IMG/VR virus record: IMGVR_UViG_3300036944_001289
Location: 62,001 to 126,000 of that record
DNA: 64,000 nt
Reading direction: 5' to 3' (one strand)
From: a virus
The notes below the pieces were generated by a model. It saw nothing but the letters and a program-made list of their open reading frames with translations. It was not told where the DNA came from and did no database searches. Numbering within the stretch: position 1 is the stretch's first letter; the number at the start of each line of letters is the position of its first letter. The position numbers and the translations under genes were made by a program. Of the stretch, positions 1 to 64,000 are shown piece by piece.

Positions 1-1398
1 CATTCTATTAAACGTTATGTTATTAACGTAATCTTTTTGTAGTAAAATATTACTCTCATTGTATATACTAAAATGGTTCTTTTGTAATGTACTTGTTAGA
101 TCATTTTGCTCTTGAAACAGCATAAATCTATTGGTATCATATATCATGATATAATCGTAATTATTATCTGTAATTATACTAGAAAATGAAAGGCTTGATA
201 CAGAAGATATGGTGGTATTACCCCATATAAATTTGCCTATTTTATTCTGTAATTTGTTTAAGAATAGCTTATATACATTTTTAGTTGTACTAACATATAC
301 AATGTTACTATCATTATATGATATTTTGATTTTATTACAATATTCGCCTATATCAAGAATGATATTCGTACTAACAACCTCTGCTGTAGTATCTAATAAA
401 GGTGACGATTTTACAATTACACCTGTTTTGGTCAGTATATATAAGTTTCCATTTACATCTTTCTCTATATAACAGGGTTCGTTTGTTTGAAATACTTTAC
501 TATTAACGTATTTTGTAGTAAACGTCATCTTTGAGTTGTATATGTATACTGTAAAAGAAGATCTATCATAGACGTATAATAAATCGTCAATATAACGTAC
601 AACAGATGGTTCAATCAAACCACCTATTATGTGCACTAATTTCGGGTTATTTAAAGAAACTCTACTATTATTGAGTGTTGAGTTAATACTAATCTTATAA
701 ACCTGTTTATTATCCTTATCTGCAATATATAAGTTACCGTTGCTATCTGCATCTATTGAAGATATATTTAAGAAGTTTATTTTTGAAGTTGCGTCTACCG
801 CAGTTGCAGATGCAACTGCTCTAAATGTATTAAATTGATTATTAAAATTAAATATGAAATATGCGCTTGGTGTCTGTGTTACTACGTTTAGATTATCACC
901 GTAAAAATTCTTTACTAATAATATATCACTTATTGCAGTTAGTTGCGGGTTTACAGACTGTATACCATATGCACCGGAGTTAGCTGATGATTTCCAGTTT
1001 AATAAGGTGCCTCCGTTTGAAGTAACAGACGCATAGGCGGTATAACCATTCGGTAAGTTATTAGTTAATGCAGAGCATCGTCTGTATAAATCGAAAAAAT
1101 TACTAATGATTTTACCAATTTTTAAATTAATCGAATTCGAATTTACGATTTCATTACTGCTAAAGGTTATATCCTGTTCGTTATACGGTAACGATGTATC
1201 TGTGAGCGGGGTATAGTTAAAATATCCTTCGTTGATAATAAAATCATTTAAAATGTTAGATTGGTTCTGTAATTGTGCGGAAGTATTTGTATAATATCTA
1301 TTAACATATGCAATATTGTCTTTCAGGTTATAAAAACCTGTATATGCAGACCCGTTATAGGTAAACGTATCACCTTCTGTGTAATTATAAATGTTCAT
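1..1398 (-). CDS. Large tail fibre/adhesin-like protein, N-terminal part (runs off the window)
   Basis: Reading the minus strand from the ATG at 1398 gives 466 open codons to base 1, so the gene continues beyond the window. The start overlaps the stop of the upstream gene (ATGA), which supports this start. I do not recognise the family. The second half contains repeated short beta-strand phrases such as 'DSNGNLYIADKDNKQVYKI' and 'DVNGNLYILTKTGVIV', which look like NHL/beta-propeller blades. The composition (rich in N, S, T, Y; few Cys) fits a secreted or virion surface protein. With its neighbours up to 9.8 kb it forms a minus-strand run of very long structural genes downstream of gp25, where T4-type phages often keep fibre and host-recognition proteins. 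Function is inferred from context and repeats only. Confidence 0.65.
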   Translation of the reverse strand, partial: MNIYNYTEGDTFTYNGSAYTGFYNLKDNIAYVNRYYTNTSAQLQNQSNILNDFIINEGYFNYTPLTDTSLPYNEQDITFSSNEIVNSNSINLKIGKIISNFFDLYRRCSALTNNLPNGYTAYASVTSNGGTLLNWKSSANSGAYGIQSVNPQLTAISDILLVKNFYGDNLNVVTQTPSAYFIFNFNNQFNTFRAVASATAVDATSKINFLNISSIDADSNGNLYIADKDNKQVYKISINSTLNNSRVSLNNPKLVHIIGGLIEPSVVRYIDDLLYVYDRSSFTVYIYNSKMTFTTKYVNSKVFQTNEPCYIEKDVNGNLYILTKTGVIVKSSPLLDTTAEVVSTNIILDIGEYCNKIKISYNDSNIVYVSTTKNVYKLFLNKLQNKIGKFIWGNTTISSVSSLSFSSIITDNNYDYIMIYDTNRFMLFQEQNDLTSTLQKNHFSIYNESNILLQKDYVNNITFNRM

Positions 1399-4300
1399 CG
1401 TATGTCAAGATTGTATGTAATATCGCTTATATTTGAAGGTAGTATAGATCTAACTCTATCATTAACTACACTTGTCAAAGAGCTTGCGGTTGTACTATCA
1501 ACGTCTAATCCTTTAATATAAACTAATACTTTATTAGATAATCTACCAGGTATGTTATACTTGAAGATATTATCTACGGTTTCTATAGAATTTCTATCAT
1601 CACAAGTGAAGTCGATGTTTATATTGTCTATAGTTATACCTCTCATATAGAGATACTTAATAAAGTCATCTGATAAGGATATGTTGTATATATTAAAATC
1701 TGATACATCGAAACCTGTTGCAATTATTTTTTGATTTGTTATGTAGTCTGTTATTGACTTGTCACTATAATTCTGATTACCTAAGTATAGAATATTTTTA
1801 ACTATAGTGTCAATAGATAATAAATTAGTAGGTGTACTAATGGAATTAGTTAGTACACCATTAACGTAAACATTAATTACACCGTCGAGTAAATTAAAGT
1901 CCATATCAATATGGTTATCTAGGTATTGTAATGGTATTACGTCAATAATTGAATTATCGTTCAGTACATTAACTGAAGAGTAATTAAACGCCCAATACGA
2001 TACAGGTGTGATTGCAGACCAACTGTGAGCATATGTACTCCATACTCTTGCAGATGTTTGTGTAATAAATGTATTTGGTAAGTTTACTGTTAAACAAAGC
2101 TTATCTTCGTAATTTTTATACGTATTTTCTGCGAAGTAAAATCCAGTACAGTTAACAAACGCGTTATTTCCAGACACTGAAGAAATTGATAGGCTATATG
2201 TTGATAGAATCTTACCTGTAGTAAGGGATATCTTATCAGCAATAATATTATTATTAGTGTCTCTTGAAAAGATTAAAGGTAGAGTTTTATAATCTTCGGA
2301 TATAAAGTCTATTTTGAAACCGTTGACAGCTGACTCTGAAAGGCTTATAGTAGATAATAGCTCTCTATCTGTATTAAAAATCTTTAAGCTATTGTTACTC
2401 TGAATATAGAGATTATTATCGTGACTACTTATATCGTCTATTTTATAGACTGTACTCAACCCGACATACGAGGTATTTGTAGGTAGATTAGTAAACAATA
2501 CATATTTGTCTGATGACAGACTTGCACCAAAAGTATCGTTAATATTTATACCTTTTTCTCCAGGTAATGTAAAGGTACTATCTGTTGATGTGGTAATTAC
2601 TGAACTTGCCCCGTTAGATAGTGTTGTTGAGAGAGCAGTTACGAGTGTCTGTAGATCTGTAATGTAGACAGGGCATGGTGATACATTTTTGGTGGTAAAT
2701 ATAGCTTTATTACCTTTACCATAAAAGTGTCTGCTAGCAACCGATGTTTTAATTCCGTCAGGTATATCTGTATTGTAATTAATTATTTGACCGGTAATGT
2801 CAGTTCTAAATAACCCGTTAGATGTGCGTAATACTATATCTGTTGTTTGTGAAACATAACAGATATCAGATATGTTACCTACAGCAACAGGGTCATATGT
2901 ATTCTTTTTTATAAGATTGAAATCAGTATCATAAAAATACACCGCATTGTTTTGCTGTATAATTATGAAAGGTGTAAAGTAAAAATTTTTACGTAATGCA
3001 AAACCTATATTATAATTGTTACCTAATAACTGATATGCTTTTGCATTTTCGAAATCTTTTGCTTTTATCCTAAAGGATACGTTAAATCTACCAGTACCTA
3101 TACTACCTATATCAAAGCTATCATATACAGAACCGTTAAGTAATAGTTGTTCAGTTTCAGGTTCTTCATTACCTGTATTTATATCGTAAGGTATAATAGT
3201 TTGTCTAAGTAAATTAACGTCTTTACCACTTAAAACATTTTCTATATATTTATTACCTATTCTTGCATAGTAGTAAGTACTATTTGGTTCGAACATTAGT
3301 GCTGACTGTATATCATAAAAATTTAATTTAGTTAGTCCGATATTTTCTACAAAACTATCTAGCTCTGATTTAAATGTAAACACCTGCGATGTACTAGAAC
3401 TGAGTGCATTTATGTATGATGTATTTTGTGGTATATAATATCTATCGTACCAAATACCATCTATGATATTAAACCATGAGCATAAAAATATACCATTTGA
3501 CTCGTTAGCAGTATTAACATTTTTGTTATTATCAAGTAATTTATAAACCCTATCACTAAAGTAAGGAGAAGTTGCAGCGTAAGCACCAGCTTCTTTTAAC
3601 CCGGAATCGTTTATATTAATTCTTGTAAAAGGTGCTATTGTATCAGGCAATGTAAATTTGGTATACTTATCAGGTGTTATTAAGTACTCTTTTGTAAAAA
3701 AATTAAAACCAAGCTGTAATTTTTCGTTAGATGTTTCTTGATAGTCGTTTGTTATAATTGCATTATAATTACGTTGTTGCTTGTTTTTAAAGAAAGGTAC
3801 TCTATTTACAAAGTTATTTTTAGAAGTATAATTTTTTAAGTTAAAAAGATCTACATTACCATCGACTGATGTTGCAGATGGTGTCCAGGTTTCGTAAGGT
3901 GAATATACTAAGAAGTTATTTTTTATATTGGTTAACGAATTATTATTATCTATATTAACACCTGATGTATATAATACAAAATTTTGAGTATTATATACAT
4001 TTGTGTCTCTTGCTTGTCGATTAGTTAAAAAATTTATTCTAGTTTTATTTAGCGCTGAAGGTGTACCTACACTTAAACTATAGACAGCGCTTGAAGGTGC
4101 ACCGTAAACTAACCACCCAGTGCCACTTGTAAGTGTGCAGAATAGGTTAATGATATTATTATCAGAGTCGTATAGATAATTAAAATATGTTGCTGATGCT
4201 GGTGAAAATATTAAGGTGTTGCTAATATTCTCTCGTACAAATAGATATTTTTTGTAATACTTATCATAACTCCAAAGTAAGCATATATTTTCACCACTAG

Positions 4301-4688
4301 TTAATGTATAAAAATCAATTACGAAATTTTGAGCATAACTTGAATTACTTGCTGTTATAGTTGCTTGCGATGCTGAAACCAAACTGTTTGGTATTAATGT
4401 AACGTATTGATTTGGTGTATCTTCTATATAAAGTTGTGTAACAATAGAGTTGTTTAAACGCTCAGGTAAGATCTCATCCATTATATCTTCTTTAGAAAAA
4501 TTAAATGTGAGATAGTTATCTGTATAATTCTTTATTATACAGTCGTTAGAACTTAAGAGAAAATTGTATTCTGTCAATATACTACCTTGCTGTGTACCAT
4601 ACGTAACACTATCAAGATTAGCGGTATCATCTGTAAGCGTGAGATTTACAGGTTTAAGCGTACTATAATATTCAATACCAATAGCCAT
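1395..4688 (-). CDS. Very large tail fibre/adhesin-like structural protein (1097 aa)
   Basis: This is a 1097-residue protein of unknown family, Asn/Ser/Thr/Tyr-rich with no signal peptide or membrane segment. A central part (about residues 600-850) has propeller-like phrases such as 'DIVLRTSNGLFRTDITG'. A stretch near residues 930-1040 ('FNLLDGVINVYVNGVLTNS', 'LYLGNQNYS') resembles a LamG/concanavalin-type jelly-roll domain, common in phage fibres. The C-terminal tail resembles a small alpha/beta assembly domain. A TGTAAATA box lies 7 nt before the start, suggesting late expression. The stop overlaps the next gene by ATGA. Most likely a tail fibre or baseplate-attached adhesin; no exact family is claimed. 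Confidence 0.65.
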   Translation of the reverse strand: MAIGIEYYSTLKPVNLTLTDDTANLDSVTYGTQQGSILTEYNFLLSSNDCIIKNYTDNYLTFNFSKEDIMDEILPERLNNSIVTQLYIEDTPNQYVTLIPNSLVSASQATITASNSSYAQNFVIDFYTLTSGENICLLWSYDKYYKKYLFVRENISNTLIFSPASATYFNYLYDSDNNIINLFCTLTSGTGWLVYGAPSSAVYSLSVGTPSALNKTRINFLTNRQARDTNVYNTQNFVLYTSGVNIDNNNSLTNIKNNFLVYSPYETWTPSATSVDGNVDLFNLKNYTSKNNFVNRVPFFKNKQQRNYNAIITNDYQETSNEKLQLGFNFFTKEYLITPDKYTKFTLPDTIAPFTRININDSGLKEAGAYAATSPYFSDRVYKLLDNNKNVNTANESNGIFLCSWFNIIDGIWYDRYYIPQNTSYINALSSSTSQVFTFKSELDSFVENIGLTKLNFYDIQSALMFEPNSTYYYARIGNKYIENVLSGKDVNLLRQTIIPYDINTGNEEPETEQLLLNGSVYDSFDIGSIGTGRFNVSFRIKAKDFENAKAYQLLGNNYNIGFALRKNFYFTPFIIIQQNNAVYFYDTDFNLIKKNTYDPVAVGNISDICYVSQTTDIVLRTSNGLFRTDITGQIINYNTDIPDGIKTSVASRHFYGKGNKAIFTTKNVSPCPVYITDLQTLVTALSTTLSNGASSVITTSTDSTFTLPGEKGININDTFGASLSSDKYVLFTNLPTNTSYVGLSTVYKIDDISSHDNNLYIQSNNSLKIFNTDRELLSTISLSESAVNGFKIDFISEDYKTLPLIFSRDTNNNIIADKISLTTGKILSTYSLSISSVSGNNAFVNCTGFYFAENTYKNYEDKLCLTVNLPNTFITQTSARVWSTYAHSWSAITPVSYWAFNYSSVNVLNDNSIIDVIPLQYLDNHIDMDFNLLDGVINVYVNGVLTNSISTPTNLLSIDTIVKNILYLGNQNYSDKSITDYITNQKIIATGFDVSDFNIYNISLSDDFIKYLYMRGITIDNINIDFTCDDRNSIETVDNIFKYNIPGRLSNKVLVYIKGLDVDSTTASSLTSVVNDRVRSILPSNISDITYNLDIR

Positions 4689-4695
4689 TTAACAA

Positions 4696-4703
4696 TATTT
4701 ACA
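4696..4703 (-). promoter_or_regulatory. Late-promoter-like box TGTAAATA
   Basis: Minus-strand TGTAAATA 7 nt before the ATG at 4688. It matches the T4 late -10 pattern loosely, with longer spacing than the 5-nt class. Confidence 0.4.
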
Positions 4704-4711
4704 AAATAGTA

Positions 4712-5530
4712 TTAGCTATCTACATCAGAATACCATTTTTGTAAAACTTCAGTTGAGATAAATTCGCTAAAATGATCAAAAACAGGCTTTGTATCTAAGT
4801 TTAATTCTTTATGACCTATAAAATAATTTTTTACCTTATCTTCAAGTGTTAGCCTATATGGTACACCGTTAGGTCTTGCAAATCTATGTAACCATCGTAA
4901 AAATGGTAGACATAAAACTTTTTTACCATTTTTACGATATTTTTCATGTATATAACCTTCTTCACCACCAAAACCTCTAAATTTAGAGTTAAATCCTAAC
5001 CATGCGTCTTTTCTGCAAGCAAATAGACCCATTCCTTGAGCAGGTATTTCAAACGGTTGATTATTTATATTCAATCCACGAGGATCTGTACCCCAGGTAC
5101 CCCACATTTGACCTCTCCAAACTAAGTCAAAATGTGTGGAAATGTGTTTTATATCATCATATAACAGTGGACCGTGTAATAGATTTCCTTCATCTAACCC
5201 TTTAACAAAAAAATCTATTAATATTTTTATTGATCCTGGATATAGTAGTACGTGACTATCGATACACATAACATACGGTGTATTTGCATATTCAAATATT
5301 TTACCTTTTACGAAAGTTGATGAGTACTCCCTAAAAGGTATAACTTTACCATTTGGAACTGAGGATATAAAACTTCTTAATGCCTCACCATGCTTACTAT
5401 CTGGATTGTTATCAACAACAATTATTTCAATATCGTTAAGTACTTCAGAATGATATAGTCTAATCGACTGTATCGTAAAGTACACACCATCATAATCATC
5501 AAACGTTGGAATTCCAATTGTTAGCTTCAT
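4712..5530 (-). CDS. Family 2-type glycosyltransferase (GT-A fold)
   Basis: This 272-residue protein starts with the GT-A nucleotide-sugar fold 'MKLTIGIPTFDDYDGV', followed by 'IEIIVVDNNPDS' (GT2 motif) and 'YVMCIDSHVLLYPGS', a DxD/DxH-type metal and sugar-nucleotide site near residue 95. 'RGFGGEEGYIHEKYR' near residue 200 corresponds to the acceptor/catalytic acidic region of GT2/GT27-like enzymes. It probably moves a sugar from a nucleotide-sugar donor in the host cytoplasm. The gene overlaps the 3' end of the Thr-rich protease gene by 32 nt and lies among fibre genes, so glycosylation of virion surface proteins is a plausible but unproven role. Sugar-nucleotide genes of the phage lie at 35.4-39.8 kb. 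Confidence 0.85.
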   Translation of the reverse strand: MKLTIGIPTFDDYDGVYFTIQSIRLYHSEVLNDIEIIVVDNNPDSKHGEALRSFISSVPNGKVIPFREYSSTFVKGKIFEYANTPYVMCIDSHVLLYPGSIKILIDFFVKGLDEGNLLHGPLLYDDIKHISTHFDLVWRGQMWGTWGTDPRGLNINNQPFEIPAQGMGLFACRKDAWLGFNSKFRGFGGEEGYIHEKYRKNGKKVLCLPFLRWLHRFARPNGVPYRLTLEDKVKNYFIGHKELNLDTKPVFDHFSEFISTEVLQKWYSDVDS

Positions 5531-8500
5531 TGTATGTATCTATTAATACCTGTTGTAGTTTATTTTCAACTTCTACAATTTCGAGTTCATTTACAGTTAT
5601 ATCTCTACTATAATAGGAAAATACTCTGCTTGAATAATAATTAATACCATCTAGTCTAGAAGTTGGATTAGGTGGGTATACAACACTAAGTGATTGGTTG
5701 AAATATATTTCTTCTATAGGTACTCTATTAGATATTGGTGTACTGTATACATTAGGTGCTGGGTAATAAGTTCTGGAGGTTAATGCAAAAGAATTTGTTA
5801 ACCCACTATTATAAAACGCCATCACATGGCACCCGTCTGATAATGAAGGTGTACGGGTATTTAAAGGTAATATATCTACTGCTACATCATTACATATTAT
5901 AAGTTGCCACACTCTATAAAGGTAGTAATCTATACCGTTTACTGTTATATTTGTGGCACATGCCGGGAAAGTATGCGTTGTATTTCCTGGTATAATATCC
6001 CGTCTAGACGTAAATTGTAAGGGTGAGTTAAATTCAAGATATTGAGGTGTGTTTGATTGAGTTGTAGTAGTCGTTGTGCTAGTAGTTGTGGTAGGTGTGT
6101 TTGATTGAGTTGTAGTAGTCGTTGTGCTAGTAGTTGTGGTAGGTGCTGTAGATAATGCTATTGTGTTTAATCCAATATTGTAAAATTGTCTACCGGATAA
6201 TGTTATTGTATGTGGTGTCTCAGTTTGAGTCTCTACACTTATGTTTTTTATAACAGGTATATGAGATGGTATCGTTCCAGACCAAGGTGATATATTTAAT
6301 GAGTCTACTATACGGTCTATTCTACAAATAAATCCACTTGCATCGTTAGTAGGCGTTCTACCCGCAAATATCAAACCCACACATTTCCATGTTGATAATG
6401 AAGGTATAGTTGAGCTTAATAAAGCAAATACAGCTGTTCCAGAATCTCCACCCTGGGTTACTGGAAATGCTTTTTCTTTACTTCTCAATGTAATACAGTC
6501 TTTAAATAATAAAGGTTTAGTGTTAGTGTAAACATTTACAAGTGAACTTGCACCTATGCTATCAATTATAATCTTATCGTTCGTTCTATTATTAATACCA
6601 AAACAACCATCTACATTATAGCCTAAAACACTAAAACTACTATTGGAGTTAAAAAGTAGAGTTTCCTTGTTACTGTTACTTGAAGAAAATACACCATATA
6701 CATCATCCGCTGTAATCCCTGGTATTTTCGTAAACGTGTTAGAGTTAGCTTGTGCTTGTATAGCAGTTAAAGGGTTTGTGCTGTATGTTACATTGTAATT
6801 ACTATTACTATCTGTATTCTTTTTAACATAAATTTCACCACCAGATAGAATACCTGTAACTGAATTGTATCCATCATTTACCGCTTTTATATTACCTTTA
6901 AAACTTGGATAAAATATTATACTTGTGCCTTGACTAGATGAACTAAAAATTTCACATAATACATCATTTGTAGATAGTGCAAATAACCTCGAAGATAATA
7001 AATTACAGTCTAATATTTTTTTAAAATTACCAACATTTAAAATATTGCTATTTAATGAATAAGGGGTATTAGTAACAGGAAATGAAGAAAAAGATGCGTA
7101 GTTATAGTAAGAAGGTATAGAATAAAAGATTTTATTACCTGATAATGCAACAAGTGAGTAGTTAAATAAAGCTATTTGGTCCCACTCACCAGGTAACTCA
7201 ACCCAAGTAGTTGTACTATCTGCAGATAGACCATAACCAATAGTCTGACTAGTACTATTGTTTCCTATCACATTTATCTTCTTGTCTTTTAAGATATAAA
7301 TATTTCCGGAATATATTTTTAAATCTATATTATCATAATTAGGTAATTGATTCGGTAGTACGCTGTACCTGTCAGAATAATTATATTGGTATCTAGTGCT
7401 AGTTCCTGACGAGTATAGTTTATTATCTACACCTAAACCTACAAAAAAAGTATTATCTAACCAAACGTCTTTAAACTTCATAGGTAATAGACCAAATTCT
7501 AATCTACTACCACCTGGTACTATATTTATATTACCAAAAAAAAGCAAATTAAAAGAACCATGACCACAGTGATATACGTCTGTACCACTAAAACCAAATA
7601 GAGTTGTACCGTAATATGTTTTATAGTGTTTTACCTTTGTAAATATGCTAGACAATTGTGTTTGATTGGTTATAAGATCTATTGGTACTGCATGGGTATC
7701 TTTTGTATATATGTTTCCAGGAAACCCCATAGGCCCTAATGTTCTACCACTTCTGAATACAGGTGATTGAAAATTAGGTGAATTAGGGTCAAGTAAAGAA
7801 TCAATCTCTTGTGTTGTTGCAAATTGATAAGGTCCAGGTACATTAAACCCTATAACTTGATTAGAAGATGTATCTATAATGTTATAATTTTGTATATGTA
7901 CAAGGGCTGCATCAATGTAATTATTATCTAAATTAAATGTTTGACACCTCTTATGTCTACCTATAGTATGTTGAGGCCATATTGATATAGCACCATAAGG
8001 TGTGTATTGTGAAGATGCTGGCTGCCTTGCAGATAAAATAGCTGTATTTAAATTTGTACCAGATACAGATAGATAACCAGACATTTGACTCTGCGCATAC
8101 ACGTGGTTGTTTGAAAGACAGCAAATCGAGTTATCTGTATTATCTTTAACGATCAATCCTAATGTAGCGTCGGAACCTAATGTATGAATTGATGATACAC
8201 CACTTTTCAATGGTCTATGTATGTTTCTTGAAATACTTAGAGGTATTACAAGAGGGTCCATGGTATTAAAATAGGTTGTTGCTTGGATTTTAATATCTTC
8301 TACTTGGTGCGGTACGTATATAGGTAATTCACCGCTCAAATTCTCTACATTATTATAACTATCTAAAGTACTAATCGTACCAGTCTCTAACACATCTGTA
8401 ATAACGTCTGTACCATCTAAAGTAATTGTTAGAGGTAATATCTCTTCAGGTAACAACTCTTCGATTGATTTCTTTTTTGTAACAAAAAACTTAACACATA

Positions 8501-8618
8501 TCTCATCAGTATCAATTAAATCTACTTCTTTGGTAGATATGCACCAGCCTACAACGTTAGGGTATTGATCTGAAAAATTCTGTGCGTTTAGAAACTCTTT
8601 TAAGCTCGTTATATTCAT
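5499..8618 (-). CDS. Trypsin-like serine protease with an RCC1-like beta-propeller insert and Thr-rich linker (1039 aa)
   Basis: The protein carries a chymotrypsin/trypsin-type triad in order: His172 in 'CCLSNNHVYA', Asp236 in 'NNYIDAALVHI' and Ser726 in 'QGGDSGTAVF'. Asp236 and Ser726 are about 490 residues apart, far more than in a normal protease. The extra piece (roughly 345-700) has RCC1-like blade motifs such as 'KLYSSGTSTRYQYN' and 'FSVLGYNVDGCFGINN'. After the protease come an IPT/TIG-like segment, two perfect 16-residue Thr-rich repeats (encoded at 6045-6140) and a C-terminal domain. The gene sits between fibre-type genes and has a TATAAATA box 9 nt before its ATG, so a late virion protein is likely. 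It may cleave host-surface or phage fibre protein; the target is unknown. Confidence 0.75.
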   Translation of the reverse strand: MNITSLKEFLNAQNFSDQYPNVVGWCISTKEVDLIDTDEICVKFFVTKKKSIEELLPEEILPLTITLDGTDVITDVLETGTISTLDSYNNVENLSGELPIYVPHQVEDIKIQATTYFNTMDPLVIPLSISRNIHRPLKSGVSSIHTLGSDATLGLIVKDNTDNSICCLSNNHVYAQSQMSGYLSVSGTNLNTAILSARQPASSQYTPYGAISIWPQHTIGRHKRCQTFNLDNNYIDAALVHIQNYNIIDTSSNQVIGFNVPGPYQFATTQEIDSLLDPNSPNFQSPVFRSGRTLGPMGFPGNIYTKDTHAVPIDLITNQTQLSSIFTKVKHYKTYYGTTLFGFSGTDVYHCGHGSFNLLFFGNINIVPGGSRLEFGLLPMKFKDVWLDNTFFVGLGVDNKLYSSGTSTRYQYNYSDRYSVLPNQLPNYDNIDLKIYSGNIYILKDKKINVIGNNSTSQTIGYGLSADSTTTWVELPGEWDQIALFNYSLVALSGNKIFYSIPSYYNYASFSSFPVTNTPYSLNSNILNVGNFKKILDCNLLSSRLFALSTNDVLCEIFSSSSQGTSIIFYPSFKGNIKAVNDGYNSVTGILSGGEIYVKKNTDSNSNYNVTYSTNPLTAIQAQANSNTFTKIPGITADDVYGVFSSSNSNKETLLFNSNSSFSVLGYNVDGCFGINNRTNDKIIIDSIGASSLVNVYTNTKPLLFKDCITLRSKEKAFPVTQGGDSGTAVFALLSSTIPSLSTWKCVGLIFAGRTPTNDASGFICRIDRIVDSLNISPWSGTIPSHIPVIKNISVETQTETPHTITLSGRQFYNIGLNTIALSTAPTTTTSTTTTTTQSNTPTTTTSTTTTTTQSNTPQYLEFNSPLQFTSRRDIIPGNTTHTFPACATNITVNGIDYYLYRVWQLIICNDVAVDILPLNTRTPSLSDGCHVMAFYNSGLTNSFALTSRTYYPAPNVYSTPISNRVPIEEIYFNQSLSVVYPPNPTSRLDGINYYSSRVFSYYSRDITVNELEIVEVENKLQQVLIDTYNEANNWNSNV
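6045..6140 (-). repeat. Two perfect 48-bp tandem repeats coding a Thr-rich linker
   Basis: Two identical 48-bp units (6045-6092, 6093-6140) lie inside the protease gene. Each encodes 16 residues dominated by Thr with one Ser and a QSNTP end. A partial third unit follows. The exact identity at DNA level points to recent duplication by slippage or recombination. Confidence 0.9.
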
Positions 8619-8619
8619 T

Positions 8620-9846
8620 TTATATTATATTTATATTACCTGAAACTGACGGTGTTAATGCGTTTACGTAGCATATAGTACCTGTAGATGATGGTGTCCA
8701 CATGATTGTACCTGTGGTTATACCTGAGGTACTGTTGTTACCGTATATATCTGTTATTGACGATGTGTCAAGTGCACTATTTCTTATTGCAAACGGTATA
8801 GATGTACCTACTATGAGGTCGTAATTAGTGTTAGCAGATAGTGTAATTGTTGGATTACTACCTGATGATTGATCTGTTCTAAATTCACCACTAAAAGACG
8901 ATACGTTTATAACTACAGAGCTTGAAGTAAACAACATACTATAAACTGTAGTAGTTGGTGAGGGTGTAGTAGTTGTGGTCGTTGTCGTTGTAGTTGTGGT
9001 CGTTGTGGTTGTTGTGGGGTCGGGTGGGTCGATCGGTGGTAGAGTTGTTGTAGTTGTAGTAGTTGTTATTGGTATTTCAGGTTCTGGTATTATAATAGGT
9101 GGTAGGGATATTATAGGATCCGGTGCACTGCCTAATGAAAATAGTAAGTTACCGTCAATACTACCATTAAAATTTATATTTTTAACCTTTATAGGAAAAT
9201 TACCAGACCATGTTATACCTACACGCACACTATCAGGTACTTTACTTAAATCTATATTCGTATTATATGTTACAACTTGTTTATATATATCGTCTTCATA
9301 CGTATATAACGTTACCTGTTGCATATTGTTTTTAAATGCAACTCTAAATACATTCCATTCATCATTGAATGGTTTTGCAAAACCAGGTATATAATTCGAA
9401 CCAACGTATTCAAATGAGGATAGTTTTCTTACAACAAAGCTACTAGGCTGTAATGTATTAGTACCTGTATTAAATTGTTGTAATCCACCGTTTGATGTAA
9501 AAATACCATCTACATCATACATCGCACACATAAAAAAACCACTAACTGCTGAAAAAGGTGTTGTGTTAGTATCCGTAATAATACCTAAACCACCACCAGC
9601 ACCACCACCAGTTAATGTAGTTACTCTGCTATCTAATAGAAATACACCAAAACCATCATATATTGTGGAGAACTGCAAACCTAAAAAGTCATCATTTTGC
9701 AATAAGAGTCTGTCACCTGTTTGCAATAATAAGTTACCTAAAGATACTCTTTCTTCAGGGTCTTGTATCAAAAACGAAACAGTTATATCATTATCTGTTT
9801 TAAATGCTTGTTTATAAAGTATATTGCTACAAAAACCTGATGACAT
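8620..9846 (-). CDS. L-type lectin-like domain, Thr-rich linkers and degenerate cupredoxin-like domain (408 aa)
   Basis: Residues about 1-235 look like a concanavalin/legume-lectin-type jelly roll ('DGFGVFLLDSRVTTL', 'GGGAGGGLGII', 'SGFFMCAMYDVDG'). A Pro/Thr stretch follows, with two near-pure Thr tracts (about residues 262-300). The C-terminal 110 residues resemble the cupredoxin-like domain seen in many phage and marine bacterial proteins ('NPTITLSANTNYDLIV', 'GTIMWTPSSTGTICYV'), but the usual His/Cys/His/Met copper ligands are not conserved. A late box lies exactly 5 nt before the ATG. It probably decorates the tail or fibres and binds glycans. It ends 2 nt before the protease gene. Confidence 0.65.
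   Translation of the reverse strand: MSSGFCSNILYKQAFKTDNDITVSFLIQDPEERVSLGNLLLQTGDRLLLQNDDFLGLQFSTIYDGFGVFLLDSRVTTLTGGGAGGGLGIITDTNTTPFSAVSGFFMCAMYDVDGIFTSNGGLQQFNTGTNTLQPSSFVVRKLSSFEYVGSNYIPGFAKPFNDEWNVFRVAFKNNMQQVTLYTYEDDIYKQVVTYNTNIDLSKVPDSVRVGITWSGNFPIKVKNINFNGSIDGNLLFSLGSAPDPIISLPPIIIPEPEIPITTTTTTTTLPPIDPPDPTTTTTTTTTTTTTTTTTPSPTTTVYSMLFTSSSVVINVSSFSGEFRTDQSSGSNPTITLSANTNYDLIVGTSIPFAIRNSALDTSSITDIYGNNSTSGITTGTIMWTPSSTGTICYVNALTPSVSGNINII
8628..8635 (-). promoter_or_regulatory. Late-promoter-like box TATAAATA
   Basis: Perfect T4 late consensus on the minus strand, 9 nt before the ATG at 8618 of the protease gene. Confidence 0.5.
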
Positions 9847-9851
9847 GTAAT

Positions 9852-9859
9852 TATTTAGT
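9852..9859 (-). promoter_or_regulatory. Late-promoter-like box ACTAAATA
   Basis: Lies exactly 5 nt before the ATG at 9846 (lectin-like protein), the predominant spacing in this genome. Confidence 0.6.
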
Positions 9860-9867
9860 AAGTATTA

Positions 9868-10347
9868 TCAATTAGTAAAGAACCCGGATTTATCTAAAGT
9901 ACCTTTAAATTTAACTTGTTGTGTTTTGAATCTTGGTATTACAATTGTAAAATCGATAATATATTGAGATTCATCAAAAAGAGGTGTGACATTTATATTT
10001 TTAATAGATATCCTAGGTTCAAACTTGGTAACTGCATTTAATATTGTTTCACCTACGAGTCTTGCACGTTGCTCTGTTACAGGTAAGAATAGAAGGTCCC
10101 CAAAGTTGCAGCCAAAAGGTGGATTTAATATTTTTTCCCCTGGTGATGTAGTTAGTATACTCGTTATTGAGTTCTTAATTGCACCTTCGTTATTGTCAAC
10201 TTGTATATCAGCAATTTGACGTATTTTAGCTAGCTCATCACTAAACGTTCTATTTAGCTGTAAATCCATTCTAATATCGGTGTATATATTAGTGTTACTT
10301 CTATTTGCATCTGTATTTTGTAAAAAATCTAGCACAATCTTTGCCAT
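9868..10347 (-). CDS. 25: Baseplate wedge subunit gp25
   Basis: This 159-residue protein has the GPW/gp25 family pattern: an N-terminal 'DLQLNRTFSDELAKIRQ' region, the central 'AIKNSITSILTTSPGEKILNP' segment that precedes 'FGCNFGDLLF', and 'EPRISIKNINVTP'. The last matches the conserved E-P-R motif of the family. In T4, gp25 is part of the inner wedge/sheath-initiating core of the baseplate, near gp53 and gp6. Length is slightly above T4 gp25 (132 aa). A TGTAAATA box lies 5 nt before the ATG, and the gene is divergent from the unknown gene at 10396. Confidence 0.92.
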   Translation of the reverse strand: MAKIVLDFLQNTDANRSNTNIYTDIRMDLQLNRTFSDELAKIRQIADIQVDNNEGAIKNSITSILTTSPGEKILNPPFGCNFGDLLFLPVTEQRARLVGETILNAVTKFEPRISIKNINVTPLFDESQYIIDFTIVIPRFKTQQVKFKGTLDKSGFFTN

Positions 10348-10352
10348 TTAAA

Positions 10353-10360
10353 TATTTACA
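10353..10360 (-). promoter_or_regulatory. Late-promoter-like box TGTAAATA (gp25)
   Basis: Minus-strand box 5 nt before the gp25 ATG. A plus-strand box at 10383-10390 serves the divergent gene. Confidence 0.6.
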
Positions 10361-10382
10361 TAGAGAGAAAAATATCAAACTT

Positions 10383-10390
10383 AATAAATA
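10383..10390 (+). promoter_or_regulatory. Late-promoter-like box AATAAATA
   Basis: Plus-strand box 5 nt before the ATG at 10396. Confidence 0.6.
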
Positions 10391-10395
10391 ATAAT

Positions 10396-11010
10396 ATGCA
10401 GAAAAAGTTTCTCACCCTTATAGAAAACACTATCGTACGTAATACTAATGGAGGCTTACTTGTTGGTGATGTTGTAAAATTAGCTGATGGCTTTAAAACT
10501 AAAGAAAAATTTAAGGAATTACCTGATATTACAAAGGAGAAAATATTAGACTTTTCTAAAAGTGATCTCAACTTGTTTATAACAGCAATTAAAACAGAAT
10601 ATCCTTCAAGCTACACTTCAAGTGAATTAAATAGGGGTGGTTGTTTTTATGTCGAAATAGCCCCAGAGTTAGCTCCAGGTTTACTAGATAGACAAAATAA
10701 AGTAACAGTTTGTGCTTCATTACTTATCCCAGATAATAATTACCCTAACTTACCAAAAATACCAGATTCAATAAGAAGAAAAGAAAAGATCAACATGAAA
10801 CCTATACCTGTTGGTGCTTATGAAGAGAATGAAGAGACTATAAATTCACCACATAACCAAACTTGCAAAACACAGCAAGGTGATAAACTAGGTTTAACAC
10901 AAAAGACATTACCCACAAAGAATACAGTTATTCCTTCTGAGACAGCAAAAGACCCCAAGATCAAACCGATCAAGGAGTCTTATGTTAATAACTATATGAA
11001 TGGTTTCTAA
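10396..11010 (+). CDS. Hypothetical late protein (204 aa)
   Basis: I do not recognise this family. The N-terminal third ('NGGLLVGDVVKLADGF') looks like a small beta-barrel. The middle is mixed alpha/beta. The last ~80 residues are polar and probably disordered (Thr/Lys/Pro-rich, 'PKIKPIKESYV'). It begins with a short amphipathic segment 'MQKKFLTLIENTIV' like other plus-strand late proteins here. A late box lies exactly 5 nt before its ATG. It is divergent from gp25 and converges on gp44, sharing 4 nt at the stops. A virion or assembly role is inferred from the promoter only. Confidence 0.7.
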   Translation: MQKKFLTLIENTIVRNTNGGLLVGDVVKLADGFKTKEKFKELPDITKEKILDFSKSDLNLFITAIKTEYPSSYTSSELNRGGCFYVEIAPELAPGLLDRQNKVTVCASLLIPDNNYPNLPKIPDSIRRKEKINMKPIPVGAYEENEETINSPHNQTCKTQQGDKLGLTQKTLPTKNTVIPSETAKDPKIKPIKESYVNNYMNGF

Positions 11011-11930
11011 ACCTTTTCTATTTGACAAAAGCAAGCAAACGCATTTATCTCTTTATCAACTACAAACGCATCTCTATATAAGTACTCACTAACTATTAAC
11101 ACAACCTGACGTTTAAAATCGTCAGGTTTTTCACTGTTATATATAAAGTTTAGGTACGACTTAAGCAAATTACTGTAGTCACCTTGAAATAGAGATTCAT
11201 TCTCTATTAGATGCTTTCTTAAATCTAAAACTTTCTTAGATGTTAATAGTTCATCTATCTTTTGTATGAGTGTATTATTTAACTTGATATCAGGAATTGA
11301 AAGAGTACCTGTTATCGAATATTTTTGAATACTATTGATAGCTTTTCTTAAATCAGGATAACTGTCTTTTATTACTTGGATTAAATATGGCTTTTGCTCT
11401 TGTGGTACGTTTATCTTTTCACTAACTAGTATAGATAGTAATTTCTTACCTATTGCGTTTATAGGTGGTGTAAGGTCAAAGTATTGAGTTCTACTTTGTA
11501 TCGCTGTTATATTTTTATGTTTATAGTTAGCTGTTAAAATAAATCTTGTATAAGATGCATGCTCTTCAATAGCGTTACGAAGACATTTCTGACCCTCGAG
11601 AGTTATACCATCAGCTTCATCTAATATAATAACCTTAATACCACCATCTATGGATCGTATTTGTGCAAAGTTTGTTACTTTATTTCTAATAGTATCGATA
11701 CCATTTTCATCTGACGCATTTATATATAGATACTGACATTTTAATATATCTTGTACAATTATTTTAGCAAGTGTTGTCTTACCAATACCAGGTGGGCCAA
11801 CAAACATTAGATGAGGAATATCATCTTTAATAGAAGAGAAGTACTTTCTATTCTCGTCGGTAAGTACCATATCATCTAATGTTTTAGGTCTAAATTTTTC
11901 AACCCACAATTTTTCAAAATTTTCAATCAT
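11007..11930 (-). CDS. 44: Clamp loader large subunit gp44 (AAA+ ATPase)
   Basis: This 307-residue AAA+ protein loads the gp45 sliding clamp at primer ends in the replisome. Visible motifs are the RFC-box-like 'LWVEKFRPKTLDDMVL' at the N-terminus, Walker A 'GPPGIGKTTLAK' (about 44-55), Walker B 'VIILDEADGI' (about 100), sensor 1 'RFILTANYKHKN' and the SRC-like arginine finger 'IQSRTQYFDL'. Length matches T4 gp44 (319 aa). Its start overlaps the stop of the small upstream gene by 4 nt (ATGA), suggesting coupled translation. The clamp gp45 is at 40.5 kb rather than adjacent as in T4. No gp62 (small subunit) was recognised next to it. Confidence 0.95.
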   Translation of the reverse strand: MIENFEKLWVEKFRPKTLDDMVLTDENRKYFSSIKDDIPHLMFVGPPGIGKTTLAKIIVQDILKCQYLYINASDENGIDTIRNKVTNFAQIRSIDGGIKVIILDEADGITLEGQKCLRNAIEEHASYTRFILTANYKHKNITAIQSRTQYFDLTPPINAIGKKLLSILVSEKINVPQEQKPYLIQVIKDSYPDLRKAINSIQKYSITGTLSIPDIKLNNTLIQKIDELLTSKKVLDLRKHLIENESLFQGDYSNLLKSYLNFIYNSEKPDDFKRQVVLIVSEYLYRDAFVVDKEINAFACFCQIEKV

Positions 11931-12193
11931 ATTATTTTATTATCTAAGATAAACTCACCTACGCAACCTAATATATAATCTACACGTTCCTTATCATCTT
12001 TTGGTAAATCAAATAAATCAAGAGATAAAGTACTGTCATTAATCCAAACAGTGATATCACTGTTTGGATGTATTACAACTTTAAACGAATAACCTTCCCA
12101 ATTTTTATTAAGTATGTCCATAATAATCCAGGAATCACACATATCACAAATCTGGCTACTCGATAAAATTTCTTTGTTTTTACTTTTTGACAT
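11927..12193 (-). CDS. Hypothetical protein between dUTPase and clamp loader
   Basis: A small soluble protein of 88 residues from the ATG at 12193, or 96 if an in-frame GTG at 12217 is used. It has a Cys pair in 'SQICDMCDSW' and aromatic-rich strands 'WEGYSFKVVIHP' and 'DITVWINDSTLSL'. I do not recognise it. It overlaps the 3' end of the dUTPase gene and its stop overlaps the gp44 start, so the three genes form a tight minus-strand operon. It might take the place of a small replication accessory factor, but the sequence does not show gp62 features. Confidence 0.6.
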   Translation of the reverse strand: MSKSKNKEILSSSQICDMCDSWIIMDILNKNWEGYSFKVVIHPNSDITVWINDSTLSLDLFDLPKDDKERVDYILGCVGEFILDNKII

Positions 12194-12632
12194 CAGATGA
12201 TCCAAAACCTTTTTCACCTCGATTAGTTTCGGTTACTTCAGTTGTCCATTCTGTATTTGCTTGTATTAGTGGATAAATTACAAACTGGGCAATTTTATCA
12301 CCAGCTTTAATTGACTGATCTTCAGTTCCAAAATTATATAACTTTATACCGCAATCTCCTCTGTAAGGGTTATCGATAATTCCTGCGTGTGGGAATATGT
12401 GTTTCTTAAAACCTATTCCAGACCTACCTTCTACTTTAAACCAGAATCCGGGCGTTATATAGCCCACCTTAAGACCTACAGGTACTACAGCCCACCCCTT
12501 TGCTGGAATTACCATATCTTCAACCGCTGTAACGTCATAACCAGAATCACCTACATAGGGTTCTTTATGATTAGGCATAGGTAATACAGCCTTTTCATTC
12601 GTTTTAATAAATTTAATTGTAACAGGATACAT
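12180..12632 (-). CDS. dut: dUTPase (deoxyuridine triphosphatase)
   Basis: This protein hydrolyses dUTP to dUMP and PPi, keeping uracil out of DNA and feeding dTMP synthesis (a ThyX gene is at 38.3 kb). All five trimeric-dUTPase motifs are visible in order: 'GDSGYDVTA', 'VEGRSGIGF', 'GIIDNPYRGDCGI' (catalytic Asp, uracil-binding loop), 'AGDKIAQFVIYP' and the C-terminal P-loop-like 'RGEKGFGSS'. I choose the ATG at 12632 ('MYPVTIKF'), giving 150 residues, the usual family size. An upstream in-frame ATG at 12668 would add 12 atypical residues. Confidence 0.95.
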   Translation of the reverse strand: MYPVTIKFIKTNEKAVLPMPNHKEPYVGDSGYDVTAVEDMVIPAKGWAVVPVGLKVGYITPGFWFKVEGRSGIGFKKHIFPHAGIIDNPYRGDCGIKLYNFGTEDQSIKAGDKIAQFVIYPLIQANTEWTTEVTETNRGEKGFGSSDVKK

Positions 12633-12692
12633 ATATATTCTATTATATAATAAAAATATTGAATTCAAGGGTATTTCAGATAAGTATTATTG

Positions 12693-13175
12693 ATGGATAA
12701 CAATACAGATACTAGTGACGTTGTTTCACAACTTATAGAACAGTTGAAAACTACTGCTTCTATTATAGATAAGAAGCAAAAAGATAGTGTTAGAGAAAGG
12801 TTATCCACAGATGATATTGAATCTTTAATTATCGATTCAAGTGCCAAATTAATAAAAGGTTCCGTAGACGCTGTAGATGATCTTAAACAGCTTGTACTTA
12901 CAGCTCCAAATGCTGAAGACGTTGAGGCATTATCTAAATTAGTAGCAGCTGCAGCTGCAGCAATAGAAAGTCTTAATAAAGTTTATAATACAAATCGTAA
13001 AGTTGAAGCTGCTAAGATGCTAAAGCAAATGGATATCGATAATAGACAAAAATTACAGCAAGTCGAAATTCAAGGTAAACTGACGATAAACCGTGAAGAG
13101 CTTATTAAGCAAATGTTAAACGATGCTAAGACAATCGATGTTACTGTAACAACGGTTACGCAAGAGTCTGCTTAA
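12693..13175 (+). CDS. Coiled-coil protein, possible small terminase subunit (gp16-like)
   Basis: This 160-residue, almost entirely helical protein has long heptad-like stretches and an Ala-rich helix ('LVAAAAAAIESLNKVY'). Size and layout (acidic N-terminus, central coiled coil with 'LTAPNAEDVEALSKLV', polar tail) resemble T4 gp16, the small terminase that forms a ring and activates gp17. The match is architectural, not residue-level. The large terminase gp17 is at 26-28 kb on the other strand, so adjacency gives no support. It converges with the gene at 13156 and overlaps it by 20 nt. I take the ATG at 12693 rather than an upstream TTG. Confidence 0.5.
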   Translation: MDNNTDTSDVVSQLIEQLKTTASIIDKKQKDSVRERLSTDDIESLIIDSSAKLIKGSVDAVDDLKQLVLTAPNAEDVEALSKLVAAAAAAIESLNKVYNTNRKVEAAKMLKQMDIDNRQKLQQVEIQGKLTINREELIKQMLNDAKTIDVTVTTVTQESA

Positions 13176-14040
13176 TTGTATTCTTAACGATGTTGAGGTC
13201 GTTTTTAAGTATATCTACATTTTTTGATATACCTTCCATATTTGTTATAGTGTACTTATAAAATATGGACTTTCTTTCAGGGTCTAAATCTTTAGGATTA
13301 AGCTGTTTGAAGAATGATATAAACTCATATAAATTTCCTAACACTAACTGCAACTTGTCTAGTATATCTAGTTGGTAGTAATTAATTCTATCGAAATATA
13401 ATATATCTGTAACAAGGTTATTACCATGAGGTGTAGTTGCAGTGTCTTTCGTATTGTTTACGATACCTGATAGAGAATATCTTAATAAAGAGTCTGTGGT
13501 ATAGGAAGCGCTTTTCAAAATAGATAATTCAGGTTTGGATATCTTATTCAATATTGTAGTAGGAATGCTATTTAAAATAAAATAGTTATCTTGATATACA
13601 TCGTAATATGGTGAGGTATTATTATCAAGTATACATGTAGTATCACCTATAATGCCTACATCGTCAGAAAAATCTACGAAAAGATTATTATTCTGAATAA
13701 TAGAAGAAACTATTGTTTTATATTGTTCAGATAGTGACTGATATTTTTCAATAAAGAACAATTTAAAAGTGTCGTCTATTTTTTTAGTACTTATTGGAGT
13801 ACCGGTATTATCGTATTGAGGTACAATAAAATTTGTAGAGTTTAGTAGGTTATATATTTTACCGTATTCTGATAGTACATTAGTGCTTGTTTTAGCCCGC
13901 TCAAAATCAATACTAAGTTTAAGCTCCGCAATATAGTTACTAAACGCACTTAATATTGTTGTTGTGTTGTTGTAATATTGTATTGATGTGTTTTGAATAA
14001 CATCTATATAATCCGGTAAAAGTGTGGTTTTATAACTCAT
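13156..14040 (-). CDS. Hypothetical baseplate-cluster protein (294 aa)
   Basis: Unrecognised. It is largely helical at both ends ('FSNYIAELKLSIDFERAK', 'LDKLQLVLGNLYEFISFF') and polar, with no membrane segment. Its ATG overlaps the stop of the hub-like gene upstream (ATGA), so it belongs to the baseplate/tail operon that runs from gp18 down to here. A baseplate or tail-assembly function is inferred from position only. Confidence 0.65.
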   Translation of the reverse strand: MSYKTTLLPDYIDVIQNTSIQYYNNTTTILSAFSNYIAELKLSIDFERAKTSTNVLSEYGKIYNLLNSTNFIVPQYDNTGTPISTKKIDDTFKLFFIEKYQSLSEQYKTIVSSIIQNNNLFVDFSDDVGIIGDTTCILDNNTSPYYDVYQDNYFILNSIPTTILNKISKPELSILKSASYTTDSLLRYSLSGIVNNTKDTATTPHGNNLVTDILYFDRINYYQLDILDKLQLVLGNLYEFISFFKQLNPKDLDPERKSIFYKYTITNMEGISKNVDILKNDLNIVKNTIKQTLA

Positions 14041-15581
14041 ATAATATCCTCATTTATCTTTGGGTCAGTAAAATGATATGTCTTTACTGCAATTATTTTA
14101 TCGTAAAATGAATTGTCCTTAAATACATGCTTTACATCTATGGTATAATAAATTCCAAGAAATTTATTATCAAAATCATTATCAATATACGAACCTCTTC
14201 TATCGATAGAAAAAAACCTACCACCACCTCTTGCTAAATTACCTTTTACTAATATCTCTACACCCATATTAAGAATAAGGGCGTTAAATAGTGCTTTATT
14301 TCTACCTTGACTTAAAAGTACTAAAGGGTCGTGATATGTTGAAAATATATTGTCAAATGTTTGATTTGTTTTCTTTAGTATATTGTTTATAAAGCTAGGG
14401 TATGGTTTTTGAAATTTACCTTTAAGCACATTAACATAGTTTGAAGTAAAATCTCTTTTTACTTCTTCAATATCACCATCTACACAATCCATTATAAACG
14501 ACTTATTTTCAAAATCATATGCATGCACTATCTTAGTTTTAACTTTGTTGGTATATATATCTGCAGGTACGTTGAAGAAATTTACTTCAATTACATCACT
14601 CATATCACCCATTTCAAGTGTTAAACTTGGCTTTTTAATATCATTTATAGATACGTTATCACTATTTTGTGCACCAGTTATGTTGAAATTTTCAATAAAC
14701 TCTGAACCACCTGCATCTAAATCTCCACGTTTAATATAAGCATTTCTAAATATATCAGCAGTACTTCTTAAAGTAAACTCACCAGTATAACTGTTCTTTT
14801 TAAATAAAGAAAAATCATTACTACTATCACCAGATACGTGTAAGCTTAAAAAGTAGTCAATATCATCCATTGCAGACATATCTGACGGTGATGAGAAAAA
14901 TAATTTATACGATCCTTGTTCAAAATTAGGAGTTGATCCATCTGCTGCAGTTTCAAACAGACTGTCTTCTTCAAGCGCTTTTGTAAGTATTGCTTTTATG
15001 CAATCACCTGTATAAGCTTCTCTAAGCGTATCACTTGACTGTGCTGTATTTACATTTTTAACTAAATCAGATGTTGTAAAGAATACTTTACGTTCTTTTA
15101 GAATTTGATAATCTAAGTCAACTATATCATATCTCTTTAATTTACCTTTATCCGAAGGTAAATTAGTTTCATTAGACAATACAAAGTAATAGTTTAACCC
15201 GAAGAATTCATTGAACTTATCATTGGGAGCGTTAAATTGATCTTCACCATCTAATAATGGTATTATAGTGATATATAAAATATCTCTACCATCACCTCTT
15301 ACCTTAAATCCAAAATTACGCTCAAAGTCACTGTTTAACTCTTTATTTGTGTCTTCTGATACGTATCTTTCTATAACGTCGTCGGTGTTATCTACTATAA
15401 TATAACCATCTAAGTAGAAATTAAAAATATTATCACTTAATGAAAGTTCTTTAATAGATGTTTTTGTTAGTGTAACTGCTGAATCAGCATTAAACAATAT
15501 AGCTCTAAATATATAATATTTGTTATCTATTATATATTTAAATTGATCGAATAACGATGTATCTCCTACTTTATACCTCAT
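14037..15581 (-). CDS. Baseplate central hub protein, gp27-like
   Basis: A 514-residue protein next to gp53 and the tube-cap gene. The C-terminal region ('LFNALILNMGVEILVKGN', 'GGRFFSIDR', then 'FLGIYYTIDVKHVFKDN') has the layout of the hub fold shared by T4 gp27 and P2 gpD: a small barrel strand with a V-x-G-N turn, followed by 'Y-x-I-x-x-V-x-H-x-F'. The N-terminal part has tandem beta-rich segments as expected for the pseudo-sixfold hub. The hub trimer connects the tail tube to the spike. No separate gp5 spike/lysozyme is seen in the window. The start overlaps the gp53 stop by 4 nt. Assignment is moderate because the family diverges strongly. Confidence 0.6.
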   Translation of the reverse strand: MRYKVGDTSLFDQFKYIIDNKYYIFRAILFNADSAVTLTKTSIKELSLSDNIFNFYLDGYIIVDNTDDVIERYVSEDTNKELNSDFERNFGFKVRGDGRDILYITIIPLLDGEDQFNAPNDKFNEFFGLNYYFVLSNETNLPSDKGKLKRYDIVDLDYQILKERKVFFTTSDLVKNVNTAQSSDTLREAYTGDCIKAILTKALEEDSLFETAADGSTPNFEQGSYKLFFSSPSDMSAMDDIDYFLSLHVSGDSSNDFSLFKKNSYTGEFTLRSTADIFRNAYIKRGDLDAGGSEFIENFNITGAQNSDNVSINDIKKPSLTLEMGDMSDVIEVNFFNVPADIYTNKVKTKIVHAYDFENKSFIMDCVDGDIEEVKRDFTSNYVNVLKGKFQKPYPSFINNILKKTNQTFDNIFSTYHDPLVLLSQGRNKALFNALILNMGVEILVKGNLARGGGRFFSIDRRGSYIDNDFDNKFLGIYYTIDVKHVFKDNSFYDKIIAVKTYHFTDPKINEDII

Positions 15582-15943
15582 TGTAATTGTGCTTTAATAC
15601 TATCTAGTATGGGTTTTATAAATTCTTTTTTAATAATTTTAATTGTTTTTCCTACTAATTTAGGGTCTTGTGGGTATTTAATTTCATTTACCACACATAT
15701 CAACCACCACAACTGCGTGGTACCATAAGCTTGATAACTCAATACAGAGAATGGTGTATTTTTTTGTATGTTATATGTGAAAAAATAATCATTATTGATA
15801 TCTTTAGGTAATGTAATCTTTTTTATAATGTTATAAAAATAAAAGTCTTTTTCACCTGTTTGATATAATTTGAATATGTTTTCATAACGATATAGCTCTA
15901 ACTCTTGTAAATCGTCTATATTATTCTGATAGTTACCGTCCAT
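15578..15943 (-). CDS. 53: Baseplate wedge subunit gp53
   Basis: This 121-residue protein has the gp53 core: 'YNIQKNTPFSVLSYQAYG' followed by 'TTQLWWLICVVNEIKYPQD', a LysM-like strand-helix-helix segment in which a residue pair around 'YG..QLWWLI..N' is typical of gp53/PF11246-type wedge proteins. In T4 gp53 clamps inner wedge proteins together during star formation. It lies between the hub-like and tube-cap-like genes and has a late box 5 nt before the ATG. Confidence 0.85.
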   Translation of the reverse strand: MDGNYQNNIDDLQELELYRYENIFKLYQTGEKDFYFYNIIKKITLPKDINNDYFFTYNIQKNTPFSVLSYQAYGTTQLWWLICVVNEIKYPQDPKLVGKTIKIIKKEFIKPILDSIKAQLQ

Positions 15944-15948
15944 ATGTA

Positions 15949-15956
15949 TATTTAAT
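15949..15956 (-). promoter_or_regulatory. Late-promoter-like box ATTAAATA (gp53)
   Basis: Lies 5 nt before the gp53 ATG at 15943 and overlaps the stop region of the upstream gene. Confidence 0.6.
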
Positions 15957-17092
15957 TATAAGGTTTGTTTTGTTATGGTTACAACGTTTCGTTGTAATCC
16001 TGCGAATAAGAAGTTTCTTGTCTCTTCATTTAGACCTGTAATTGTCATAGTTAGTTGATAAGCATCAGGTACAATAGTTGTAATATTTTCTATTATGCTG
16101 TTATCTTTACTTACTACATTGGGTACAGGTATCACCATTAATCTTCTATTACCTAAAAATTCTATATTTAGATTCTGAATATATGCATACGGTAATGATA
16201 CTACACCTGGTATATCAATACTGTATATTACAGGTAAGTCTATTATATTTTTATCATAACGACCCGGTCTATTTTGATATATTAAAGCAAATAATAATTG
16301 CCAATTATTCGATATATCTGAAAATGTACCTGTATTTAATAATGGAATTTTTACTGTGATAGATCTACCACTTTGACCGAATGCAAATTGCTGAGATTTT
16401 TCAATATAAGTACCTGGTTTAAGTAGACCTGCAAGATTTTTTGATATCTCACCTACATCTGAAACTATATCTAGTAGACCTGTGAATAGACCACCACTGC
16501 TCTCTAAATTGTATGATGCATTTGAATCAAAGTACTTATTATCAAAGTAAGGAAAGATATATTTGAATCCTGTGTCTTCGGTTATATACAACCCAGAGTA
16601 AGGTTCGAGTGCAGGATTATTAAAGGTACCTACAGCTGATTTAATACCATCAATCCCCCTTTTTAACGACTCTATAGACTGTTTACCAATTTCTGACTCT
16701 TTAAATGCCTGTATTGCTTTATCAGTTATCCCACCTGTTGCGATACCACCTAGCTCAGTAAGTGATTTTGCAATAGTTGCACCACCGTCCAATGTTGCAA
16801 AAACGCTATAAGCAGCATTAGCTATAGAATTATTTACAAGAATTCTTTTTTCATACATGTAAATTGGTGGTACGTCTAATCTAGCATTTTTTGGACTTTT
16901 AGTCCATTGAAAATCTTTTATTACATCTATGTAGTCTGTAGACGCGGCATCGGCTCCGTAATTTTTAAAACGTAACTGAGATACATCTGCACCATTTACT
17001 TGTGCAGATGTAACAGGTGAAGAATTACCTCTTGTTAATATAGGTAAAGCGCCGTTTCCTTGCGGTGGTAATGTTAAGGTCCAAAGATTCAT
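15956..17092 (-). CDS. 48: Tail tube cap protein, gp48-like
   Basis: A 378-residue protein with a tube-related C-terminal half: 'SGRSITVKIPLLNTG', 'WQLLFALIYQNRPGRYDK', 'YIQNLNIEFLGNRRLM' and 'IVPDAYQLTMTITGLNEE'. The 'NLNxEFLGxRR' followed by 'IPDAYxxxM' pattern is what T4-type gp48 baseplate tube-cap proteins show. Length matches T4 gp48 (364 aa). gp48 caps the hub and, with gp54, starts tube polymerisation. It sits directly after the tape measure gene, the T4 order 29-48. Confidence 0.75.
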   Translation of the reverse strand: MNLWTLTLPPQGNGALPILTRGNSSPVTSAQVNGADVSQLRFKNYGADAASTDYIDVIKDFQWTKSPKNARLDVPPIYMYEKRILVNNSIANAAYSVFATLDGGATIAKSLTELGGIATGGITDKAIQAFKESEIGKQSIESLKRGIDGIKSAVGTFNNPALEPYSGLYITEDTGFKYIFPYFDNKYFDSNASYNLESSGGLFTGLLDIVSDVGEISKNLAGLLKPGTYIEKSQQFAFGQSGRSITVKIPLLNTGTFSDISNNWQLLFALIYQNRPGRYDKNIIDLPVIYSIDIPGVVSLPYAYIQNLNIEFLGNRRLMVIPVPNVVSKDNSIIENITTIVPDAYQLTMTITGLNEETRNFLFAGLQRNVVTITKQTL

Positions 17093-17093
17093 A

Positions 17094-18716
17094 TTATGTG
17101 TAAGCTCGTTGTAGGTCTCTTATAGAGGTTGTTTGAAATACATTTGTGACAGTATTATTTGTAGATACTACGCTATTATTGTTATTATTAATATTGGATA
17201 TTTTATTAGCTAATTCAGCTAATAATCTCTTGCTTTCATCTAATATTTCTAATTGCTTATATAATAGCTTATTGGATTCATCTGTTGCCTGTTTTAGTTT
17301 AACTAAATCTTGACTATTACTATCTACACCACCATCTACAGACTCGTAATTGATTGGGTTGATAGATTCGTCTGCATCTTCAGGGAAAGGATCTTTGTTA
17401 GTATCTTCTATATCTATTTTAGTCGGGAAGGGTATTTGATTAGGAGATGCTTCATCGGTTAGTGCATCTATGTTTTCTTCTTTATTTGCTTTTGCTTTTT
17501 CTATTTTAAGTTTTTCTGTAGCTGCTTTTTCTTCTGCTTCAGACTTTGCAATCTCTGCTTCTATACCTGGTATATCCAGACCCATTACAGACGCTAGTTT
17601 ACCTTTGACACTAACACCAAAGATTTCAAAATCGGGTATCATATTCCAAAGACCTAGTACTAGTTTATTTTTTATCTTTTTAAAGAAATCTACTAACATT
17701 ACACCTTTTGGTTTTGCTTTACCTCCTGCTACATCTGAACCACCTGCTTTATAATCCAAGAAAGCATTTAATACGCCTAGACCTATACTTAAAGCGGTTC
17801 CATAACCAGGTACTATACTTGCTATACCCGAGGCTACGTCAATTAACCCACCAACGACATCACCCTTTTTAAATCTAGTATATGCAGAGTACCAATCAAT
17901 TAAACTTCCAATACCTGGTATTCTTCTCAAGATCGGTTTAAGTATTTTTGAAGCACCACTAAGAATTTTTGTAAAAAGGTCTTTACCTAAACCTTTAGTG
18001 ATACCTATAAAAGGCTTTAATAGTCCTGTTGTAAGTCTTTTAAAACCTTCTTTTATAGGTCCAAATATTTTTTTGAAAAAATCTATAGGCATTATAGACT
18101 TTACTTTATTTAAAATAAAACCTATACCTTTCATTACTGTTAATGCAACTTTCTTAAATGCACCTTTTAGTCCAGAAAAACCACTCTCAATCAAATCGAG
18201 TGGTAGTAGATTTTTGATAAACTTTAATAACCCTGAAACCTTTTTAAGTAAAACGTTACGCATCCACTTTATACCCGCTAATATACCACCTTTACCTAGT
18301 AGTGTGAGTAAACCTTTTAGTGGGCCATCATTTAATAACCCCATAATAAGTGCCGCTAATCCGCTAAGTATTAATAGTGCAGGCCCTATTAAACCTTTTA
18401 TAAATTTCATAAAACCACTGTCCTCCTTAACAGCTTCTTCCTTTTTAATTGTTTTTGCTGTAGGTATTAGTGATTTTAACTTTCTTAAAGCTTTAACCCC
18501 GATATCATCTAAAGACATCGGTATCAACTCCTTAACAACACTTTCTTGTTTAGGATTTTGTCGAATATTGTTACCTAAGACATTTTTTACATTTTCAGGT
18601 GCCTTTTTTGATTTATCAGAGATAGGCTTATCTTTAGACGCAGCAATATGTTCTGACAATCTTCCTGTTGTTTGTGTTAGTAATAATAATACATCAGCTA
18701 GACTTCTATCTGCCAT
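17094..18716 (-). CDS. 29: Tail tape measure / baseplate hub protein gp29
   Basis: A 540-residue protein (T4 gp29 is 590) with a helical, Lys/Leu-rich middle, several hydrophobic stretches ('GPALLILSGLAALIMGLL'), and the diagnostic 'GIGSLIDWYSAYTRFKKG' plus 'DVVGGLIDVASGIASIVPG' region. The latter resembles the membrane-active segment found in T4-type tape measures. The C-terminal 60 residues form a coiled coil with poly-Asn. It sets tail length and is probably ejected with DNA. A late box lies 5 nt before the ATG. Position between two chaperone-type genes and gp48 fits. Confidence 0.85.
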   Translation of the reverse strand: MADRSLADVLLLLTQTTGRLSEHIAASKDKPISDKSKKAPENVKNVLGNNIRQNPKQESVVKELIPMSLDDIGVKALRKLKSLIPTAKTIKKEEAVKEDSGFMKFIKGLIGPALLILSGLAALIMGLLNDGPLKGLLTLLGKGGILAGIKWMRNVLLKKVSGLLKFIKNLLPLDLIESGFSGLKGAFKKVALTVMKGIGFILNKVKSIMPIDFFKKIFGPIKEGFKRLTTGLLKPFIGITKGLGKDLFTKILSGASKILKPILRRIPGIGSLIDWYSAYTRFKKGDVVGGLIDVASGIASIVPGYGTALSIGLGVLNAFLDYKAGGSDVAGGKAKPKGVMLVDFFKKIKNKLVLGLWNMIPDFEIFGVSVKGKLASVMGLDIPGIEAEIAKSEAEEKAATEKLKIEKAKANKEENIDALTDEASPNQIPFPTKIDIEDTNKDPFPEDADESINPINYESVDGGVDSNSQDLVKLKQATDESNKLLYKQLEILDESKRLLAELANKISNINNNNNSVVSTNNTVTNVFQTTSIRDLQRAYT

Positions 18717-18721
18717 GTAAT

Positions 18722-18729
18722 TATTTAAT
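18722..18729 (-). promoter_or_regulatory. Late-promoter-like box ATTAAATA (gp29)
   Basis: Minus-strand box 5 nt before the tape-measure ATG at 18716. Confidence 0.6.
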
Positions 18730-18735
18730 ACTAGA

Positions 18736-19470
18736 TTATATTACAAATAGATCAGGCAAAATATCTACGTAATATTCTGTATTAGGTATTCTGGTTAGCT
18801 CTTTTTCTAATTCTCTTATATCTGTTATAAATTTTATAATATTAATAAACTCTGATGAATCTATAGCTTCTAGTATTGTAAAATTGTTAGCAGTAGAAGA
18901 TGTTGATGTTGTAATAACAGTATCAGAAGATAGTATTTTTATTGATTCTACGAATTTAAGTATCTCTCCAACGTATAAATCACTTATAAACCCCTTAATC
19001 CTTTCATCGTTATCTTTATGTATTTTAAGGATATGTTGATTTACCTTATTATCTATCTCAATAGTTGGTACTTTTAATGTAAATAAAAAATTGTTACTTG
19101 CTACAGTCTTTGTAAGAGAGGGTATTTTTACACTAGAGTTTTTATCAATTATACTAGATAGACTAAAAGATTTATCGTCAATTTTTATTACATCTTGCAT
19201 TTGCTGTCTTAGCGTTAGTACTAGATTAACTCTATCGATTGTTGTTATCTGCTGTGTATCAGGTGTATTTTGGTTTATTATCTTATATATATTAGAGTTA
19301 AAATTTAGTAAAGATATAGTTGTGTCTATAGTAGATTCGATAATAGTTTTTTGTTGAGATAAGCTAACAGGTAGAATATCTACGCTTTTGTTGAGAGTTG
19401 GTAAAAACCCGCTTATAGGCTTTTTTATCTTTTTTACCTCATTTAGAATATTATCAAATTTTTCGCTCAT
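18736..19470 (-). CDS. Hypothetical tail/baseplate assembly protein (244 aa)
   Basis: Unrecognised, mostly helical with a Ser/Thr-rich linker ('TVITTSTSSTANNF') near residue 185. It lies between the gp26-like gene and the tape measure. In T4-type phages this place holds small hub-assembly proteins (gp28, gp51). An ATAAAATA sequence 4 nt before the ATG may be a weak late box. Function is inferred from position only. Confidence 0.6.
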   Translation of the reverse strand: MSEKFDNILNEVKKIKKPISGFLPTLNKSVDILPVSLSQQKTIIESTIDTTISLLNFNSNIYKIINQNTPDTQQITTIDRVNLVLTLRQQMQDVIKIDDKSFSLSSIIDKNSSVKIPSLTKTVASNNFLFTLKVPTIEIDNKVNQHILKIHKDNDERIKGFISDLYVGEILKFVESIKILSSDTVITTSTSSTANNFTILEAIDSSEFINIIKFITDIRELEKELTRIPNTEYYVDILPDLFVI

Positions 19471-19499
19471 GTATTATTTTATGATTGGCTTTGTATTAA

Positions 19500-20309
19500 T
19501 CAATCATCCTGTTGTTTTTCTTGTGTTTTAATCTCTTCTTTAAATTTGTCTATTAAAATTTTACATTCAGGGTAAGGCATTGTTTCGAAATCATAAGTAT
19601 TAAATCTAAGATGCCTTCTTAGATCGTATTCAAAGTTGAGTACATTTTGATACTTCTCGTCGTATATGTACTTAAAAAAGTGAATAAATGAACCATCAAG
19701 TAAATGAACTACATATTCTTTATCTAATTTTATTGTAACTGAGTAATTTGAATATTTGGAAGTTATTTTTGAATGTATGTCTGTTACTGGTATTGTAGGT
19801 AGATACGACAGTATTTTTTCTCGTTCATCTTCTGTTAGTGATCGTAGATCTACTGTAGTACCTTCTTTTAGCGTAACTGAAGATATACTATTTTGTATAA
19901 ATCTTACTGGATTTGCTAATGTGTCAGTAAAATTAGTAGGTAGTTCTATATGATATATAATACCATCTACAGCTACATCTATAGGCTCTATCTTTTTATT
20001 AATTTTATCTAGAATAATATCTGTTGGAATATTTACTGTAACATTATCAGTCAGAAGGGATATGTGTTTACCAATAGTTATTTCTCTTATAAAAATTAGG
20101 ATAACTATTTTATCTAAAATGTTAGGTATAAAGGTTATATCTGTTGTTTTTAGTATTATATTATCAAATAGTTCTGAAAGATCTGATATATTTTCGTGTG
20201 AAAATAAGCTCTTACAAAACGACTTATATTCTACAAACGACAACTCTCTTATTTTTATATCTATACCTTTAGTGCACAGTCTAACTTTTGTGTGTGGATA
20301 TAGGTGCAT
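19500..20309 (-). CDS. Baseplate hub assembly protein, gp26/gp51-like
   Basis: A 269-residue cytosolic protein with an N-terminal segment 'KIRELSFVEYKSFCKSL' and a C-terminal helical pair '…DLRRHLRFNTYDFETMPY' followed by 'ECKILIDKFKEEI'. This pattern (beta-rich front, short helical tail with 'DFxxMP') is what T4 gp26/gp51-like hub-assembly and tail-chaperone proteins show. Start and upstream stop overlap (TAATG). In T4 these proteins help build the hub and may not remain in the virion. The specific choice between gp26 and gp51 cannot be made from sequence. Confidence 0.5.
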   Translation of the reverse strand: MHLYPHTKVRLCTKGIDIKIRELSFVEYKSFCKSLFSHENISDLSELFDNIILKTTDITFIPNILDKIVILIFIREITIGKHISLLTDNVTVNIPTDIILDKINKKIEPIDVAVDGIIYHIELPTNFTDTLANPVRFIQNSISSVTLKEGTTVDLRSLTEDEREKILSYLPTIPVTDIHSKITSKYSNYSVTIKLDKEYVVHLLDGSFIHFFKYIYDEKYQNVLNFEYDLRRHLRFNTYDFETMPYPECKILIDKFKEEIKTQEKQQDD

Positions 20310-21184
20310 TATTTCTGGAATGGAGATATACGAGGAACGATACCTTTGATACCTCTATTAGATATAGCGTCAATTATATCTGGTAAAGGTAAATAAAGTG
20401 TATCTTTTAAAGCATATCTACTATATGTAAAAGATACGTTGTAGGTATCCATACCTTCTGTATCATATTTTAGGTTTCTTGTTGACAGATTTAACGGTAC
20501 ACAATCATAAAAACTCCAGACTTTTCTTGGAATCATTGATAGGTTTTGATAGGATCTGGAGTATTGTATAAGAGTTATATTACATTTAGGGTTTTTTCTT
20601 ATTTCTTCCTTATTATTGGGATCTCTTGCAACATAACCATAATGTGAAGCCATTATTAGCCATGGTCTGATAACTAGATCAGTAAATGAAGTGTTTGTTT
20701 CCATGAACTGAAGAGTTAATTGTTGATCAGTAAATGGTGATCTATTAGTTAATACACTACCAGGTATAAATCCTCTATTATTATCAATAGTTGCTGTTTC
20801 TACTCCAAGATTTTCGGAGGGTATATCTGCACCTTGTAAAAAGATACAACCTACTACACCTTGCATTGGTGTAGATGTTAATATTTTTTTAGCTCTATCA
20901 ATGTCGAAGTTTTTCTTATCACCATCTACGAACTCTAAACTTCTCATCATTGATGTGTTGAGGCCTGATGGAAATGTATCGAATATAGCTATAAATTGTG
21001 TTCTTAAGGGTATGGTACCTACCCATGATTGTAAAGAGGTTAAAAAATAATCTCTAAAACTTATTAATGGCACACCAGGTATGTTCATACCAAAAAGCTG
21101 TACATTAGGTTGTGCTAGTGTACCACCAGCAAATTGGGACGCACCTGTTATAAAATTACCTGTAGCATTTAAGATACCGGACAT
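20309..21184 (-). CDS. Tail-tube-fold baseplate protein, gp54-like
   Basis: A 291-residue protein with tube-fold signatures: 'FTDQQLTLQFMETNTSF', 'FYDCVPLNLSTRNLKYD' and 'MDTYNVSFTYSRYALKD', which match the beta strands of gp19-type tube subunits and of the initiator gp54. Its size is close to T4 gp54 (320 aa), the protein that starts tube and sheath growth on the baseplate. It is in the tail operon between the small DUF5661-like gene and the gp26-like gene, with a late box 5 nt before the ATG. The fold is fairly clear; the gp54 name is inference. Confidence 0.6.
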   Translation of the reverse strand: MSGILNATGNFITGASQFAGGTLAQPNVQLFGMNIPGVPLISFRDYFLTSLQSWVGTIPLRTQFIAIFDTFPSGLNTSMMRSLEFVDGDKKNFDIDRAKKILTSTPMQGVVGCIFLQGADIPSENLGVETATIDNNRGFIPGSVLTNRSPFTDQQLTLQFMETNTSFTDLVIRPWLIMASHYGYVARDPNNKEEIRKNPKCNITLIQYSRSYQNLSMIPRKVWSFYDCVPLNLSTRNLKYDTEGMDTYNVSFTYSRYALKDTLYLPLPDIIDAISNRGIKGIVPRISPFQK

Positions 21185-21189
21185 ACTAA

Positions 21190-21197
21190 TATTTAGT
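21190..21197 (-). promoter_or_regulatory. Late-promoter-like box ACTAAATA (gp54-like)
   Basis: Minus-strand box 5 nt before the ATG at 21184. It overlaps the stop of the upstream 63-aa gene. Confidence 0.6.
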
Positions 21198-21388
21198 TAC
21201 AAACCTGCTTTTATGAGTTTTGTATAATATTTTGGATCTTCTGACAAGTGATCTAAAGCAATTTTAGCCGCTATCTTTTCATCGGTCGTGTGTTCTTTTT
21301 CAACCTTAATACCTTTTTGTAGTTCGTTTCTATCTACATTGTACTTTTTTGATAGTTCTTCTATATTATAATATGTTTTAAATTTCAT
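21197..21388 (-). CDS. Small DUF5661-like protein (63 aa)
   Basis: This short protein matches a recognisable pattern of the DUF5661 family: 'ELQKGIKVEKEHTTD' followed by 'AAKIALDHLSEDPKYYTKL', that is, G-x-x-V-E-x-E-H-T, then IA-x-DHL-x-E-xP-x-YY. The family occurs in phages and bacteria and has no established function. The gene lies just after the gp19 terminator and before the gp54-like gene. Confidence 0.75.
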   Translation of the reverse strand: MKFKTYYNIEELSKKYNVDRNELQKGIKVEKEHTTDEKIAAKIALDHLSEDPKYYTKLIKAGL

Positions 21389-21397
21389 ATAGATATT

Positions 21398-21428
21398 AAA
21401 AAACCTTACGATATCGTAAGGTTTTTTT
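21398..21428 (-). terminator. Rho-independent terminator after gp19 (bidirectional shape)
   Basis: A 13-bp perfect stem (21398-21410 with 21415-21427) around a 4-nt ATAT loop, ending in a T run on either strand. On the minus strand it follows the gp19 stop at 21441. Confidence 0.85.
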
Positions 21429-21440
21429 ATTAAAAGTATA

Positions 21441-21986
21441 TTAACCTGTTTTGCGCCAGTAATGGTAGGCTACTGTAACGTTAAAATTTTGCAACTCACC
21501 AGTAGCAGTCATATCATATTCAAGTGCTGCAACATCTCTAATACTAACACCTACGAGTTGATATTGTGCTATTTTATTAAGCTGTTTGTCTAATTGAACT
21601 AAGTCAATTACTGCTGACTTTTTAGGTGTAAAATAGTTACCTGTCGAATTAGCATCGTTAAATGTATCGTCAACAACTCTTAAGAATTTCTCTCTTAATT
21701 GCTGTGCAGCATCACAATAAAAGTTTATTGAGTATGATTCACTGCCAGGGTATTGGACAACACCAGGTATGTTGAAATTCAACCCCATATAAGGTGCTTG
21801 GAAGTTTACGATTGATTTTGCAGGTAAAGATGCTGTTCTGCAGTAAACTAAATCTGTTTCACCAATTACAGTGCTGCTGCCATCACCAAAGTTAATATTC
21901 AATACTCTAAAGAGGTTATTTCTTGAAAAGTCCTTAACCTGGGCTTGTGTGTAAAAGTCTTGTATACCTTGTTTGACGTCTGCCAT
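21441..21986 (-). CDS. 19: Tail tube protein gp19
   Basis: A 181-residue tail tube subunit. Family features include 'FRVLNINFGDGSSTVIGETDLVYCRTASLPAK', shortened here to the conserved 'LVYCRTASLPAK' (exit of strand into loop), 'GLNFNIPGVVQYPGSESYSI', 'NFYCDAAQQLREKF' and the C-terminal 'NFNVTVAYHYWR'. Length is close to T4 gp19 (163 aa). Hexamers stack to make the inner tube inside the gp18 sheath. A late box lies 9 nt before the ATG and a strong terminator follows the gene, as expected for a highly expressed unit. Confidence 0.9.
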   Translation of the reverse strand: MADVKQGIQDFYTQAQVKDFSRNNLFRVLNINFGDGSSTVIGETDLVYCRTASLPAKSIVNFQAPYMGLNFNIPGVVQYPGSESYSINFYCDAAQQLREKFLRVVDDTFNDANSTGNYFTPKKSAVIDLVQLDKQLNKIAQYQLVGVSIRDVAALEYDMTATGELQNFNVTVAYHYWRKTG

Positions 21987-21995
21987 ATGTATTAT

Positions 21996-22003
21996 TATTT
22001 AAT
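21996..22003 (-). promoter_or_regulatory. Late-promoter-like box ATTAAATA (gp19)
   Basis: Minus-strand box 9 nt before the gp19 ATG at 21986. Confidence 0.5.
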
Positions 22004-22200
22004 CACCCGAACAATAATTGACTATTATTTGAATGAATTTTGCTATCTAAAAGAACGTTCTTAATAGTTATATCACCTGTAGAGTACCATGTTCCACTAA
22101 TCTTAAATCCTAAAGATGTCTGTTCTTCTAAAATACCTGATTTTTCTTCTGTGCTAAATTTTGTAAAAAAGTATACTGTTTGTCCTGTATATATGCTCAT
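22003..22200 (-). CDS. Hypothetical small protein (65 aa)
   Basis: A short beta-rich protein between gp18 and gp19, of unknown family ('GQTVYFFTKFSTEEKSG', 'GFKISGTWYSTGDITI'). It may form a small SH3-like barrel. An AATAAATA box lies 8 nt before the ATG, supporting a real late gene. Confidence 0.6.
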   Translation of the reverse strand: MSIYTGQTVYFFTKFSTEEKSGILEEQTSLGFKISGTWYSTGDITIKNVLLDSKIHSNNSQLLFG

Positions 22201-22208
22201 ATTAATAA

Positions 22209-22216
22209 TATTTATT
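22209..22216 (-). promoter_or_regulatory. Late-promoter-like box AATAAATA
   Basis: Minus-strand box 8 nt before the ATG at 22200, at the 3' end of the small basic gene upstream. Confidence 0.5.
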
Positions 22217-22358
22217 TGCGGGCGTGTTCAGACCAGTCGTTTCTATAGGAACCTTGTATATAAAATCTACGTCTATTGCGCTTAGCCCTTGTTTCTTTTA
22301 TTCTTTCCCGTTTCGATTTATTACGACATGCATCAGGATCATGTTTATAAGGTCTCAT
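22212..22358 (-). CDS. Very small basic protein (48 aa)
   Basis: An open frame of 48 codons from the ATG at 22358 to TAA at 22214-22212. It encodes 'MRPYKHDPDACRNKSKRE…', with a third of residues Arg or Lys, and a C-terminal 'GSYRNDWSEHARK'. The composition (very basic, then acidic/aromatic end) is not what a chance AT-rich frame would give. The gene fills most of the gap between the 65-aa gene and the gp18 terminator. Function unknown; possibly nucleic-acid binding. Confidence 0.55.
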   Translation of the reverse strand: MRPYKHDPDACRNKSKRERIKETRAKRNRRRFYIQGSYRNDWSEHARK

Positions 22359-22474
22359 AAATATTCTTAAAATTTTTAAATTGTTCTACTTCAATACTAT
22401 TGCTGTTATGTATTTGTTGTAAATACTATATTAAATTTATATGATATAATAGTATATAACTAAAAATATCCATG

Positions 22475-22504
22475 AAAAATCCCTTAGAATATTCTAAGGG
22501 ATTT
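22475..22504 (-). terminator. Rho-independent terminator after gp18
   Basis: Long perfect inverted repeat centred near 22490 (AAATCCCTTAGAAT / ATTCTAAGGGATTT) followed by T residues on the minus strand, 28 nt after the gp18 stop. The remaining 22359-22474 shows no gene. Confidence 0.85.
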
Positions 22505-22532
22505 AATTTAATTTATGAGATGTATTTTATAG

Positions 22533-24887
22533 TTAACCAACTAATTCTTGGAAGTTGGTATCGGTACGTGTAGCGTAAAAGTTTACTAATATAAACTCTG
22601 CAGCGCGTACAGGCTTTAAATAAATGTCAACAACCAGCTCGTTATTATCAATAACAGCAGGTGGATTATTTCTTTCATCACATACGATTAGGTAATCATA
22701 AACACCTTCTGTATTCTTAGCATTTTCAAATATAGGTGTTAATGTATTGATTACTCTTGTTCTTGTTAAGAGGGTATTTGGTTCAAATACGAAGTACTTT
22801 ACTGTATCACGTACTGCCTTCTCAAGATTTAAGAACAATCTACGTACATTAATTCTATCAAATGCACTTGGTTTCTTTTGTAGTGTCTTCTGACCGTATA
22901 TAACGAAACCGTCATTTGGGAAGAATGCTACTGGGTTTATTGATACTCTGTATAGCTGATCTCTTTGCTTTTGTGTTGGATATATTGCAATATCGTTAAC
23001 ACCAGTTACTAAACCTCTTGTAAAGCCTGCTGGTGCAAACCATGGCTGGAAGTTTGTATCAGTATTTACCATATTAGATGCAGCTGTACCTGAGAAAGGT
23101 ACCCATGTCTGATCGTCAAGAGCTGTATCATATACTTTAACCCAGTTAGCGTAAACTGTTGCGTAACTTGTATTACAAACGCTTACAATGTTACGTAATG
23201 GATTAAACATATTTTGTGAGAAATTAGCATTTGAATCTTCTAATACCTTGAAGTTTGCGCCTTGAACAAATACATGTCTTGGTGCATCAGCAACAAAGAA
23301 GCAATCTTGTCTTGCAAATTGTGCAAAATTAGCAAATCTATCAAATATTGTTTTCCAATCATCTCTAAATGTTAGACCTGCACCTGTTACATTTGAAGGG
23401 TCAGTAACGTATAGTCCAGAAATTGCTGATACGTTTACTGTGTCATCAAAATATTTTACACCTGTTGTAGCAGATAAATACTGGCTGACAGCATTGATTG
23501 TAGATATACCACCATCAACTACAAGATCAAAATTGAATAATTCAACGTTAGATACAACATCGAGTAATCTATCGATTTTTGATGGAATTGTTCCTAATTC
23601 TGCTGTCTTTGGATTGCTATCTAGAAAAGAACCAGCTGCAAATAAGCTATCAGCATTACCTAAATTATTACTAATTGCAGTTAGTGCATATCGCATAGTG
23701 GATAACTGCTGATTAGTTGTTATACCAAATCTGCTAGATACTGTTGAGAAGTAAGTATCATCTACAAACTTTCTAGAAGTCATTCTTACTTTATTGGTTG
23801 GTTTACCATCTAGACCTAACCATGTAGAACCATTCTTGTGTGAAAGATTTTCGTTTACAAGTAATGTAATATTTGGTGATTGATCTTCTGATGTTTCTAA
23901 GAAGAAGCTTAGTGGAGCACCACCAGTTTGTGAATTTATTTGTCTATAGTAGTCTAGGGAAGCAACGTATTGTTCTGATAGAATATAATCTAGTGTAATA
24001 GTATCAGGTGCAAATACTGACTGTCTAAGTTTAAACATACCTAAACTTAATGTATCATCATAATCGGAAGTTGAAACGTCGAACTTGCTCAAGTTCTCCA
24101 TTACTTCTGATATACTATCGTTATTTTGACCAAATGTTATTGTATTAGCATCTGATATGGCTGATAGTGCAAAACCGAGTCTGGTTTCAGGTATAGTTGT
24201 GTAATTTGTTGTTTGATTTGCAGATTGTGATACAGATCTTACATCTAATATACCATCAAAGTTAGTAGCAGGTGAAAGATTAGAATTATCAATAACACCC
24301 ACATAGTAACCTTGGTAAAGATTATCAATTGTAGTTTGTGATTTGTTTAGTATGATTATTGCAGCTTTACCTAAATCAGCGCTGGATGCAAATGTAGATG
24401 TAAAATTATTTGACCAGCTAAATGTTTTTTGCTGTAATATATCATTATATTGATCACGGCTTAGCTCAAAGTGTGTTGGTCTACCGATTACATATAATGC
24501 ACCTGATTGTTGTTGTGTATATGTTGATAATGCTGTTCCAAAATTATCACTTCTAATGCTTACAGCGGATGCTGGATAAACAAGGGCACCATATGCTGCA
24601 CCGAACCCATTACCGGAATTCCCACCGTATGGTAATCTATATGTAAATATCTTACCTGCTGTGTTAAATAATGGTCTAGCAGTGTGATAAAAATATCTTT
24701 CTGCAGGAGTTTGTGGGATACCATATATTTGTTCAAACTCACTTAATGTAGTTACTTGGATTATTTCATCTGAAGGACCTTTTTGAGCGAAACCAGTAAC
24801 GAGTACATTTGTACCCACTGGAGTTGTAGCTCTGAGAGATAGATCGATTTCATTAATTTGTACGCCTGGCGACTCAATAGTTTTCAT
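22533..24887 (-). CDS. 18: Contractile tail sheath protein gp18
   Basis: A 784-residue sheath subunit. The N-terminus 'SPGVQINEIDLS' with 'TTPVGTNVLVTGFAQKGP' and 'FEQIYGIP' is the hallmark of the phage sheath family. The conserved C-terminal core contains 'FVIYGQKTLQKKPSAFDRINVRRL' (here quoted only as 'INVRRLFLNLEKAV'), 'YLKPVRAAEFILVNF' and the terminal 'DTNFQELVG'. Longer than T4 gp18 (659), consistent with extra surface domains in the variable middle. It contracts on infection. A late box lies 8 nt before the ATG and a strong terminator follows. Confidence 0.97.
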   Translation of the reverse strand: MKTIESPGVQINEIDLSLRATTPVGTNVLVTGFAQKGPSDEIIQVTTLSEFEQIYGIPQTPAERYFYHTARPLFNTAGKIFTYRLPYGGNSGNGFGAAYGALVYPASAVSIRSDNFGTALSTYTQQQSGALYVIGRPTHFELSRDQYNDILQQKTFSWSNNFTSTFASSADLGKAAIIILNKSQTTIDNLYQGYYVGVIDNSNLSPATNFDGILDVRSVSQSANQTTNYTTIPETRLGFALSAISDANTITFGQNNDSISEVMENLSKFDVSTSDYDDTLSLGMFKLRQSVFAPDTITLDYILSEQYVASLDYYRQINSQTGGAPLSFFLETSEDQSPNITLLVNENLSHKNGSTWLGLDGKPTNKVRMTSRKFVDDTYFSTVSSRFGITTNQQLSTMRYALTAISNNLGNADSLFAAGSFLDSNPKTAELGTIPSKIDRLLDVVSNVELFNFDLVVDGGISTINAVSQYLSATTGVKYFDDTVNVSAISGLYVTDPSNVTGAGLTFRDDWKTIFDRFANFAQFARQDCFFVADAPRHVFVQGANFKVLEDSNANFSQNMFNPLRNIVSVCNTSYATVYANWVKVYDTALDDQTWVPFSGTAASNMVNTDTNFQPWFAPAGFTRGLVTGVNDIAIYPTQKQRDQLYRVSINPVAFFPNDGFVIYGQKTLQKKPSAFDRINVRRLFLNLEKAVRDTVKYFVFEPNTLLTRTRVINTLTPIFENAKNTEGVYDYLIVCDERNNPPAVIDNNELVVDIYLKPVRAAEFILVNFYATRTDTNFQELVG

Positions 24888-24895
24888 TCTATAGT

Positions 24896-24903
24896 TATTT
24901 ATG
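24896..24903 (-). promoter_or_regulatory. Late-promoter-like box CATAAATA (gp18)
   Basis: Minus-strand box 8 nt before the gp18 ATG at 24887. Confidence 0.5.
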
Positions 24904-24954
24904 TCTCCCTTGCCTGTTTTTTTATGACACTAAAAATAAAACACCGGGTGTTTC

Positions 24955-24962
24955 AATAAATA
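24955..24962 (+). promoter_or_regulatory. Late-promoter-like box AATAAATA (GIY-YIG gene)
   Basis: Plus-strand box 5 nt before the ATG at 24968. Confidence 0.6.
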
Positions 24963-24967
24963 ATATT

Positions 24968-25672
24968 ATGTGGATATATAAGATAAATATAGATGATTAT
25001 GAATACATAGGATCAACATATAATAAAAAAGGCCCTGAAGAAAGAAGAAGACAACATGTAAGAGGGTTAATCAAGGGCACACACGTTAACAAGAAGATGC
25101 AAAATGTCTTTAATAAACATCAAACTTTTAGATATACCGTTTTATGTTCCTGTCTTAAATTAGAGCACTTAATACATATTGAGGAAGAATTTATATTGCA
25201 ATCTATGAACGTATTAAAAGATAAATGTCTTAACTTAACGTTATCTTATTCAGGTGGTAGTGGTTGGATGAAGTTTAAGAGCTCGGAAGAGATTCAAAAA
25301 ATACATAGCAAAAGAAGATTATCACCCAGCAGACAACAAATAAGAAATTTAGCCCATAAACAAACGTTACAGGCTAAGTCTGAAGAGGAAAAAGAAAAGA
25401 TATATAAAAAGCAATCTGATGGTCGTAAAAAGAATTTAGTAAACCGTAAAAATTATACACCTATTAATTTAGAAATAACAATACCTGGCGGAAGACCTAG
25501 TGTAGATATATACCATACAGAGCAGGATTTTTTTAAAAAGACAAGATTTGAAACCTCTACACTTTGCACATTAAAGCAGCATGGAATACATGTAGTAAAA
25601 AGAATTTTACCTAACACAAAACACAACTACCCAAAGGGTACTATTGTAAAGTTTATAGAGGTTCAGAAATAA
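24968..25672 (+). CDS. GIY-YIG family (homing-type) endonuclease
   Basis: A 234-residue protein. The N-terminal module has a variant GIY-YIG signature: 'MWIYKINIDDYEYIGSTYN' (WIY...YIG), with the catalytic Arg in 'RRQHVRGLIKG' and a downstream Glu in 'LIHIEEEFI'. The C-terminal half is Lys-rich and probably binds DNA ('SKRRLSPSRQQIRNLAHK'). Such free-standing enzymes (Seg-like in T4) cut related phage genomes and bias inheritance of their own region. It is inserted between gp18 and a tube-fold gene, against their direction, and carries its own late box 5 nt from the ATG. It overlaps the convergent gene by 20 nt. Confidence 0.85.
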   Translation: MWIYKINIDDYEYIGSTYNKKGPEERRRQHVRGLIKGTHVNKKMQNVFNKHQTFRYTVLCSCLKLEHLIHIEEEFILQSMNVLKDKCLNLTLSYSGGSGWMKFKSSEEIQKIHSKRRLSPSRQQIRNLAHKQTLQAKSEEEKEKIYKKQSDGRKKNLVNRKNYTPINLEITIPGGRPSVDIYHTEQDFFKKTRFETSTLCTLKQHGIHVVKRILPNTKHNYPKGTIVKFIEVQK

Positions 25673-26225
25673 ATTGGGAGAATGCGAAAGTAACGTTAGA
25701 TCCTATTTCTTCGGAATCTCTATAAGAATAGTCAAAACCACCTAACCCGGTAGGAAATGCTTTAGTATATGTAAACTTCATAATATTCTTATCAAATTCA
25801 TCTTTTGCATAAACTACAATATCTGTTTGATAATTAGCAGGTATATTTTTACCTGCTAAATCGTCAGCATTATAATAAGATTTAGAGTCATCATTTAGTA
25901 GATCTAACCATTTATATATTACCCAGTAGTTTGTAAATAGGTTATCTACAGTAAAGTTTACTGTTAAATCATCATAAGGCGGCCTGCTATGTGTTGATAC
26001 TTTATAATTTTGACCTGCATATCCAGCAACTGCAGGTGGTACAATAACTGAAGGTATAACAGTACCGTATATGGAGAATTGTAGCGAATTTAAGTTTAGA
26101 ATACTCTTTGATCTCTCACTCAAGTTAGATGTATTAATCTTCTTTAAGATAGTAGGTAGGCTTAATACCATTAAAAACTTATCTTTTCTGCTTTTGTTTA
26201 ATTGTGACTGTTGAAATGTATCCAT
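25653..26225 (-). CDS. Tail-tube-fold protein between gp17 and gp18
   Basis: A 190-residue protein with tube-like strands ('PYDDLTVNFTVDNLFTNY', 'IMKFTYTKAFPTGLGGFDY', 'GSNVTFAFSQFISEP'), the same pattern as gp19 and the gp54-like protein. The second half matches the 'AFP(T/V)xLGxxxYxY' loop of tube proteins. I start it at the ATG at 26225, which overlaps the terminase stop (TAATG). It could be a second tube or terminator-type subunit; T4 has no gene between 17 and 18, so this is an extra. Confidence 0.6.
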   Translation of the reverse strand: MDTFQQSQLNKSRKDKFLMVLSLPTILKKINTSNLSERSKSILNLNSLQFSIYGTVIPSVIVPPAVAGYAGQNYKVSTHSRPPYDDLTVNFTVDNLFTNYWVIYKWLDLLNDDSKSYYNADDLAGKNIPANYQTDIVVYAKDEFDKNIMKFTYTKAFPTGLGGFDYSYRDSEEIGSNVTFAFSQFISEPL

Positions 26226-27913
26226 TATAGAGTTTTCCATCCTTGAGCTTGCAGCCAGTTTACTTCATCTGAATTATCACTGACTAAACCGCCCATTATT
26301 GTAGGCATACCACTATTTATATTATCTGTTTCGTTATACATGCTATTCGACATTACATTATATTTGATACCATAGTCTAGAGCTTTAATCTCAAGTGGGC
26401 GTCTATTATCATCAACACGTGTAACTTCAAAGTATTTTTGAACTAATGAATCTTCTAATACAATTAGTGCCCATACCATTGACATTACTAAATCATCATG
26501 ATAGTTTGCACCTTTTTTAGCTGCCCAAGTACCATTTGGGTATCTGATAAAGTCTTTAAGTTCTTTAACTATATTAATATCTCTAAACTCCACACATCTT
26601 AGAGTGTTAACCCAATATCTCATATTACCCACACCTTTTTGCTTAGTATTTGTGTGATTTATAATACCTAGTTGTGATTTTGATCTACCAGCTTCAGATG
26701 CACCCCAAGATACTATATTTTCGTAACTGTATATGTTCCTTAGATTATCTACAACTTGTGCCCCTTGATTGTTGCGTTCAATACAAACTAGAGGTTTACC
26801 CCATTGTGTTAGCACTTCATCAAGCTTTTTGGTAAAAAGATGTGGTGTAATAGTATTGTTGGCATAATAAGCTACCTGTTTGATCTCTAATAAGTTAGTT
26901 ATATCAAATATATTAATAGCTGAGTAATCTCCACCAACACCTTCACTTACATCTACACCTGCTACATATATTCTATTATCTTTAGGTTCGTCAAATATCT
27001 TGTAGCAACCTTCATCCATTATATATAGCGGGTCTCTTACAAAAGACTTCAATCTATCGTATAACTCTTCATTAATAGTACTATCACCACTATCAAGAAA
27101 TACAGCTTCAAACTCTTGAAGGTAGGAATTATAGTCACCCATAGCTAATATTTGATCTCTCTTCCATCTCTCATCTCTTCCAGGTACTTCTTTCCAATCT
27201 ACTCTATCAAACCCCCAACCATTTATGCTTGCTTCAGCTTCAGTAAAAGTCTTATGAAAAAGGTTACCTGTACCATTTGGCGTAGATACCATAAAAATTT
27301 TAGCTTTCTTAGAAGAAGAAACTACTGGGAATACAGATCTCCAAAAAGCTTCAAGCATACTTGCAGGCTCAATATGCGCAGCTTCATCAATAATTAAAAC
27401 ATTTATTGACATACCTCTTGCAGCTGAACTGGTTGTGGTAGATATTAAAATCTCTGAACCATTTTCAAAGACAACAGATGTTTCTGCCCATTTTTTAACA
27501 CCCGGCTTTAACCAGTTAGGTAATTCTTCATATGCAAGTTTGATTCTCTTAAGAATTTCAATAGCTGTAGATTCTTTATTGGCAACAATTAAAACATTCT
27601 GCCACTCTTGAAAACATGCTATCCAGAGTGCATATATTGTCATGATTGTAGATTTTCCGGCCTGTCTCCCTGATAACAAAACAAAGAACCTACTATCTCT
27701 TAATTTTCTTAATATCCTTTTTTGATATTTGTGTAAATTAATCTTTATTTTACCTTCATCTACGTTACGTATAAAAAAGTAGTTCTCAGCAAAATGTAAT
27801 ATGTTTTGCTGACATTTTTTTAACTCTTTTACCTTTTCAGCATCATACTCATGAACAGCACCCTCTGCAGGTAAATTCGGATTATTTAAGTAATTTTGAT
27901 TATTCTTTATCAT
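26225..27913 (-). CDS. 17: Terminase large subunit gp17
   Basis: This 562-residue packaging motor combines an N-terminal ATPase with a C-terminal RNase H-like nuclease. The Walker A variant is 'LLSGRQAGKSTIM' (about 80-90), Walker B 'NVLIIDEAAHIEP', and the coupling motif 'KIFMVSTPNGTGN'. The nuclease acidic residues lie in 'VAGVDVSEGVGGDYSAINIFD' (first Asp, quoted in part), 'LVCIERNNQG' and 'NYHDDLVMSMVWAL'. Length is close to T4 gp17 (610). It packages concatemeric DNA into proheads at the portal. No intein is present, unlike some related phages. Confidence 0.96.
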   Translation of the reverse strand: MIKNNQNYLNNPNLPAEGAVHEYDAEKVKELKKCQQNILHFAENYFFIRNVDEGKIKINLHKYQKRILRKLRDSRFFVLLSGRQAGKSTIMTIYALWIACFQEWQNVLIVANKESTAIEILKRIKLAYEELPNWLKPGVKKWAETSVVFENGSEILISTTTSSAARGMSINVLIIDEAAHIEPASMLEAFWRSVFPVVSSSKKAKIFMVSTPNGTGNLFHKTFTEAEASINGWGFDRVDWKEVPGRDERWKRDQILAMGDYNSYLQEFEAVFLDSGDSTINEELYDRLKSFVRDPLYIMDEGCYKIFDEPKDNRIYVAGVDVSEGVGGDYSAINIFDITNLLEIKQVAYYANNTITPHLFTKKLDEVLTQWGKPLVCIERNNQGAQVVDNLRNIYSYENIVSWGASEAGRSKSQLGIINHTNTKQKGVGNMRYWVNTLRCVEFRDINIVKELKDFIRYPNGTWAAKKGANYHDDLVMSMVWALIVLEDSLVQKYFEVTRVDDNRRPLEIKALDYGIKYNVMSNSMYNETDNINSGMPTIMGGLVSDNSDEVNWLQAQGWKTL

Positions 27914-27918
27914 GATGC

Positions 27919-27926
27919 ATTAAATA
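27919..27926 (+). promoter_or_regulatory. Late-promoter-like box ATTAAATA (divergent with gp17)
   Basis: Plus-strand box 5 nt before the ATG at 27932. The 18-bp gap to the gp17 ATG also contains a minus-strand TGTAAATA, 11 nt before that start, so this is a compact bidirectional region. Confidence 0.55.
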
Positions 27927-27931
27927 TTTAC

Positions 27932-28765
27932 ATGTCTAAATCAAATAATCTTCTTGAAATATGGGATACATATAAGAATTCCGTAATTTTAGAAAAAAAG
28001 TCAGCAAAAATGAATACAAAGCCTGGTACTGGTGCAAAGGAGCTTAATGACGAAGCAAATAAAAAGTTTCAACACAAAGATTCAGGTCCTGAAAATGCTG
28101 ATGGTGTTAAGGATATATTAGACCCTAGAAAAAAATCGAGTAAAGAATCTAAAGAAATAGCTAAATTCTCATTGAGTGATGAAAAAATCGATGAGGGTAT
28201 TGAAAAAACAGCATCAAATACGATAAATAATTATATGAAATCTATTTTCGACAAATTGTTTGAAGAGGTAATGAATGATCAAGAGCTCCAAGATGCAGAG
28301 GCACTTGGTGTAGATATGGCAGATGAATCTGATACAGAAGCATCCGACGAAGGCACAGTAACAATTACATTATCACCTGAACATGTATCTCTTCTAAGAG
28401 ATATTTTAGCACAGGTAGATGGTGGTTCTACCGAAACTGAAGAAGATGTCGGTACCGAAGAAGGTGCTAGTGAAGATGAAGAAATGTACGAAGATGAAGA
28501 ACACTCAATGGGTGAAGCAACTGAAGTTGAAGAAATTGGACATGCTATCAAAGATGAAGCAAAGCTCGAAAAAGGCTTAAACAAGGCAAAGAACAACGAA
28601 GTTGGTACCGTAAAGGCCGTAAAAGGTAAGGCCGATGCAAAGGTTACCGATAAAGTAGGTAATGACGGTACACTTGCTGATTCAAAGGGTGAGTCTTTAA
28701 TTAAGCCTTCAAATCATAAGGTTTCAGCTTCTAAGATCAAAGCTGGTGCATCAGCTTTTGAATAA
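27932..28765 (+). CDS. Acidic late protein, possible head-core/scaffold-type (277 aa)
   Basis: Unrecognised. The N-terminal segment 'NLLEIWDTYKNSVILEKK' contains LLE and ILE, sites resembling T4 prohead protease cleavage. The middle is amphipathic helix ('NNYMKSIFDKLFEEVM'). Residues about 130-210 are extremely acidic ('SEDEEMYEDEEHSMGEA') and the end is Lys/Ala-rich. A charged, low-complexity, late-expressed protein next to terminase could be a prohead core or internal head protein, but this is inference. A strong terminator follows. Alternative in-frame starts upstream exist, but the 5-nt late-box spacing supports 27932. Confidence 0.65.
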   Translation: MSKSNNLLEIWDTYKNSVILEKKSAKMNTKPGTGAKELNDEANKKFQHKDSGPENADGVKDILDPRKKSSKESKEIAKFSLSDEKIDEGIEKTASNTINNYMKSIFDKLFEEVMNDQELQDAEALGVDMADESDTEASDEGTVTITLSPEHVSLLRDILAQVDGGSTETEEDVGTEEGASEDEEMYEDEEHSMGEATEVEEIGHAIKDEAKLEKGLNKAKNNEVGTVKAVKGKADAKVTDKVGNDGTLADSKGESLIKPSNHKVSASKIKAGASAFE

Positions 28766-28783
28766 GAATTAGTTTAGTTTAAT

Positions 28784-28818
28784 AAAATACCTGCTAAAAA
28801 TTTAGCAGGTATTTTTTT
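28784..28818 (+). terminator. Rho-independent terminator
   Basis: AAAATACCTGCTAAA / TTTAGCAGGTATTTT stem followed by T residues, 20 nt after the acidic protein stop and just before the next late box. Confidence 0.9.
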
Positions 28819-28821
28819 GTA

Positions 28822-28829
28822 CATAAATA
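28822..28829 (+). promoter_or_regulatory. Late-promoter-like box CATAAATA
   Basis: Plus-strand box 5 nt before the ATG at 28835, right after a terminator. This shows independent transcription of the next unit. Confidence 0.65.
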
Positions 28830-28834
28830 ATAAT

Positions 28835-29182
28835 ATGAACAATTTTAAGACATTTTATAACGATATGTTTACCAAAACAGGTACACGACGTTATGTAAAT
28901 GGGCCAAGACACCGTAAAGATGGATTTACAGATACAGATAGATATTACAGACGCCAGCGTCAGAATCTAGTTGCTGATGTATATAAAAAGGATAACTCTA
29001 AAAATCAAAAAATAGAGCAGCTAAAAGTAAGAGGTGGTCAGCAACTTTGCGGCCCTCAAGACCTACAATATATCAAACAAACATTTGGTATAAATTTTGA
29101 CGGTAAACCTAAGCGTTTAGGTAGAACAGGGGTGACATTACTAAAGTGTCCAAAAACAGGTAACTTACTACTAAAGAAATAA
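28835..29182 (+). CDS. Basic late protein (115 aa)
   Basis: A strongly basic protein of unknown family ('RRYVNGPRHRKDGF', 'DRYYRRQRQNLVADVYKK'). Its start at 28835 is fixed by the late box 5 nt upstream. It has the short 'MNNFKTFYNDMF' lead segment seen in other late proteins here, but no clear LxE cleavage site. Two nt separate it from the gp14 gene, so the two are probably co-transcribed. A head-completion or DNA-binding role is possible. Confidence 0.65.
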   Translation: MNNFKTFYNDMFTKTGTRRYVNGPRHRKDGFTDTDRYYRRQRQNLVADVYKKDNSKNQKIEQLKVRGGQQLCGPQDLQYIKQTFGINFDGKPKRLGRTGVTLLKCPKTGNLLLKK

Positions 29183-29183
29183 T

Positions 29184-29951
29184 ATGTCAACAATTAATTT
29201 TAACGATAATTGTTATCCAGGAATGACATCTGACGGTACTTTTTGCTTTAGATTCAATGATAAAGATACTAATAGCAACGAACAGATGTTATATAGTAAT
29301 TATTGGCAAGAAATATTAAACATGTATGGTCAAAAGGTTACATACTATGTTAATACATATAATATTTTATCAGCTGATAATCTCTATGGTGAGAGTCCTG
29401 CAAAGCAATTTGCGCCGCCGGTAGAGGTTGTAATGGCTATCGAATTGAATGAAAATGCTGATACATTATCTAAATTCGGTTTCTCAAGTGATGATGAAAT
29501 AACAGCTACAATTCATGTATCTGCTTTCTACTCTGCATTTAATATCTTGTCCAGCGTTTATGCAACGCAGTTTAATTTAATTGAACCACGCTCTGGCGAT
29601 GTATTTGCTCTTACTGAATATGGTAGAGGCAGACTAAACGGTAGAGGTGCAAAATATTTTGAAGTTACAGATAGAATTGATGAGGATATATCTTCAATAA
29701 ATCAATTGGGTGGTCATTATGTTTGGAGATTAAAAGCTAAGAGATTCGAATACAGTTTCGAGCCTGGATTATCTGCAGAGAAAGCAGATGCACAAGTGTA
29801 CGAAAATGCATTCTCTGGTGTATTATCTGGAGTGGGTAATAACCCTACAGATGAAAAACGTTACCCAGGTGACATTAACGAAACAAGTAGAACTGTAGTA
29901 TTCGATATGTCTGCAAATGAAGCAACGGACGTATATGGTGGATACTATTAA
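29184..29951 (+). CDS. 14: Neck protein gp14
   Basis: A 255-residue protein with T4 gp14 length (256). Features that fit T4-type gp14 are the early 'YWQEILNMYGQKVTYYVNTY' region (subunits contact the portal/neck), 'DTLSKFGFSSDDEITATIHV', then 'EPRSGDVFALTEYGRGR' followed by 'KYFEVTDRIDED' and 'INQLGGHYVWRLKAKRFEYS'. The last is the conserved Q-L-G-x-x-Y-x-(W/Y)-x-L-x-x-x-x-F-x-Y-S end of the domain. gp14 joins gp13 to close the head-tail neck. It is co-directional with the small basic gene before it. Its stop shares the TTAA with the convergent gene. Confidence 0.75.
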   Translation: MSTINFNDNCYPGMTSDGTFCFRFNDKDTNSNEQMLYSNYWQEILNMYGQKVTYYVNTYNILSADNLYGESPAKQFAPPVEVVMAIELNENADTLSKFGFSSDDEITATIHVSAFYSAFNILSSVYATQFNLIEPRSGDVFALTEYGRGRLNGRGAKYFEVTDRIDEDISSINQLGGHYVWRLKAKRFEYSFEPGLSAEKADAQVYENAFSGVLSGVGNNPTDEKRYPGDINETSRTVVFDMSANEATDVYGGYY

Positions 29952-30220
29952 TCTTTTCTTTCTTCGTTATCCCAATAACTTTGCTGTTGGATAACACGAC
30001 CAGTTATTAGATAATCTATTATTGTATCCCCGGATACGAAGTTAGGTTGTCGAATTGTAAATTCACTACTACTACCTACAAAAGTATATTCTATTTCATT
30101 TTCTGAGAGTTTACGTACGTTTTTAAGGTAATATGATTTACCTGGTTCAAAAAACCCTTTAATGGATCCCTTTAGTGGTAAATTAGCAACTAAAATCGTT
30201 GTACCTGGGATATACTTCAT
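29948..30220 (-). CDS. Hypothetical protein (90 aa)
   Basis: A small beta-rich protein of unknown function ('IPGTTILVANLPLKGS', 'NEIEYTFVGSSSEFTI'). It overlaps the start of the next upstream gene (ATG/stop overlap at 30217-30220) and is the last of a five-gene minus-strand run of small proteins (31.6-29.9 kb). Confidence 0.6.
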   Translation of the reverse strand: MKYIPGTTILVANLPLKGSIKGFFEPGKSYYLKNVRKLSENEIEYTFVGSSSEFTIRQPNFVSGDTIIDYLITGRVIQQQSYWDNEERKD

Positions 30221-30459
30221 ATATTTTCACCTTTTAGAAACATTTCTATATTATACCTCATGTCCTTTTGTCGCTCATCTATATAATGGTGAAATGCTAT
30301 AGGTTTGATCCATAGTGATGATGTTTCAGTATCCATACCTAACTGTTCTGCTTTATCACATGTCAGATTTACAGCTTCTATTAAACATGCAAACCTTGCT
30401 AAGAATTCTATACCGTGCTCTTGTTCAAGTTGTTTCAATCTCTCAGTTTTTTGATTCAT
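30217..30459 (-). CDS. Hypothetical small helical protein (80 aa)
   Basis: Mostly helical ('TERLKQLEQEHGIEFLARF', 'IDERQKDMRYNIEMFLKG'), unknown family. Start overlaps the 3' end of the upstream gene by 17 nt; stop overlaps the next start. Confidence 0.6.
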   Translation of the reverse strand: MNQKTERLKQLEQEHGIEFLARFACLIEAVNLTCDKAEQLGMDTETSSLWIKPIAFHHYIDERQKDMRYNIEMFLKGENI

Positions 30460-30853
30460 ATAATGATTGTATCAATTTTCCTGTTAGCATTAATTTAACC
30501 TTTTTGTCATCAATGCTATAATGTTTAATACTATTCAAAAGTAGTGTTAGTGAATCCTTGATGAATTTTTTATTTTGCCTATGTATTACAATCTCGTTCG
30601 GATTATCTACTTTAGTATCATCTTGATCTAAGACAAATGTTATCACATCTATTAGAATCTTTGAGTAATTATTAACTTTATTTTTTTCAGTGAAAATACC
30701 TTCATCAAAAACTCTCTGCTGTTCGCTACTTGTTTTTAGTAGCTGTTGTAGTAAACGTAAACAATCATCGTATTTTACCTCGTTTGTTTCGATTTTTGGA
30801 GTTTCAAATGATGTAGGTTTAACCTCTGTTGTTATCTTTTGGAGTTCTGTCAT
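30443..30853 (-). CDS. Hypothetical protein (136 aa)
   Basis: Unrecognised helical protein with a central 'DDCLRLLQQLLKTSSEQQ' and C-terminal 'KKVKLMLTGKLIQSLYES'. It overlaps both neighbours in the minus-strand small-gene run, which suggests coupled translation. Confidence 0.6.
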   Translation of the reverse strand: MTELQKITTEVKPTSFETPKIETNEVKYDDCLRLLQQLLKTSSEQQRVFDEGIFTEKNKVNNYSKILIDVITFVLDQDDTKVDNPNEIVIHRQNKKFIKDSLTLLLNSIKHYSIDDKKVKLMLTGKLIQSLYESKN

Positions 30854-31217
30854 GAAAGTATATAGGTTGAGTTGTTATAAAGTTTTTTACTTCGTGGGTT
30901 GCTTTAATATTTTTATCACATTTATCACATTTGTAAATGATATCAGAATCGATTTTTATATCCACTATTTGCTTATTACCTTCTGAGCAAGGGCATGTTA
31001 CAGTTACGTGTTGTTTTTGTATTTCTTTTATTTGCTCCAGTTTAATTGCTTCAATTTTTGTAATAATATGATTATTGTATACTGTATTTCCTATATAGAA
31101 TATTACAAGTTGTAGAAAAAATGCCAACACAAAACCAGCAATAAAATTGCTAGACAGTACACCTACTAAGGTACTAACTAGACATGTTAGTACAAAAGAT
31201 ATTAAAATGTTTCTCAT
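30819..31217 (-). CDS. Small membrane protein with cysteine pairs (132 aa)
   Basis: Two adjacent transmembrane segments are visible at residues about 4-22 ('ILISFVLTCLVSTLVGVL') and 26-46 ('FIAGFVLAFFLQLVIFYIG'). The soluble tail holds 'VTCPCSEGNK' and 'YKCDKCDKNIK', two Cys pairs that could form a small zinc ribbon. Likely inner-membrane, tail in the cytoplasm. Its role is unknown. It overlaps the next gene by 35 nt. Confidence 0.65.
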   Translation of the reverse strand: MRNILISFVLTCLVSTLVGVLSSNFIAGFVLAFFLQLVIFYIGNTVYNNHIITKIEAIKLEQIKEIQKQHVTVTCPCSEGNKQIVDIKIDSDIIYKCDKCDKNIKATHEVKNFITTQPIYFHDRTPKDNNRG

Positions 31218-31564
31218 TAATTAATTGTATCTACAATTTTGGATAATTCAACCATTGTTTTACCCATATTTTCTAAATGATTATTAAGAATAGAGAGCTT
31301 TTCACTGTTTTTCTTTTTAATAGAAGGATTGTTTTTAGCTGTTTCTATTATCTTACGTAAATTTAATAGACCAACAAAAACATCTGTTGAAATATCATCA
31401 AATCTATCTAAAGGGTAAGGTTTTACAGGAGGTGCGAAGTCACTAGCTTGATTAGTTAAGTTGCCTACCTTATTAGGTTGTGGTAAGTCTTCACTCTTTT
31501 TAATACCTGCTTGTTGACGCTGCACATTGTAAATGGTACTGTCTTCTCTAATAAAGTTACTCAT
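31217..31564 (-). CDS. Hypothetical late protein (115 aa)
   Basis: Unrecognised. A Pro-rich disordered N-terminal half ('PQPNKVGNLTNQASDFAP') is followed by helices ('FVGLLNLRKIIETAK', 'LSILNNHLENMGKTMVEL'). The start codon lies 5 nt from a minus-strand ATTAAATA box in a perfect palindrome shared with the divergent gene at 31593. Confidence 0.65.
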   Translation of the reverse strand: MSNFIREDSTIYNVQRQQAGIKKSEDLPQPNKVGNLTNQASDFAPPVKPYPLDRFDDISTDVFVGLLNLRKIIETAKNNPSIKKKNSEKLSILNNHLENMGKTMVELSKIVDTIN

Positions 31565-31569
31565 CTTTA

Positions 31570-31577
31570 TATTTAAT
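31570..31577 (-). promoter_or_regulatory. Late-promoter-like box ATTAAATA (minus)
   Basis: 5 nt before the ATG at 31564, one half of the palindrome. Confidence 0.6.
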
Positions 31578-31579
31578 CG

Positions 31580-31587
31580 ATTAAATA
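31580..31587 (+). promoter_or_regulatory. Late-promoter-like box ATTAAATA (plus)
   Basis: 5 nt before the ATG at 31593, the other half of the palindrome. A TATAAATA at 31586-31593 overlaps the ATG and is an alternative. Confidence 0.6.
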
Positions 31588-31592
31588 TAAAT

Positions 31593-31757
31593 ATGAACGC
31601 GTTTAATAGTCTTGTAGAGTCAATTCTAGAGGAAAAAACTAAAAAAGATCGATGCGCAAGAAAAGCAGATCGAGTATATGGTAAGAAAACTTCTGCTTAT
31701 AAATCTGGAGCTATTGTTCGTTGCCGTGGTGGTAAAATATGGAAAAAGAAAAAATGA
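31593..31757 (+). CDS. Small basic late protein, DUF5872-like N-terminal half (54 aa)
   Basis: The short lead 'MNAFNSLVESILEEKTKK' contains ILE (possible gp21-type cleavage site). Next comes 'DRCARKADRVYGKKTSAY' and 'KSGAIVRCRGGKIWK', resembling the first half of phage DUF5872-type proteins (K-V-x-x-(S/T)-A-Y-x-S-G). The stop overlaps the next ATG (ATGA), where the second half appears to follow. Start fixed by the late box 5 nt upstream. Family naming rests on my recollection of the pattern. Confidence 0.6.
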   Translation: MNAFNSLVESILEEKTKKDRCARKADRVYGKKTSAYKSGAIVRCRGGKIWKKKK

Positions 31758-32026
31758 GCAAAATTAATAAAAATTTTGATGTAGCTGTTAATTTTCTTTT
31801 AGAAAAATTCGAAAAGGAGAAAAAGCAAGGGTTACATGGTTGGTTCTCAAGAAATAAAGGAAAGGGATGGATAGATTGCAAGACTGGCAAACCATGTGGT
31901 AGACAAAAAGGTGAAAAAAGAAAAGGGTACCCTGCATGTAGGCCTACAATGGCTCAATGTAATTCAAGATCAAAGTATAAAAAAGGTACGAAGAGAATTT
32001 CTTGGAAGAAAGGTGATAAAACATAA
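31754..32026 (+). CDS. Basic late protein, DUF5872-like C-terminal half (90 aa)
   Basis: N-terminal lead 'MSKINKNFDVAVNFLLEK' contains LLE. The body 'LHGWFSRNKGKGWIDCKT' plus 'GKPCGRQKGEKRKGYPACR' and 'PTMAQC' matches the second half of the DUF5872 pattern (W-x-D-x-x-T-G-K-P-C-G-R ... Y-P-x-C-R-P). The Cys set looks like a small metal or disulfide motif. It begins inside the stop of the previous gene (ATGA), so the two are translationally coupled. Role unknown; possibly packaged in the head. Confidence 0.65.
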   Translation: MSKINKNFDVAVNFLLEKFEKEKKQGLHGWFSRNKGKGWIDCKTGKPCGRQKGEKRKGYPACRPTMAQCNSRSKYKKGTKRISWKKGDKT

Positions 32027-32027
32027 T

Positions 32028-32066
32028 AAGTTACTCATCTTTATATTTTGTTGATTAAATATAAAT
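32028..32066 (+). repeat. Promoter direct repeat, copy 2
   Basis: Second copy of the 39-nt segment (see 31554-31592), containing a remnant of the MSNF start of the minus-strand gene at 31564 and the late box for the next gene. Confidence 0.85.
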
Positions 32067-32067
32067 A
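32060..32067 (+). promoter_or_regulatory. Late-promoter-like box TATAAATA
   Basis: Perfect consensus, 5 nt before the ATG at 32073. Confidence 0.7.
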
Positions 32068-32072
32068 ATAAT

Positions 32073-32498
32073 ATGAATAATTATCAGAAAAGATTTCAAA
32101 AGTTTCTTTTAGAGCAAGATGAAGCAGAGATCACAGATAGAGATGCAATGGCTTCAACTTTAGATAAAGGAACATCACCTGAAGATTTTGATGTAGATGC
32201 ACCAAAAGGCGCAGTCGGTCAAGTACCTGCTGAATTAACAGCATTCCAGAAGCAAATGTATGATGAGTTAAGAAACTGGTTAGGTCAGATGGAAAACTTT
32301 AAAGAATTTCTTAATGGTACCGATTCTGCAAGTATTCAAACTAAGCTAAACTCAGCATCACCTGAAACACTCTTTAAGAAGATCAGCGATGCTGAAACAA
32401 AGAAGATTTCAAGAGTTGCAATGGAATTAGGATCCTTAATAGAAATTATGAAGGGTTACCTAGCAGGTGCAGCCGATAGTAAATATAAGGGTCAGTAG
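32073..32498 (+). CDS. Late protein with capsid-targeting-like N-terminus (141 aa)
   Basis: The N-terminus 'MNNYQKRFQKFLLEQDEA' is an amphipathic helix ending in LLE-Q, very like T4 internal-protein leaders (for example IPIII begins MKTYQEFI-x-E) removed by gp21. The mature part is acidic and helical ('ELTAFQKQMYDELRNWLG', 'SLIEIMKGYLAGAADSK'). Unknown family. The late box is 5 nt before the ATG. Confidence 0.7.
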   Translation: MNNYQKRFQKFLLEQDEAEITDRDAMASTLDKGTSPEDFDVDAPKGAVGQVPAELTAFQKQMYDELRNWLGQMENFKEFLNGTDSASIQTKLNSASPETLFKKISDAETKKISRVAMELGSLIEIMKGYLAGAADSKYKGQ

Positions 32499-32508
32499 CC
32501 CCTGCTGC

Positions 32509-32539
32509 GGAATTAACTTACTATTTTTAAGTTGATTCC
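32509..32539 (+). other. Imperfect hairpin after the late gene
   Basis: GGAATTAACTT pairs with AAGTTGATTCC across a 10-nt loop (one G-T pair). It has no T run, so a terminator is uncertain. It lies between the stop at 32498 and the next late box. Confidence 0.35.
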
Positions 32540-32551
32540 AACTCACAAGCA

Positions 32552-32559
32552 AATAAATA
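32552..32559 (+). promoter_or_regulatory. Late-promoter-like box AATAAATA (homing endonuclease)
   Basis: 5 nt before the GTG start at 32565; it decides the start of this gene. Confidence 0.6.
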
Positions 32560-32564
32560 ATTAT

Positions 32565-33587
32565 GTGAGTATAATATATAAAGCAAAACATAAAAACGTT
32601 AAAGATAAAGAAGAAGAAATTATAACAGCGTATTTGCAGGGAGAATCGATTGGTGATTTAGCTCGCAAATACGCTGTTTCTCTATATGTGGTTGATCAAA
32701 TTCTAATCAAAAACAACATCCAAAAAAGAACATATGAGGAAGCTAATGATCTCAAAGTTCAAAAATTATATTATAATGATAATATCTTAGAAAAATATAA
32801 AGAAGGAGCTTTGCTATATCAACAAGGTATACCTCTTTACAAAATCATTAAACAACTCAACATTGCTGAGTATAGATTAGTGCAATTCCTTAAAGAAAAT
32901 AGCATACCTTTACGTACACGTTCTGAAATTCAATCTGCATTATCAGTTAGACCTTGGGGTCAGAAAATTAAAGGTCCTGACATAATTCAAAAAATTATAG
33001 AAGAATATAATCAAGGTGTAGGTTGTGTTGAGTTAGCACAAAAATATAATGTTGTTCATGGTACTATTCGATTACTATTAAAACGTAATGGTATTAAGTT
33101 TAGAACATGTAAAGAAACACAGTCTTCTGAATACACTAAAAACTACATTAAACAGAAAAATCTAAATAAATACGGTGTGGTTAGCACTATGCAACTACCT
33201 GAAGTTTTTGAGAAGGCTCAAAAATCTATGTTCAAGTATAAAACCACTATAATAGAAGGTGTAGAGTTTCAACATTTACGTGGTTATGAAGAGTATGGTA
33301 TCCGATATATCCTAGAGCATTTTGATGATGTAATTGTTACTGATATACTTGCAGGTAATGATGTTTATAATCTTAATATTCCTTACAACCATCAAGGTAA
33401 AGATAGGGTGTATTTTCCTGATATTTTTATACCGAAATTTAATTGTTTGGTTGAAGTAAAAAGTGATTACACTTATAACCTAGACATCGATCGCAACATT
33501 GCTAAAAAAGAAGCTGCTGAAAAGATAGGTTATACACATATTACTTTAATTTTTGATAAAAAAGGTAATTTGATAAAACGACTTTAA
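32565..33587 (+). CDS. PD-(D/E)XK-type homing endonuclease with HTH repeats (340 aa)
   Basis: Three helix-turn-helix-like repeats are seen in the first 160 residues ('YLQGESIGDLARKYAVSL', 'YQQGIPLYKIIKQLNIAE', 'YNQGVGCVELAQKYNVVH'), as in free-standing phage homing enzymes. The C-terminal nuclease has 'YFPDIFIPKFNCLVEVKSD', a PD...E-x-K core, and 'NIAKKEAAEKIGYTHITLI'. The protein aligns with the enzyme at 55113-55982 from its first residues ('SIIYKAKHKN' with 'DIVYESRHQN'). I use GTG at 32565 because the late box is 5 nt upstream and this matches the relative's start; a TTG at 32532 would run through the box. It shares its TTAA stop with the primase gene, next to which it has inserted. Confidence 0.85.
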   Translation: MSIIYKAKHKNVKDKEEEIITAYLQGESIGDLARKYAVSLYVVDQILIKNNIQKRTYEEANDLKVQKLYYNDNILEKYKEGALLYQQGIPLYKIIKQLNIAEYRLVQFLKENSIPLRTRSEIQSALSVRPWGQKIKGPDIIQKIIEEYNQGVGCVELAQKYNVVHGTIRLLLKRNGIKFRTCKETQSSEYTKNYIKQKNLNKYGVVSTMQLPEVFEKAQKSMFKYKTTIIEGVEFQHLRGYEEYGIRYILEHFDDVIVTDILAGNDVYNLNIPYNHQGKDRVYFPDIFIPKFNCLVEVKSDYTYNLDIDRNIAKKEAAEKIGYTHITLIFDKKGNLIKRL

Positions 33588-34624
33588 ATATTATTAGATT
33601 TTAACATCTGTAACATCAACAGACCTTCTAATCCTTGATATACATTATCAAGGATTATTTTTTGTGAAAATTCATCAATCTGTTTGTCTATACAATACTC
33701 ATTGATATCTTTATATTTTCTTAAGTTTTCAGGCCATATAAATACATTCTCACCTAAGTTTAATAATACCTCACTCTTCTTAAGAGAAGCATCATCACAC
33801 CACTGATTATCGAGTACCCATACTCTATTGTATGTAGAGAAACCTAACAATTGCTGTTGTTGTAACTCATTATACATTTTGTCTGATTCATCTTGAATAC
33901 CACCAACTGCTAACCCGTTTTTAATAAAGAAGCTATCTATAGGACCCTCTAGAAGAAAAATATTTTCGTTATCTTTATCTACAGAATGAACACCGTATAA
34001 GCTGCGAACACCACCTACTTTAGAAAGATATTTTGGCTTTTTAAAGTTATCTGAATCAAGTAAGGTACGCGTCTGGTAAAAGATTATATCATCAAGAGCA
34101 TTATAAAAAGGTAGAATTAATCTATTTTTATGTACTTTATCTACTAATGATAAATAAAAAGTTTTAGGTCTATTTACTGCAGTATATAATCTACGCTTTA
34201 CTATAAACTCTAGTGCAATTCTAACTATTGCATTACCATCATAAAACTGTAATTGTGTTGGATCTAAAAGATTTATACAATCTTCTGGAAGAGTTTTTAA
34301 CTCGATTTCTACCTTCTTTTCTTGTTGTTTCGGTATTTCTATCTCATCATAACCATTCGTTTGTATCTCATCTACAACAACATTAAACGGTTTACCGGTT
34401 ATATCTAAGACAAAATTTAATACTTTTTTACTATACCCGCAGTTATGACAATAGCATGTTTCAGTTTTAGGTATATAAAAGAAACGTTTCTTTTTACCAA
34501 AGCTCTTACCTTCTTTACAGAACGGGCATGAACCGTTATATGTTCTAGTAATTTTACTATAACTAGTGTGGCTTACATGCTGATAAAATACTTGTACAGC
34601 ATATTGTTCAGGTACCGCTATCAT
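33584..34624 (-). CDS. 61: DNA primase gp61
   Basis: A 346-residue primase making RNA primers for lagging-strand synthesis with helicase gp41 (43.5 kb). The N-terminal zinc-binding module is 'GSCPFCKEGKSF...CYCHNC' (two Cys pairs, CPFC and CHNC). The TOPRIM core appears as 'IFLLEGPIDSFFIKNG' (catalytic Glu in LLEGPID) and a later 'NRVWVLDNQWCDD' (metal-binding Asp). Length matches T4 gp61 (342). The gene converges on the homing endonuclease at 32565. Confidence 0.93.
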   Translation of the reverse strand: MIAVPEQYAVQVFYQHVSHTSYSKITRTYNGSCPFCKEGKSFGKKKRFFYIPKTETCYCHNCGYSKKVLNFVLDITGKPFNVVVDEIQTNGYDEIEIPKQQEKKVEIELKTLPEDCINLLDPTQLQFYDGNAIVRIALEFIVKRRLYTAVNRPKTFYLSLVDKVHKNRLILPFYNALDDIIFYQTRTLLDSDNFKKPKYLSKVGGVRSLYGVHSVDKDNENIFLLEGPIDSFFIKNGLAVGGIQDESDKMYNELQQQQLLGFSTYNRVWVLDNQWCDDASLKKSEVLLNLGENVFIWPENLRKYKDINEYCIDKQIDEFSQKIILDNVYQGLEGLLMLQMLKSNNI

Positions 34625-34668
34625 ATTTAGTAAAGAATAATATAGTTCCTTTACCGAATATCAAGTTC

Positions 34669-35004
34669 TTATTTATCGTTTATACTTTCGATATCTATCT
34701 TTTGCAATGGTTTCTCAAGATTCATTGAAGATAGTCTTTCATTCTGTATTACTAACTTTGTACCACCGGTAACTACGCCGTTTTTAATGGTATAAAGGAA
34801 AAATGTAGATTTCCATAAACCTACACGTACAATACGGGCTGGTTTACCGTTTAATAATATTATATCATCTTCATTATAATCATTACCAATGAAGACAAAT
34901 AATGCTGCTACTATTTTTTGTATGGTTGATTGAAACATTAAACCAACAATACCTACTATGAAAAGCCAGGTATTGTCAGCAAAAAGTTTCTTAATAGTCT
35001 CCAT
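34669..35004 (-). CDS. Small membrane protein with MscS-like beta domain (111 aa)
   Basis: One or two hydrophobic segments at residues 12-40 ('TWLFIVGIVGLMFQSTIQ', 'IVAALFVFIGN') are followed by a beta-rich domain whose sequence 'YNEDDIILLNGKPARIVRVG' and 'GTKLVIQNERLSSMNLEKPL' resembles the Sm-like middle domain of MscS channels (F-x-x-G-D-x-I ... G-x-V-x-x-I ... P-N-x-x-L). It lacks the other MscS helices. Likely inner membrane; role unknown. Confidence 0.6.
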   Translation of the reverse strand: METIKKLFADNTWLFIVGIVGLMFQSTIQKIVAALFVFIGNDYNEDDIILLNGKPARIVRVGLWKSTFFLYTIKNGVVTGGTKLVIQNERLSSMNLEKPLQKIDIESINDK

Positions 35005-35020
35005 GTTCAGCCGGAGATGA

Positions 35021-35227
35021 TTATACTCTTGCGTTACTTAGCGTGGTGGTTTCTTTTGTATTCTTATCTACTACTGAAACAACACCTTTATGTAAAAAGG
35101 TACCACTGTTAGGGTCATAGTAATGAGCCTCAGTAACAATTTTACCTTCTATCTCTCTTATTACCATTTTAGGTATTACTATATTACCTGATATTGGTGA
35201 AACGATTTTTTTAGGTTGGACGAACAT
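35021..35227 (-). CDS. Hypothetical late protein (68 aa)
   Basis: Beta-rich short protein ('MFVQPKKIVSPISGNIVIP', 'HYYDPNSGTFLHKGVVSV') of unknown family. The start is the ATG at 35227, because a minus-strand AATAAATA box lies exactly 5 nt upstream; an ATG at 35302 would read through the box and the neighbouring gene. The N-terminus resembles small baseplate-like proteins but no claim is made. Confidence 0.65.
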   Translation of the reverse strand: MFVQPKKIVSPISGNIVIPKMVIREIEGKIVTEAHYYDPNSGTFLHKGVVSVVDKNTKETTTLSNARV

Positions 35228-35231
35228 ACAA

Positions 35232-35534
35232 TTATTTATTCTCTCGATTCCTTTTATACTGAGCTGTACATAAACTATAAACTTGCTTAGGTAATTCTTC
35301 ATTTACCTTTTCCACAATATTATTGTCTATTGCAAATTTAAATTTATCGAATGATATAACCCTATTTACCATATTCGGAATCGAAAGGAAACAATGGGAA
35401 TCGTTAATATCTTCTATGTATATAAACATCTCTCCTGCATAGTCCCCAGTTTGGACTGCATATATGTCCTTAGACTTTAGGTGTATTTTGTTTGTACCAA
35501 TCGATTGTTTCTTGAATGCTTTTATTAAATTCAT
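35232..35534 (-). CDS. Hypothetical protein overlapping rmlB (100 aa)
   Basis: Unknown family. Sequence 'DIYAVQTGDYAGEMFIYIE' and 'HCFLSIPNMVNRVISFDKF' looks like a small alpha/beta protein. Its start lies 65 nt inside the end of the RmlB gene, and an ATG further down could be used. Reported with caution, but codon pattern and length support it. Confidence 0.55.
   Translation of the reverse strand: MNLIKAFKKQSIGTNKIHLKSKDIYAVQTGDYAGEMFIYIEDINDSHCFLSIPNMVNRVISFDKFKFAIDNNIVEKVNEELPKQVYSLCTAQYKRNRENK
35233..35240 (-). promoter_or_regulatory. Late-promoter-like box AATAAATA
   Basis: Minus-strand box 5 nt before the ATG at 35227. Confidence 0.6.
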
Positions 35535-36441
35535 ACTTAGGCTTCCAGTTTGTTAGTAGTTTAATCTTTGTAGAATCAATTGCGTATCTAAAATCATGTC
35601 CTTTTCTATCTTCTACAAACTTTATAGTATCCTCAGGTAACACGTTCATATGTTTACATATGGTCGTAATAACATCTAAGTTAGTCATCTCTTCCCCAGA
35701 CCCAATATTATAAACATTACCTGATTTACCTTGATTATATAAATTCCATATTGCATCTACATGATCAACCACATGAATCCACTCTCGTACATTTTTACCA
35801 GTACCATAAACAGGTACGCTTTTACCATTAAGTATATTTGTGATTGTTTTCGGAATAAGTTTTTCATGATGCTGTTTTGAGCCGTAATTATTGCTACATC
35901 TTGTTATTATTGTATCTAACCCGTATGTATCATTATATGATTTTACTATAAGATCGCTACTCGCTTTAGATGCAGAGTATGGTGATCTCGGTGATAATGG
36001 TGTATATTCTGTAAATGGTTTATCATTTTCATGTAAATGCCCATAGACTTCATCCGTACTTACATGTATAAATCTACCATGTGCACCGTTTTTTCTCCAA
36101 CCTTCTAGTAGTTTGTGTGTACCTATGACATTAGATTCTGTAAAAACAAGTGGCCCTGTAATACTATTATCAACATGACTTTCTGCAGCGAAATGAAAGA
36201 TAGCATCGAACTGCTTATACTTACAGCTTTCGAAAAAAATATCAGTTGAGCATGTAGCAAGGTCAAACTCAAAGTTTATCATGCCGATAGTATCGTATTG
36301 TTTCTTTAAATTGTTTTTATTAGATGCGTAACCTTTTTTATCAATGGTATAAATCTCTGCATCGACTTTATTATCGAGAAAATCTATAAAATGGCTACCT
36401 ATAAAGCCATATGCTCCTGTTACTAAAAATCTTTTCATCAT
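35470..36441 (-). CDS. rmlB: dTDP-glucose 4,6-dehydratase-like protein (RmlB)
   Basis: Short-chain dehydrogenase/reductase of the NDP-sugar class. It has the NAD-binding 'VTGAYGFIGSHFIDFL', active-site 'HVSTDEVYGHL' (Thr-Asp-Glu, the dehydratase set), 'SPYSASKASSDLIV' (Tyr-x-x-x-Lys), and 'RCSNNYGSKQHHEKLIP', a signature close to RmlB's 'R-x-x-N-x-Y-G-x-x-Q-x-x-E-K-x-I-P'. It should turn dTDP-glucose into dTDP-4-keto-6-deoxyglucose. I use the ATG at 36441 that overlaps the RmlA stop (ATGA); another in-frame ATG is at 36450. It forms a set with RmlA and the RmlD-like gene. Confidence 0.92.
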   Translation of the reverse strand: MMKRFLVTGAYGFIGSHFIDFLDNKVDAEIYTIDKKGYASNKNNLKKQYDTIGMINFEFDLATCSTDIFFESCKYKQFDAIFHFAAESHVDNSITGPLVFTESNVIGTHKLLEGWRKNGAHGRFIHVSTDEVYGHLHENDKPFTEYTPLSPRSPYSASKASSDLIVKSYNDTYGLDTIITRCSNNYGSKQHHEKLIPKTITNILNGKSVPVYGTGKNVREWIHVVDHVDAIWNLYNQGKSGNVYNIGSGEEMTNLDVITTICKHMNVLPEDTIKFVEDRKGHDFRYAIDSTKIKLLTNWKPKYEFNKSIQETIDWYKQNTPKV

Positions 36442-37349
36442 ATTTTGCATACTGTTGTATTTGTTCTAGTTTCTATTGCTCTTACAAAGTTAGCAGCATC
36501 AAGTAGATCTGCGTGTGTACCGCAATCAAACCATGCTGTGTGGTTATCGAGTAAATGAAGTGCTATATTTTTTTCTTTAATGTATTGATTGATAACATCA
36601 ACGATTTCAAGTTCACCTCTTTTAGATGGTTTACAATTTTTTGCTTTTTCTATGCAGGTTTCATCAAAAAAGTATAGACCAGGTATTGCGTAATTAGTCG
36701 GTGGTATCTCAGGTTTTTCTACAACACCTGCAATATCACCACTTTCATCTAAAACTGCTACACCGTAAGCAGATGGGTTCTTTACTTTATAACCAAATAT
36801 AACATTCTCATTAGGCATTATATTTTTTATATCTGTATCGAATTGCGAACCGTAAAAAAGATTATCTCCAAGTACGAGAGCAGTAGGGCAACCTTTAATA
36901 TATTGTTCTGCAAGAATAAAAGCTTCAGATAAACCTTTTGGATCGTCTTGAATAACAAACCTATACGTAAACTTAATATTATCTGGGTTTATATTATTTA
37001 GAAGATTTTGAAATGCCGGCTTATCTATAGTTTTCACTATAAAAGTAATATCTTCAACTCCAGCTGCTAGTAATGTACTAATTGGGTATTCTACCATTAC
37101 ATGATTATAAACAGGTAATAACTGCTTACAAGTGCAATAGGTAAGTGGTCTTAGTCTAGTGCCATGCCCTCCTGCTAAAATTATACCTTTTCTTTTCATC
37201 TCTTTATTAACGCTATTTTTTTCGGATTTCAAGTACTTTTCTGCGAGAGGTGTTAATTGCATTTTAAACGCTTTGAGCTGTCTGATTGCTTCTTCTCTAG
37301 TTTTAAGAGTATTCCTTAATCTGTCTGCAAGTGTTGGCCATTTACTCAT
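36438..37349 (-). CDS. rmlA: Glucose-1-phosphate thymidylyltransferase-like (RmlA) with N-terminal extension
   Basis: Nucleotidyltransferase making dTDP-glucose from dTTP and glucose-1-P. The core starts at 'KGIILAGGHGTRLRPLTY' (about residue 53; the G-x-G-x-R-L-x-P-x-T loop), continues with 'CKQLLPVYNHVMVEYPI', and has the 'ALVLGDNLFYG' sugar-phosphate site and 'EKPEIPPTNYAIPGLYF'. The normal protein begins near that point, so about 50 extra residues precede it; they are helical ('ADRLRNTLKTREEAIRQL'). A start overlapping the upstream stop (TAATG at 37349) supports the long form, but an internal ATG before 'KRKGIILAGG' is possible. Confidence 0.88.
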   Translation of the reverse strand: MSKWPTLADRLRNTLKTREEAIRQLKAFKMQLTPLAEKYLKSEKNSVNKEMKRKGIILAGGHGTRLRPLTYCTCKQLLPVYNHVMVEYPISTLLAAGVEDITFIVKTIDKPAFQNLLNNINPDNIKFTYRFVIQDDPKGLSEAFILAEQYIKGCPTALVLGDNLFYGSQFDTDIKNIMPNENVIFGYKVKNPSAYGVAVLDESGDIAGVVEKPEIPPTNYAIPGLYFFDETCIEKAKNCKPSKRGELEIVDVINQYIKEKNIALHLLDNHTAWFDCGTHADLLDAANFVRAIETRTNTTVCKI

Positions 37350-37831
37350 TATATAAAAGATAATTTAAAAAATTGTTTAAATTTGTCTAAGTCACCTTCT
37401 CGTCCTAGATTATAAATAGGTATCCAATAGTACTCTGCAATACGAAGAGCTTGTGCAGTACCGCCCTGTAGTTCACCATTTACTGTCCAGCACACTACAA
37501 AATCGCTAGGTGTCGTTAAATTACTACCTAGTATTTGATATACATTTCTTGTATGTAATCTCTTACTGAATTCATTACAAGCCTCCCAATTTGGATGAAA
37601 TTGTTTTGTTATTTCTCTTGCTTTATCGTCATTATCAAGAGAATTTTGTGGTAGAAATATTTCTTTTCTACCACAAACTAAATCACAACCTTGTTCAAAA
37701 GCAGTATCAGCACCTTTTGCTCCACCACTTCTCAAGATGCAGTTTTTAAGTGCAAGTAATTTACCTATACTTCTCATTACATCAAGTACATTTTCAGGTG
37801 TCTCTCTTGAACCTATTCCAGCGTATATCAT
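37349..37831 (-). CDS. SLOG/DprA-like Rossmann protein
   Basis: A 160-residue SLOG-superfamily protein with 'YAGIGSRETPENVLDVM' and the phosphate-binding 'LRSGGAKGADTAFEQG' (the G-G-A-x-G-A-D motif shared with DprA/Smf and YspA-like cpYpsA proteins), then 'GSNLTTPSDFVVCWT' and 'GGTAQALRIA'. It lacks other DprA domains. The biological role in phage is not established; these proteins are thought to bind nucleotides or nucleotide-derived ligands. It sits in an overlap chain with the nucleotidyltransferase-like and RmlA genes. Confidence 0.8.
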   Translation of the reverse strand: MIYAGIGSRETPENVLDVMRSIGKLLALKNCILRSGGAKGADTAFEQGCDLVCGRKEIFLPQNSLDNDDKAREITKQFHPNWEACNEFSKRLHTRNVYQILGSNLTTPSDFVVCWTVNGELQGGTAQALRIAEYYWIPIYNLGREGDLDKFKQFFKLSFI

Positions 37832-38283
37832 TCTGTGCTGAGTGTGTTCATGATATACTCTTCAAGATCTTTACCATGTTTGAAAGATGATGCTGATTTG
37901 TAAGAAACGTTCTTCATTATCATTTTAAATTTTGCTAACATGGAATGAGCAGGGTGTGAATACCTTATACCTTCCTTTACACGTGAAAAACATATAAGCT
38001 CCTCCCAGTGTATCTCACTATCGATATATAGTATATCTATTTTGTTTTTGTAAAATACTCTCTGATCATTAAATTCAGGATCTATTTTAGAACCTTCATT
38101 CTTTTTATCATCATCTCTTTCGATTATTTTATCTACAGATGCTGCATGTTTTTTTAATATTATCAAATCTACATCAGAAGGCTCGACATCACTTTGATAC
38201 GAGTATCTACCAGTGATAATGAATGGTATATTATTTTTAGATAGATTTACCAGAGCGTTATTTTGCTCTACTGTAATATTCAT
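37828..38283 (-). CDS. Minimal nucleotidyltransferase-fold protein
   Basis: A 151-residue protein with 'IITGRYSYQSDVEPSDVDLII' (quoted core 'GRYSYQSDVEPSDVDLII'), a G-(S/R)-x(n)-S-D-(V)-D-L pattern typical of the pol-beta nucleotidyltransferase fold. A C-terminal helical segment begins at 'AHSMLAKFKMIMKNVSYK'. It could move a nucleotidyl group onto a protein, tRNA or small molecule; neither substrate nor activity can be read here. Its stop and the next gene's start overlap. Confidence 0.55.
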   Translation of the reverse strand: MNITVEQNNALVNLSKNNIPFIITGRYSYQSDVEPSDVDLIILKKHAASVDKIIERDDDKKNEGSKIDPEFNDQRVFYKNKIDILYIDSEIHWEELICFSRVKEGIRYSHPAHSMLAKFKMIMKNVSYKSASSFKHGKDLEEYIMNTLSTE

Positions 38284-38289
38284 AATAAT

Positions 38290-38961
38290 TTATAGATTAA
38301 AAGCAGCAATAGTATGTTTGAATGGATCTCCAGGGATTTCTTTGACTAACTTAAGCATCTCTGCTGCAATATCTCTAATCTCTTCTTGTGCATCGAGTTT
38401 GTTTCTAAGATTTAGGAAATGATAAAAACTTCTCCAGTTAAACATTATATCGCAATCAATTTGTGAATTATACGTTTTAAAGAAACGTGCAGATTCTTTA
38501 GCACGTTTACGTCCTAAAGTCTTTTCTAAATCCTTGAGTGCAGCGTGATAAAGATCATTACTAATCTCTGTATGGATTTGCAGAATATCATACCAATCTT
38601 TACCATTATGCTTCTCTAAATACTTTCCTGTAAGTGACACTGCTTTAATATTCTTCCAGTCTTCAGGTAAATAAAACTTATCCTCTTTTAGCTCTTTGTA
38701 GCGTGCAGATTCACCATTAATTGATACTCCAATACGGTGCTTTAATTTATGTATATGTGATGCAATGTCACTAGTTACTAAGAAATGTAGAGATGATTTT
38801 TCAAAAGGAGTATGATGACCATTTTCTGCTAACATTTTTAACAAACTTGGTATTCTTTCACGCTTATCATTGGTTATTTCTCTACTTGTTGAAGTCCACG
38901 CAGAACATGCATGTACTTCATCACTACCGTAAAAACCTAAAAGCTTTATTTCGTTATTCAT
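38290..38961 (-). CDS. thyX: FAD-dependent thymidylate synthase ThyX
   Basis: This 223-residue flavoprotein makes dTMP from dUMP using CH2-THF and NADPH. The ThyX signature R-H-R-x7-S appears as 'LKHRIGVSINGESARYKE', with the nearby 'SLHFLVTSDIASHIHK'. The 'HTPFEKSSLHF' near residue 55 and C-terminal 'FYHFLNLRNKLDAQEEIR' match ThyX. Together with the dUTPase it supplies dTMP for AT-rich phage DNA. The ATG overlaps the RmlD-like stop (ATGA). Confidence 0.95.
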   Translation of the reverse strand: MNNEIKLLGFYGSDEVHACSAWTSTSREITNDKRERIPSLLKMLAENGHHTPFEKSSLHFLVTSDIASHIHKLKHRIGVSINGESARYKELKEDKFYLPEDWKNIKAVSLTGKYLEKHNGKDWYDILQIHTEISNDLYHAALKDLEKTLGRKRAKESARFFKTYNSQIDCDIMFNWRSFYHFLNLRNKLDAQEEIRDIAAEMLKLVKEIPGDPFKHTIAAFNL

Positions 38962-39785
38962 AGTTTAAATTTTTCTAGTGCTTCTCTAATTGCTACTTCT
39001 TCATCACCAAAATCAAAACCCCAACTCCTTACCTTTTTGTTTGATAATACACAATTTGATCTATTAGCTTTAATTGGAATATCCTTATATTCTACAATCT
39101 TCCAGTTAGGATTATATAAGTCATACTCTACCATAATATCTAAAACTTGCTGTGTTGTAAGAGCGTTGCTATGTACTGCATTAAAGATACCTGGTGTAAA
39201 GTTTTGAGCTAACTTATGTATGAATCTACAAAGATAACGTAAATCTGTCTTGCTGTTCCTAAAGTCAATAAGATTATTATATCCAAGTAACTTATTGAAG
39301 TAGTTCTTTCTAGAACTAACGTAATCGAATGGTATGCGTAGTCTTACTATTGCAACCTCATCTAATGTCTTATTTATAATTGTCTCAGCAATATGCTTTG
39401 TTTTACTATAGAAACTACTCTTATCGTTGAATATACCAAAATTAGGTATATCCTCTTCGTTAAAGACCTTTTCATAACCATCATATATGCAACCAGAACT
39501 TATATGTATAATCTTGACACCTACACAAGATCTCTGTAAAGATCTTACAAGCTCAACATTCTGTTTATAGCAGTTTTCTTTATCACTCTCGCAAGCATCA
39601 ACATTAGGGTTACCTGTATATCCTGCACAATTGATAACCAATTTTATTTTCTTTTCACATAGGTAACTTATAAGGGTCATCTCATCAAAATAATTCAACT
39701 CTTTCCTGGAAACTATAAAAGCATCAGGCATTTCTTCTTTAAGAGCATTACCTACAAACCCCTTACCTAAGATTAGAACATTCAT
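38958..39785 (-). CDS. RmlD-like NAD(P)-dependent sugar-nucleotide reductase/epimerase
   Basis: A 275-residue short-chain dehydrogenase with 'LILGKGFVGNALKEEM' (NAD(P)-binding), 'VINCAGYTGNPNVDACE' and 'IIHISSGCIYDG', followed by the active-site 'YSKTKHIAETII' (Tyr-x-x-x-Lys). RmlD reduces dTDP-4-keto-rhamnose; related enzymes act on other 4-keto sugars, so the exact substrate is uncertain. The start codon lies in a perfect 14-bp hairpin (39776-39807) directly after an AAAGGA ribosome-binding sequence, so translation could be structure-controlled. Confidence 0.85.
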   Translation of the reverse strand: MNVLILGKGFVGNALKEEMPDAFIVSRKELNYFDEMTLISYLCEKKIKLVINCAGYTGNPNVDACESDKENCYKQNVELVRSLQRSCVGVKIIHISSGCIYDGYEKVFNEEDIPNFGIFNDKSSFYSKTKHIAETIINKTLDEVAIVRLRIPFDYVSSRKNYFNKLLGYNNLIDFRNSKTDLRYLCRFIHKLAQNFTPGIFNAVHSNALTTQQVLDIMVEYDLYNPNWKIVEYKDIPIKANRSNCVLSNKKVRSWGFDFGDEEVAIREALEKFKL

Positions 39786-39807
39786 TATAGAAATATAATG
39801 AATGTTC
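39776..39807 (-). promoter_or_regulatory. 14-bp hairpin containing the RmlD-like start codon
   Basis: On the transcript, GAACAUUCAUUAUA pairs perfectly with UAUAAUGAAUGUUC across a UUUC loop. The AUG of the gene lies in the 3' arm and AAAGGAA, a good Shine-Dalgarno, overlaps the start of the 5' arm. It could mask or reposition the start site. Confidence 0.6.
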
Positions 39808-39815
39808 CTTTATAT

Positions 39816-40172
39816 TCAACTACCTTGTCTTTGAATTTGAGACGATATAAACTTATTAAGGTAGGCACCTAGCGAATCAGCTTCCTGCTGTGAGTGTGCC
39901 ACTACGATAGGATCAACTGCATTGCCATCAAAATCATAACCTAATATAATGAAGCTGTTCATGAATTCTTCACATGTAGCTACCATAGCTTCTAATTCAT
40001 CTTTAGACTTTTTACGTTGTAATTGTTTTCTAAATTGAATCGCGAGTGCGTCTTTAATTAAATCTGATAATTGCTCATTAGTTATCGGTTGCGGAACCTG
40101 CTGAGCTTTTGTTTTCTTTTTTTCTTTTTTCTTAGGCTCTTGCTTTGGTGTTTCCATATTATCTGGTTCCAT
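39816..40172 (-). CDS. Hypothetical protein with Lys-rich N-terminus (118 aa)
   Basis: Residues 8-25 are a Lys/Glu-rich low-complexity run ('KQEPKKKEKKKTKAQQ'). The remainder is helical ('NEQLSDLIKDALAIQFRKQ', 'KDELEAMVATCEEFMN'). Unknown family. It starts at 40172, 4 nt after the upstream gene, and an ATG at 40157 could be used. Located between replication and sugar genes; a replication-associated role is possible. Confidence 0.6.
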   Translation of the reverse strand: MEPDNMETPKQEPKKKEKKKTKAQQVPQPITNEQLSDLIKDALAIQFRKQLQRKKSKDELEAMVATCEEFMNSFIILGYDFDGNAVDPIVVAHSQQEADSLGAYLNKFISSQIQRQGS

Positions 40173-40176
40173 ACAG

Positions 40177-40533
40177 TTATTTATGCATTACAAAAGGGTT
40201 ATTGGCTGGTATATTGTTAACACCTTTTTCGATTAAATATGTAACAATAGTTTCTATACTTTCTGTTTTAAGAAATGAACCTTTTGTAAACTTACGACCA
40301 CCATCGTCAAATTCAAACAAGATTTCATTCATTTCATCTTTGTTTTGATAACAAGTAACATATACTGAAGTTAGTCCTGGATCTACCAACACAGTCCATC
40401 TACGTGGGTCAGTAATAGAGTACGCATTAAAGATTTTAAAAACAACAAAACCACTGTCTTTGAGTCTTTTGATGAAGTACCCAGCAGTCTTTATTTTGTT
40501 GGATATTCGTCTCTCTTTGAGTCTGTGTTTCAT
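40177..40533 (-). CDS. Hypothetical protein (118 aa), downstream of sliding clamp
   Basis: A basic N-terminus ('MKHRLKERRISNKIKTAG') followed by 'SGFVVFKIFNAYSITDPRR' and 'WTVLVDPGLTSVYVTCYQN', a compact alpha/beta protein. Unrecognised family; I believe similar proteins are widespread in T4-type marine phages, but this is from memory. Tight 1-nt spacing after gp45 suggests joint expression. Confidence 0.65.
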   Translation of the reverse strand: MKHRLKERRISNKIKTAGYFIKRLKDSGFVVFKIFNAYSITDPRRWTVLVDPGLTSVYVTCYQNKDEMNEILFEFDDGGRKFTKGSFLKTESIETIVTYLIEKGVNNIPANNPFVMHK

Positions 40534-40534
40534 G

Positions 40535-41263
40535 TTAGTTAATTAATGCTGACATTATATAAGTCAAGTTTGTGTTACCTTTAACTATATCCATTTTTAT
40601 AATACCATAACTTGTATTGATAGAGCATTTTATACTAGTAGCACCATTAAAGTAGATTAATCTAAACGTATCAAGATTAATCGGTAGTGGTTTATTAATT
40701 AAATTACCTGAATACTTATCTGCAACCACGGTTATAAAATTATCAACATTATGTTTTGTTTTATCTCCTAACTCTGCGTATATTTTATCATTCTCAGTAT
40801 ATAAATAGATTTTGTTAGTCGCTGCAGCAAAAGATGTTCCTTTAAGCAGTGTGTCTAAATTCTGTTCTGATATATCAAAGCAGATATTATACTCAAGTTT
40901 ATTTACTTTATCTACATTTATGGTTGTCTTTTTGATAATACCGCTCTCTAAAAGATGATAAGAAAACTTAAATGTACCATCATTATACTTAATATTGTTA
41001 TCAACTACATTGAACTCTATATCTTTCGTTTTGATTAGAGATAAAGCTCCGCTTAATCTCTTGACGTCAGGTAGGTTTAATGTTCTTACTTCATCGCTTA
41101 ACACAGGTTGAGATGATATCAAACATAACGTATTATCAGGTGATGAGCATGTCGTTTTTAATTCATTATTCTGTACATCAATACAGCACACTGAATTCAG
41201 TGTGCTGATTGGTGATAGAAAATTTTGAATAAACTCTTTTTTATCGAAAATTTTTATCTTCAT
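40535..41263 (-). CDS. 45: Sliding clamp gp45
   Basis: A 242-residue clamp (T4 gp45 is 228), forming a ring that tethers gp43 to DNA and also activates late transcription with gp55/gp33. Family features: 'FLSPISTLNSVCCIDVQNN', 'LNLPDVKRLSGALSLIK', 'KFSYHLLESGIIKKTTIN' and the C-terminal 'IDLDTFRLIY'-like segment (here 'INLDTFRLIYFNG') followed by 'YIMSALIN'. The gene overlaps the 128-aa gene upstream by 4 nt. An AGAGG sequence lies just before its ATG. Confidence 0.9.
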   Translation of the reverse strand: MKIKIFDKKEFIQNFLSPISTLNSVCCIDVQNNELKTTCSSPDNTLCLISSQPVLSDEVRTLNLPDVKRLSGALSLIKTKDIEFNVVDNNIKYNDGTFKFSYHLLESGIIKKTTINVDKVNKLEYNICFDISEQNLDTLLKGTSFAAATNKIYLYTENDKIYAELGDKTKHNVDNFITVVADKYSGNLINKPLPINLDTFRLIYFNGATSIKCSINTSYGIIKMDIVKGNTNLTYIMSALIN

Positions 41264-41646
41264 AGACCTCTTTTGCGAGATATAGTATATGAAGATTCAA
41301 TTTTATCAAGTCTTTTCAAAATTAAATCTTGTTTTTCAATAACAGTGTCTAATAGATCATAAATCTTATCTCTTTCATCAAAAGATAACCATAGTTGGCC
41401 ATCATCTTGTTGCACTTGTACTTGCGGTTGTACTTGTACTTGTGGTTGTACTTGATGAACAGGTGGTAGATTTTGCTGTATTTGTGGTGCAATATTATGA
41501 CGTAAAGCATCACTTAGTACCTTTTTGACATCTTCACTACGTCTTTGTAAAGTACTAGACGACCCTATGATCTGGTCATCTAGACTTTTCATTAATCCGT
41601 AATTTGAGCCTATAAAATTAACTAGAATTTCTTGCTCGTTTGCCAT
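41260..41646 (-). CDS. Hypothetical protein with Gln-Val-Pro repeats (128 aa)
   Basis: A helical N-terminal part ('STLQRRSEDVKKVLSDAL'), a repetitive linker 'QVQPQVQVQPQVQVQQ' near residues 68-83, and a coiled C-terminus ('DTVIEKQDLILKRLDKIE'). Unknown. Between gp32 and gp45 on the minus strand with 4-nt spacings, so a replisome-linked helper is possible. Confidence 0.6.
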   Translation of the reverse strand: MANEQEILVNFIGSNYGLMKSLDDQIIGSSSTLQRRSEDVKKVLSDALRHNIAPQIQQNLPPVHQVQPQVQVQPQVQVQQDDGQLWLSFDERDKIYDLLDTVIEKQDLILKRLDKIESSYTISRKRGL

Positions 41647-41650
41647 TTTA

Positions 41651-42481
41651 TTAAGTTAGGTCTAGACCATCAAGCAACTTAGATACTTCATCATCATTAT
41701 CTGTCGATACTCTTACAGGTGCTTCTTTAGCTTGTACTGGTTTTTCTTCTACAGGAGCTTTATCTGTCTTCTCAGCATGGAAGTGTTCCTTTAACATTAG
41801 TCTTAGATCATCAGCACTCTTAACTGTAAAGATTTTATCTAATTCAAATACACTATCGTATACTTTTTGGTATTTATCTTCATCTAGATCTTTGATTTCA
41901 AATGGCAATGAAAACTTTGAAGCTACATATGAAGGAAAGTCGCCTTGCTTTTCTACTTTGATTCTTAGATTAACACCATTTGGTGATAGATCGAAGATGC
42001 GAGGACCGATGCTCTCAGATTCATCACCTTCAATCGCATCAGCAATTACTGTTTGAAGTTGCTTACCGTAACGTACAATCTTTACCTTACCGTTATTATC
42101 GGGATTGGTAGGATCGTTTATAACGTATACATTTACAAGCCACTTTTCAGCTCTCTTAACTGTCTCGGCTTTCTTTTTTTGTACTTCTGTACCTGTTTTG
42201 AGAATACGGAATCTTTCTTCTGCAATTGGATCTCTTTCACCAAAAGTTTGTAAGCTTAATGCAGAGACGTATTGTCCTGTTGAAAAGCTTGTCCACCCAT
42301 GTTGATAATAGTGGAAAAATGTCTTTTTTGGTTCTTTTGCAGGTAGCAATCTTACTGTGTAAGTATTGCCTGGCTCTAGCTTAAGGATGTCACCTGTACC
42401 TCCTGATTGTTTGTCTTGTGCAATTGCACCTTTAATACTTTGGAATATATCGTTTATGTTATTTTTGTTATATGTTGTCAT
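41651..42481 (-). CDS. 32: Single-stranded DNA-binding protein gp32
   Basis: A 276-residue ssDNA-binding protein coating the displaced strand. The N-terminal cooperativity segment is followed by the OB-fold core ('TYTVRLLPAKEPKKTFFHYY', then 'WLVNVYVINDPTNPDN', 'KVKIVRYGKQLQTVI') and an acidic C-terminal tail ('EVSKLLDGLDLT') that recruits partners. The T4 zinc set (His64, Cys77, Cys87, Cys90) is not kept: the region 'HGWTSFSTGQYVSALSLQTF' has no Cys, so the zinc site appears lost. Positioned after a gp59-position gene as in T4 (59-32). Confidence 0.92.
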   Translation of the reverse strand: MTTYNKNNINDIFQSIKGAIAQDKQSGGTGDILKLEPGNTYTVRLLPAKEPKKTFFHYYQHGWTSFSTGQYVSALSLQTFGERDPIAEERFRILKTGTEVQKKKAETVKRAEKWLVNVYVINDPTNPDNNGKVKIVRYGKQLQTVIADAIEGDESESIGPRIFDLSPNGVNLRIKVEKQGDFPSYVASKFSLPFEIKDLDEDKYQKVYDSVFELDKIFTVKSADDLRLMLKEHFHAEKTDKAPVEEKPVQAKEAPVRVSTDNDDEVSKLLDGLDLT

Positions 42482-42490
42482 AAGAAAATT

Positions 42491-43132
42491 TTAGAAATTG
42501 GAAATTAGTTTATTAAAAATAAGATTACAAGCTTTTTTACATTTAGAACTGGTATAATATTTGGTACGAAAGAAATTTAAGTTTGATATTTCTTTACCAA
42601 ACATAAACCTCTTAATATCACTTTCATATTCTGATATTATTTTATCAACACCATCATATGAAAACAACGGGTAAAGACAAATTTTTCTCTCCTTTAGGTG
42701 AAGTAAAAAACTATGACAGTTACTGCCTTGTTGTTTATATTTAATGTAATCTGTCATGTTTATACCGTGTTCTTTACAAAATTTGTATATAAAAATAAAG
42801 CTATCTTTTATTTTTTCTAGCGTCTGGTCATGATCTGGATTGTTCGGAATGAATGTGTTATGATAGATTGTATATGCTTTTATCGCTCTTTGTGATAGAT
42901 AAAAAGCTAAATCAAAATATTTTTCACCATATACAAAATATGGTGCTTCAAAAAAATCTTTTATCACTAGATGTTGGAATTTATCAAAGAATTTACCGAG
43001 TTTTGCTACACATACATACTCTGTTGTATTTTCAAAACCTTCAAAGTTTTTGCGATATCTAAAAGGCTTATCGTTAAACTTGCGTATGGTTTCTATATAG
43101 CAGTTGTATATGTACTTTTCTTGATTATCCAT
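42491..43132 (-). CDS. Hypothetical protein in the gp59 (helicase loader) position
   Basis: A 213-residue helical, aromatic-rich protein (T4 gp59 is 217). It contains 'FEAPYFVYGEKYFDLAFYL', 'AIKAYTIYHNTFIPNNPDH' and 'SFIFIYKFCKEHGINMTDY'. Gene order around it (gp33-position gene, this gene, gp32) matches T4 33-59-32. I see no clear residue-level similarity with T4 gp59, so the name is not given. The start overlaps the previous stop by 8 nt. Confidence 0.6.
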   Translation of the reverse strand: MDNQEKYIYNCYIETIRKFNDKPFRYRKNFEGFENTTEYVCVAKLGKFFDKFQHLVIKDFFEAPYFVYGEKYFDLAFYLSQRAIKAYTIYHNTFIPNNPDHDQTLEKIKDSFIFIYKFCKEHGINMTDYIKYKQQGSNCHSFLLHLKERKICLYPLFSYDGVDKIISEYESDIKRFMFGKEISNLNFFRTKYYTSSKCKKACNLIFNKLISNF

Positions 43133-43424
43133 CTAGTTTTACTTTATTCTTGTTTATTATTTTTGTTATATATTTGCTTTTTGTTACTGACGGCTCTATA
43201 ATCATGAATTTCTTTAAAGCTTCGAAATCACTATCTTCACCTATAGCCATCTTATATAATTTTTTAATTTTGGGATTTGTTATAATTTTAGTAAAAACTG
43301 TTGCAAAATTTATTTTTTTACCATAATAAAGATGACAGAAGGTGCAGAAAGAATAAAATGCATGGTTAAATTCAGTATCTTCAATCGTTGCGCTAGGTAA
43401 CTTAGGCTTAGATGTATTACTCAT
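43125..43424 (-). CDS. Hypothetical protein in the gp33 (late co-activator) position
   Basis: A 99-residue protein from the ATG at 43424 (a TTG at 43457 is also in frame). It is basic at the C-terminus and contains 'FYSFCTFCHLYYGKKINFA' with a Cys-x-x-Cys pair. T4 gp33 (112 aa) links clamp and late RNA polymerase and lies in the same relative place, but the clamp-binding acidic tail of gp33 is not visible. Assignment not made. Confidence 0.5.
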   Translation of the reverse strand: MSNTSKPKLPSATIEDTEFNHAFYSFCTFCHLYYGKKINFATVFTKIITNPKIKKLYKMAIGEDSDFEALKKFMIIEPSVTKSKYITKIINKNKVKLDG

Positions 43425-43453
43425 ATTGTATATTATGAATAATGTACCAGGAT

Positions 43454-44776
43454 TCAACTACTTAGAATTTGAAGTGCTCTTGCGTTATCACTTAAATCAC
43501 CACCGCTCTCTAAACTGTCGTCTTCATATATAGTGAGGGTTTTATAATCAATACGCAGTGTAGTTGTACCGTAATTTGGACCAAATCTATTTTTCGCTAT
43601 ATTCATTCTAGTTATATTAAGTTCTCGATCTTCGTCAGATTGTGTTATTATCCCTATAAAATCAGCAGTCGCAGCTAAACCTATACTCTCACTTATACTC
43701 TCTAATCCAGGTTTATCGGTATCATAGCCTGAACGATTCAACTGTGTGGCTGTAATTATAGGGCAATTAAAGATATAACTTAATGCTCTAACTTGTTCAG
43801 TAACAATCTTTACACGTTCGTATGAATTATCACCTGTAGGACCTTTTAGTAGATTAATATAATCCAATACTATTGCATCTATATGTACACCAGTACTTTG
43901 TATATTTTTTAGGTAACCTTGTAATTGCGAGGGTGTAATAGTACTAGGCGGAAACTCTTTTATTACAAGTTTACTAGTAGGGTTATCTTTAGTGTGTTCA
44001 AGTATTTGAGTCTTTAATGTTTGAGATTCAACCTTGAGTTCTGATATAGGTATCTTACTAACACTGGATGCTAATCTCTTAGCATATACTAACTCACTCA
44101 TTTCAAGAGTTATCAGTAATACGGTCTTACCATTATTTGCGATATTAGTTGCAAAATTACCCAAGAATATACTCTTACCAACGTTTGTTTCACCAGCAAA
44201 AATATAAATTGCTCTTCCGTTCTTCAACCAGCCACCACCTAGCTTTCTATCTAAGAATTTATAACCCGTAGGTATTACAGGTTGTTCTGTATTCAGATCA
44301 TCTATTAGAATATTAATATCTTTGAATAGATCTAAACCTATATTTGTTTTTAAGTTTACATTACAGCTCTTTTCAAACTTATCTAAGATGAAACCTGTAT
44401 CTATTTTGCCATTCGAAACGTCCTTAGAGATATCGAGCATTGTATGCCATATAGAACGCTCCTTAATATATCTTTCTGTATTCTCAATAAGTTCGTCATT
44501 GTTAAATGACTTATCCATCTCAGAAAACTTATTAACTACAGTCTTAAATGCTTCTCTTGAATCTGAATCAATGAGATATGTCTTTAGTTCTGTAATTGTA
44601 GGTGGTACATTTCTCTTGTTATAAAAATCTTTAATGATAGTATATATAGTTTTTATATTCTTATCCTTAAAGTGTGCAGGGTTAACCGCACTTATAACAG
44701 TAGAAAGATACTTCTCATCTGTAAGAGATTTGTAAATTAAAATCTGTTCGAAAAAATCTAAATTGATTTTCTGCAT
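43454..44776 (-). CDS. 41: Replicative DNA helicase gp41 (DnaB-like)
   Basis: A 440-residue hexameric 5'-3' helicase. The RecA-like C-terminal domain has Walker A 'IFAGETNVGKSIFLGNFA' (about 195-205), 'TVLLITLEMSELVYAKRL' (DnaB E/H motif region), Walker B 'IDAIVLDYINLLKGP', and 'CPIITATQLNRSGYD' (sensor Gln). The N-terminal domain resembles DnaB-N. It partners with primase gp61. Length close to T4 gp41 (475). No intein is present, although this gene often carries one in relatives. Confidence 0.95.
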   Translation of the reverse strand: MQKINLDFFEQILIYKSLTDEKYLSTVISAVNPAHFKDKNIKTIYTIIKDFYNKRNVPPTITELKTYLIDSDSREAFKTVVNKFSEMDKSFNNDELIENTERYIKERSIWHTMLDISKDVSNGKIDTGFILDKFEKSCNVNLKTNIGLDLFKDINILIDDLNTEQPVIPTGYKFLDRKLGGGWLKNGRAIYIFAGETNVGKSIFLGNFATNIANNGKTVLLITLEMSELVYAKRLASSVSKIPISELKVESQTLKTQILEHTKDNPTSKLVIKEFPPSTITPSQLQGYLKNIQSTGVHIDAIVLDYINLLKGPTGDNSYERVKIVTEQVRALSYIFNCPIITATQLNRSGYDTDKPGLESISESIGLAATADFIGIITQSDEDRELNITRMNIAKNRFGPNYGTTTLRIDYKTLTIYEDDSLESGGDLSDNARALQILSS

Positions 44777-44788
44777 TAGTTTATGATA

Positions 44789-45505
44789 TTATACTGTTAA
44801 TAATTTACCAGTGTAAGCTTTGTATTTTTCTTTGAAGTACTTCTCTCCGGCTCTCCACTCTTCGGTAAACTCTCTGAGGCCTGGTGATTGATGTATTACT
44901 GGTAAATCGATTACACCTGTCTTGAGCTTTTTGATAGCAGCATCCATACTAAAGATGAGATCATAATAGTGAAATCTAGCTGGATTTTTTTCATCGAATC
45001 TCAAATCTCCAAGTTTTTTGAGATTAACACCAATAAACAAACCATCTATAAGAAGTGCTTGCTTATTTAGTGGTCCAAAAGATGTATACATATAATCATC
45101 TGGGGATCCATGACCAACACAACCAAGATGATCTTTTCTTTCTGACATAAGATGCCATAGCATAGGATTGTTATGATATCCGAAATTTGCTACTTTTGAT
45201 CCAGCTAGACCAATAACATCAAACTGTTCGAAACCTTTATAAATACGTTCAAGAAAATCTAAGCAATTTACAAATATATCATCATGCATAAAAATAGCAT
45301 GTGTATAACACTCTTTGAATGTCTCGACATAATTTATATGTCTATTATAAACAGATGCCAAACTTTCATTGTTCTGATATACCCATGAAATATGATGTCC
45401 AAATAGCCCATAAAAAATACTAGGTAAATTCTTTTCTAAACATTCACCTAAAATAGTATCACTTCTATCTTTATGTTTTGTTGCTACTACAAATTTTATA
45501 TTCAT
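44789..45505 (-). CDS. Glycosyltransferase (GT-A type)
   Basis: A 238-residue protein: N-terminal strand 'IKFVVATKHKDRSDT', a 'YTHAIFMHDDIFVNCLDF' site with an H-D-D metal/sugar-nucleotide motif near residue 70, and 'LLIDGLFIGVNLKKLGDLRF' followed by 'FHYYDLIFSMDAAIKK' (acidic acceptor region), features of GT-A families that act on nucleotide sugars. It probably glycosylates a phage or host molecule in the cytoplasm. It overlaps the GNAT gene by 4 nt and precedes gp41. Confidence 0.8.
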   Translation of the reverse strand: MNIKFVVATKHKDRSDTILGECLEKNLPSIFYGLFGHHISWVYQNNESLASVYNRHINYVETFKECYTHAIFMHDDIFVNCLDFLERIYKGFEQFDVIGLAGSKVANFGYHNNPMLWHLMSERKDHLGCVGHGSPDDYMYTSFGPLNKQALLIDGLFIGVNLKKLGDLRFDEKNPARFHYYDLIFSMDAAIKKLKTGVIDLPVIHQSPGLREFTEEWRAGEKYFKEKYKAYTGKLLTV

Positions 45506-45975
45506 TTTAAAATATGATTAAACTTACATTCAAACTCACAATCTTCACCACCAAATTCATTATACTTTCTACTAAACGGTTCACCTACTAATTTTTTATA
45601 AAACGCTATTCCTTCTACTGAATTTGAGTTAACATAAAAAGTACCACACCAAAGCTGACTGTCCTGCAGAGCTCGTTTCGTAAGCATTTTAGCTATACCT
45701 TGACCTTTAAACTTTTCATCTGTTACGATATAATAAGTTTTTAATGTGCAATTAGCTTTTGTATTACAAGTAAACGCGTGTAAACCTACTATTATATCAG
45801 TAGCTTCATAAAAAGCTACTAATATTGGAAATTCCTTCCACCACCCTCTTGTTTCCCATAAGTAACCAAAAGTATTCATAACAAAAGAGTCTGTGTTATT
45901 ATACATAAACTCCATTAGTTTATACTTTTGGTCTTGTGTATTAGGTGTTATATATTCAAGTCTAAATTTTGTCAT
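45502..45975 (-). CDS. GNAT-family acetyltransferase
   Basis: 157 residues. The acetyl-CoA-binding signature is 'DEKFKGQGIAKMLTKRAL' (Q/R-x-x-G-x-G/A), with 'SVEGIAFYKKLVG' afterwards, as in GNATs. The N-terminal part contains 'DIIVGLHAFTCN'. Substrate unknown; it may act on an amino-sugar, a nucleotide precursor or a protein. It lies between the glycosyltransferase and the amidotransferase genes, with 4-nt overlaps, so a joint pathway is plausible. Confidence 0.8.
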   Translation of the reverse strand: MTKFRLEYITPNTQDQKYKLMEFMYNNTDSFVMNTFGYLWETRGWWKEFPILVAFYEATDIIVGLHAFTCNTKANCTLKTYYIVTDEKFKGQGIAKMLTKRALQDSQLWCGTFYVNSNSVEGIAFYKKLVGEPFSRKYNEFGGEDCEFECKFNHILK

Positions 45976-46634
45976 AGCTCTAGAAAAGGGGACTTACACT
46001 CAAAGCCACCAACTGGTTTGATACCTTTTTTAGTCATCCTATATAAGATACCTTCTTCTATTTTTTTAAACCCTTCTCCTGGTATAGAGGAAAAACTATT
46101 ATGATCATAGAATAGTGTACTACCTTGCCTTGCAAGGTATACATTTAGTGTTTTAATATTCATTATCCATAAACCAAATGTTCCTTGTAACATACTTAGT
46201 ACATATTCGATATTGAGTATTTCATTTGAAATAGTTGTGCATTTATCAAATCTATTTTCAAAAAGATCTAGTAATGCTGGTATTATACTAGTATCTACTA
46301 AATTATCGTGATCAGGTATATTCTCGTCTTTTAATTGCTTAAAGTTAGTTAACACCCCATTATGAGCGACGATCCAATTATTTTTTTCAAAAGGGTGACA
46401 ATTATGTAATTTCCATTTTCGCTCAAATGAAGTAGGTGCTTGATTGTGCCCTAAATATAGGAAGCCTTCTGGTAGTTTTATCGTATTCCAATCAAAACTA
46501 CCTTCTGTCTTTTGTATATCGTATGATTCACCATTAGTATAACATACTCCAGAAGCAAAATTCCCACGTTGCTTATTCGCCTCATCTAAAATTTCAAATT
46601 TATTCGTATTAAACGATCCAAATATGCCGCAAAT
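45972..46634 (-). CDS. Class II glutamine amidotransferase (apparent AUU start)
   Basis: The frame opens directly with ATT-TGC at 46634: Ile/Met then Cys-Gly-Ile-Phe-Gly, the classic Ntn-type amidotransferase start in which Cys becomes the N-terminal nucleophile. It continues with 'LYLGHNQAPTS', 'WIVAHNGVLTN' (glutamine-binding H-N-G) and 'NLVDTSIIPALLDLF'. Stop codon TAG lies just upstream, so no ATG/GTG/TTG start can give the Cys; a GTG at 46355 would lose half the domain including the nucleophile. AGGAAGGTAGGG precedes the ATT as ribosome-binding sequence. The 220-residue protein is a stand-alone ammonia-donor domain. QueC-like protein at 48.5-49.3 kb is its likely partner (inference). Confidence 0.75.
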   Translation of the reverse strand: MCGIFGSFNTNKFEILDEANKQRGNFASGVCYTNGESYDIQKTEGSFDWNTIKLPEGFLYLGHNQAPTSFERKWKLHNCHPFEKNNWIVAHNGVLTNFKQLKDENIPDHDNLVDTSIIPALLDLFENRFDKCTTISNEILNIEYVLSMLQGTFGLWIMNIKTLNVYLARQGSTLFYDHNSFSSIPGEGFKKIEEGILYRMTKKGIKPVGGFECKSPFLEL

Positions 46635-46702
46635 ATAGTTACCCTACCTTCCTTGTTAGATTAAACATACTGAATGATATTAACTTATTTTTGGTTTTCA
46701 AG

Positions 46703-46710
46703 ATTAAATA
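46703..46710 (+). promoter_or_regulatory. Late-promoter-like box ATTAAATA
   Basis: 5 nt before the ATG at 46716. Confidence 0.65.
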
Positions 46711-46715
46711 ATAAT

Positions 46716-48539
46716 ATGAGTTTTACAAAATTAGGATGGGCTAACAAAGCAATTATAGGTTACAGTTTCTTACTCGAACAAGATGAAGAAATAAAACAAT
46801 CTACACCACCCGCACCGAGTGCTGAACTTTCACAGGATGCTATTATTGGTCCTATGTTAAAATTCATTCATCAAAAAATGTTGGCGTATATTAAGAAATC
46901 TCAAGAAGAAGGTAAGGCTGCTAAACTTACACCTTATAGAGATCGCTCTATTTATTTTTTACAATTTATTAAAGATAATTTCCCCGAGCTTGTTAATAAT
47001 AAATTAGCAGAGATTGAAAAAAAGAAGCCAAGAGAGAAGAGAGAGGGTGCACAAGACGTCACACCTATTGATGCTGAAGGTATTGTTCAAAAGAAGCGCA
47101 TTCCTTCTGCTACAGAAATTAACTGGTGGTTTGGAAATACTTTAAGAAGTTTACCAAATGGTAGAGAAGTTTATGATAAAGTAAAAAACGAGCTGATTGC
47201 AAAAACAGATAATAAATCAATACAGGACTATATTAACGTTACCGCAACCACGCGCGGTGAAAGATTTAAAATAGATGCTGGTTCTTTCTTACCTACTTCA
47301 GATATAACAACGGCTCTTGCTACACCTTTATCTGCATTTAAATCACCTGAAGAGAGATTCGAACAACAAATAACTGATGAGCCTCGTGTTAGTTTAGAGG
47401 AGATTAAGGATTTTCTTATACAAGCACTCGTAGCGTTTAAAGAAGATGAAAAAGGTGATCCGTATATTAGTGATGAAGTTAATGATGTAATATCTGGCGT
47501 ATATGGAAATGAAACTGCAGAAGATTTAGAAGGATATGTGACAAGTAAAGCTCGTAAATATAATAAATTAGCTCAACGTGGAGGTGACGCAGGTGCGAAA
47601 AAGTTGTATGAAATATTAAGCGATATTATCGAAAATTTCACACACTTTAAGCTCTTTGGTGTTTTAAGAACAACACCTGAAACATCGGATATTGCACTGG
47701 GTTCAATACAAGATATTAAGGATGATGTTGTTTATGGTATTGAAGACTTTAAAGAAAATAATGAAGAGTTTGCTGCAAGTTTTGATAAAATGATTGCAAA
47801 AATCGAAAATATGGATACAATATCTGAAATATTGACATATTTGGAAGGTCGTATAGAAGTATTACCTACACACAGTAACCCTACCATTCAAAGATTTGCA
47901 AAGAAGCTCGAAAGTATATACAATTCAATAAAAAATAAGATATCTACCGCTAAAAAGTTAAAAAGTGATGAATTGAGTGCTGTTGTATCACCTAGTAGTG
48001 AAATTAAATCAAAGGTAGAATTATCTACACCGTCTGAAGAAGATGTTGCGAATTCTTGGAAGAAGAACGAAGCTTTCGTGACTAATCTATTTAATATATT
48101 GAGGACATCAGGTGGTTCTTACCAAGCAGCAAAGTCAAAGATAGCCGATATGTCTAGTGACCGCACTAAACCTAAGAGAAATGAAAGAGGTGAGGTTGAG
48201 CTTGACGATAATGGCAATCCTATTGAAGTACCTGTAAAGAAAAACAAAATAGCTGTTGAGATGTTAGCTTGGTTAAATAATATCTCTTCAAAAATTGATG
48301 ATGCTGGTAGTATAATCACGAATCTATTTACCCGCTCGTATAATGAACAGGAGTTTTACGAAAACGGTAGTTCTCCTGAAAGATGGATTACCTATAGCAA
48401 ATTTGATACAGGTAGCGGCGACTATATCAATACCGAATCTGTAAAAATTACACCTAAACAGGTAAATAACCTTCTCGTTGAGAACTATCGCAATAGTATC
48501 AGAAAGAAGGTTATTGCTCAGCAAAGATATCTATATTAA
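46716..48539 (+). CDS. Large late protein with capsid-targeting-like N-terminus (607 aa)
   Basis: N-terminal 'NKAIIGYSFLLEQDEEIKQ' carries LLE-Q, as in the proteins at 31754 and 32073. The rest is helical, charged and without recognised domains. Segments such as 'EIKDFLIQALVAFKEDEKG' and 'AEDLEGYVTSKARKY' show a possible helical repeat. Isolated plus-strand gene between QueC and the amidotransferase on the minus strand, with its own late box, it looks like an inserted late cargo. Stop shared (TTAA) with QueC. A packaged internal head protein is suspected, not shown. Confidence 0.7.
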   Translation: MSFTKLGWANKAIIGYSFLLEQDEEIKQSTPPAPSAELSQDAIIGPMLKFIHQKMLAYIKKSQEEGKAAKLTPYRDRSIYFLQFIKDNFPELVNNKLAEIEKKKPREKREGAQDVTPIDAEGIVQKKRIPSATEINWWFGNTLRSLPNGREVYDKVKNELIAKTDNKSIQDYINVTATTRGERFKIDAGSFLPTSDITTALATPLSAFKSPEERFEQQITDEPRVSLEEIKDFLIQALVAFKEDEKGDPYISDEVNDVISGVYGNETAEDLEGYVTSKARKYNKLAQRGGDAGAKKLYEILSDIIENFTHFKLFGVLRTTPETSDIALGSIQDIKDDVVYGIEDFKENNEEFAASFDKMIAKIENMDTISEILTYLEGRIEVLPTHSNPTIQRFAKKLESIYNSIKNKISTAKKLKSDELSAVVSPSSEIKSKVELSTPSEEDVANSWKKNEAFVTNLFNILRTSGGSYQAAKSKIADMSSDRTKPKRNERGEVELDDNGNPIEVPVKKNKIAVEMLAWLNNISSKIDDAGSIITNLFTRSYNEQEFYENGSSPERWITYSKFDTGSGDYINTESVKITPKQVNNLLVENYRNSIRKKVIAQQRYLY

Positions 48540-49288
48540 TTTATATAAGGTATATCTCTACAACCTTTTTGTTTATAGACCTCATCAAGTCGTTCTTGTT
48601 GAACGTATTTGATGGGGTCTTTATATTTGGCTTCAATAAAACCTCTAAGTCTTAGACTACTCGAAGGTGTATCAGCATCGGCTAATTTATCTTCTCTATT
48701 CGAGTAGCAGGTCCAAGTCTTACTAAAATCCACACCGAGTCTAATACCTTCTTCAATGATTGATTTCTTACTCATCTCAATGAGAGGAGCTTCAATCTTT
48801 ATCTTTGATTTACGGTTTAGTGATATAAGATTATTAACTGAATTAATAAATTCCCCGCTACCATCCCAGTAGCCAGCTAGTGAGTCCGCTTCAGCAGCAC
48901 CATACCAAACAGTATCTGCACCTACGGACTCTGCATATGCAGAACATATAGATAAGAACATCAGATTTCTAAATGGAACGTATGATACGGGTTGAGCATC
49001 TCCTGCCATTTTCTTAACATTTGGATTATCAATATTAAGATTAGTAAGTGATGAAACTGGTGCGATATCTTTTATATACCTAACATCAAGTACTTTATTG
49101 GTAATTGTTACAGTATAAACATCTTGTAACATATTAGTATGGTGAGGTACGCACTCAAGTTCTCTAGAGTGTCTCTGACCATAATCAAAAGTTATAGTAT
49201 GTATTTCATTAAATCCCTGTGCTACTGCCATATACAGTAGCACTGTTGAATCTGCACCTCCACTAACTGTTAATACTAATTTACTCAT
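48536..49288 (-). CDS. queC: QueC-like 7-cyano-7-deazaguanine synthase, zinc cysteines missing
   Basis: A 250-residue ATP-pyrophosphatase-fold protein. The P-loop is 'LTVSGGADSTVLLYMA', followed by 'FDYGQRHSRELEC', 'PVSYVPFRNLMFLS', 'WYGAAEADSLAGYWD' and 'TWTCYSNREDK'. These match QueC, which converts carboxy-deazaguanine to preQ0 with ammonia and ATP. The QueC C-terminal zinc set (C-x-x-C-x-x-C after TWxCY) is replaced by 'LADADTPSSSLRLRGF'. Related enzymes in phages help make 7-deazaguanine in DNA. No QueD, QueE, FolE or DpdA is visible in the window. Confidence 0.88.
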   Translation of the reverse strand: MSKLVLTVSGGADSTVLLYMAVAQGFNEIHTITFDYGQRHSRELECVPHHTNMLQDVYTVTITNKVLDVRYIKDIAPVSSLTNLNIDNPNVKKMAGDAQPVSYVPFRNLMFLSICSAYAESVGADTVWYGAAEADSLAGYWDGSGEFINSVNNLISLNRKSKIKIEAPLIEMSKKSIIEEGIRLGVDFSKTWTCYSNREDKLADADTPSSSLRLRGFIEAKYKDPIKYVQQERLDEVYKQKGCRDIPYIN

Positions 49289-49297
49289 TTTATTAGA

Positions 49298-50410
49298 TTA
49301 CTTTTGTTCCGGTTCATCACCATCTTCAACCTCTGAAGGTACTTCAGTTTGTAGTTGTGAACCGTAAGACCACGCAATCTTCATTTTCTCTTCCATGCCA
49401 GGTAAGATAATCTTATTCCAGATGTCTTCATCTTTACCCCACTTAGAGAAGTATCCAAGCTTAGTACCATCAAGTAGCGAGTAAGTTGGTCCAGATTGGT
49501 TTATTACACCAAGCCCAACAGCTAATTCTACAAGCCCGTAGTATCTATCTAAACCAGTAGAGAATGACAAGAACATTTCACCTTCAAGATATTGCTTGAT
49601 AAATCTATTCTTTACTGTGAGAGCTCTCAGAATTACACCAGAATAGTTCTTTTGACCAGGTGCAAGCTTTGCATTTTCATTCTTACCGTCATCCTTTTGA
49701 GGTTTTCTTGCAAGCTGAATAGTTACTGATGGAAGATAGACTACTGATCGACCACCTGGCATATTCTTTTCTAGTGATGGATACATTGCCATTGGGTCAT
49801 CATAGACGTGATTGGTCATTACAATGGTCGTTTGGGTCATTGCACCAAGATTAGTACAAGTCTGCATTAGTGTTTTCATTGCACGTGCTTTGGTACCGGT
49901 ATCTTGAGATGTGCTTTCTTTTTCCATTCTGTTTATATCCATCTCAGACTGTAGATTGCCAAGGGAATCTATAACAATAAAGAATTTGCCATGCATTTTA
50001 GCTTCTCTTACGGAATTTAAGAACTTATAGATTGCATTTCTGGTTTGTTCAATCGTAATACAAGGTACGTATTTTACCTTTGAGATATCGAGACCTAGAC
50101 GTTGTGCACCTTCTGGGTCAATAGCGTTTTCTGTATCAAAAATAACAACCGTCATACCTTTTTTCTGTGCATTTGCAGCCATCTGCTGCACGAAAAAGGA
50201 TTTACCAGACATTGAAGGTCCAGCTAAAACTGTTACTCTTCCCTTTGGAATACCACCGTGTACTGAGCCGGATACAATCGCATTCAATACATAACTACCA
50301 GTGTCGATATACTCTTTTACTGTACTTAACGTATTATCATTAAGATAAGTTGCGAACGGATTGACACTATTAATCGATTCTAATACTTTTGAAATTTCTT
50401 TGTCTATCAT
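49298..50410 (-). CDS. uvsX: Recombinase UvsX (RecA-like)
   Basis: A 370-residue strand-exchange protein central to recombination-dependent replication. Walker A 'VLAGPSMSGKSFFVQQM' (about 60-70), Walker B-like 'GKFFIVIDSLGNLQSEMD', 'TIVMTNHVYDDP' and the L2-like 'NMPGGRSVVYLP' are visible, with a C-terminal acidic tail. Works with UvsY (62.3 kb) and gp32. Length matches T4 UvsX (391). No intein here. Confidence 0.95.
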   Translation of the reverse strand: MIDKEISKVLESINSVNPFATYLNDNTLSTVKEYIDTGSYVLNAIVSGSVHGGIPKGRVTVLAGPSMSGKSFFVQQMAANAQKKGMTVVIFDTENAIDPEGAQRLGLDISKVKYVPCITIEQTRNAIYKFLNSVREAKMHGKFFIVIDSLGNLQSEMDINRMEKESTSQDTGTKARAMKTLMQTCTNLGAMTQTTIVMTNHVYDDPMAMYPSLEKNMPGGRSVVYLPSVTIQLARKPQKDDGKNENAKLAPGQKNYSGVILRALTVKNRFIKQYLEGEMFLSFSTGLDRYYGLVELAVGLGVINQSGPTYSLLDGTKLGYFSKWGKDEDIWNKIILPGMEEKMKIAWSYGSQLQTEVPSEVEDGDEPEQK

Positions 50411-50425
50411 AGATAAGCATTATAT

Positions 50426-50593
50426 CTATTTTTTGAGATCTTCAAGTAATAATTTTATCTTTTTACTGATATAATTATTTCTACCCTTGTGTTCTTCTAA
50501 AAATTTTATAACTTTATCGTATTTATATTGATACTCAGCTTTACCTTTTTCGTAAGCTTCTCTTATAGCTAAATCGTAATATATTTTATTCAT
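50426..50593 (-). CDS. Small helical protein between uvsX and terminator (55 aa)
   Basis: A 55-codon frame, ATG at 50593 to TAG at 50428-50426, encoding 'MNKIYYDLAIREAYEKGKA' and 'KKIKLLLEDLKK', a lysine-rich amphipathic helix throughout. It follows a terminator and precedes uvsX with 15-nt spacing. No family recognised. Codon make-up and amphipathic pattern support a gene, but it is short. Confidence 0.5.
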   Translation of the reverse strand: MNKIYYDLAIREAYEKGKAEYQYKYDKVIKFLEEHKGRNNYISKKIKLLLEDLKK

Positions 50594-50598
50594 TACAT

Positions 50599-50630
50599 AA
50601 AAAAGCCCTCTTTTTAAGAGGGCTTTTTTT
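50599..50630 (-). terminator. Rho-independent terminator
   Basis: AAAAAAGCCCTCTT / AAGAGGGCTTTTTT perfect stem with a 3-nt loop and T runs, 5 nt after the stop of the 120-aa gene at 50636. It is bidirectional in shape. Confidence 0.9.
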
Positions 50631-50635
50631 ATTTT

Positions 50636-50998
50636 TTATTCAAAAAGCTTAATAACTTTAGGTTCTTCCGTTACTGGTGTCACCGGTTGAACGTTAAATG
50701 TACCTGATACAATTCTTTCGTATTGCGATGCAATCTTTTCATCAACTTCAAAATTAGAGCCTAAGGCTATAGAATTTAATGAGTATGTAAATTCAAAATT
50801 TCTCTTGTTAATTTCGCTATATTTAACGAATTCAGCAAAGAATAGAGGAACTAGTTGAATTTGCAATTGACCGTTAGCTGGTTGAACCGCAATCATTACA
50901 GGATTAACGACTGTTAATGTGCCTTCTTGTTTACTCGGTGCGCTGATACCTAGAATATTTCTACCTACTTGATCTATGAATGTAATATATTTAGACAT
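50636..50998 (-). CDS. Hypothetical protein next to DNA polymerase (120 aa)
   Basis: Unrecognised. It is beta-rich with a 'TFIDQVGRNILGISAPSKQ' start, 'VMIAVQPANGQLQIQLVP' middle and a Pro/Val-rich end ('NVQPVTPVTEEPKVI'); the first 80 residues could be an Sm-like or small barrel. It lies directly after gp43 with 30-nt spacing and is closed by a strong terminator. Confidence 0.65.
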   Translation of the reverse strand: MSKYITFIDQVGRNILGISAPSKQEGTLTVVNPVMIAVQPANGQLQIQLVPLFFAEFVKYSEINKRNFEFTYSLNSIALGSNFEVDEKIASQYERIVSGTFNVQPVTPVTEEPKVIKLFE

Positions 50999-51028
50999 AT
51001 ATGTATATTATATTATAATAAGAGATTT

Positions 51029-53608
51029 TCAACTGAATAAATCAAATAAATTAGTTTGAACAATAGAACCTGGCCGTTGTAATTCCCATCTGACATTTTC
51101 ATATAGTCTTTCTACAGCTGCGAGTACAGTCTTTTCAAAGATTAATTCGTAGTCTGGCTGAAAGATCTGTTTAAATTCTTCAGGGTAGTAGTATTTATAA
51201 GCAATTTTTTCGATATTATATTTGTTAGGTGTCTGTAGTTGTAATAATCTAACTTTATCACCGGATGATATCTTTTCGTATTTGTTAGTTAACTGTAGCT
51301 TTTCAATAAGTCTATTATAAAATATTGCTGCTTTAATATGATGCGGTGTACCTTTGGCTATTTCGAAACCATTACTGAGTTGTTCTCTTGCTTCATAATT
51401 ATTTAGATTACTAACCGTTGCAATAGATTCGATCGGTAGTGTCTTAAATATCTCCCACACGTTATTAATTGATATATTCGTTTTAGAATAATCCTGAGTA
51501 GAGAGCATCGTTTCAATTATATCTTTAATATAAGGTTTAACAGCAGATGGTATTGTACTACGTACAACATCTACACCTACGTATTTGTATTTATTACAAG
51601 GTATTTCTTCAATATCTAAGACATGTATTATATATCTTTTCTTCTGTAAGAAGATACCGGTATCAGCTATTGCTTCTCTTTTAAATACAAACCTACTATC
51701 TTCTGAGAATAATTCACGTTCACCCCATACTTTTATTTCGTTATTGAGCATATCACCTAGCTCTTTTACTTTATCGTAAAACTCTTTACTAATCTTGCCA
51801 GGTTTGTTAGAAAATATTACACCGTTTTGTACAATATTATCTAAAGTAAGATAAATAGAATCTGTATCGCCATATACTACGATATCATTATTATCTTGCT
51901 CTGTTATATTTGGTACATTCTCTTTTACGAACTTTTTAGCAACCTCTCCTGCAAATTTAATTACTTCTTGACCGGTTAAGGTTACAGATGAGGCTATATC
52001 GTCGTCACCTAATGGATTGTTTTTGTTACCAAATGCACCATAAGTTGCATTAATATATATCTTTTGAGCCAATTGCTTAGAGTCTAATTGAACACTCTCG
52101 TTCTTTAGATTATTATACTCTTCGCATTCTGTTTGATTTAGTTCTTCTAATTCTTTAATACGAAGTTTTACTTTCTTAAGTTTAGCTTGCGTCTTTTTAC
52201 GCTCCTTGTAGTAATAATCTAATACCTCAGGAAATATACCACGCTTTTTCTGTGTGAATATAATATTTGCCTTACTTATAGTAAGTCTCTCCTTTTGTAT
52301 AAAAAGAGCAAACTTGTCTTCAGTAAGTGTAAATGTTTGACCTGTAACGTGTCGTATTACCACATTACCATCTTCTCGTTTAATTATTTTACCTATCTTT
52401 GTCTCTGGTGATGTATTTAGAGTAATCATCACATTAGGATATAGAGAGTTAGCGTCAAATGATACTATATGCTTTTTAAATCCAGGTAATGGTTCACGAA
52501 CAAACGCACCGGGGTTAACGCCACTCTCTACATTGCGTATAAATGTAGGCAGTATTTGATTCTTATGTTTAGCGCGTATTGCTGCTGCTCCATTTATAAC
52601 TGATATAGAACCCATTGCTGCTTCAAATGTAGTTAGTCCTATATATGCAAACATTCTCACTAGGTTTAAATATCTTAGTTTGAACTCAAGGTTCTTAAGT
52701 AGTCTTACGTCTTGAATATTGTACTCTACAAACTTCTGCCAATTTTCATTGTATAGATCTATTAGATTACCTGTACCAATATCTACCTTTGATTCACCTA
52801 GTTCTAATTTAGCAATACTGTTTAGCTTGTAACTCTCTTTTTCACCTGGTGAGAACCTCTTATATATGTCAAGATAATCTATAAGAGATACACCTTCTAT
52901 AAACCAGCGCTGCAAGTCTTGACCTTTATCGTTGTGTATTTCACGGAAGTACGTTTTACCTGCTGGTGATAAACTATTACGTGTATTATCACCAAAAAGG
53001 TTTTGTACCCTATTCATGATATATGGAATATCGAATCCCATACTATTCCATCCACTTACAATATCGGGTGGATCAGATTTAAACCAATCTATAAACTTAG
53101 TAAGTAATTCTACTTCATTTTTACAATATATAAAGTCTACATCACTATCGACTACATTAAAAGGTTTTTCGCCCCAGCATATAAATCTCTTTGTAGTTGA
53201 ATCATATATAGTAATGACATTGATAGGGTATTTCGAATATCTTGCGTCAGGAAACTCTTCTGCAATAACTTCAATGTCAATAAATACTACTCTTACATCA
53301 TTTTTACTAAAGTCGGGTGTTTCGTTATCTTTATAGAATCGCTCTATAAGAAACTGTTGAACACATGGAAAATTATCGAATACTCTTGTTATACCTGTAT
53401 TGGTGATAAAAGAGCTTCTGTCAAATTGAGTATTAAATATACGTTTAACTAGCTTAGTACCGAATATTGAATCATATTCACCAGGACCTTCTATATAGAG
53501 GTGGGGTTTATAGGTAAAATCTTGTACATTTCTTTTACCATTTTCATCCCACCCTAATATAGTTATCTTCTGTTCTTTGCTGTTATAAAAAGCGTTCCTA
53601 TAACTCAT
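51029..53608 (-). CDS. 43: DNA polymerase gp43 (family B)
   Basis: An 859-residue family-B replicative polymerase. The 3'-5' exonuclease has 'RVVFIDIEVIAEEFPD' (Exo I), 'VSGWNSMGFDIPYIMNR' (Exo II) and 'YNIQDVRLLKNLE' (Exo III, YxxxD). Polymerase motifs are 'VSFDANSLYPNVMITLN' (A), 'KIYINATYGAFGNKNN' (B) and 'VVYGDTDSIYLTLDN' (C). The C-terminal 'FDLFS' is the expected clamp-binding peptide. Length close to T4 gp43 (898). It is not split or intein-bearing. Confidence 0.97.
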   Translation of the reverse strand: MSYRNAFYNSKEQKITILGWDENGKRNVQDFTYKPHLYIEGPGEYDSIFGTKLVKRIFNTQFDRSSFITNTGITRVFDNFPCVQQFLIERFYKDNETPDFSKNDVRVVFIDIEVIAEEFPDARYSKYPINVITIYDSTTKRFICWGEKPFNVVDSDVDFIYCKNEVELLTKFIDWFKSDPPDIVSGWNSMGFDIPYIMNRVQNLFGDNTRNSLSPAGKTYFREIHNDKGQDLQRWFIEGVSLIDYLDIYKRFSPGEKESYKLNSIAKLELGESKVDIGTGNLIDLYNENWQKFVEYNIQDVRLLKNLEFKLRYLNLVRMFAYIGLTTFEAAMGSISVINGAAAIRAKHKNQILPTFIRNVESGVNPGAFVREPLPGFKKHIVSFDANSLYPNVMITLNTSPETKIGKIIKREDGNVVIRHVTGQTFTLTEDKFALFIQKERLTISKANIIFTQKKRGIFPEVLDYYYKERKKTQAKLKKVKLRIKELEELNQTECEEYNNLKNESVQLDSKQLAQKIYINATYGAFGNKNNPLGDDDIASSVTLTGQEVIKFAGEVAKKFVKENVPNITEQDNNDIVVYGDTDSIYLTLDNIVQNGVIFSNKPGKISKEFYDKVKELGDMLNNEIKVWGERELFSEDSRFVFKREAIADTGIFLQKKRYIIHVLDIEEIPCNKYKYVGVDVVRSTIPSAVKPYIKDIIETMLSTQDYSKTNISINNVWEIFKTLPIESIATVSNLNNYEAREQLSNGFEIAKGTPHHIKAAIFYNRLIEKLQLTNKYEKISSGDKVRLLQLQTPNKYNIEKIAYKYYYPEEFKQIFQPDYELIFEKTVLAAVERLYENVRWELQRPGSIVQTNLFDLFS

Positions 53609-53623
53609 GCAGAAATATTATAA

Positions 53624-55090
53624 TTATTCCCGATTGTATTTTGTTATATTTTTTCTTGCACTGCTACCATAAGGTGTGCTGTATAGCTCTAAGTAACAAT
53701 CTATATTGGTATCCGTTTCAAGCCAGCGTGTTTCTGCATACTGTCTTGCACGTTTTGATATTGCCTTATATTGTTTGTGGTCTTTAAGAGTTTCGTTGAT
53801 TCTGTCTATCATTTCATCACCAGTCTTGAACTTAATAGGAGCATTTGAGTATGTTACTATATCTTGACATGCAATAGGTAGACCAAAAGCACACGCTTCA
53901 ATATACTTGAGATCGCTCTTAGCTTTATTAAAGTTGTTATCTTGTAGTGGTGCTATCATCATATTTGCTTTAATATTAGCAATATCTTGACCATAGTTAT
54001 ATAACTTAGACCATGGATGAAATTCGATCTTACCAGATTTTACGAGATCCATTAACGGTAATGGAAATGCACCTAAGAATATCCACTGAAACTTATCAAC
54101 AGTCTTACGAATTACATTATTCACATGGAAAAAGTCATCGTTATAATTTCCTGTTCTGTTTTCTACATCGAAATGTGCACCTGAACCTGTATAGAGAATA
54201 CGTGGCTTCTTCTTATTATTATCATAACTTGTCATTATTTCAGTACCATCGTAATAATTACCTAACCAGAACTTAGGCATGAAGTTTGGAATTACTGTAA
54301 CATTCTTATTACCTGTCTTACTCTTGTAGTAATCTTTCATGAAATCACAAGTAACTGTAATTTCATCACACAGAGCCATAATTGCACATGCTGATTCTCT
54401 TATCTCTGGATTATCAAAAGCTGGCTTAAACTTGTTATAGTCTGGTATGTCCTCTTTGAAACAGATATCATCTATTTCATAAATTATTTTCATCCCGTTT
54501 TGTTTTGAAACATCACGTAAGAATCTTACAAATTCAAGCTGTTGTCTTGTTGCTTGTCTTTGAATTCTTACGGACTTTACCATAGTATAATATCTTGGAT
54601 CTAGATTCATTACTGTTGTACCATGCACAACAGCCTTTTGATGAGCGTTGAGTACTTGCTCAGGCCAGATCATTCTCCAGTGACCACCATTTATATTCAG
54701 TTTAAATCGTTAATTAAAACCCGCTTATTAAAGCTGCTATATATTTCTATATAGATTAGACTATATCATCACCTCGTAAGGTGCTCCCCATTTCCACATC
54801 ACTTGATGTGTACTCACTTTTGTGATAGTCGTTGAACGTTCCGTTATGGCTTCGCTGCTGATTACCAGTTAAGGTTTCCAGCAATTAAAGGAGTTTGCAT
54901 TATATATTACTATATAATGGGCCAAGGTTTAGCCTGAGTAGTCTGCGTAGTAGTTTAAAAATCTTGGCAAAGATAGTTCTGGTGGAAGCATTTCTTCACT
55001 CTGTCGTTGAGGCTGTACTGTTTGTTGTATTTGCTGTGTAGGGTCACTAAACGGTAGTCTAGGTCTATTTATTGAATTAGGTACGAACAT
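53624..55090 (-). CDS. Glycosyltransferase interrupted by a group I intron (exons 55090-54931 and 54687-53624)
   Basis: Two coding pieces surround the 243-nt intron. Exon 1 (ATG at 55090) codes 53 residues ending 'NYYADYSG' plus one base. Exon 2 in frame begins 'GHWRMIWPEQVLNAHQKA'. Joining at the predicted splice sites rebuilds 'DYSGCGHWRMIWP', the Gly-Cys-Gly and R-M-x-W-P seen in this glycosyltransferase type. Exon 2 continues as a GT-B-like protein: 'IIYEIDDICFKEDIP', 'VTVIPNFMPKFW' and 'YIEACAFGLPIACQDIVTY' (GT4-type acceptor/donor motif). Exon 2 alone would lack its N-terminus. About 408 residues when spliced (407 codons plus the split codon). Acceptor unknown. Confidence 0.8.
54688..54930 (-). 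ncRNA. Group I intron (ORF-less, 243 nt)
   Basis: All four conserved group I elements are present in order on the transcript: P 'AATTGCTGGAAAC', Q 'AATCAGCAGCGAAGCC', R 'CGTTCAACGACTATC' and S 'GATGATATAGTCT'. R and S pair as P7. P1 can form by pairing exon-end GGCU with intron GGCC (U.G at the 5' site), the intron ends in G, and a P9-like hairpin CTATATA-GAAA-TATATAG lies near the 3' end. This resembles the IA-type introns of T4 td and nrd genes. No ORF inside. Confidence 0.88.
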
Positions 55091-55112
55091 AATTTATATA
55101 CAGTATATTATT

Positions 55113-55982
55113 TTAAAATATTAAGAAATCAAATTTATAACCGTTTTCTTCTACACATTTCTTTTTTGCTAAATTTCTTTCCAAATCAATTTTAAATGTG
55201 TATTCACTTTTAACTTCAATTATTCTTTTTTCTTTAATTATAAAAATATCTGGATAATATCTATGCTCTTTACCATTATATGTATACGTAAAGGGAGGCA
55301 TGTTACATTTACCTGTTTCGATATCATCTTCTGTATAACCTTTAGCTAATAATAAATTAATTGCTTTATTTTCATAGCCTTGTGTTTTAAATTCCTTCTC
55401 TCCTACTATAAATGTTTTTATAGAAAAAGCGCTATTTTGTTGTTTTTCAAAATACTCTGCAACTTGCATAGGGTTAATAACTCCATACTCTTCTTTAAAT
55501 TTTTCTTGATATCTCTTTATTAATTCACCCCAACCATTATATTTTAATATAATGGTCTGTTTAAACAATTCGTTAGTAACATTTTTATAATTATATTGTT
55601 CTTTTCTGTTTCTTTTTTTAATACCATTTTCATTTAAAACTCTAATAATAACACAATTATCTACGCTGTATTTTTTGGATACATAATTGACACCCTTACC
55701 GTTGGAATACTCCTGAATAATATCTTTTATCTCATCTTCTGTAAATTTTTTGTAAATTGTATTGTTTCTTTTTTCATTATATCTTAATATGTTTCTGGAT
55801 TCTTTTTTATTACGTAACGAAACACCGTTTTTAATTATTATTTCTCTAATTACAGATACATTAACGGCATATAGGTTAGCAAGTTCTGACGCTGAGTAAC
55901 CTTCAATATAATTTATTATAATTTCTTTAGCTTTACCTTTTGTATTTTGATGCCTACTTTCATAAACAATATCTATGTTCAT
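55113..55982 (-). CDS. PD-(D/E)XK-type homing endonuclease (289 aa)
   Basis: Relative of the enzyme at 32565. HTH-like repeats ('YIEGYSASELANLYAVNV', 'YSNGKGVNYVSKKYSVDN') precede the shared 'EYGVINPMQVAEYFEKQQ' linker and the nuclease core 'YYPDIFIIKEKRIIEVKSE' (PD...E-x-K). It starts 5 nt after a late box and ends 22 nt before exon 1 of the intron-bearing gene. It probably mobilises this region; whether it helps the intron (which has no own nuclease) is unproven. Confidence 0.85.
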   Translation of the reverse strand: MNIDIVYESRHQNTKGKAKEIIINYIEGYSASELANLYAVNVSVIREIIIKNGVSLRNKKESRNILRYNEKRNNTIYKKFTEDEIKDIIQEYSNGKGVNYVSKKYSVDNCVIIRVLNENGIKKRNRKEQYNYKNVTNELFKQTIILKYNGWGELIKRYQEKFKEEYGVINPMQVAEYFEKQQNSAFSIKTFIVGEKEFKTQGYENKAINLLLAKGYTEDDIETGKCNMPPFTYTYNGKEHRYYPDIFIIKEKRIIEVKSEYTFKIDLERNLAKKKCVEENGYKFDFLIF

Positions 55983-55987
55983 ATATA

Positions 55988-55995
55988 TATTTATT
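55988..55995 (-). promoter_or_regulatory. Late-promoter-like box AATAAATA (homing endonuclease)
   Basis: Minus-strand box 5 nt before the ATG at 55982. Confidence 0.6.
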
Positions 55996-56017
55996 GTTTT
56001 GGTTATTGTATTCTTAA

Positions 56018-58042
56018 TTAATCAACAAAGTTTACACGTTTTGTTATTCCGTTATGCTTTTCAAGAAAGATTATATCTCCGTTTACAGCTTTTACACTCT
56101 CTTTTCTATGCGAGATAATTAAAATAGATTCTTTAAACGTTTCTACTCTTTCTTTTAGAATATCTACTACTAGCTCTACACCACGTTGGTCTAAGCTGGT
56201 ATCAAATAGTTCATCATATACAGTTACATTATAGTATACATCTCCGTGAGTCTTTCTCATATCAATAAATGAGAAAAGACATGCTAAATCAATAGCTTTT
56301 CTTTCTGCACCAGAGAAGTTATTATAAAGGCATATCTTACCTTTTTCGTTTAATATCTCTTCTTCAAAATACTCGTTAAATATGCATATACTATTACTAT
56401 CTAGCTTCTTGAGGTAGAATGCTAATTTTGCGTTAAAGTTTTGTAGAATTTTCTTTACTAGGAAACTCTTTACACCTTCTTCACTTATTACAAACTTTAC
56501 AACCTCAAGCATATCAGCTTTCTTTTTAAGACTTTGAATTGTATTATTGGATGTTTCTATCTTTGTATTTGCCTCTTTTATTAATTCATCAAAAGTCGTG
56601 ACATCGTTTGATATAGTTATGCTACCTTCTTGTAACTGTTTATTTAAATTCTGTAAATCTGTAATTCTTTTCTTATTTGACTGTCTTGTAGTTTCTTGCA
56701 CTGCTGCAAGCTTTATATCTTTATTAAGACTATCTATGTGTTTCTTTATTTTGGACTTTTTATCTTCTAAACCATTTGCCTCTTTTACATATGCAGATAA
56801 TGTCTCTACTAATTTTAGCACATCGTTATGCATATTTTTCTTTTCTTTTTCTATCTCCTCTATATCGTGTTCTGATATTGGACGTAAGCATGTAGGGCAA
56901 ATCTGTTCAGTAGTACCTACTTTTTGTAATTGCTCTTTTTTGGTTTTGATTTCGTTTTTTACTGTTGCTACATTTCCAAGTGTCTGATTGCATAGTTCTT
57001 CTACCTTAACCAAAGCCTTAGTATATTTTTCTAATTCTGTATTCTTTTCAGTCTGATTTATTATAACTTCATTTTGAATATCAGTTTCAATCTTTTGTAT
57101 CTCTGCCTCGTTATCTTTGATTTTTTTATTAATCGCTAATATCTTGGTCTCTTTTTCTTTAGACTTTAACTCCTTTTGCTTTTCAAAGGCAGATACACTG
57201 TTTTTAATTTCACTAAGTCTGGCATTTTCTATGTCTAGTTCTCTCTTTGTGCTGTTTTGGTCTTCTCTAAGAGAAGACATCATTGCAGAGAAAACCTGCA
57301 AATTGAATATTTGTTCAATAAACTTTCTTTTCTCTACTTTAGACTTTGACATGAAAGGTAGAGTATCATTTAATGTCATCAGTACACAATTTCTAAATAC
57401 TTCAGGTGATGATGATAGTACAGTTTCAATATACGAATTTGTATTTGCAATAGTATCTAATGTTATATCATTACCATCTTTATAAAGAAACAATCTAGAC
57501 GGTGATAATGTTCTTATTATGTTGTATGTGTTTGTATTACCGTTTTGATTAACATCGAATTCTAATTGCACTTCGCATGTATTTTGAGTTATATTGTTTG
57601 ATATAAACTCTTTCTTAAGTTCTCTTAATGTAGTACCAAATATAGCAAAGTATAATGCATCTGCTATAGTGGAATTGTGTGATGTAATACCGTTACTATA
57701 ATATTCCTTAACGTTTCTAACTTGCAAATCATATAAATTTTTAAATAAATTAGTACCTCTTACGTATTTTATAGTTTCACAACCGTCCTTTGTATGAACA
57801 ATTTCATTTACATTTAAATGTTGAACCTTTACAAACTCTACACCTGTAAATACTCTATGGTTACCTGAACATTTAAGGTTTTTTCCGGCATCAGTTTCAA
57901 TTTCATAAACTTGTTCATTGTATGCTGTTACATCTGCTTCATCGATAGGGTTAAACCCAAATCTTGTCTCTACATCAATATGACCTTTATATTGAGGATA
58001 TACTTTATAAAAATCAGCTATTTGTTTTACAGTAGCTTTCAT
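56018..58042 (-). CDS. 46: Split gene 46, second half: IntC plus gp46 C-terminal extein
   Basis: Residues 1-123 are a C-terminal intein fragment: Hint strands with 'LKCSGNHRVFTG' (block B), 'YDLQVRNVKEYYSNGITSHN' (blocks F and G, ending His-Asn) and Ser124 as +1 residue. The extein goes on with 'STIADALYFAIFG' (second part of Walker A), the Rad50-type coiled coil with zinc hook 'QICPTCLRPISEHD', the signature 'NFSGAERKAIDLACL' and Walker B 'VTVYDELFDTSLDQRG'. With gp47 it forms the nuclease complex of recombination and host DNA breakdown. Joined to the first half by trans-splicing it would give a 600-residue gp46 (49 plus 551; T4 gp46 is 560). Confidence 0.93.
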   Translation of the reverse strand: MKATVKQIADFYKVYPQYKGHIDVETRFGFNPIDEADVTAYNEQVYEIETDAGKNLKCSGNHRVFTGVEFVKVQHLNVNEIVHTKDGCETIKYVRGTNLFKNLYDLQVRNVKEYYSNGITSHNSTIADALYFAIFGTTLRELKKEFISNNITQNTCEVQLEFDVNQNGNTNTYNIIRTLSPSRLFLYKDGNDITLDTIANTNSYIETVLSSSPEVFRNCVLMTLNDTLPFMSKSKVEKRKFIEQIFNLQVFSAMMSSLREDQNSTKRELDIENARLSEIKNSVSAFEKQKELKSKEKETKILAINKKIKDNEAEIQKIETDIQNEVIINQTEKNTELEKYTKALVKVEELCNQTLGNVATVKNEIKTKKEQLQKVGTTEQICPTCLRPISEHDIEEIEKEKKNMHNDVLKLVETLSAYVKEANGLEDKKSKIKKHIDSLNKDIKLAAVQETTRQSNKKRITDLQNLNKQLQEGSITISNDVTTFDELIKEANTKIETSNNTIQSLKKKADMLEVVKFVISEEGVKSFLVKKILQNFNAKLAFYLKKLDSNSICIFNEYFEEEILNEKGKICLYNNFSGAERKAIDLACLFSFIDMRKTHGDVYYNVTVYDELFDTSLDQRGVELVVDILKERVETFKESILIISHRKESVKAVNGDIIFLEKHNGITKRVNFVD
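57674..58042 (-). other. Split intein C-fragment (IntC, 123 aa)
   Basis: N-terminal region of the second gene 46 half, ending at His-Asn before +1 Ser. It is unusually long, as in atypical split inteins of the AceL-TerL type (short IntN, long IntC). Confidence 0.88.
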
Positions 58043-58823
58043 TAATTTCTTTTTTTATACTTTCTATTTGACTGTTATATGGTTTGTGTGACCAAAATTT
58101 AATAATATTATATCCATTGTCTTTAGCAATTAAATGTTTCTTTTTTTCATGTTCTATTTTTGATGTTATGGAGATGTTTTTATATGGGTATTTAAAATTT
58201 TTAATTTCATCATGTGACATAATTTCAGGATCTGGGTGAAATTCATATCTGTTGTATTCGATAATAATCTTAAGAGAAGATATTGTAAAATCAAAGTAAA
58301 ATATTTTTTTATTATCTCTTAATGAGAACTCCTTAGACCCTGTAATTCCTATCATGATATCATTACGTTGTATACCTAATTTCCTACAAAACTTATATAA
58401 AGGTATTAAAATCTTTAAACTTTCTTTAGAGGCTTTGCCGCGTTTCTTATATGTAATATATTTAAAATTATAATAGTGTGTGTTAAAATTTTCTGTTGTT
58501 TGTTCTATTTTGTTTTCTAAAATATACTTTTTTGTTTTGTGTATGATGTATTGATCTGAACCTTTTTGTACCCTAAATTTACAATAATCATCTAAATTAC
58601 AATTTCGTAATATAAACGACTCTAAACTATGTTGTTTAAGTTTGTTTATTAACTCAATTTCTTTACTACTTTTACAAAGTAATGTAATTTGCCACTTTTT
58701 CTGTCGGTTATTAAAAACTTTTAAACCTTCTAATTCTCCATACTTTTCAATACATTTTTTAAGTGAAAACGTAGACTGCCTTTCCTTAACCTTATTAATT
58801 GCATCTTGCGTTGTTAATCCTTT
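58014..58823 (-). pseudogene. Homing endonuclease part B: Vsr-like nuclease domain, frameshifted from part A
   Basis: An open frame in -1 relative to part A runs from the A5 tract at 58821-58825 to the stop at 58014. It starts with 'GLTTQDAINKVKERQST', which continues the repeat pattern of part A ('KKGYTEDEAIKKVLEHQ'). Later 'CIEKYGELEGLKVFNNRQK' is the linker seen in such enzymes, and 'FYFDFTISSLKIIIEYNRYEF' (Asp, Glu, His of the Vsr-like/EDxHD type) with 'KKKHLIAKDNGYNIIKFW' forms the nuclease. No good start codon exists in this frame before the ATG at 58355. It overlaps the IntC start by 29 nt. Either an inactive gene, a sequencing indel, or -1 slippage at the A run. Confidence 0.75.
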
Positions 58824-59095
58824 TTAACCCAATAACCAACTTGATTATTTCTCCAATCCTTTCGTCCTGTATTTTTGCTTTTACTTTTTTGCGATAATAT
58901 TTGTTGATGCTCTAATACTTTTTTAATAGCCTCATCTTCTGTATACCCTTTTTTAATCCAAAAGTACTTTGAGGATTTTCTAAATGAGCTTACATGCCTT
59001 TTTGCTTCTTCTTCTGTAAAAACTATTCCAGTATCAGGGTTGATTCTTTTTCTAGTTACCCAAAATTGCCATTGTTGTGGTGAATTGTAACTCAT
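58814..59095 (-). CDS. Homing endonuclease part A: DNA-binding repeats (93 aa)
   Basis: Begins at the ATG at 59095, 5 nt after a late box. It contains repeats 'FWVTRKRINPDTG', 'YFWIKKGYTEDEAIKKVLE' and 'GYWVKKD' (stop). The last repeat is cut off at TAA at 58816-58814; a one-base shift continues it into part B. This gene lies between the IntN and IntC halves of gene 46, where fractured-gene endonucleases occur. Without a shift only a DNA-binding fragment is made. Confidence 0.75.
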   Translation of the reverse strand: MSYNSPQQWQFWVTRKRINPDTGIVFTEEEAKRHVSSFRKSSKYFWIKKGYTEDEAIKKVLEHQQILSQKSKSKNTGRKDWRNNQVGYWVKKD

Positions 59096-59100
59096 ATAAT

Positions 59101-59108
59101 TATTTATT
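59101..59108 (-). promoter_or_regulatory. Late-promoter-like box AATAAATA (intein-associated endonuclease)
   Basis: Minus-strand box 5 nt before the endonuclease ATG at 59095. It overlaps the end of the IntN half (stop at 59104). Confidence 0.6.
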
Positions 59109-59337
59109 GATTCTCAATAAATTTTTTAAACTTTTCCAAAACCATTGCATCCTTTATTTGAATAGTTACTTCAGTCTGCGGATCAACACACTTACCTACA
59201 CCGTTTCTTCTGTCTTCCTTATCTCTATTAATACCGGTGATAATATTTAAACCTGTATTAAAGTCTAAACTAACCACATCATCACCTACTGATAGGAAGT
59301 TTTTTATCTTTATGTTTTTAAAGTTTACGTACTTCAT
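59104..59337 (-). CDS. 46: Split gene 46, first half: gp46 N-terminal extein plus IntN
   Basis: Residues 1-49 start the Rad50/SbcC-type ATPase: 'FKNIKIKNFLSVGDDVV' and 'GLNIITGINRDKEDRRNGVGK', the Walker A up to its Lys. At residue 50 the intein begins: 'CVDPQTEVTIQIKD' (block A, catalytic Cys1). The fragment is only 28 residues before the stop. The split falls inside G-x-x-x-x-G-K-(S), so unspliced protein could not bind ATP. ATG overlaps the gp47 stop (ATGA). Confidence 0.93.
   Translation of the reverse strand: MKYVNFKNIKIKNFLSVGDDVVSLDFNTGLNIITGINRDKEDRRNGVGKCVDPQTEVTIQIKDAMVLEKFKKFIENQ
59107..59190 (-). other. Split intein N-fragment (IntN, 28 aa)
   Basis: Cys1 to the end of the first gene 46 half. 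The short IntN is typical of atypical split inteins and needs the long IntC at 57674-58042 to complete the Hint fold. Confidence 0.88.
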
Positions 59338-60401
59338 GTAATTACCTTATTGTATAAGGATAAAGTATATTTTATAATTTCCTGTTTGTTATTTATATCT
59401 AACATGCTTACAAATTCTGTTACAATATTTTCTATTTCAGCGCCCTTTATGTCAGAGTCTACTACATCTTCGTGTACTTTTAGTTTATTGTAGTTAACAT
59501 CGTAATCTATTTTAAGATCTGCAGGTTTAAATGTTGTTATTTTACCGACTAAAAGATCTAGATGGTCTGTTGATATATTTTTATCTACTATTAGCTTAAT
59601 AATATTACCTTTAAAGTTATTGCTAAAATATGTGATTGGGTCTTTGTTCGTAATAATCTCTGAAAGAGAAACTTTTAGATGTTTAGGTGTTAATGTGTTT
59701 TCTTTAAATTCAAATTGTAGTGTATCTGTATCTAATAGATAATAACCTTTTGTTTGATAGGCATCACCGAAGTCTGTCTGGAATGGGTTACCTACGTAAA
59801 TTATTTTGCAGATGTTTGAAAATACCTTTTCATCTCGTTGATGAAAGTGTCCTGAAAATACTAGCTTACTTTTTGCTGTTAAATCATCTGGGTTATCTCC
59901 ATGTTCGCAGATTTTATGACCGTTCATTCTAAAATTCTGTAGTTCAAAATGACCAAACACTACATCACTTTGCGGAATATCTTTTATGTCACATCCCCAA
60001 GGGCAGAATGTAAATCGTTTACCATTAAAATCTACACTGGTTATATTATCAAAAATTTGTATATTAGAATTACCTTTCATTATTGAAAGGCTATGAACAT
60101 CTGATGTGTTCTTATAATAGCAGCAATGGTTACCTGGTATCATAATAATCTTAAATTTACTTAATTTTTGTAAAATTAGTGAGTGATAATGTAGAGTTTT
60201 AACTTCTACTGCATCTCTATAATGCATCCAATCACCACAAAATATAACAGTATCTATATTATTAGATTCGAGCTCAGATACAAACCAATTTGCCCAGTTT
60301 AAAGCAACATTTAACCAAAAATCGCTATTTTGATGTACCCCTAAATGTAAGTCCGTAAATATTGCTATTTTATTATTCAGAGGAGTCACTGTCATAATCA
60401 T
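59334..60401 (-). CDS. 47: Recombination nuclease subunit gp47 (Mre11/SbcD-like)
   Basis: A ~355-residue metallophosphoesterase. Motifs are 'IFTDLHLGVHQNSDFW' (D-x-H), 'DTVIFCGDWMHYRD' (GD), 'KIIMIPGNHCCYYKN' (GNH), 'VVFGHFELQNF' and 'LVFSGHFHQRDEK' (GHxH). With gp46 it makes the Mre11-Rad50-type complex that processes ends for UvsX and degrades host DNA. I start it at the ATG at 60401; others lie at 60404 (GTG) and 60395. It overlaps the gp55 end and the gp46 start. Confidence 0.94.
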   Translation of the reverse strand: MIMTVTPLNNKIAIFTDLHLGVHQNSDFWLNVALNWANWFVSELESNNIDTVIFCGDWMHYRDAVEVKTLHYHSLILQKLSKFKIIMIPGNHCCYYKNTSDVHSLSIMKGNSNIQIFDNITSVDFNGKRFTFCPWGCDIKDIPQSDVVFGHFELQNFRMNGHKICEHGDNPDDLTAKSKLVFSGHFHQRDEKVFSNICKIIYVGNPFQTDFGDAYQTKGYYLLDTDTLQFEFKENTLTPKHLKVSLSEIITNKDPITYFSNNFKGNIIKLIVDKNISTDHLDLLVGKITTFKPADLKIDYDVNYNKLKVHEDVVDSDIKGAEIENIVTEFVSMLDINNKQEIIKYTLSLYNKVIT

Positions 60402-60822
60402 CACTAATTGGCTTTACGTAGAGGTCAACATCGCAATTTTCTGTTAACTCTTGCTCATACATTCTTTCTTTATACTCTGTTATCGTATCGTGATGCTTCT
60501 TTTCTTTTTTGATTCTATTAATGAATGCATTGAATGCTATTGTTGTAAAGTAACTGAAAGGGTTAAATTCTGATTTAATATCGAACTTTTTATTCTTAAC
60601 TGCAGTATACATCTTTACTATTGCATCGCCTACCATTTCATCTCTATATGTATAGTTAATAAAATTTGAGGAATAACTTAGACCTGTTGCAATTTTATTA
60701 ATATATTCAGCTAACTCATTTGTAATTTCATTAGATTTATAATATATAACAAGTTTCTGTTTAAACTCTTCAGGGTCTACATAATATTCTGTCTTTTTAG
60801 GTTTTGGACCTCGTTTTGCCAT
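60373..60822 (-). CDS. 55: Late sigma factor gp55
   Basis: A 149-residue minimal sigma factor (T4 gp55 is 185) that directs host RNA polymerase to late promoters. Visible features are the basic N-terminus 'MAKRGPKPKKTEYYVDPEE', 'YSSNFINYTYRDEMVGDAI' and 'FNPFSYFTTIAFNAFINR' (sigma region 2-like -10 recognition helix), and an acidic, flexible C-terminus. Its presence makes the many TAAATA boxes in the window meaningful. Overlaps gp47 by about 30 nt. Confidence 0.88.
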   Translation of the reverse strand: MAKRGPKPKKTEYYVDPEEFKQKLVIYYKSNEITNELAEYINKIATGLSYSSNFINYTYRDEMVGDAIVKMYTAVKNKKFDIKSEFNPFSYFTTIAFNAFINRIKKEKKHHDTITEYKERMYEQELTENCDVDLYVKPISDDYDSDSSE

Positions 60823-60835
60823 AGTGAGATTATAT

Positions 60836-62281
60836 TTAATCTAGAGGTTTTTCAACCAGTTTTGTTGAAGAATAATTAATTTTTTCTCTATCGTAAATAG
60901 ATTTGCGATGCATACCGTGAGCACCACCGTATTTTAGATTATCTACTATATCTACAATAGTCAATTTTTGTTTGTTGTTGTGTAATCTTAAACCTCTACC
61001 AATCGATTGTATAATTCTTATAAAGCTTTTACCACCTGATCCAAAAACTATCATATGTATATTTTTTACATTAATACCAGTAGAAAATATGGCACTTATT
61101 GCAACGCAAACTATATTATCTTTAACTTCCATCTCCTTAATAACTCTGTCTCTCTCATCTACATCTACATCACCTCGTATAAAATATACGATTTTATCTT
61201 GTAATTTAGCTTTAAGATTATCGTAAATTAACTGGCCGTGTGATATATGATTTACTAGTATTAGAGTATTGTTATTAAAGTTTTTGCATAGTGTATTAAT
61301 TATATTGTTTCTAAATTTATTATTATAGATGTGTTCTAATTCTGATTTATACTTATTAGTGCCAGGTATTTGAGGAACTTTAGTAGTATAATCTATATCT
61401 AATACTTTAATAGATACTTGTGTAAGATATTTCTCTTCTCTTAATTCAAAACTACTCTTTTCATAGATAATAGTACCTAATTTACTTATAATATTTAGCT
61501 CTTCACCTCTATCATCAGGTAATGTACCTGTAAGACCAAATTTATGGTATGTTTTAATTTCATCTACAAGTTTACATATTTTGTTTTTACCTTTTAATTT
61601 GTGCGTTTCATCAACAATAACTAAATCTACATCGTTTATCCATAGATTTTCTGCATATTTGCTTTGTAATATACCTATATTTGCTATGATAACATCACTG
61701 CTAAGATCAGGTTCTATATTTCCAGTCCATCTTGTAACAGTAAATGGTACTTTATAGCTTAGAAAATCAGAGTGTGTTTGGTTTACAAGTGATAGATCTG
61801 GAACTATCATTAGTGCTTTTAGTTTCTTAACCTTATAATTATAAAACGTACTCAATAAACTTGCTGAGATTAAAGTCTTACCACCACCTGTACCTATTTT
61901 AATTATACCTCTACCGAATGAAAGCGCGTTCTTTATTGTTTCGCTTTGAAAATCTCTAAGTTTAAGAGATAGATCATCATAAACATCAACACCGGTTACT
62001 GTTGGTCTAACTACCTTTGGTATATCTTTATCAATATCTAGGTTTACATCAGTAAAACTTACAGATATAAATTTACATATATCAAAAAATAGCCCCGGCT
62101 CAAACATACCTGTAGGTGTTATAAAGTATTTTCTATCAGCAACAAACCTCATCCCTTTTTTTCTCATAAAAAAGGCACCTTCGTTCTTTACACTGAAATG
62201 TTCCCTTATTTCAGTTAGAAAATCACCAGATAACCTACAAAGTCCACGATTTTTTAGATAATCTATACGTATACTTTTCAT
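60836..62281 (-). CDS. uvsW: DNA/RNA helicase UvsW
   Basis: A 481-residue SF2 helicase that unwinds R-loops and recombination forks and helps switch origin use late in infection. Motifs: 'GRGIIKIGTGGGKTLISAS' (Walker A, about 130), 'VDLVIVDETHKLKGKNK' (DETH), 'YHKFGLTGTLPDDRGEE' (motif III), 'VCVAISAIFSTGINVKNI' and 'SIGRGLRLHNNKQ' (VI). Length near T4 UvsW (502). Its start overlaps the uvsY stop, the T4 pairing. Confidence 0.95.
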   Translation of the reverse strand: MKSIRIDYLKNRGLCRLSGDFLTEIREHFSVKNEGAFFMRKKGMRFVADRKYFITPTGMFEPGLFFDICKFISVSFTDVNLDIDKDIPKVVRPTVTGVDVYDDLSLKLRDFQSETIKNALSFGRGIIKIGTGGGKTLISASLLSTFYNYKVKKLKALMIVPDLSLVNQTHSDFLSYKVPFTVTRWTGNIEPDLSSDVIIANIGILQSKYAENLWINDVDLVIVDETHKLKGKNKICKLVDEIKTYHKFGLTGTLPDDRGEELNIISKLGTIIYEKSSFELREEKYLTQVSIKVLDIDYTTKVPQIPGTNKYKSELEHIYNNKFRNNIINTLCKNFNNNTLILVNHISHGQLIYDNLKAKLQDKIVYFIRGDVDVDERDRVIKEMEVKDNIVCVAISAIFSTGINVKNIHMIVFGSGGKSFIRIIQSIGRGLRLHNNKQKLTIVDIVDNLKYGGAHGMHRKSIYDREKINYSSTKLVEKPLD

Positions 62282-62676
62282 TACAATTGCTCTAATTGCA
62301 TTATTTTTATAATATTTGAAACATCGTAGGTCATAGATGAAAATGTCTTTTCTGTCTTTTCAAGAAATTCTATGATTATTTTCTCTTCACCTATTTTAAT
62401 ATTCATCTCTCTCATTTTATCATGGTTTTCAGCAGCATTTTCTGCTGTAATCAAACTTAATTTAACAGGTGACTGTGTTTGTAGTTCAGTCATTACAGTT
62501 TTTTTAAAAAAATTCTTATCGTTTTCGAGCTTTAATAGATTACGTTTATGATTGATCAGTCTACTAACCCAAAAATGTTTACGAGCAGGTATTCTTAGGC
62601 CTACTTCTTTTATGTTAAATTCGTCAATCTTAAGATCTTCTTCGATTTCTTTTATATATCGTTCTAACAATTCCAT
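62281..62676 (-). CDS. uvsY: Recombination mediator UvsY
   Basis: A 131-residue helical protein (T4 UvsY is 137) placed directly before uvsW as in T4. It has basic/aromatic 'RIPARKHFWVSRLINHKRN', a coiled segment and a terminal helix 'DVSNIIKIMQLEQL'. UvsY loads UvsX onto gp32-covered ssDNA. The assignment relies on order, size and pattern. Confidence 0.7.
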   Translation of the reverse strand: MELLERYIKEIEEDLKIDEFNIKEVGLRIPARKHFWVSRLINHKRNLLKLENDKNFFKKTVMTELQTQSPVKLSLITAENAAENHDKMREMNIKIGEEKIIIEFLEKTEKTFSSMTYDVSNIIKIMQLEQL

Positions 62677-62683
62677 ATTATAT

Positions 62684-62691
62684 TATAAATA
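62684..62691 (+). promoter_or_regulatory. Possible late box TATAAATA, wide spacing
   Basis: Consensus sequence in the gap between uvsY (minus) and the gene at 62708, but 16 nt from that ATG, unlike the 5-nt class. Uncertain. Confidence 0.3.
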
Positions 62692-62707
62692 TATAATACA
62701 ATTATCA

Positions 62708-62917
62708 ATGATAAGTTTTAAAAAATTCTATGCTATTTTTAAAGAAGATAGCTCTTACTCAGATGGTACATTAGGGCCTGCTGCAAATGTATCTCACAAT
62801 GCAATAGCCAATAGCGATTGGTATGCACCTGGTGACTATAGAATACCAAAAGGTGGTAGAGTATATAGACGCAGTGGTGTTGTAAAGCGTAAAAAGAGAC
62901 GTAAATACAAAAAATGA
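62708..62917 (+). CDS. Small basic late-type protein (69 aa)
   Basis: Begins 'MISFKKFYAIFKEDSSYSD', a short lead like other plus-strand late proteins, continues 'GTLGPAANVSHNAIANSD' and ends very basic ('SGVVKRKKRRKYKK'). Unknown family; possible DNA-binding or head protein. Its stop overlaps the next ATG (ATGA). Confidence 0.6.
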   Translation: MISFKKFYAIFKEDSSYSDGTLGPAANVSHNAIANSDWYAPGDYRIPKGGRVYRRSGVVKRKKRRKYKK

Positions 62918-63339
62918 TAACAGATTTTGGTCATTGGATTAATTGCACATCATTAAATGTTGAGGAGTTACCCTATGGCTTTATCTATTTGATAGAGAAT
63001 AAAGTAACAAATAAAAAGTATATAGGTAAAAAACAAATTAAAAGTGTAAAAAAGCTTAAACCATTAAAAGGTAAGAAGAATAAAAGGCATTTTGACGTTG
63101 AGACAGATTGGAAGACTTATACATCTTCTTCTAATGAGGTTAATAGTGACATAGAAAAGTACGGAAAAGATAACTTTTCGTTCTCAATTATAAAATTTTG
63201 TGATTCTAAAAGTGAATTAGCATACTTTGAAGCAAAATTACAATTCGAAGAGAACGTACTATTACGTGAGGATTACTATAACGGTATCATAAATTTGAGA
63301 ATAGGTAAAAATTGTTTTATAAAAAAGTTGAAAACATAA
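62914..63339 (+). CDS. GIY-YIG-like endonuclease-related protein (141 aa)
   Basis: Contains 'PYGFIYLIENKVTNKKYIGKK', a GIY-YIG-type start, with 'DWKTYTSSSNEVNSDIEKYG' and 'FSFSIIKFCDSKSELAYFE', the pattern of a widespread small T4-phage protein with this fold. The usual catalytic Arg/Glu pair is partly recognisable (Glu in 'YFEAKLQF'). It is not flanked by its own late box and starts within the previous stop, so it looks like a resident gene rather than a free-standing mobile enzyme. Confidence 0.7.
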   Translation: MITDFGHWINCTSLNVEELPYGFIYLIENKVTNKKYIGKKQIKSVKKLKPLKGKKNKRHFDVETDWKTYTSSSNEVNSDIEKYGKDNFSFSIIKFCDSKSELAYFEAKLQFEENVLLREDYYNGIINLRIGKNCFIKKLKT

Positions 63340-63359
63340 AATACAGTATATAATACAGT

Positions 63360-63917
63360 ATGTCTGTTATATACGATGTTGCTGATGATATTAATATAAT
63401 CGACGTTAATTCGATGTTTGTTGAAAAAACCTACGTAGATATAGTTAATGATTTATATAAGCTAGATCTATTGAAACCTAAAATAACTACAGATGTTAAG
63501 CGAATAATGTATCATCATGTAATACATGATATTTGTGAGTTTTATTTATGTAGTCCTCTTAGAAAACCTGTGGTATTATTCAATAATACTCAGTTAGAAG
63601 ACTGTCTAATCTTTCAATACTTTACAGAAGAAGATATATTGGGCATATTAACAAGTGTATTTGCAAAAATACAAAAGACTTTACCTATTAGATGCTACTT
63701 AAGTAAGTATAGTGGCAAGCATCTAAAGTACAAATCTAACTCTGATGATGGTAAAATACTAAATACCTTGAATTTAATAAAGGAAATTAGTAATTCACCT
63801 GTTAAATCTGATATAACATTCGAGAATATTAAAAAATTTACTAAGAAATACGGATTGATATACTTAAATCAAGAATACTTTACCAGGCTTGCAACTAAAC
63901 ATCTTTATATTCGTTAA
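63360..63917 (+). CDS. Hypothetical protein (185 aa)
   Basis: Unrecognised, mostly helical, with 'KRIMYHHVIHDICEFYLC' and 'FQYFTEEDILGILTSVFAK'. It follows the GIY-YIG-like gene by 20 nt on the same strand. The basic, Tyr-rich C-terminus 'LIYLNQEYFTRLATKHLYI' suggests a folded domain. No functional claim. Confidence 0.6.
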   Translation: MSVIYDVADDINIIDVNSMFVEKTYVDIVNDLYKLDLLKPKITTDVKRIMYHHVIHDICEFYLCSPLRKPVVLFNNTQLEDCLIFQYFTEEDILGILTSVFAKIQKTLPIRCYLSKYSGKHLKYKSNSDDGKILNTLNLIKEISNSPVKSDITFENIKKFTKKYGLIYLNQEYFTRLATKHLYIR

Positions 63918-63922
63918 TAAAT

Positions 63923-63930
63923 ATAAATAT
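63923..63930 (+). promoter_or_regulatory. Late-promoter-like box TATAAATA
   Basis: Perfect consensus 5 nt before the ATG at 63936. Confidence 0.7.
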
Positions 63931-63935
63931 TATTA

Positions 63936-64000
63936 TGAGTATTTTCGATAAAAAAGCTAACCAGATCATTTCATCATTTTTATTAGAAGGTGTAGATTCC
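63936..64000 (+). CDS. Late protein with capsid-targeting-like N-terminus (partial)
   Basis: Only the first 21 codons are in the window: 'MSIFDKKANQIISSFLLEGV'. The lead ends in LLE-G, as in proteins at 31754, 32073 and 46716. Start fixed by the late box 5 nt upstream. Confidence 0.65.

Follow-up and report, generated by a model that had tools for sequence, protein, structure and literature searches.

An atypical split intein probably interrupts the Walker A motif of phage gene 46, at a site also occupied in other phages

In the analyzed window, a 64,000-nucleotide stretch of a 209,282-base record of a T4-like phage (a bacterial virus), gene 46 is divided into two parts on the minus strand. 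This DNA-repair gene encodes gp46, which resembles Rad50/SbcC and is one subunit of the recombination nuclease gp46/47. The first open reading frame (ORF; 59104-59337, minus strand, 77 aa) starts at the end of gene 47 and begins with the gp46 N-extein (59191..59337, 49 aa; Pfam AAA_23 match over residues 9-37, E 0.0023), which reaches the Walker A lysine with a C-terminal NGVGK, the first part of that motif. The frame then runs from RRNGVGK into CVDPQTEVTIQIKDAMVLEKFKKFIENQ, comprising a 28-aa IntN (59107..59190) that opens with Cys1 (CVDPQTEV...), and closes at a stop codon (59104-59106). The second ORF (56018-58042, minus strand, 674 aa) opens with a 123-aa IntC (57674..58042) bearing the block B His62 (GNHRVF) and ending NGITSHN, in which His122 is penultimate and Asn123 terminal; it continues as STIADAL... 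into the SbcC/Rad50-like C-extein (56018..57673, 551 aa plus stop; phrog_77, E 8.3e-68), whose first residue is the Walker A Ser and the candidate +1 nucleophile. Between the halves, likewise on the minus strand, lies an endonuclease gene that a frameshift in the A-run around 58,820 divides into two frames: a 5' part (58814..59095, 93 aa) ended by the frameshift and a 3' frame (58014..58823, 269 codons plus stop) with a Vsr-like domain, the last 29 bases of which overlap the start of IntC.

It is precisely the K and S of Walker A (codon K49/S50) that the break separates, and splicing would be expected to yield a gp46 of 49+551 = 600 aa with the junction peptide NGVGKSTIADAL. The original prediction of two genes, with a 28-residue IntN directly after NGVGK, and a 123-residue IntC carrying GNHRVF and SHN, is borne out by these ORFs, and the expected length of a spliced product is likewise the 600 aa given there. 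Membership of the gp46/SbcC-Rad50 family is indicated by the SbcC-like ATPase sequence together with the adjoining gp47 metallophosphoesterase, the Mre11/SbcD-like partner (59334..60404, minus strand; Metallophos PF00149, E 2.2e-9), which is intact and overlaps the start of the gp46 N-part. An intact gene 46 elsewhere had been named as evidence against the prediction, and none was found in the 209-kb record, where the C-part occurs once, the record itself being possibly incomplete. Profiles PF14890 and TIGR01445 detected no further inteins in that record. A group I or II intron in place of an intein was considered and rejected, as Rfam gave no match at E<=1 over 55,000-60,500 and the intein motifs are present at the protein level.

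The assignment of the two inserted segments to an intein was examined by profile, residue and fold. When IntN and IntC are joined, they exceed the curated cut-offs of both Pfam PF14890 (Intein_splicing; 36.5 bits against 35.8) and TIGR01445 (31.4 bits against 24.5, the match starting at residue 1 of IntN), so that the proposed profile check came out in favor of the prediction, whereas IntC alone stays below the TIGR01445 cut-off at 21.3 bits. The residues of splicing are all present (Cys1, His62 of IntC in block B, His122-Asn123, and Ser+1), and Cys1, the block B His, the His-Asn pair, and Ser+1 are invariant in the aligned split gp46 relatives. An AF2 model of IntC alone reached a pLDDT of 94, and all 47 of its Foldseek matches to the PDB at E<=0.001 were inteins or intein-like (BIL) domains. 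The anticipated check for a Hint fold, applied to IntC, thus also came out in favor of the prediction. The top Foldseek match was VidaL (6vgv; E 1.3e-7, TMq 0.85, 23% identity), and the best PDB sequence match was CatC (E 0.013), the consensus of atypically split TerL inteins, with VidaL also listed. The model of IntC opens with a helix at residues 5-14, which places the split before that helix, and the sequence alignment with VidaL also suggests this position.

These features were compared with those of natural atypical split inteins, for which a layout with a short IntN has been described (PMC11766414) and whose IntN and IntC measure about 15-37 aa and about 100-125 aa (PMC11766414, PMC13014065). 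The window has 28 aa and 123 aa in separate ORFs. Like the window element, AceL-TerL, GOS-TerL, and Cat combine a short IntN (25-37 aa) with a long IntC in a phage P-loop ATPase gene, although their host gene is the terminase rather than gp46 and the window IntC is only weakly similar to CatC (E 0.013). The best fold match, VidaL, is also split atypically in nature; it has an IntN of 16 aa (PMC13014065) as opposed to 28 aa, and its sequence identity to the window intein is low. In the model, the window cut before the N-terminal helix of IntC looks nearer the VidaL cut than the AceL cut. The TerL inteins of Ackermannviridae (e.g., Vibrio phage Kuja) are mini-inteins at Walker A K/T and share 37% identity with the window IntC over 82%, but they are contiguous, lack an endonuclease between their parts, and reside in a gene other than gp46, whereas the window intein is split. 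By the features tested here, the window element belongs with the natural atypical split inteins and would be expected to work like them.

The insertion is further strengthened by the empty site in closely related phages. The nearest sisters (L003 and L004, about 87% identical to the window at the DNA level) carry an uninterrupted gp46 in which the exteins are contiguous at K/S (GGTAAA/TCTACA; GGTGTAGGTAAA/TCTACAATAGCA), and the C-extein of the window is 92% identical to the intact gp46 of L003. Because the exteins are contiguous at the exact junction in sister phages, the insertion is precise; taken with the profile matches of the joined halves, this shows that the arrangement is not a matter of chance. 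Among 80 relatives fetched, gp46 was uninterrupted in 78. Of the other two, L015 is truncated, and L002 shows the split arrangement but duplicates the window region with 100% identity over 12 kb and does not count as a separate phage. In a second clade, retrieved with the gp46 of L099, the site was empty at 76 of 77 classifiable loci and occupied only in L099's own contig, which brings the empty relatives over both clades to about 150. A conserved gene cut exactly, with uninterrupted relatives known, is thus documented through L003 and L004. The original prediction of an atypical split intein in the ATP-binding loop of gp46 is supported by the profiles, the IntC fold, the splicing residues, and this empty site taken together.

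Further occupants of the site were identified by a codon-degenerate pattern scan across the C-terminal splice junction (HN/STIxDA), which yielded 12 more contigs in which IntC is joined to gp46 at this very Ser. Some of these contigs begin inside or just before IntC, and a matching N-part, with Cys after GK, was present on eight of the 12 (L083, L091, L094, L095, L099, L100, L101, and L108, where L095 and L101 are near-identical and both counted). No relative was found with an AGY-Ser version of the pattern or in a junction scan of genome contigs, and a single-sequence search of viral contigs with IntC or the endonuclease remnant returned the duplicate record only. The inteins of the split loci fall into a group A (the window, L094/L120, L108/L122, L096/L121, and L123) with 41-60% IntC identity within the group, and a group B (L083, L091, L095, L099, and L100) with 52-79%, while identity between the groups is only 19-29%. 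Their alignment suggests, but does not prove, that groups A and B differ in where the split lies with respect to helix 1. A contiguous mini-intein of 138 aa occupies the corresponding position in a more remote SbcC-like gene (L088), and this mini-intein is modeled as a full Hint domain. The repeated occupation of the site and the exact empty site in sister phages were both absent from the original prediction.

The distribution of these inteins relative to their hosts points to movement. The window IntC is 41-45% identical to that of some group A members whose gp46 C-exteins are only 19-22% identical to its own (28-34% over the first 90 residues), and a sister gp46 that is 92% identical has no intein. 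Constraint on a small intein domain may explain part of this contrast. Conversely, L099 and L121 share 56% identity in their C-exteins and only 19% in their IntCs, which indicates different inteins in related hosts. Repeated gain at one gp46 site by horizontal movement is therefore supported, although not proven, by these sequence comparisons, and the gp46 Walker A site is a mobile-element target that is hit repeatedly but not commonly.

The original prediction placed an endonuclease gene between the halves; a candidate Vsr-like homologue does lie there, but it occupies two frames with a frameshift instead of one intact gene. Its 5' part is 34-43% identical to residues ~92-180 of the intact counterparts that L083, L100, and L091 carry at this site. 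The 3' part has a match to phrog_22677 (E 7.6e-11). This family also includes the VSR endonuclease that lies within the split gp43 of Aeromonas phage Aes508, and the window protein is 26% identical to that enzyme over 98%; a Pfam search of the window endonuclease gave no match. With its ORF in two frames, the gene looks broken, and its present mobility is accordingly doubtful. It is conceivable, if unlikely, that the shift is instead a programmed -1 event or a base-call error and that the endonuclease is active. The shift does occur within an A-run (TTAAAAAGGAT) that is closely followed by a stop, and the 3' frame is long, open, and retains its family match. However, the heptamer differs from the classical A-AAA-AAG, the base call is identical in both records (the window and L002), and in L083, L091, L099, and L100 the family members at this site each have one uninterrupted frame.

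The endonucleases of L100 and L091 share 73% identity across their N-terminal 226 residues, after which they diverge; the C-terminal part is a Vsr/DUF559-like domain in L083 and L100 and a GIY-YIG-like (T5orf172) domain in L091 and L099 (just below the Pfam cut-off), and the L099 protein matches phrog_681 (E 8e-14). The same-site endonucleases have thus exchanged nuclease domains while sharing a DNA-binding part. No endonuclease lies between the halves in L094, L095/L101, or L108. Outside gp46, a related endonuclease (29% identity over nearly all of the window 3' part) is found in LR756500 within a PhoH gene that is divided at its Walker A and has an IntN of 26 aa, and a free-standing relative stands just before the intact terminase gene of Caulobacter phage Cr30.

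This arrangement recalls the fractured genes gp41, NrdJ, and IMPDH, reportedly described by Dassa et al. in 2009, and the split gp43 of Aes508/Aes123, all of which share with the window a conserved phage gene cut by split-intein halves; between the halves they have a Vsr-like endonuclease gene, for which the window has a frameshifted homologue. Those systems have the usual split site, with an IntN of about 100-120 aa and an IntC of about 40 aa, whereas the window differs in its atypical N-terminal split site, in gp46 as host, and in the frameshifted endonuclease. Apart from the broken endonuclease, the fractured-gene layout is present at gp46.

We consider it very probable (about 0.93) that gene 46 has been fractured at Walker A by a mobile element consisting of an atypical split intein and a Vsr-type endonuclease, with gp46 rebuilt by trans-splicing. 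The element would presumably have arrived by homing into an intact gene 46. Both gp46 pieces would then be translated and IntN would dock on IntC; an acyl shift at Cys1 would be followed by acyl transfer to Ser+1, Asn123 would cyclize, and a 600-aa gp46 would be released with its P-loop restored (GVGK/ST), these steps of translation, docking, splicing, and release being ones we infer from established intein chemistry within this best explanation. Since arrival, decay of the endonuclease would have begun while the split intein was kept, because it is needed to rebuild gp46. The same frameshift could be taken as a sign that the whole element is dead or dying, such that the halves no longer splice, gp46 is missing or its role has passed to a host nuclease or another phage nuclease, and the locus is a two-piece pseudogene. 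This is very unlikely, given that the ORFs of the two exteins and the two intein halves remain open with all catalytic residues kept, that the adjoining gp47 is intact, and that gp46 compared with the intact sister shows a pN/pS of 0.08 in the C-extein and 0.04 in the N-extein. In a pair of relatives, IntC (pN/pS 0.17) is likewise as constrained as its extein (0.24). The strong constraint on gp46, together with that on IntC, argues that splicing happens.

An arrangement in which gp46 functions unspliced, its two parts forming an ATPase of two chains that the associated intein halves keep together, has some precedent, as two-piece phage enzymes exist (e.g., a ribonucleotide reductase cut by a homing endonuclease gene; PMC10448857) and Rad50-type ATPases assemble from separate lobes. 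Yet it is the P-loop itself that is broken, between its Lys and its Ser, which would leave the intein tails of both chains in the nucleotide site, and association alone needs none of the splicing residues that are invariant in the aligned split relatives; we regard this arrangement as highly improbable. A chimera of assembly or binning can be practically dismissed, since even with a metagenomic source and a sole identical duplicate that may come from the same reads, a codon-exact insertion with matching intein halves is unlike random misassembly and the same layout recurs in independent contigs.

In line with the original prediction, a search of open literature turned up no description of a split intein in gp46 or Rad50. 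The locus adds gp46, a phage Rad50-like recombination ATPase, to the host genes fractured by natural atypical split inteins, at a site occupied by two dissimilar intein groups, and its relatives contribute at least eight further natural IntN/IntC pairs with a short IntN, the kind wanted for chemical protein labeling. The stages expected of a homing cycle are found at this one site: empty, with a Vsr-type or GIY-YIG-type endonuclease, with the endonuclease broken, and with the endonuclease gone. With these stages at one site, it is well suited to tests of how split inteins originate and are maintained. Moreover, gp46/47 is named in a review as a possible participant in homing (PMC2988022), and the locus would therefore allow one to test directly if a selfish element can be dependent on the very gene that it disrupts; as a matter of speculation, this element may be so. 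A broader and rather doubtful proposal is that the gp46 P-loop forms a dedicated niche for split-intein elements, in which trans-splicing may set the timing or amount of active gp46 during infection; as gp46/47 acts in the recombination that homing needs, the element would sit in a gene of its own repair machinery. On this proposal, trans-splicing would be kept even where the endonuclease is gone.

Directly 3' of gene 46, an ORF on the minus strand (55113-55982) encodes an HTH and a DUF7487/TnsA-like nuclease (PF24308, E = 1.5e-26), and because the sister phage L003 carries only ~100 bp of unmatched DNA at the corresponding place, gene 46 appears to be flanked here by another mobile endonuclease, in addition to the one between its halves. 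A DUF7487-type paralogue is found at 32532-33587 (+), and matches to phrog_1303, phrog_3611, and phrog_15137 are common to both ORFs.

Intein or intein-like sequences were also observed in other phage genes. The PhoH gene of the 462-kb phage LR756500 (locus L112, 2401-5672) is split at its Walker A (TGKAG|C...HN|TGKT); the IntN there has 26 aa and the IntC at most 175 aa, and a related endonuclease forms part of the interruption. In the 735-kb phage LR756501 (L114, 3360-5639), a separate IntC-like region opens the TerL-like C-part and terminates in LNLN|T instead of SHN. Salicola phage SCTP-2 (L118, 2740-4710) encodes a UvsX-like protein that carries two inteins within one chain, one of which lies just ahead of the P-loop GK (SG|C...SHN|SGKS).

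Elsewhere in the window, two GIY-YIG-like ORFs were recognized by eye, one at 24968-25672 (+; WIYKIN...YIGSTYNKKGPEER), which lies among the structural genes close to TerL, and the other at 62914-63339 (+; YLIENKVTNKKYIGKKQ). The ORF at 8620-9846 (-), which contains long threonine runs (TTTTTTTT), probably encodes a tail or fibre-type protein.
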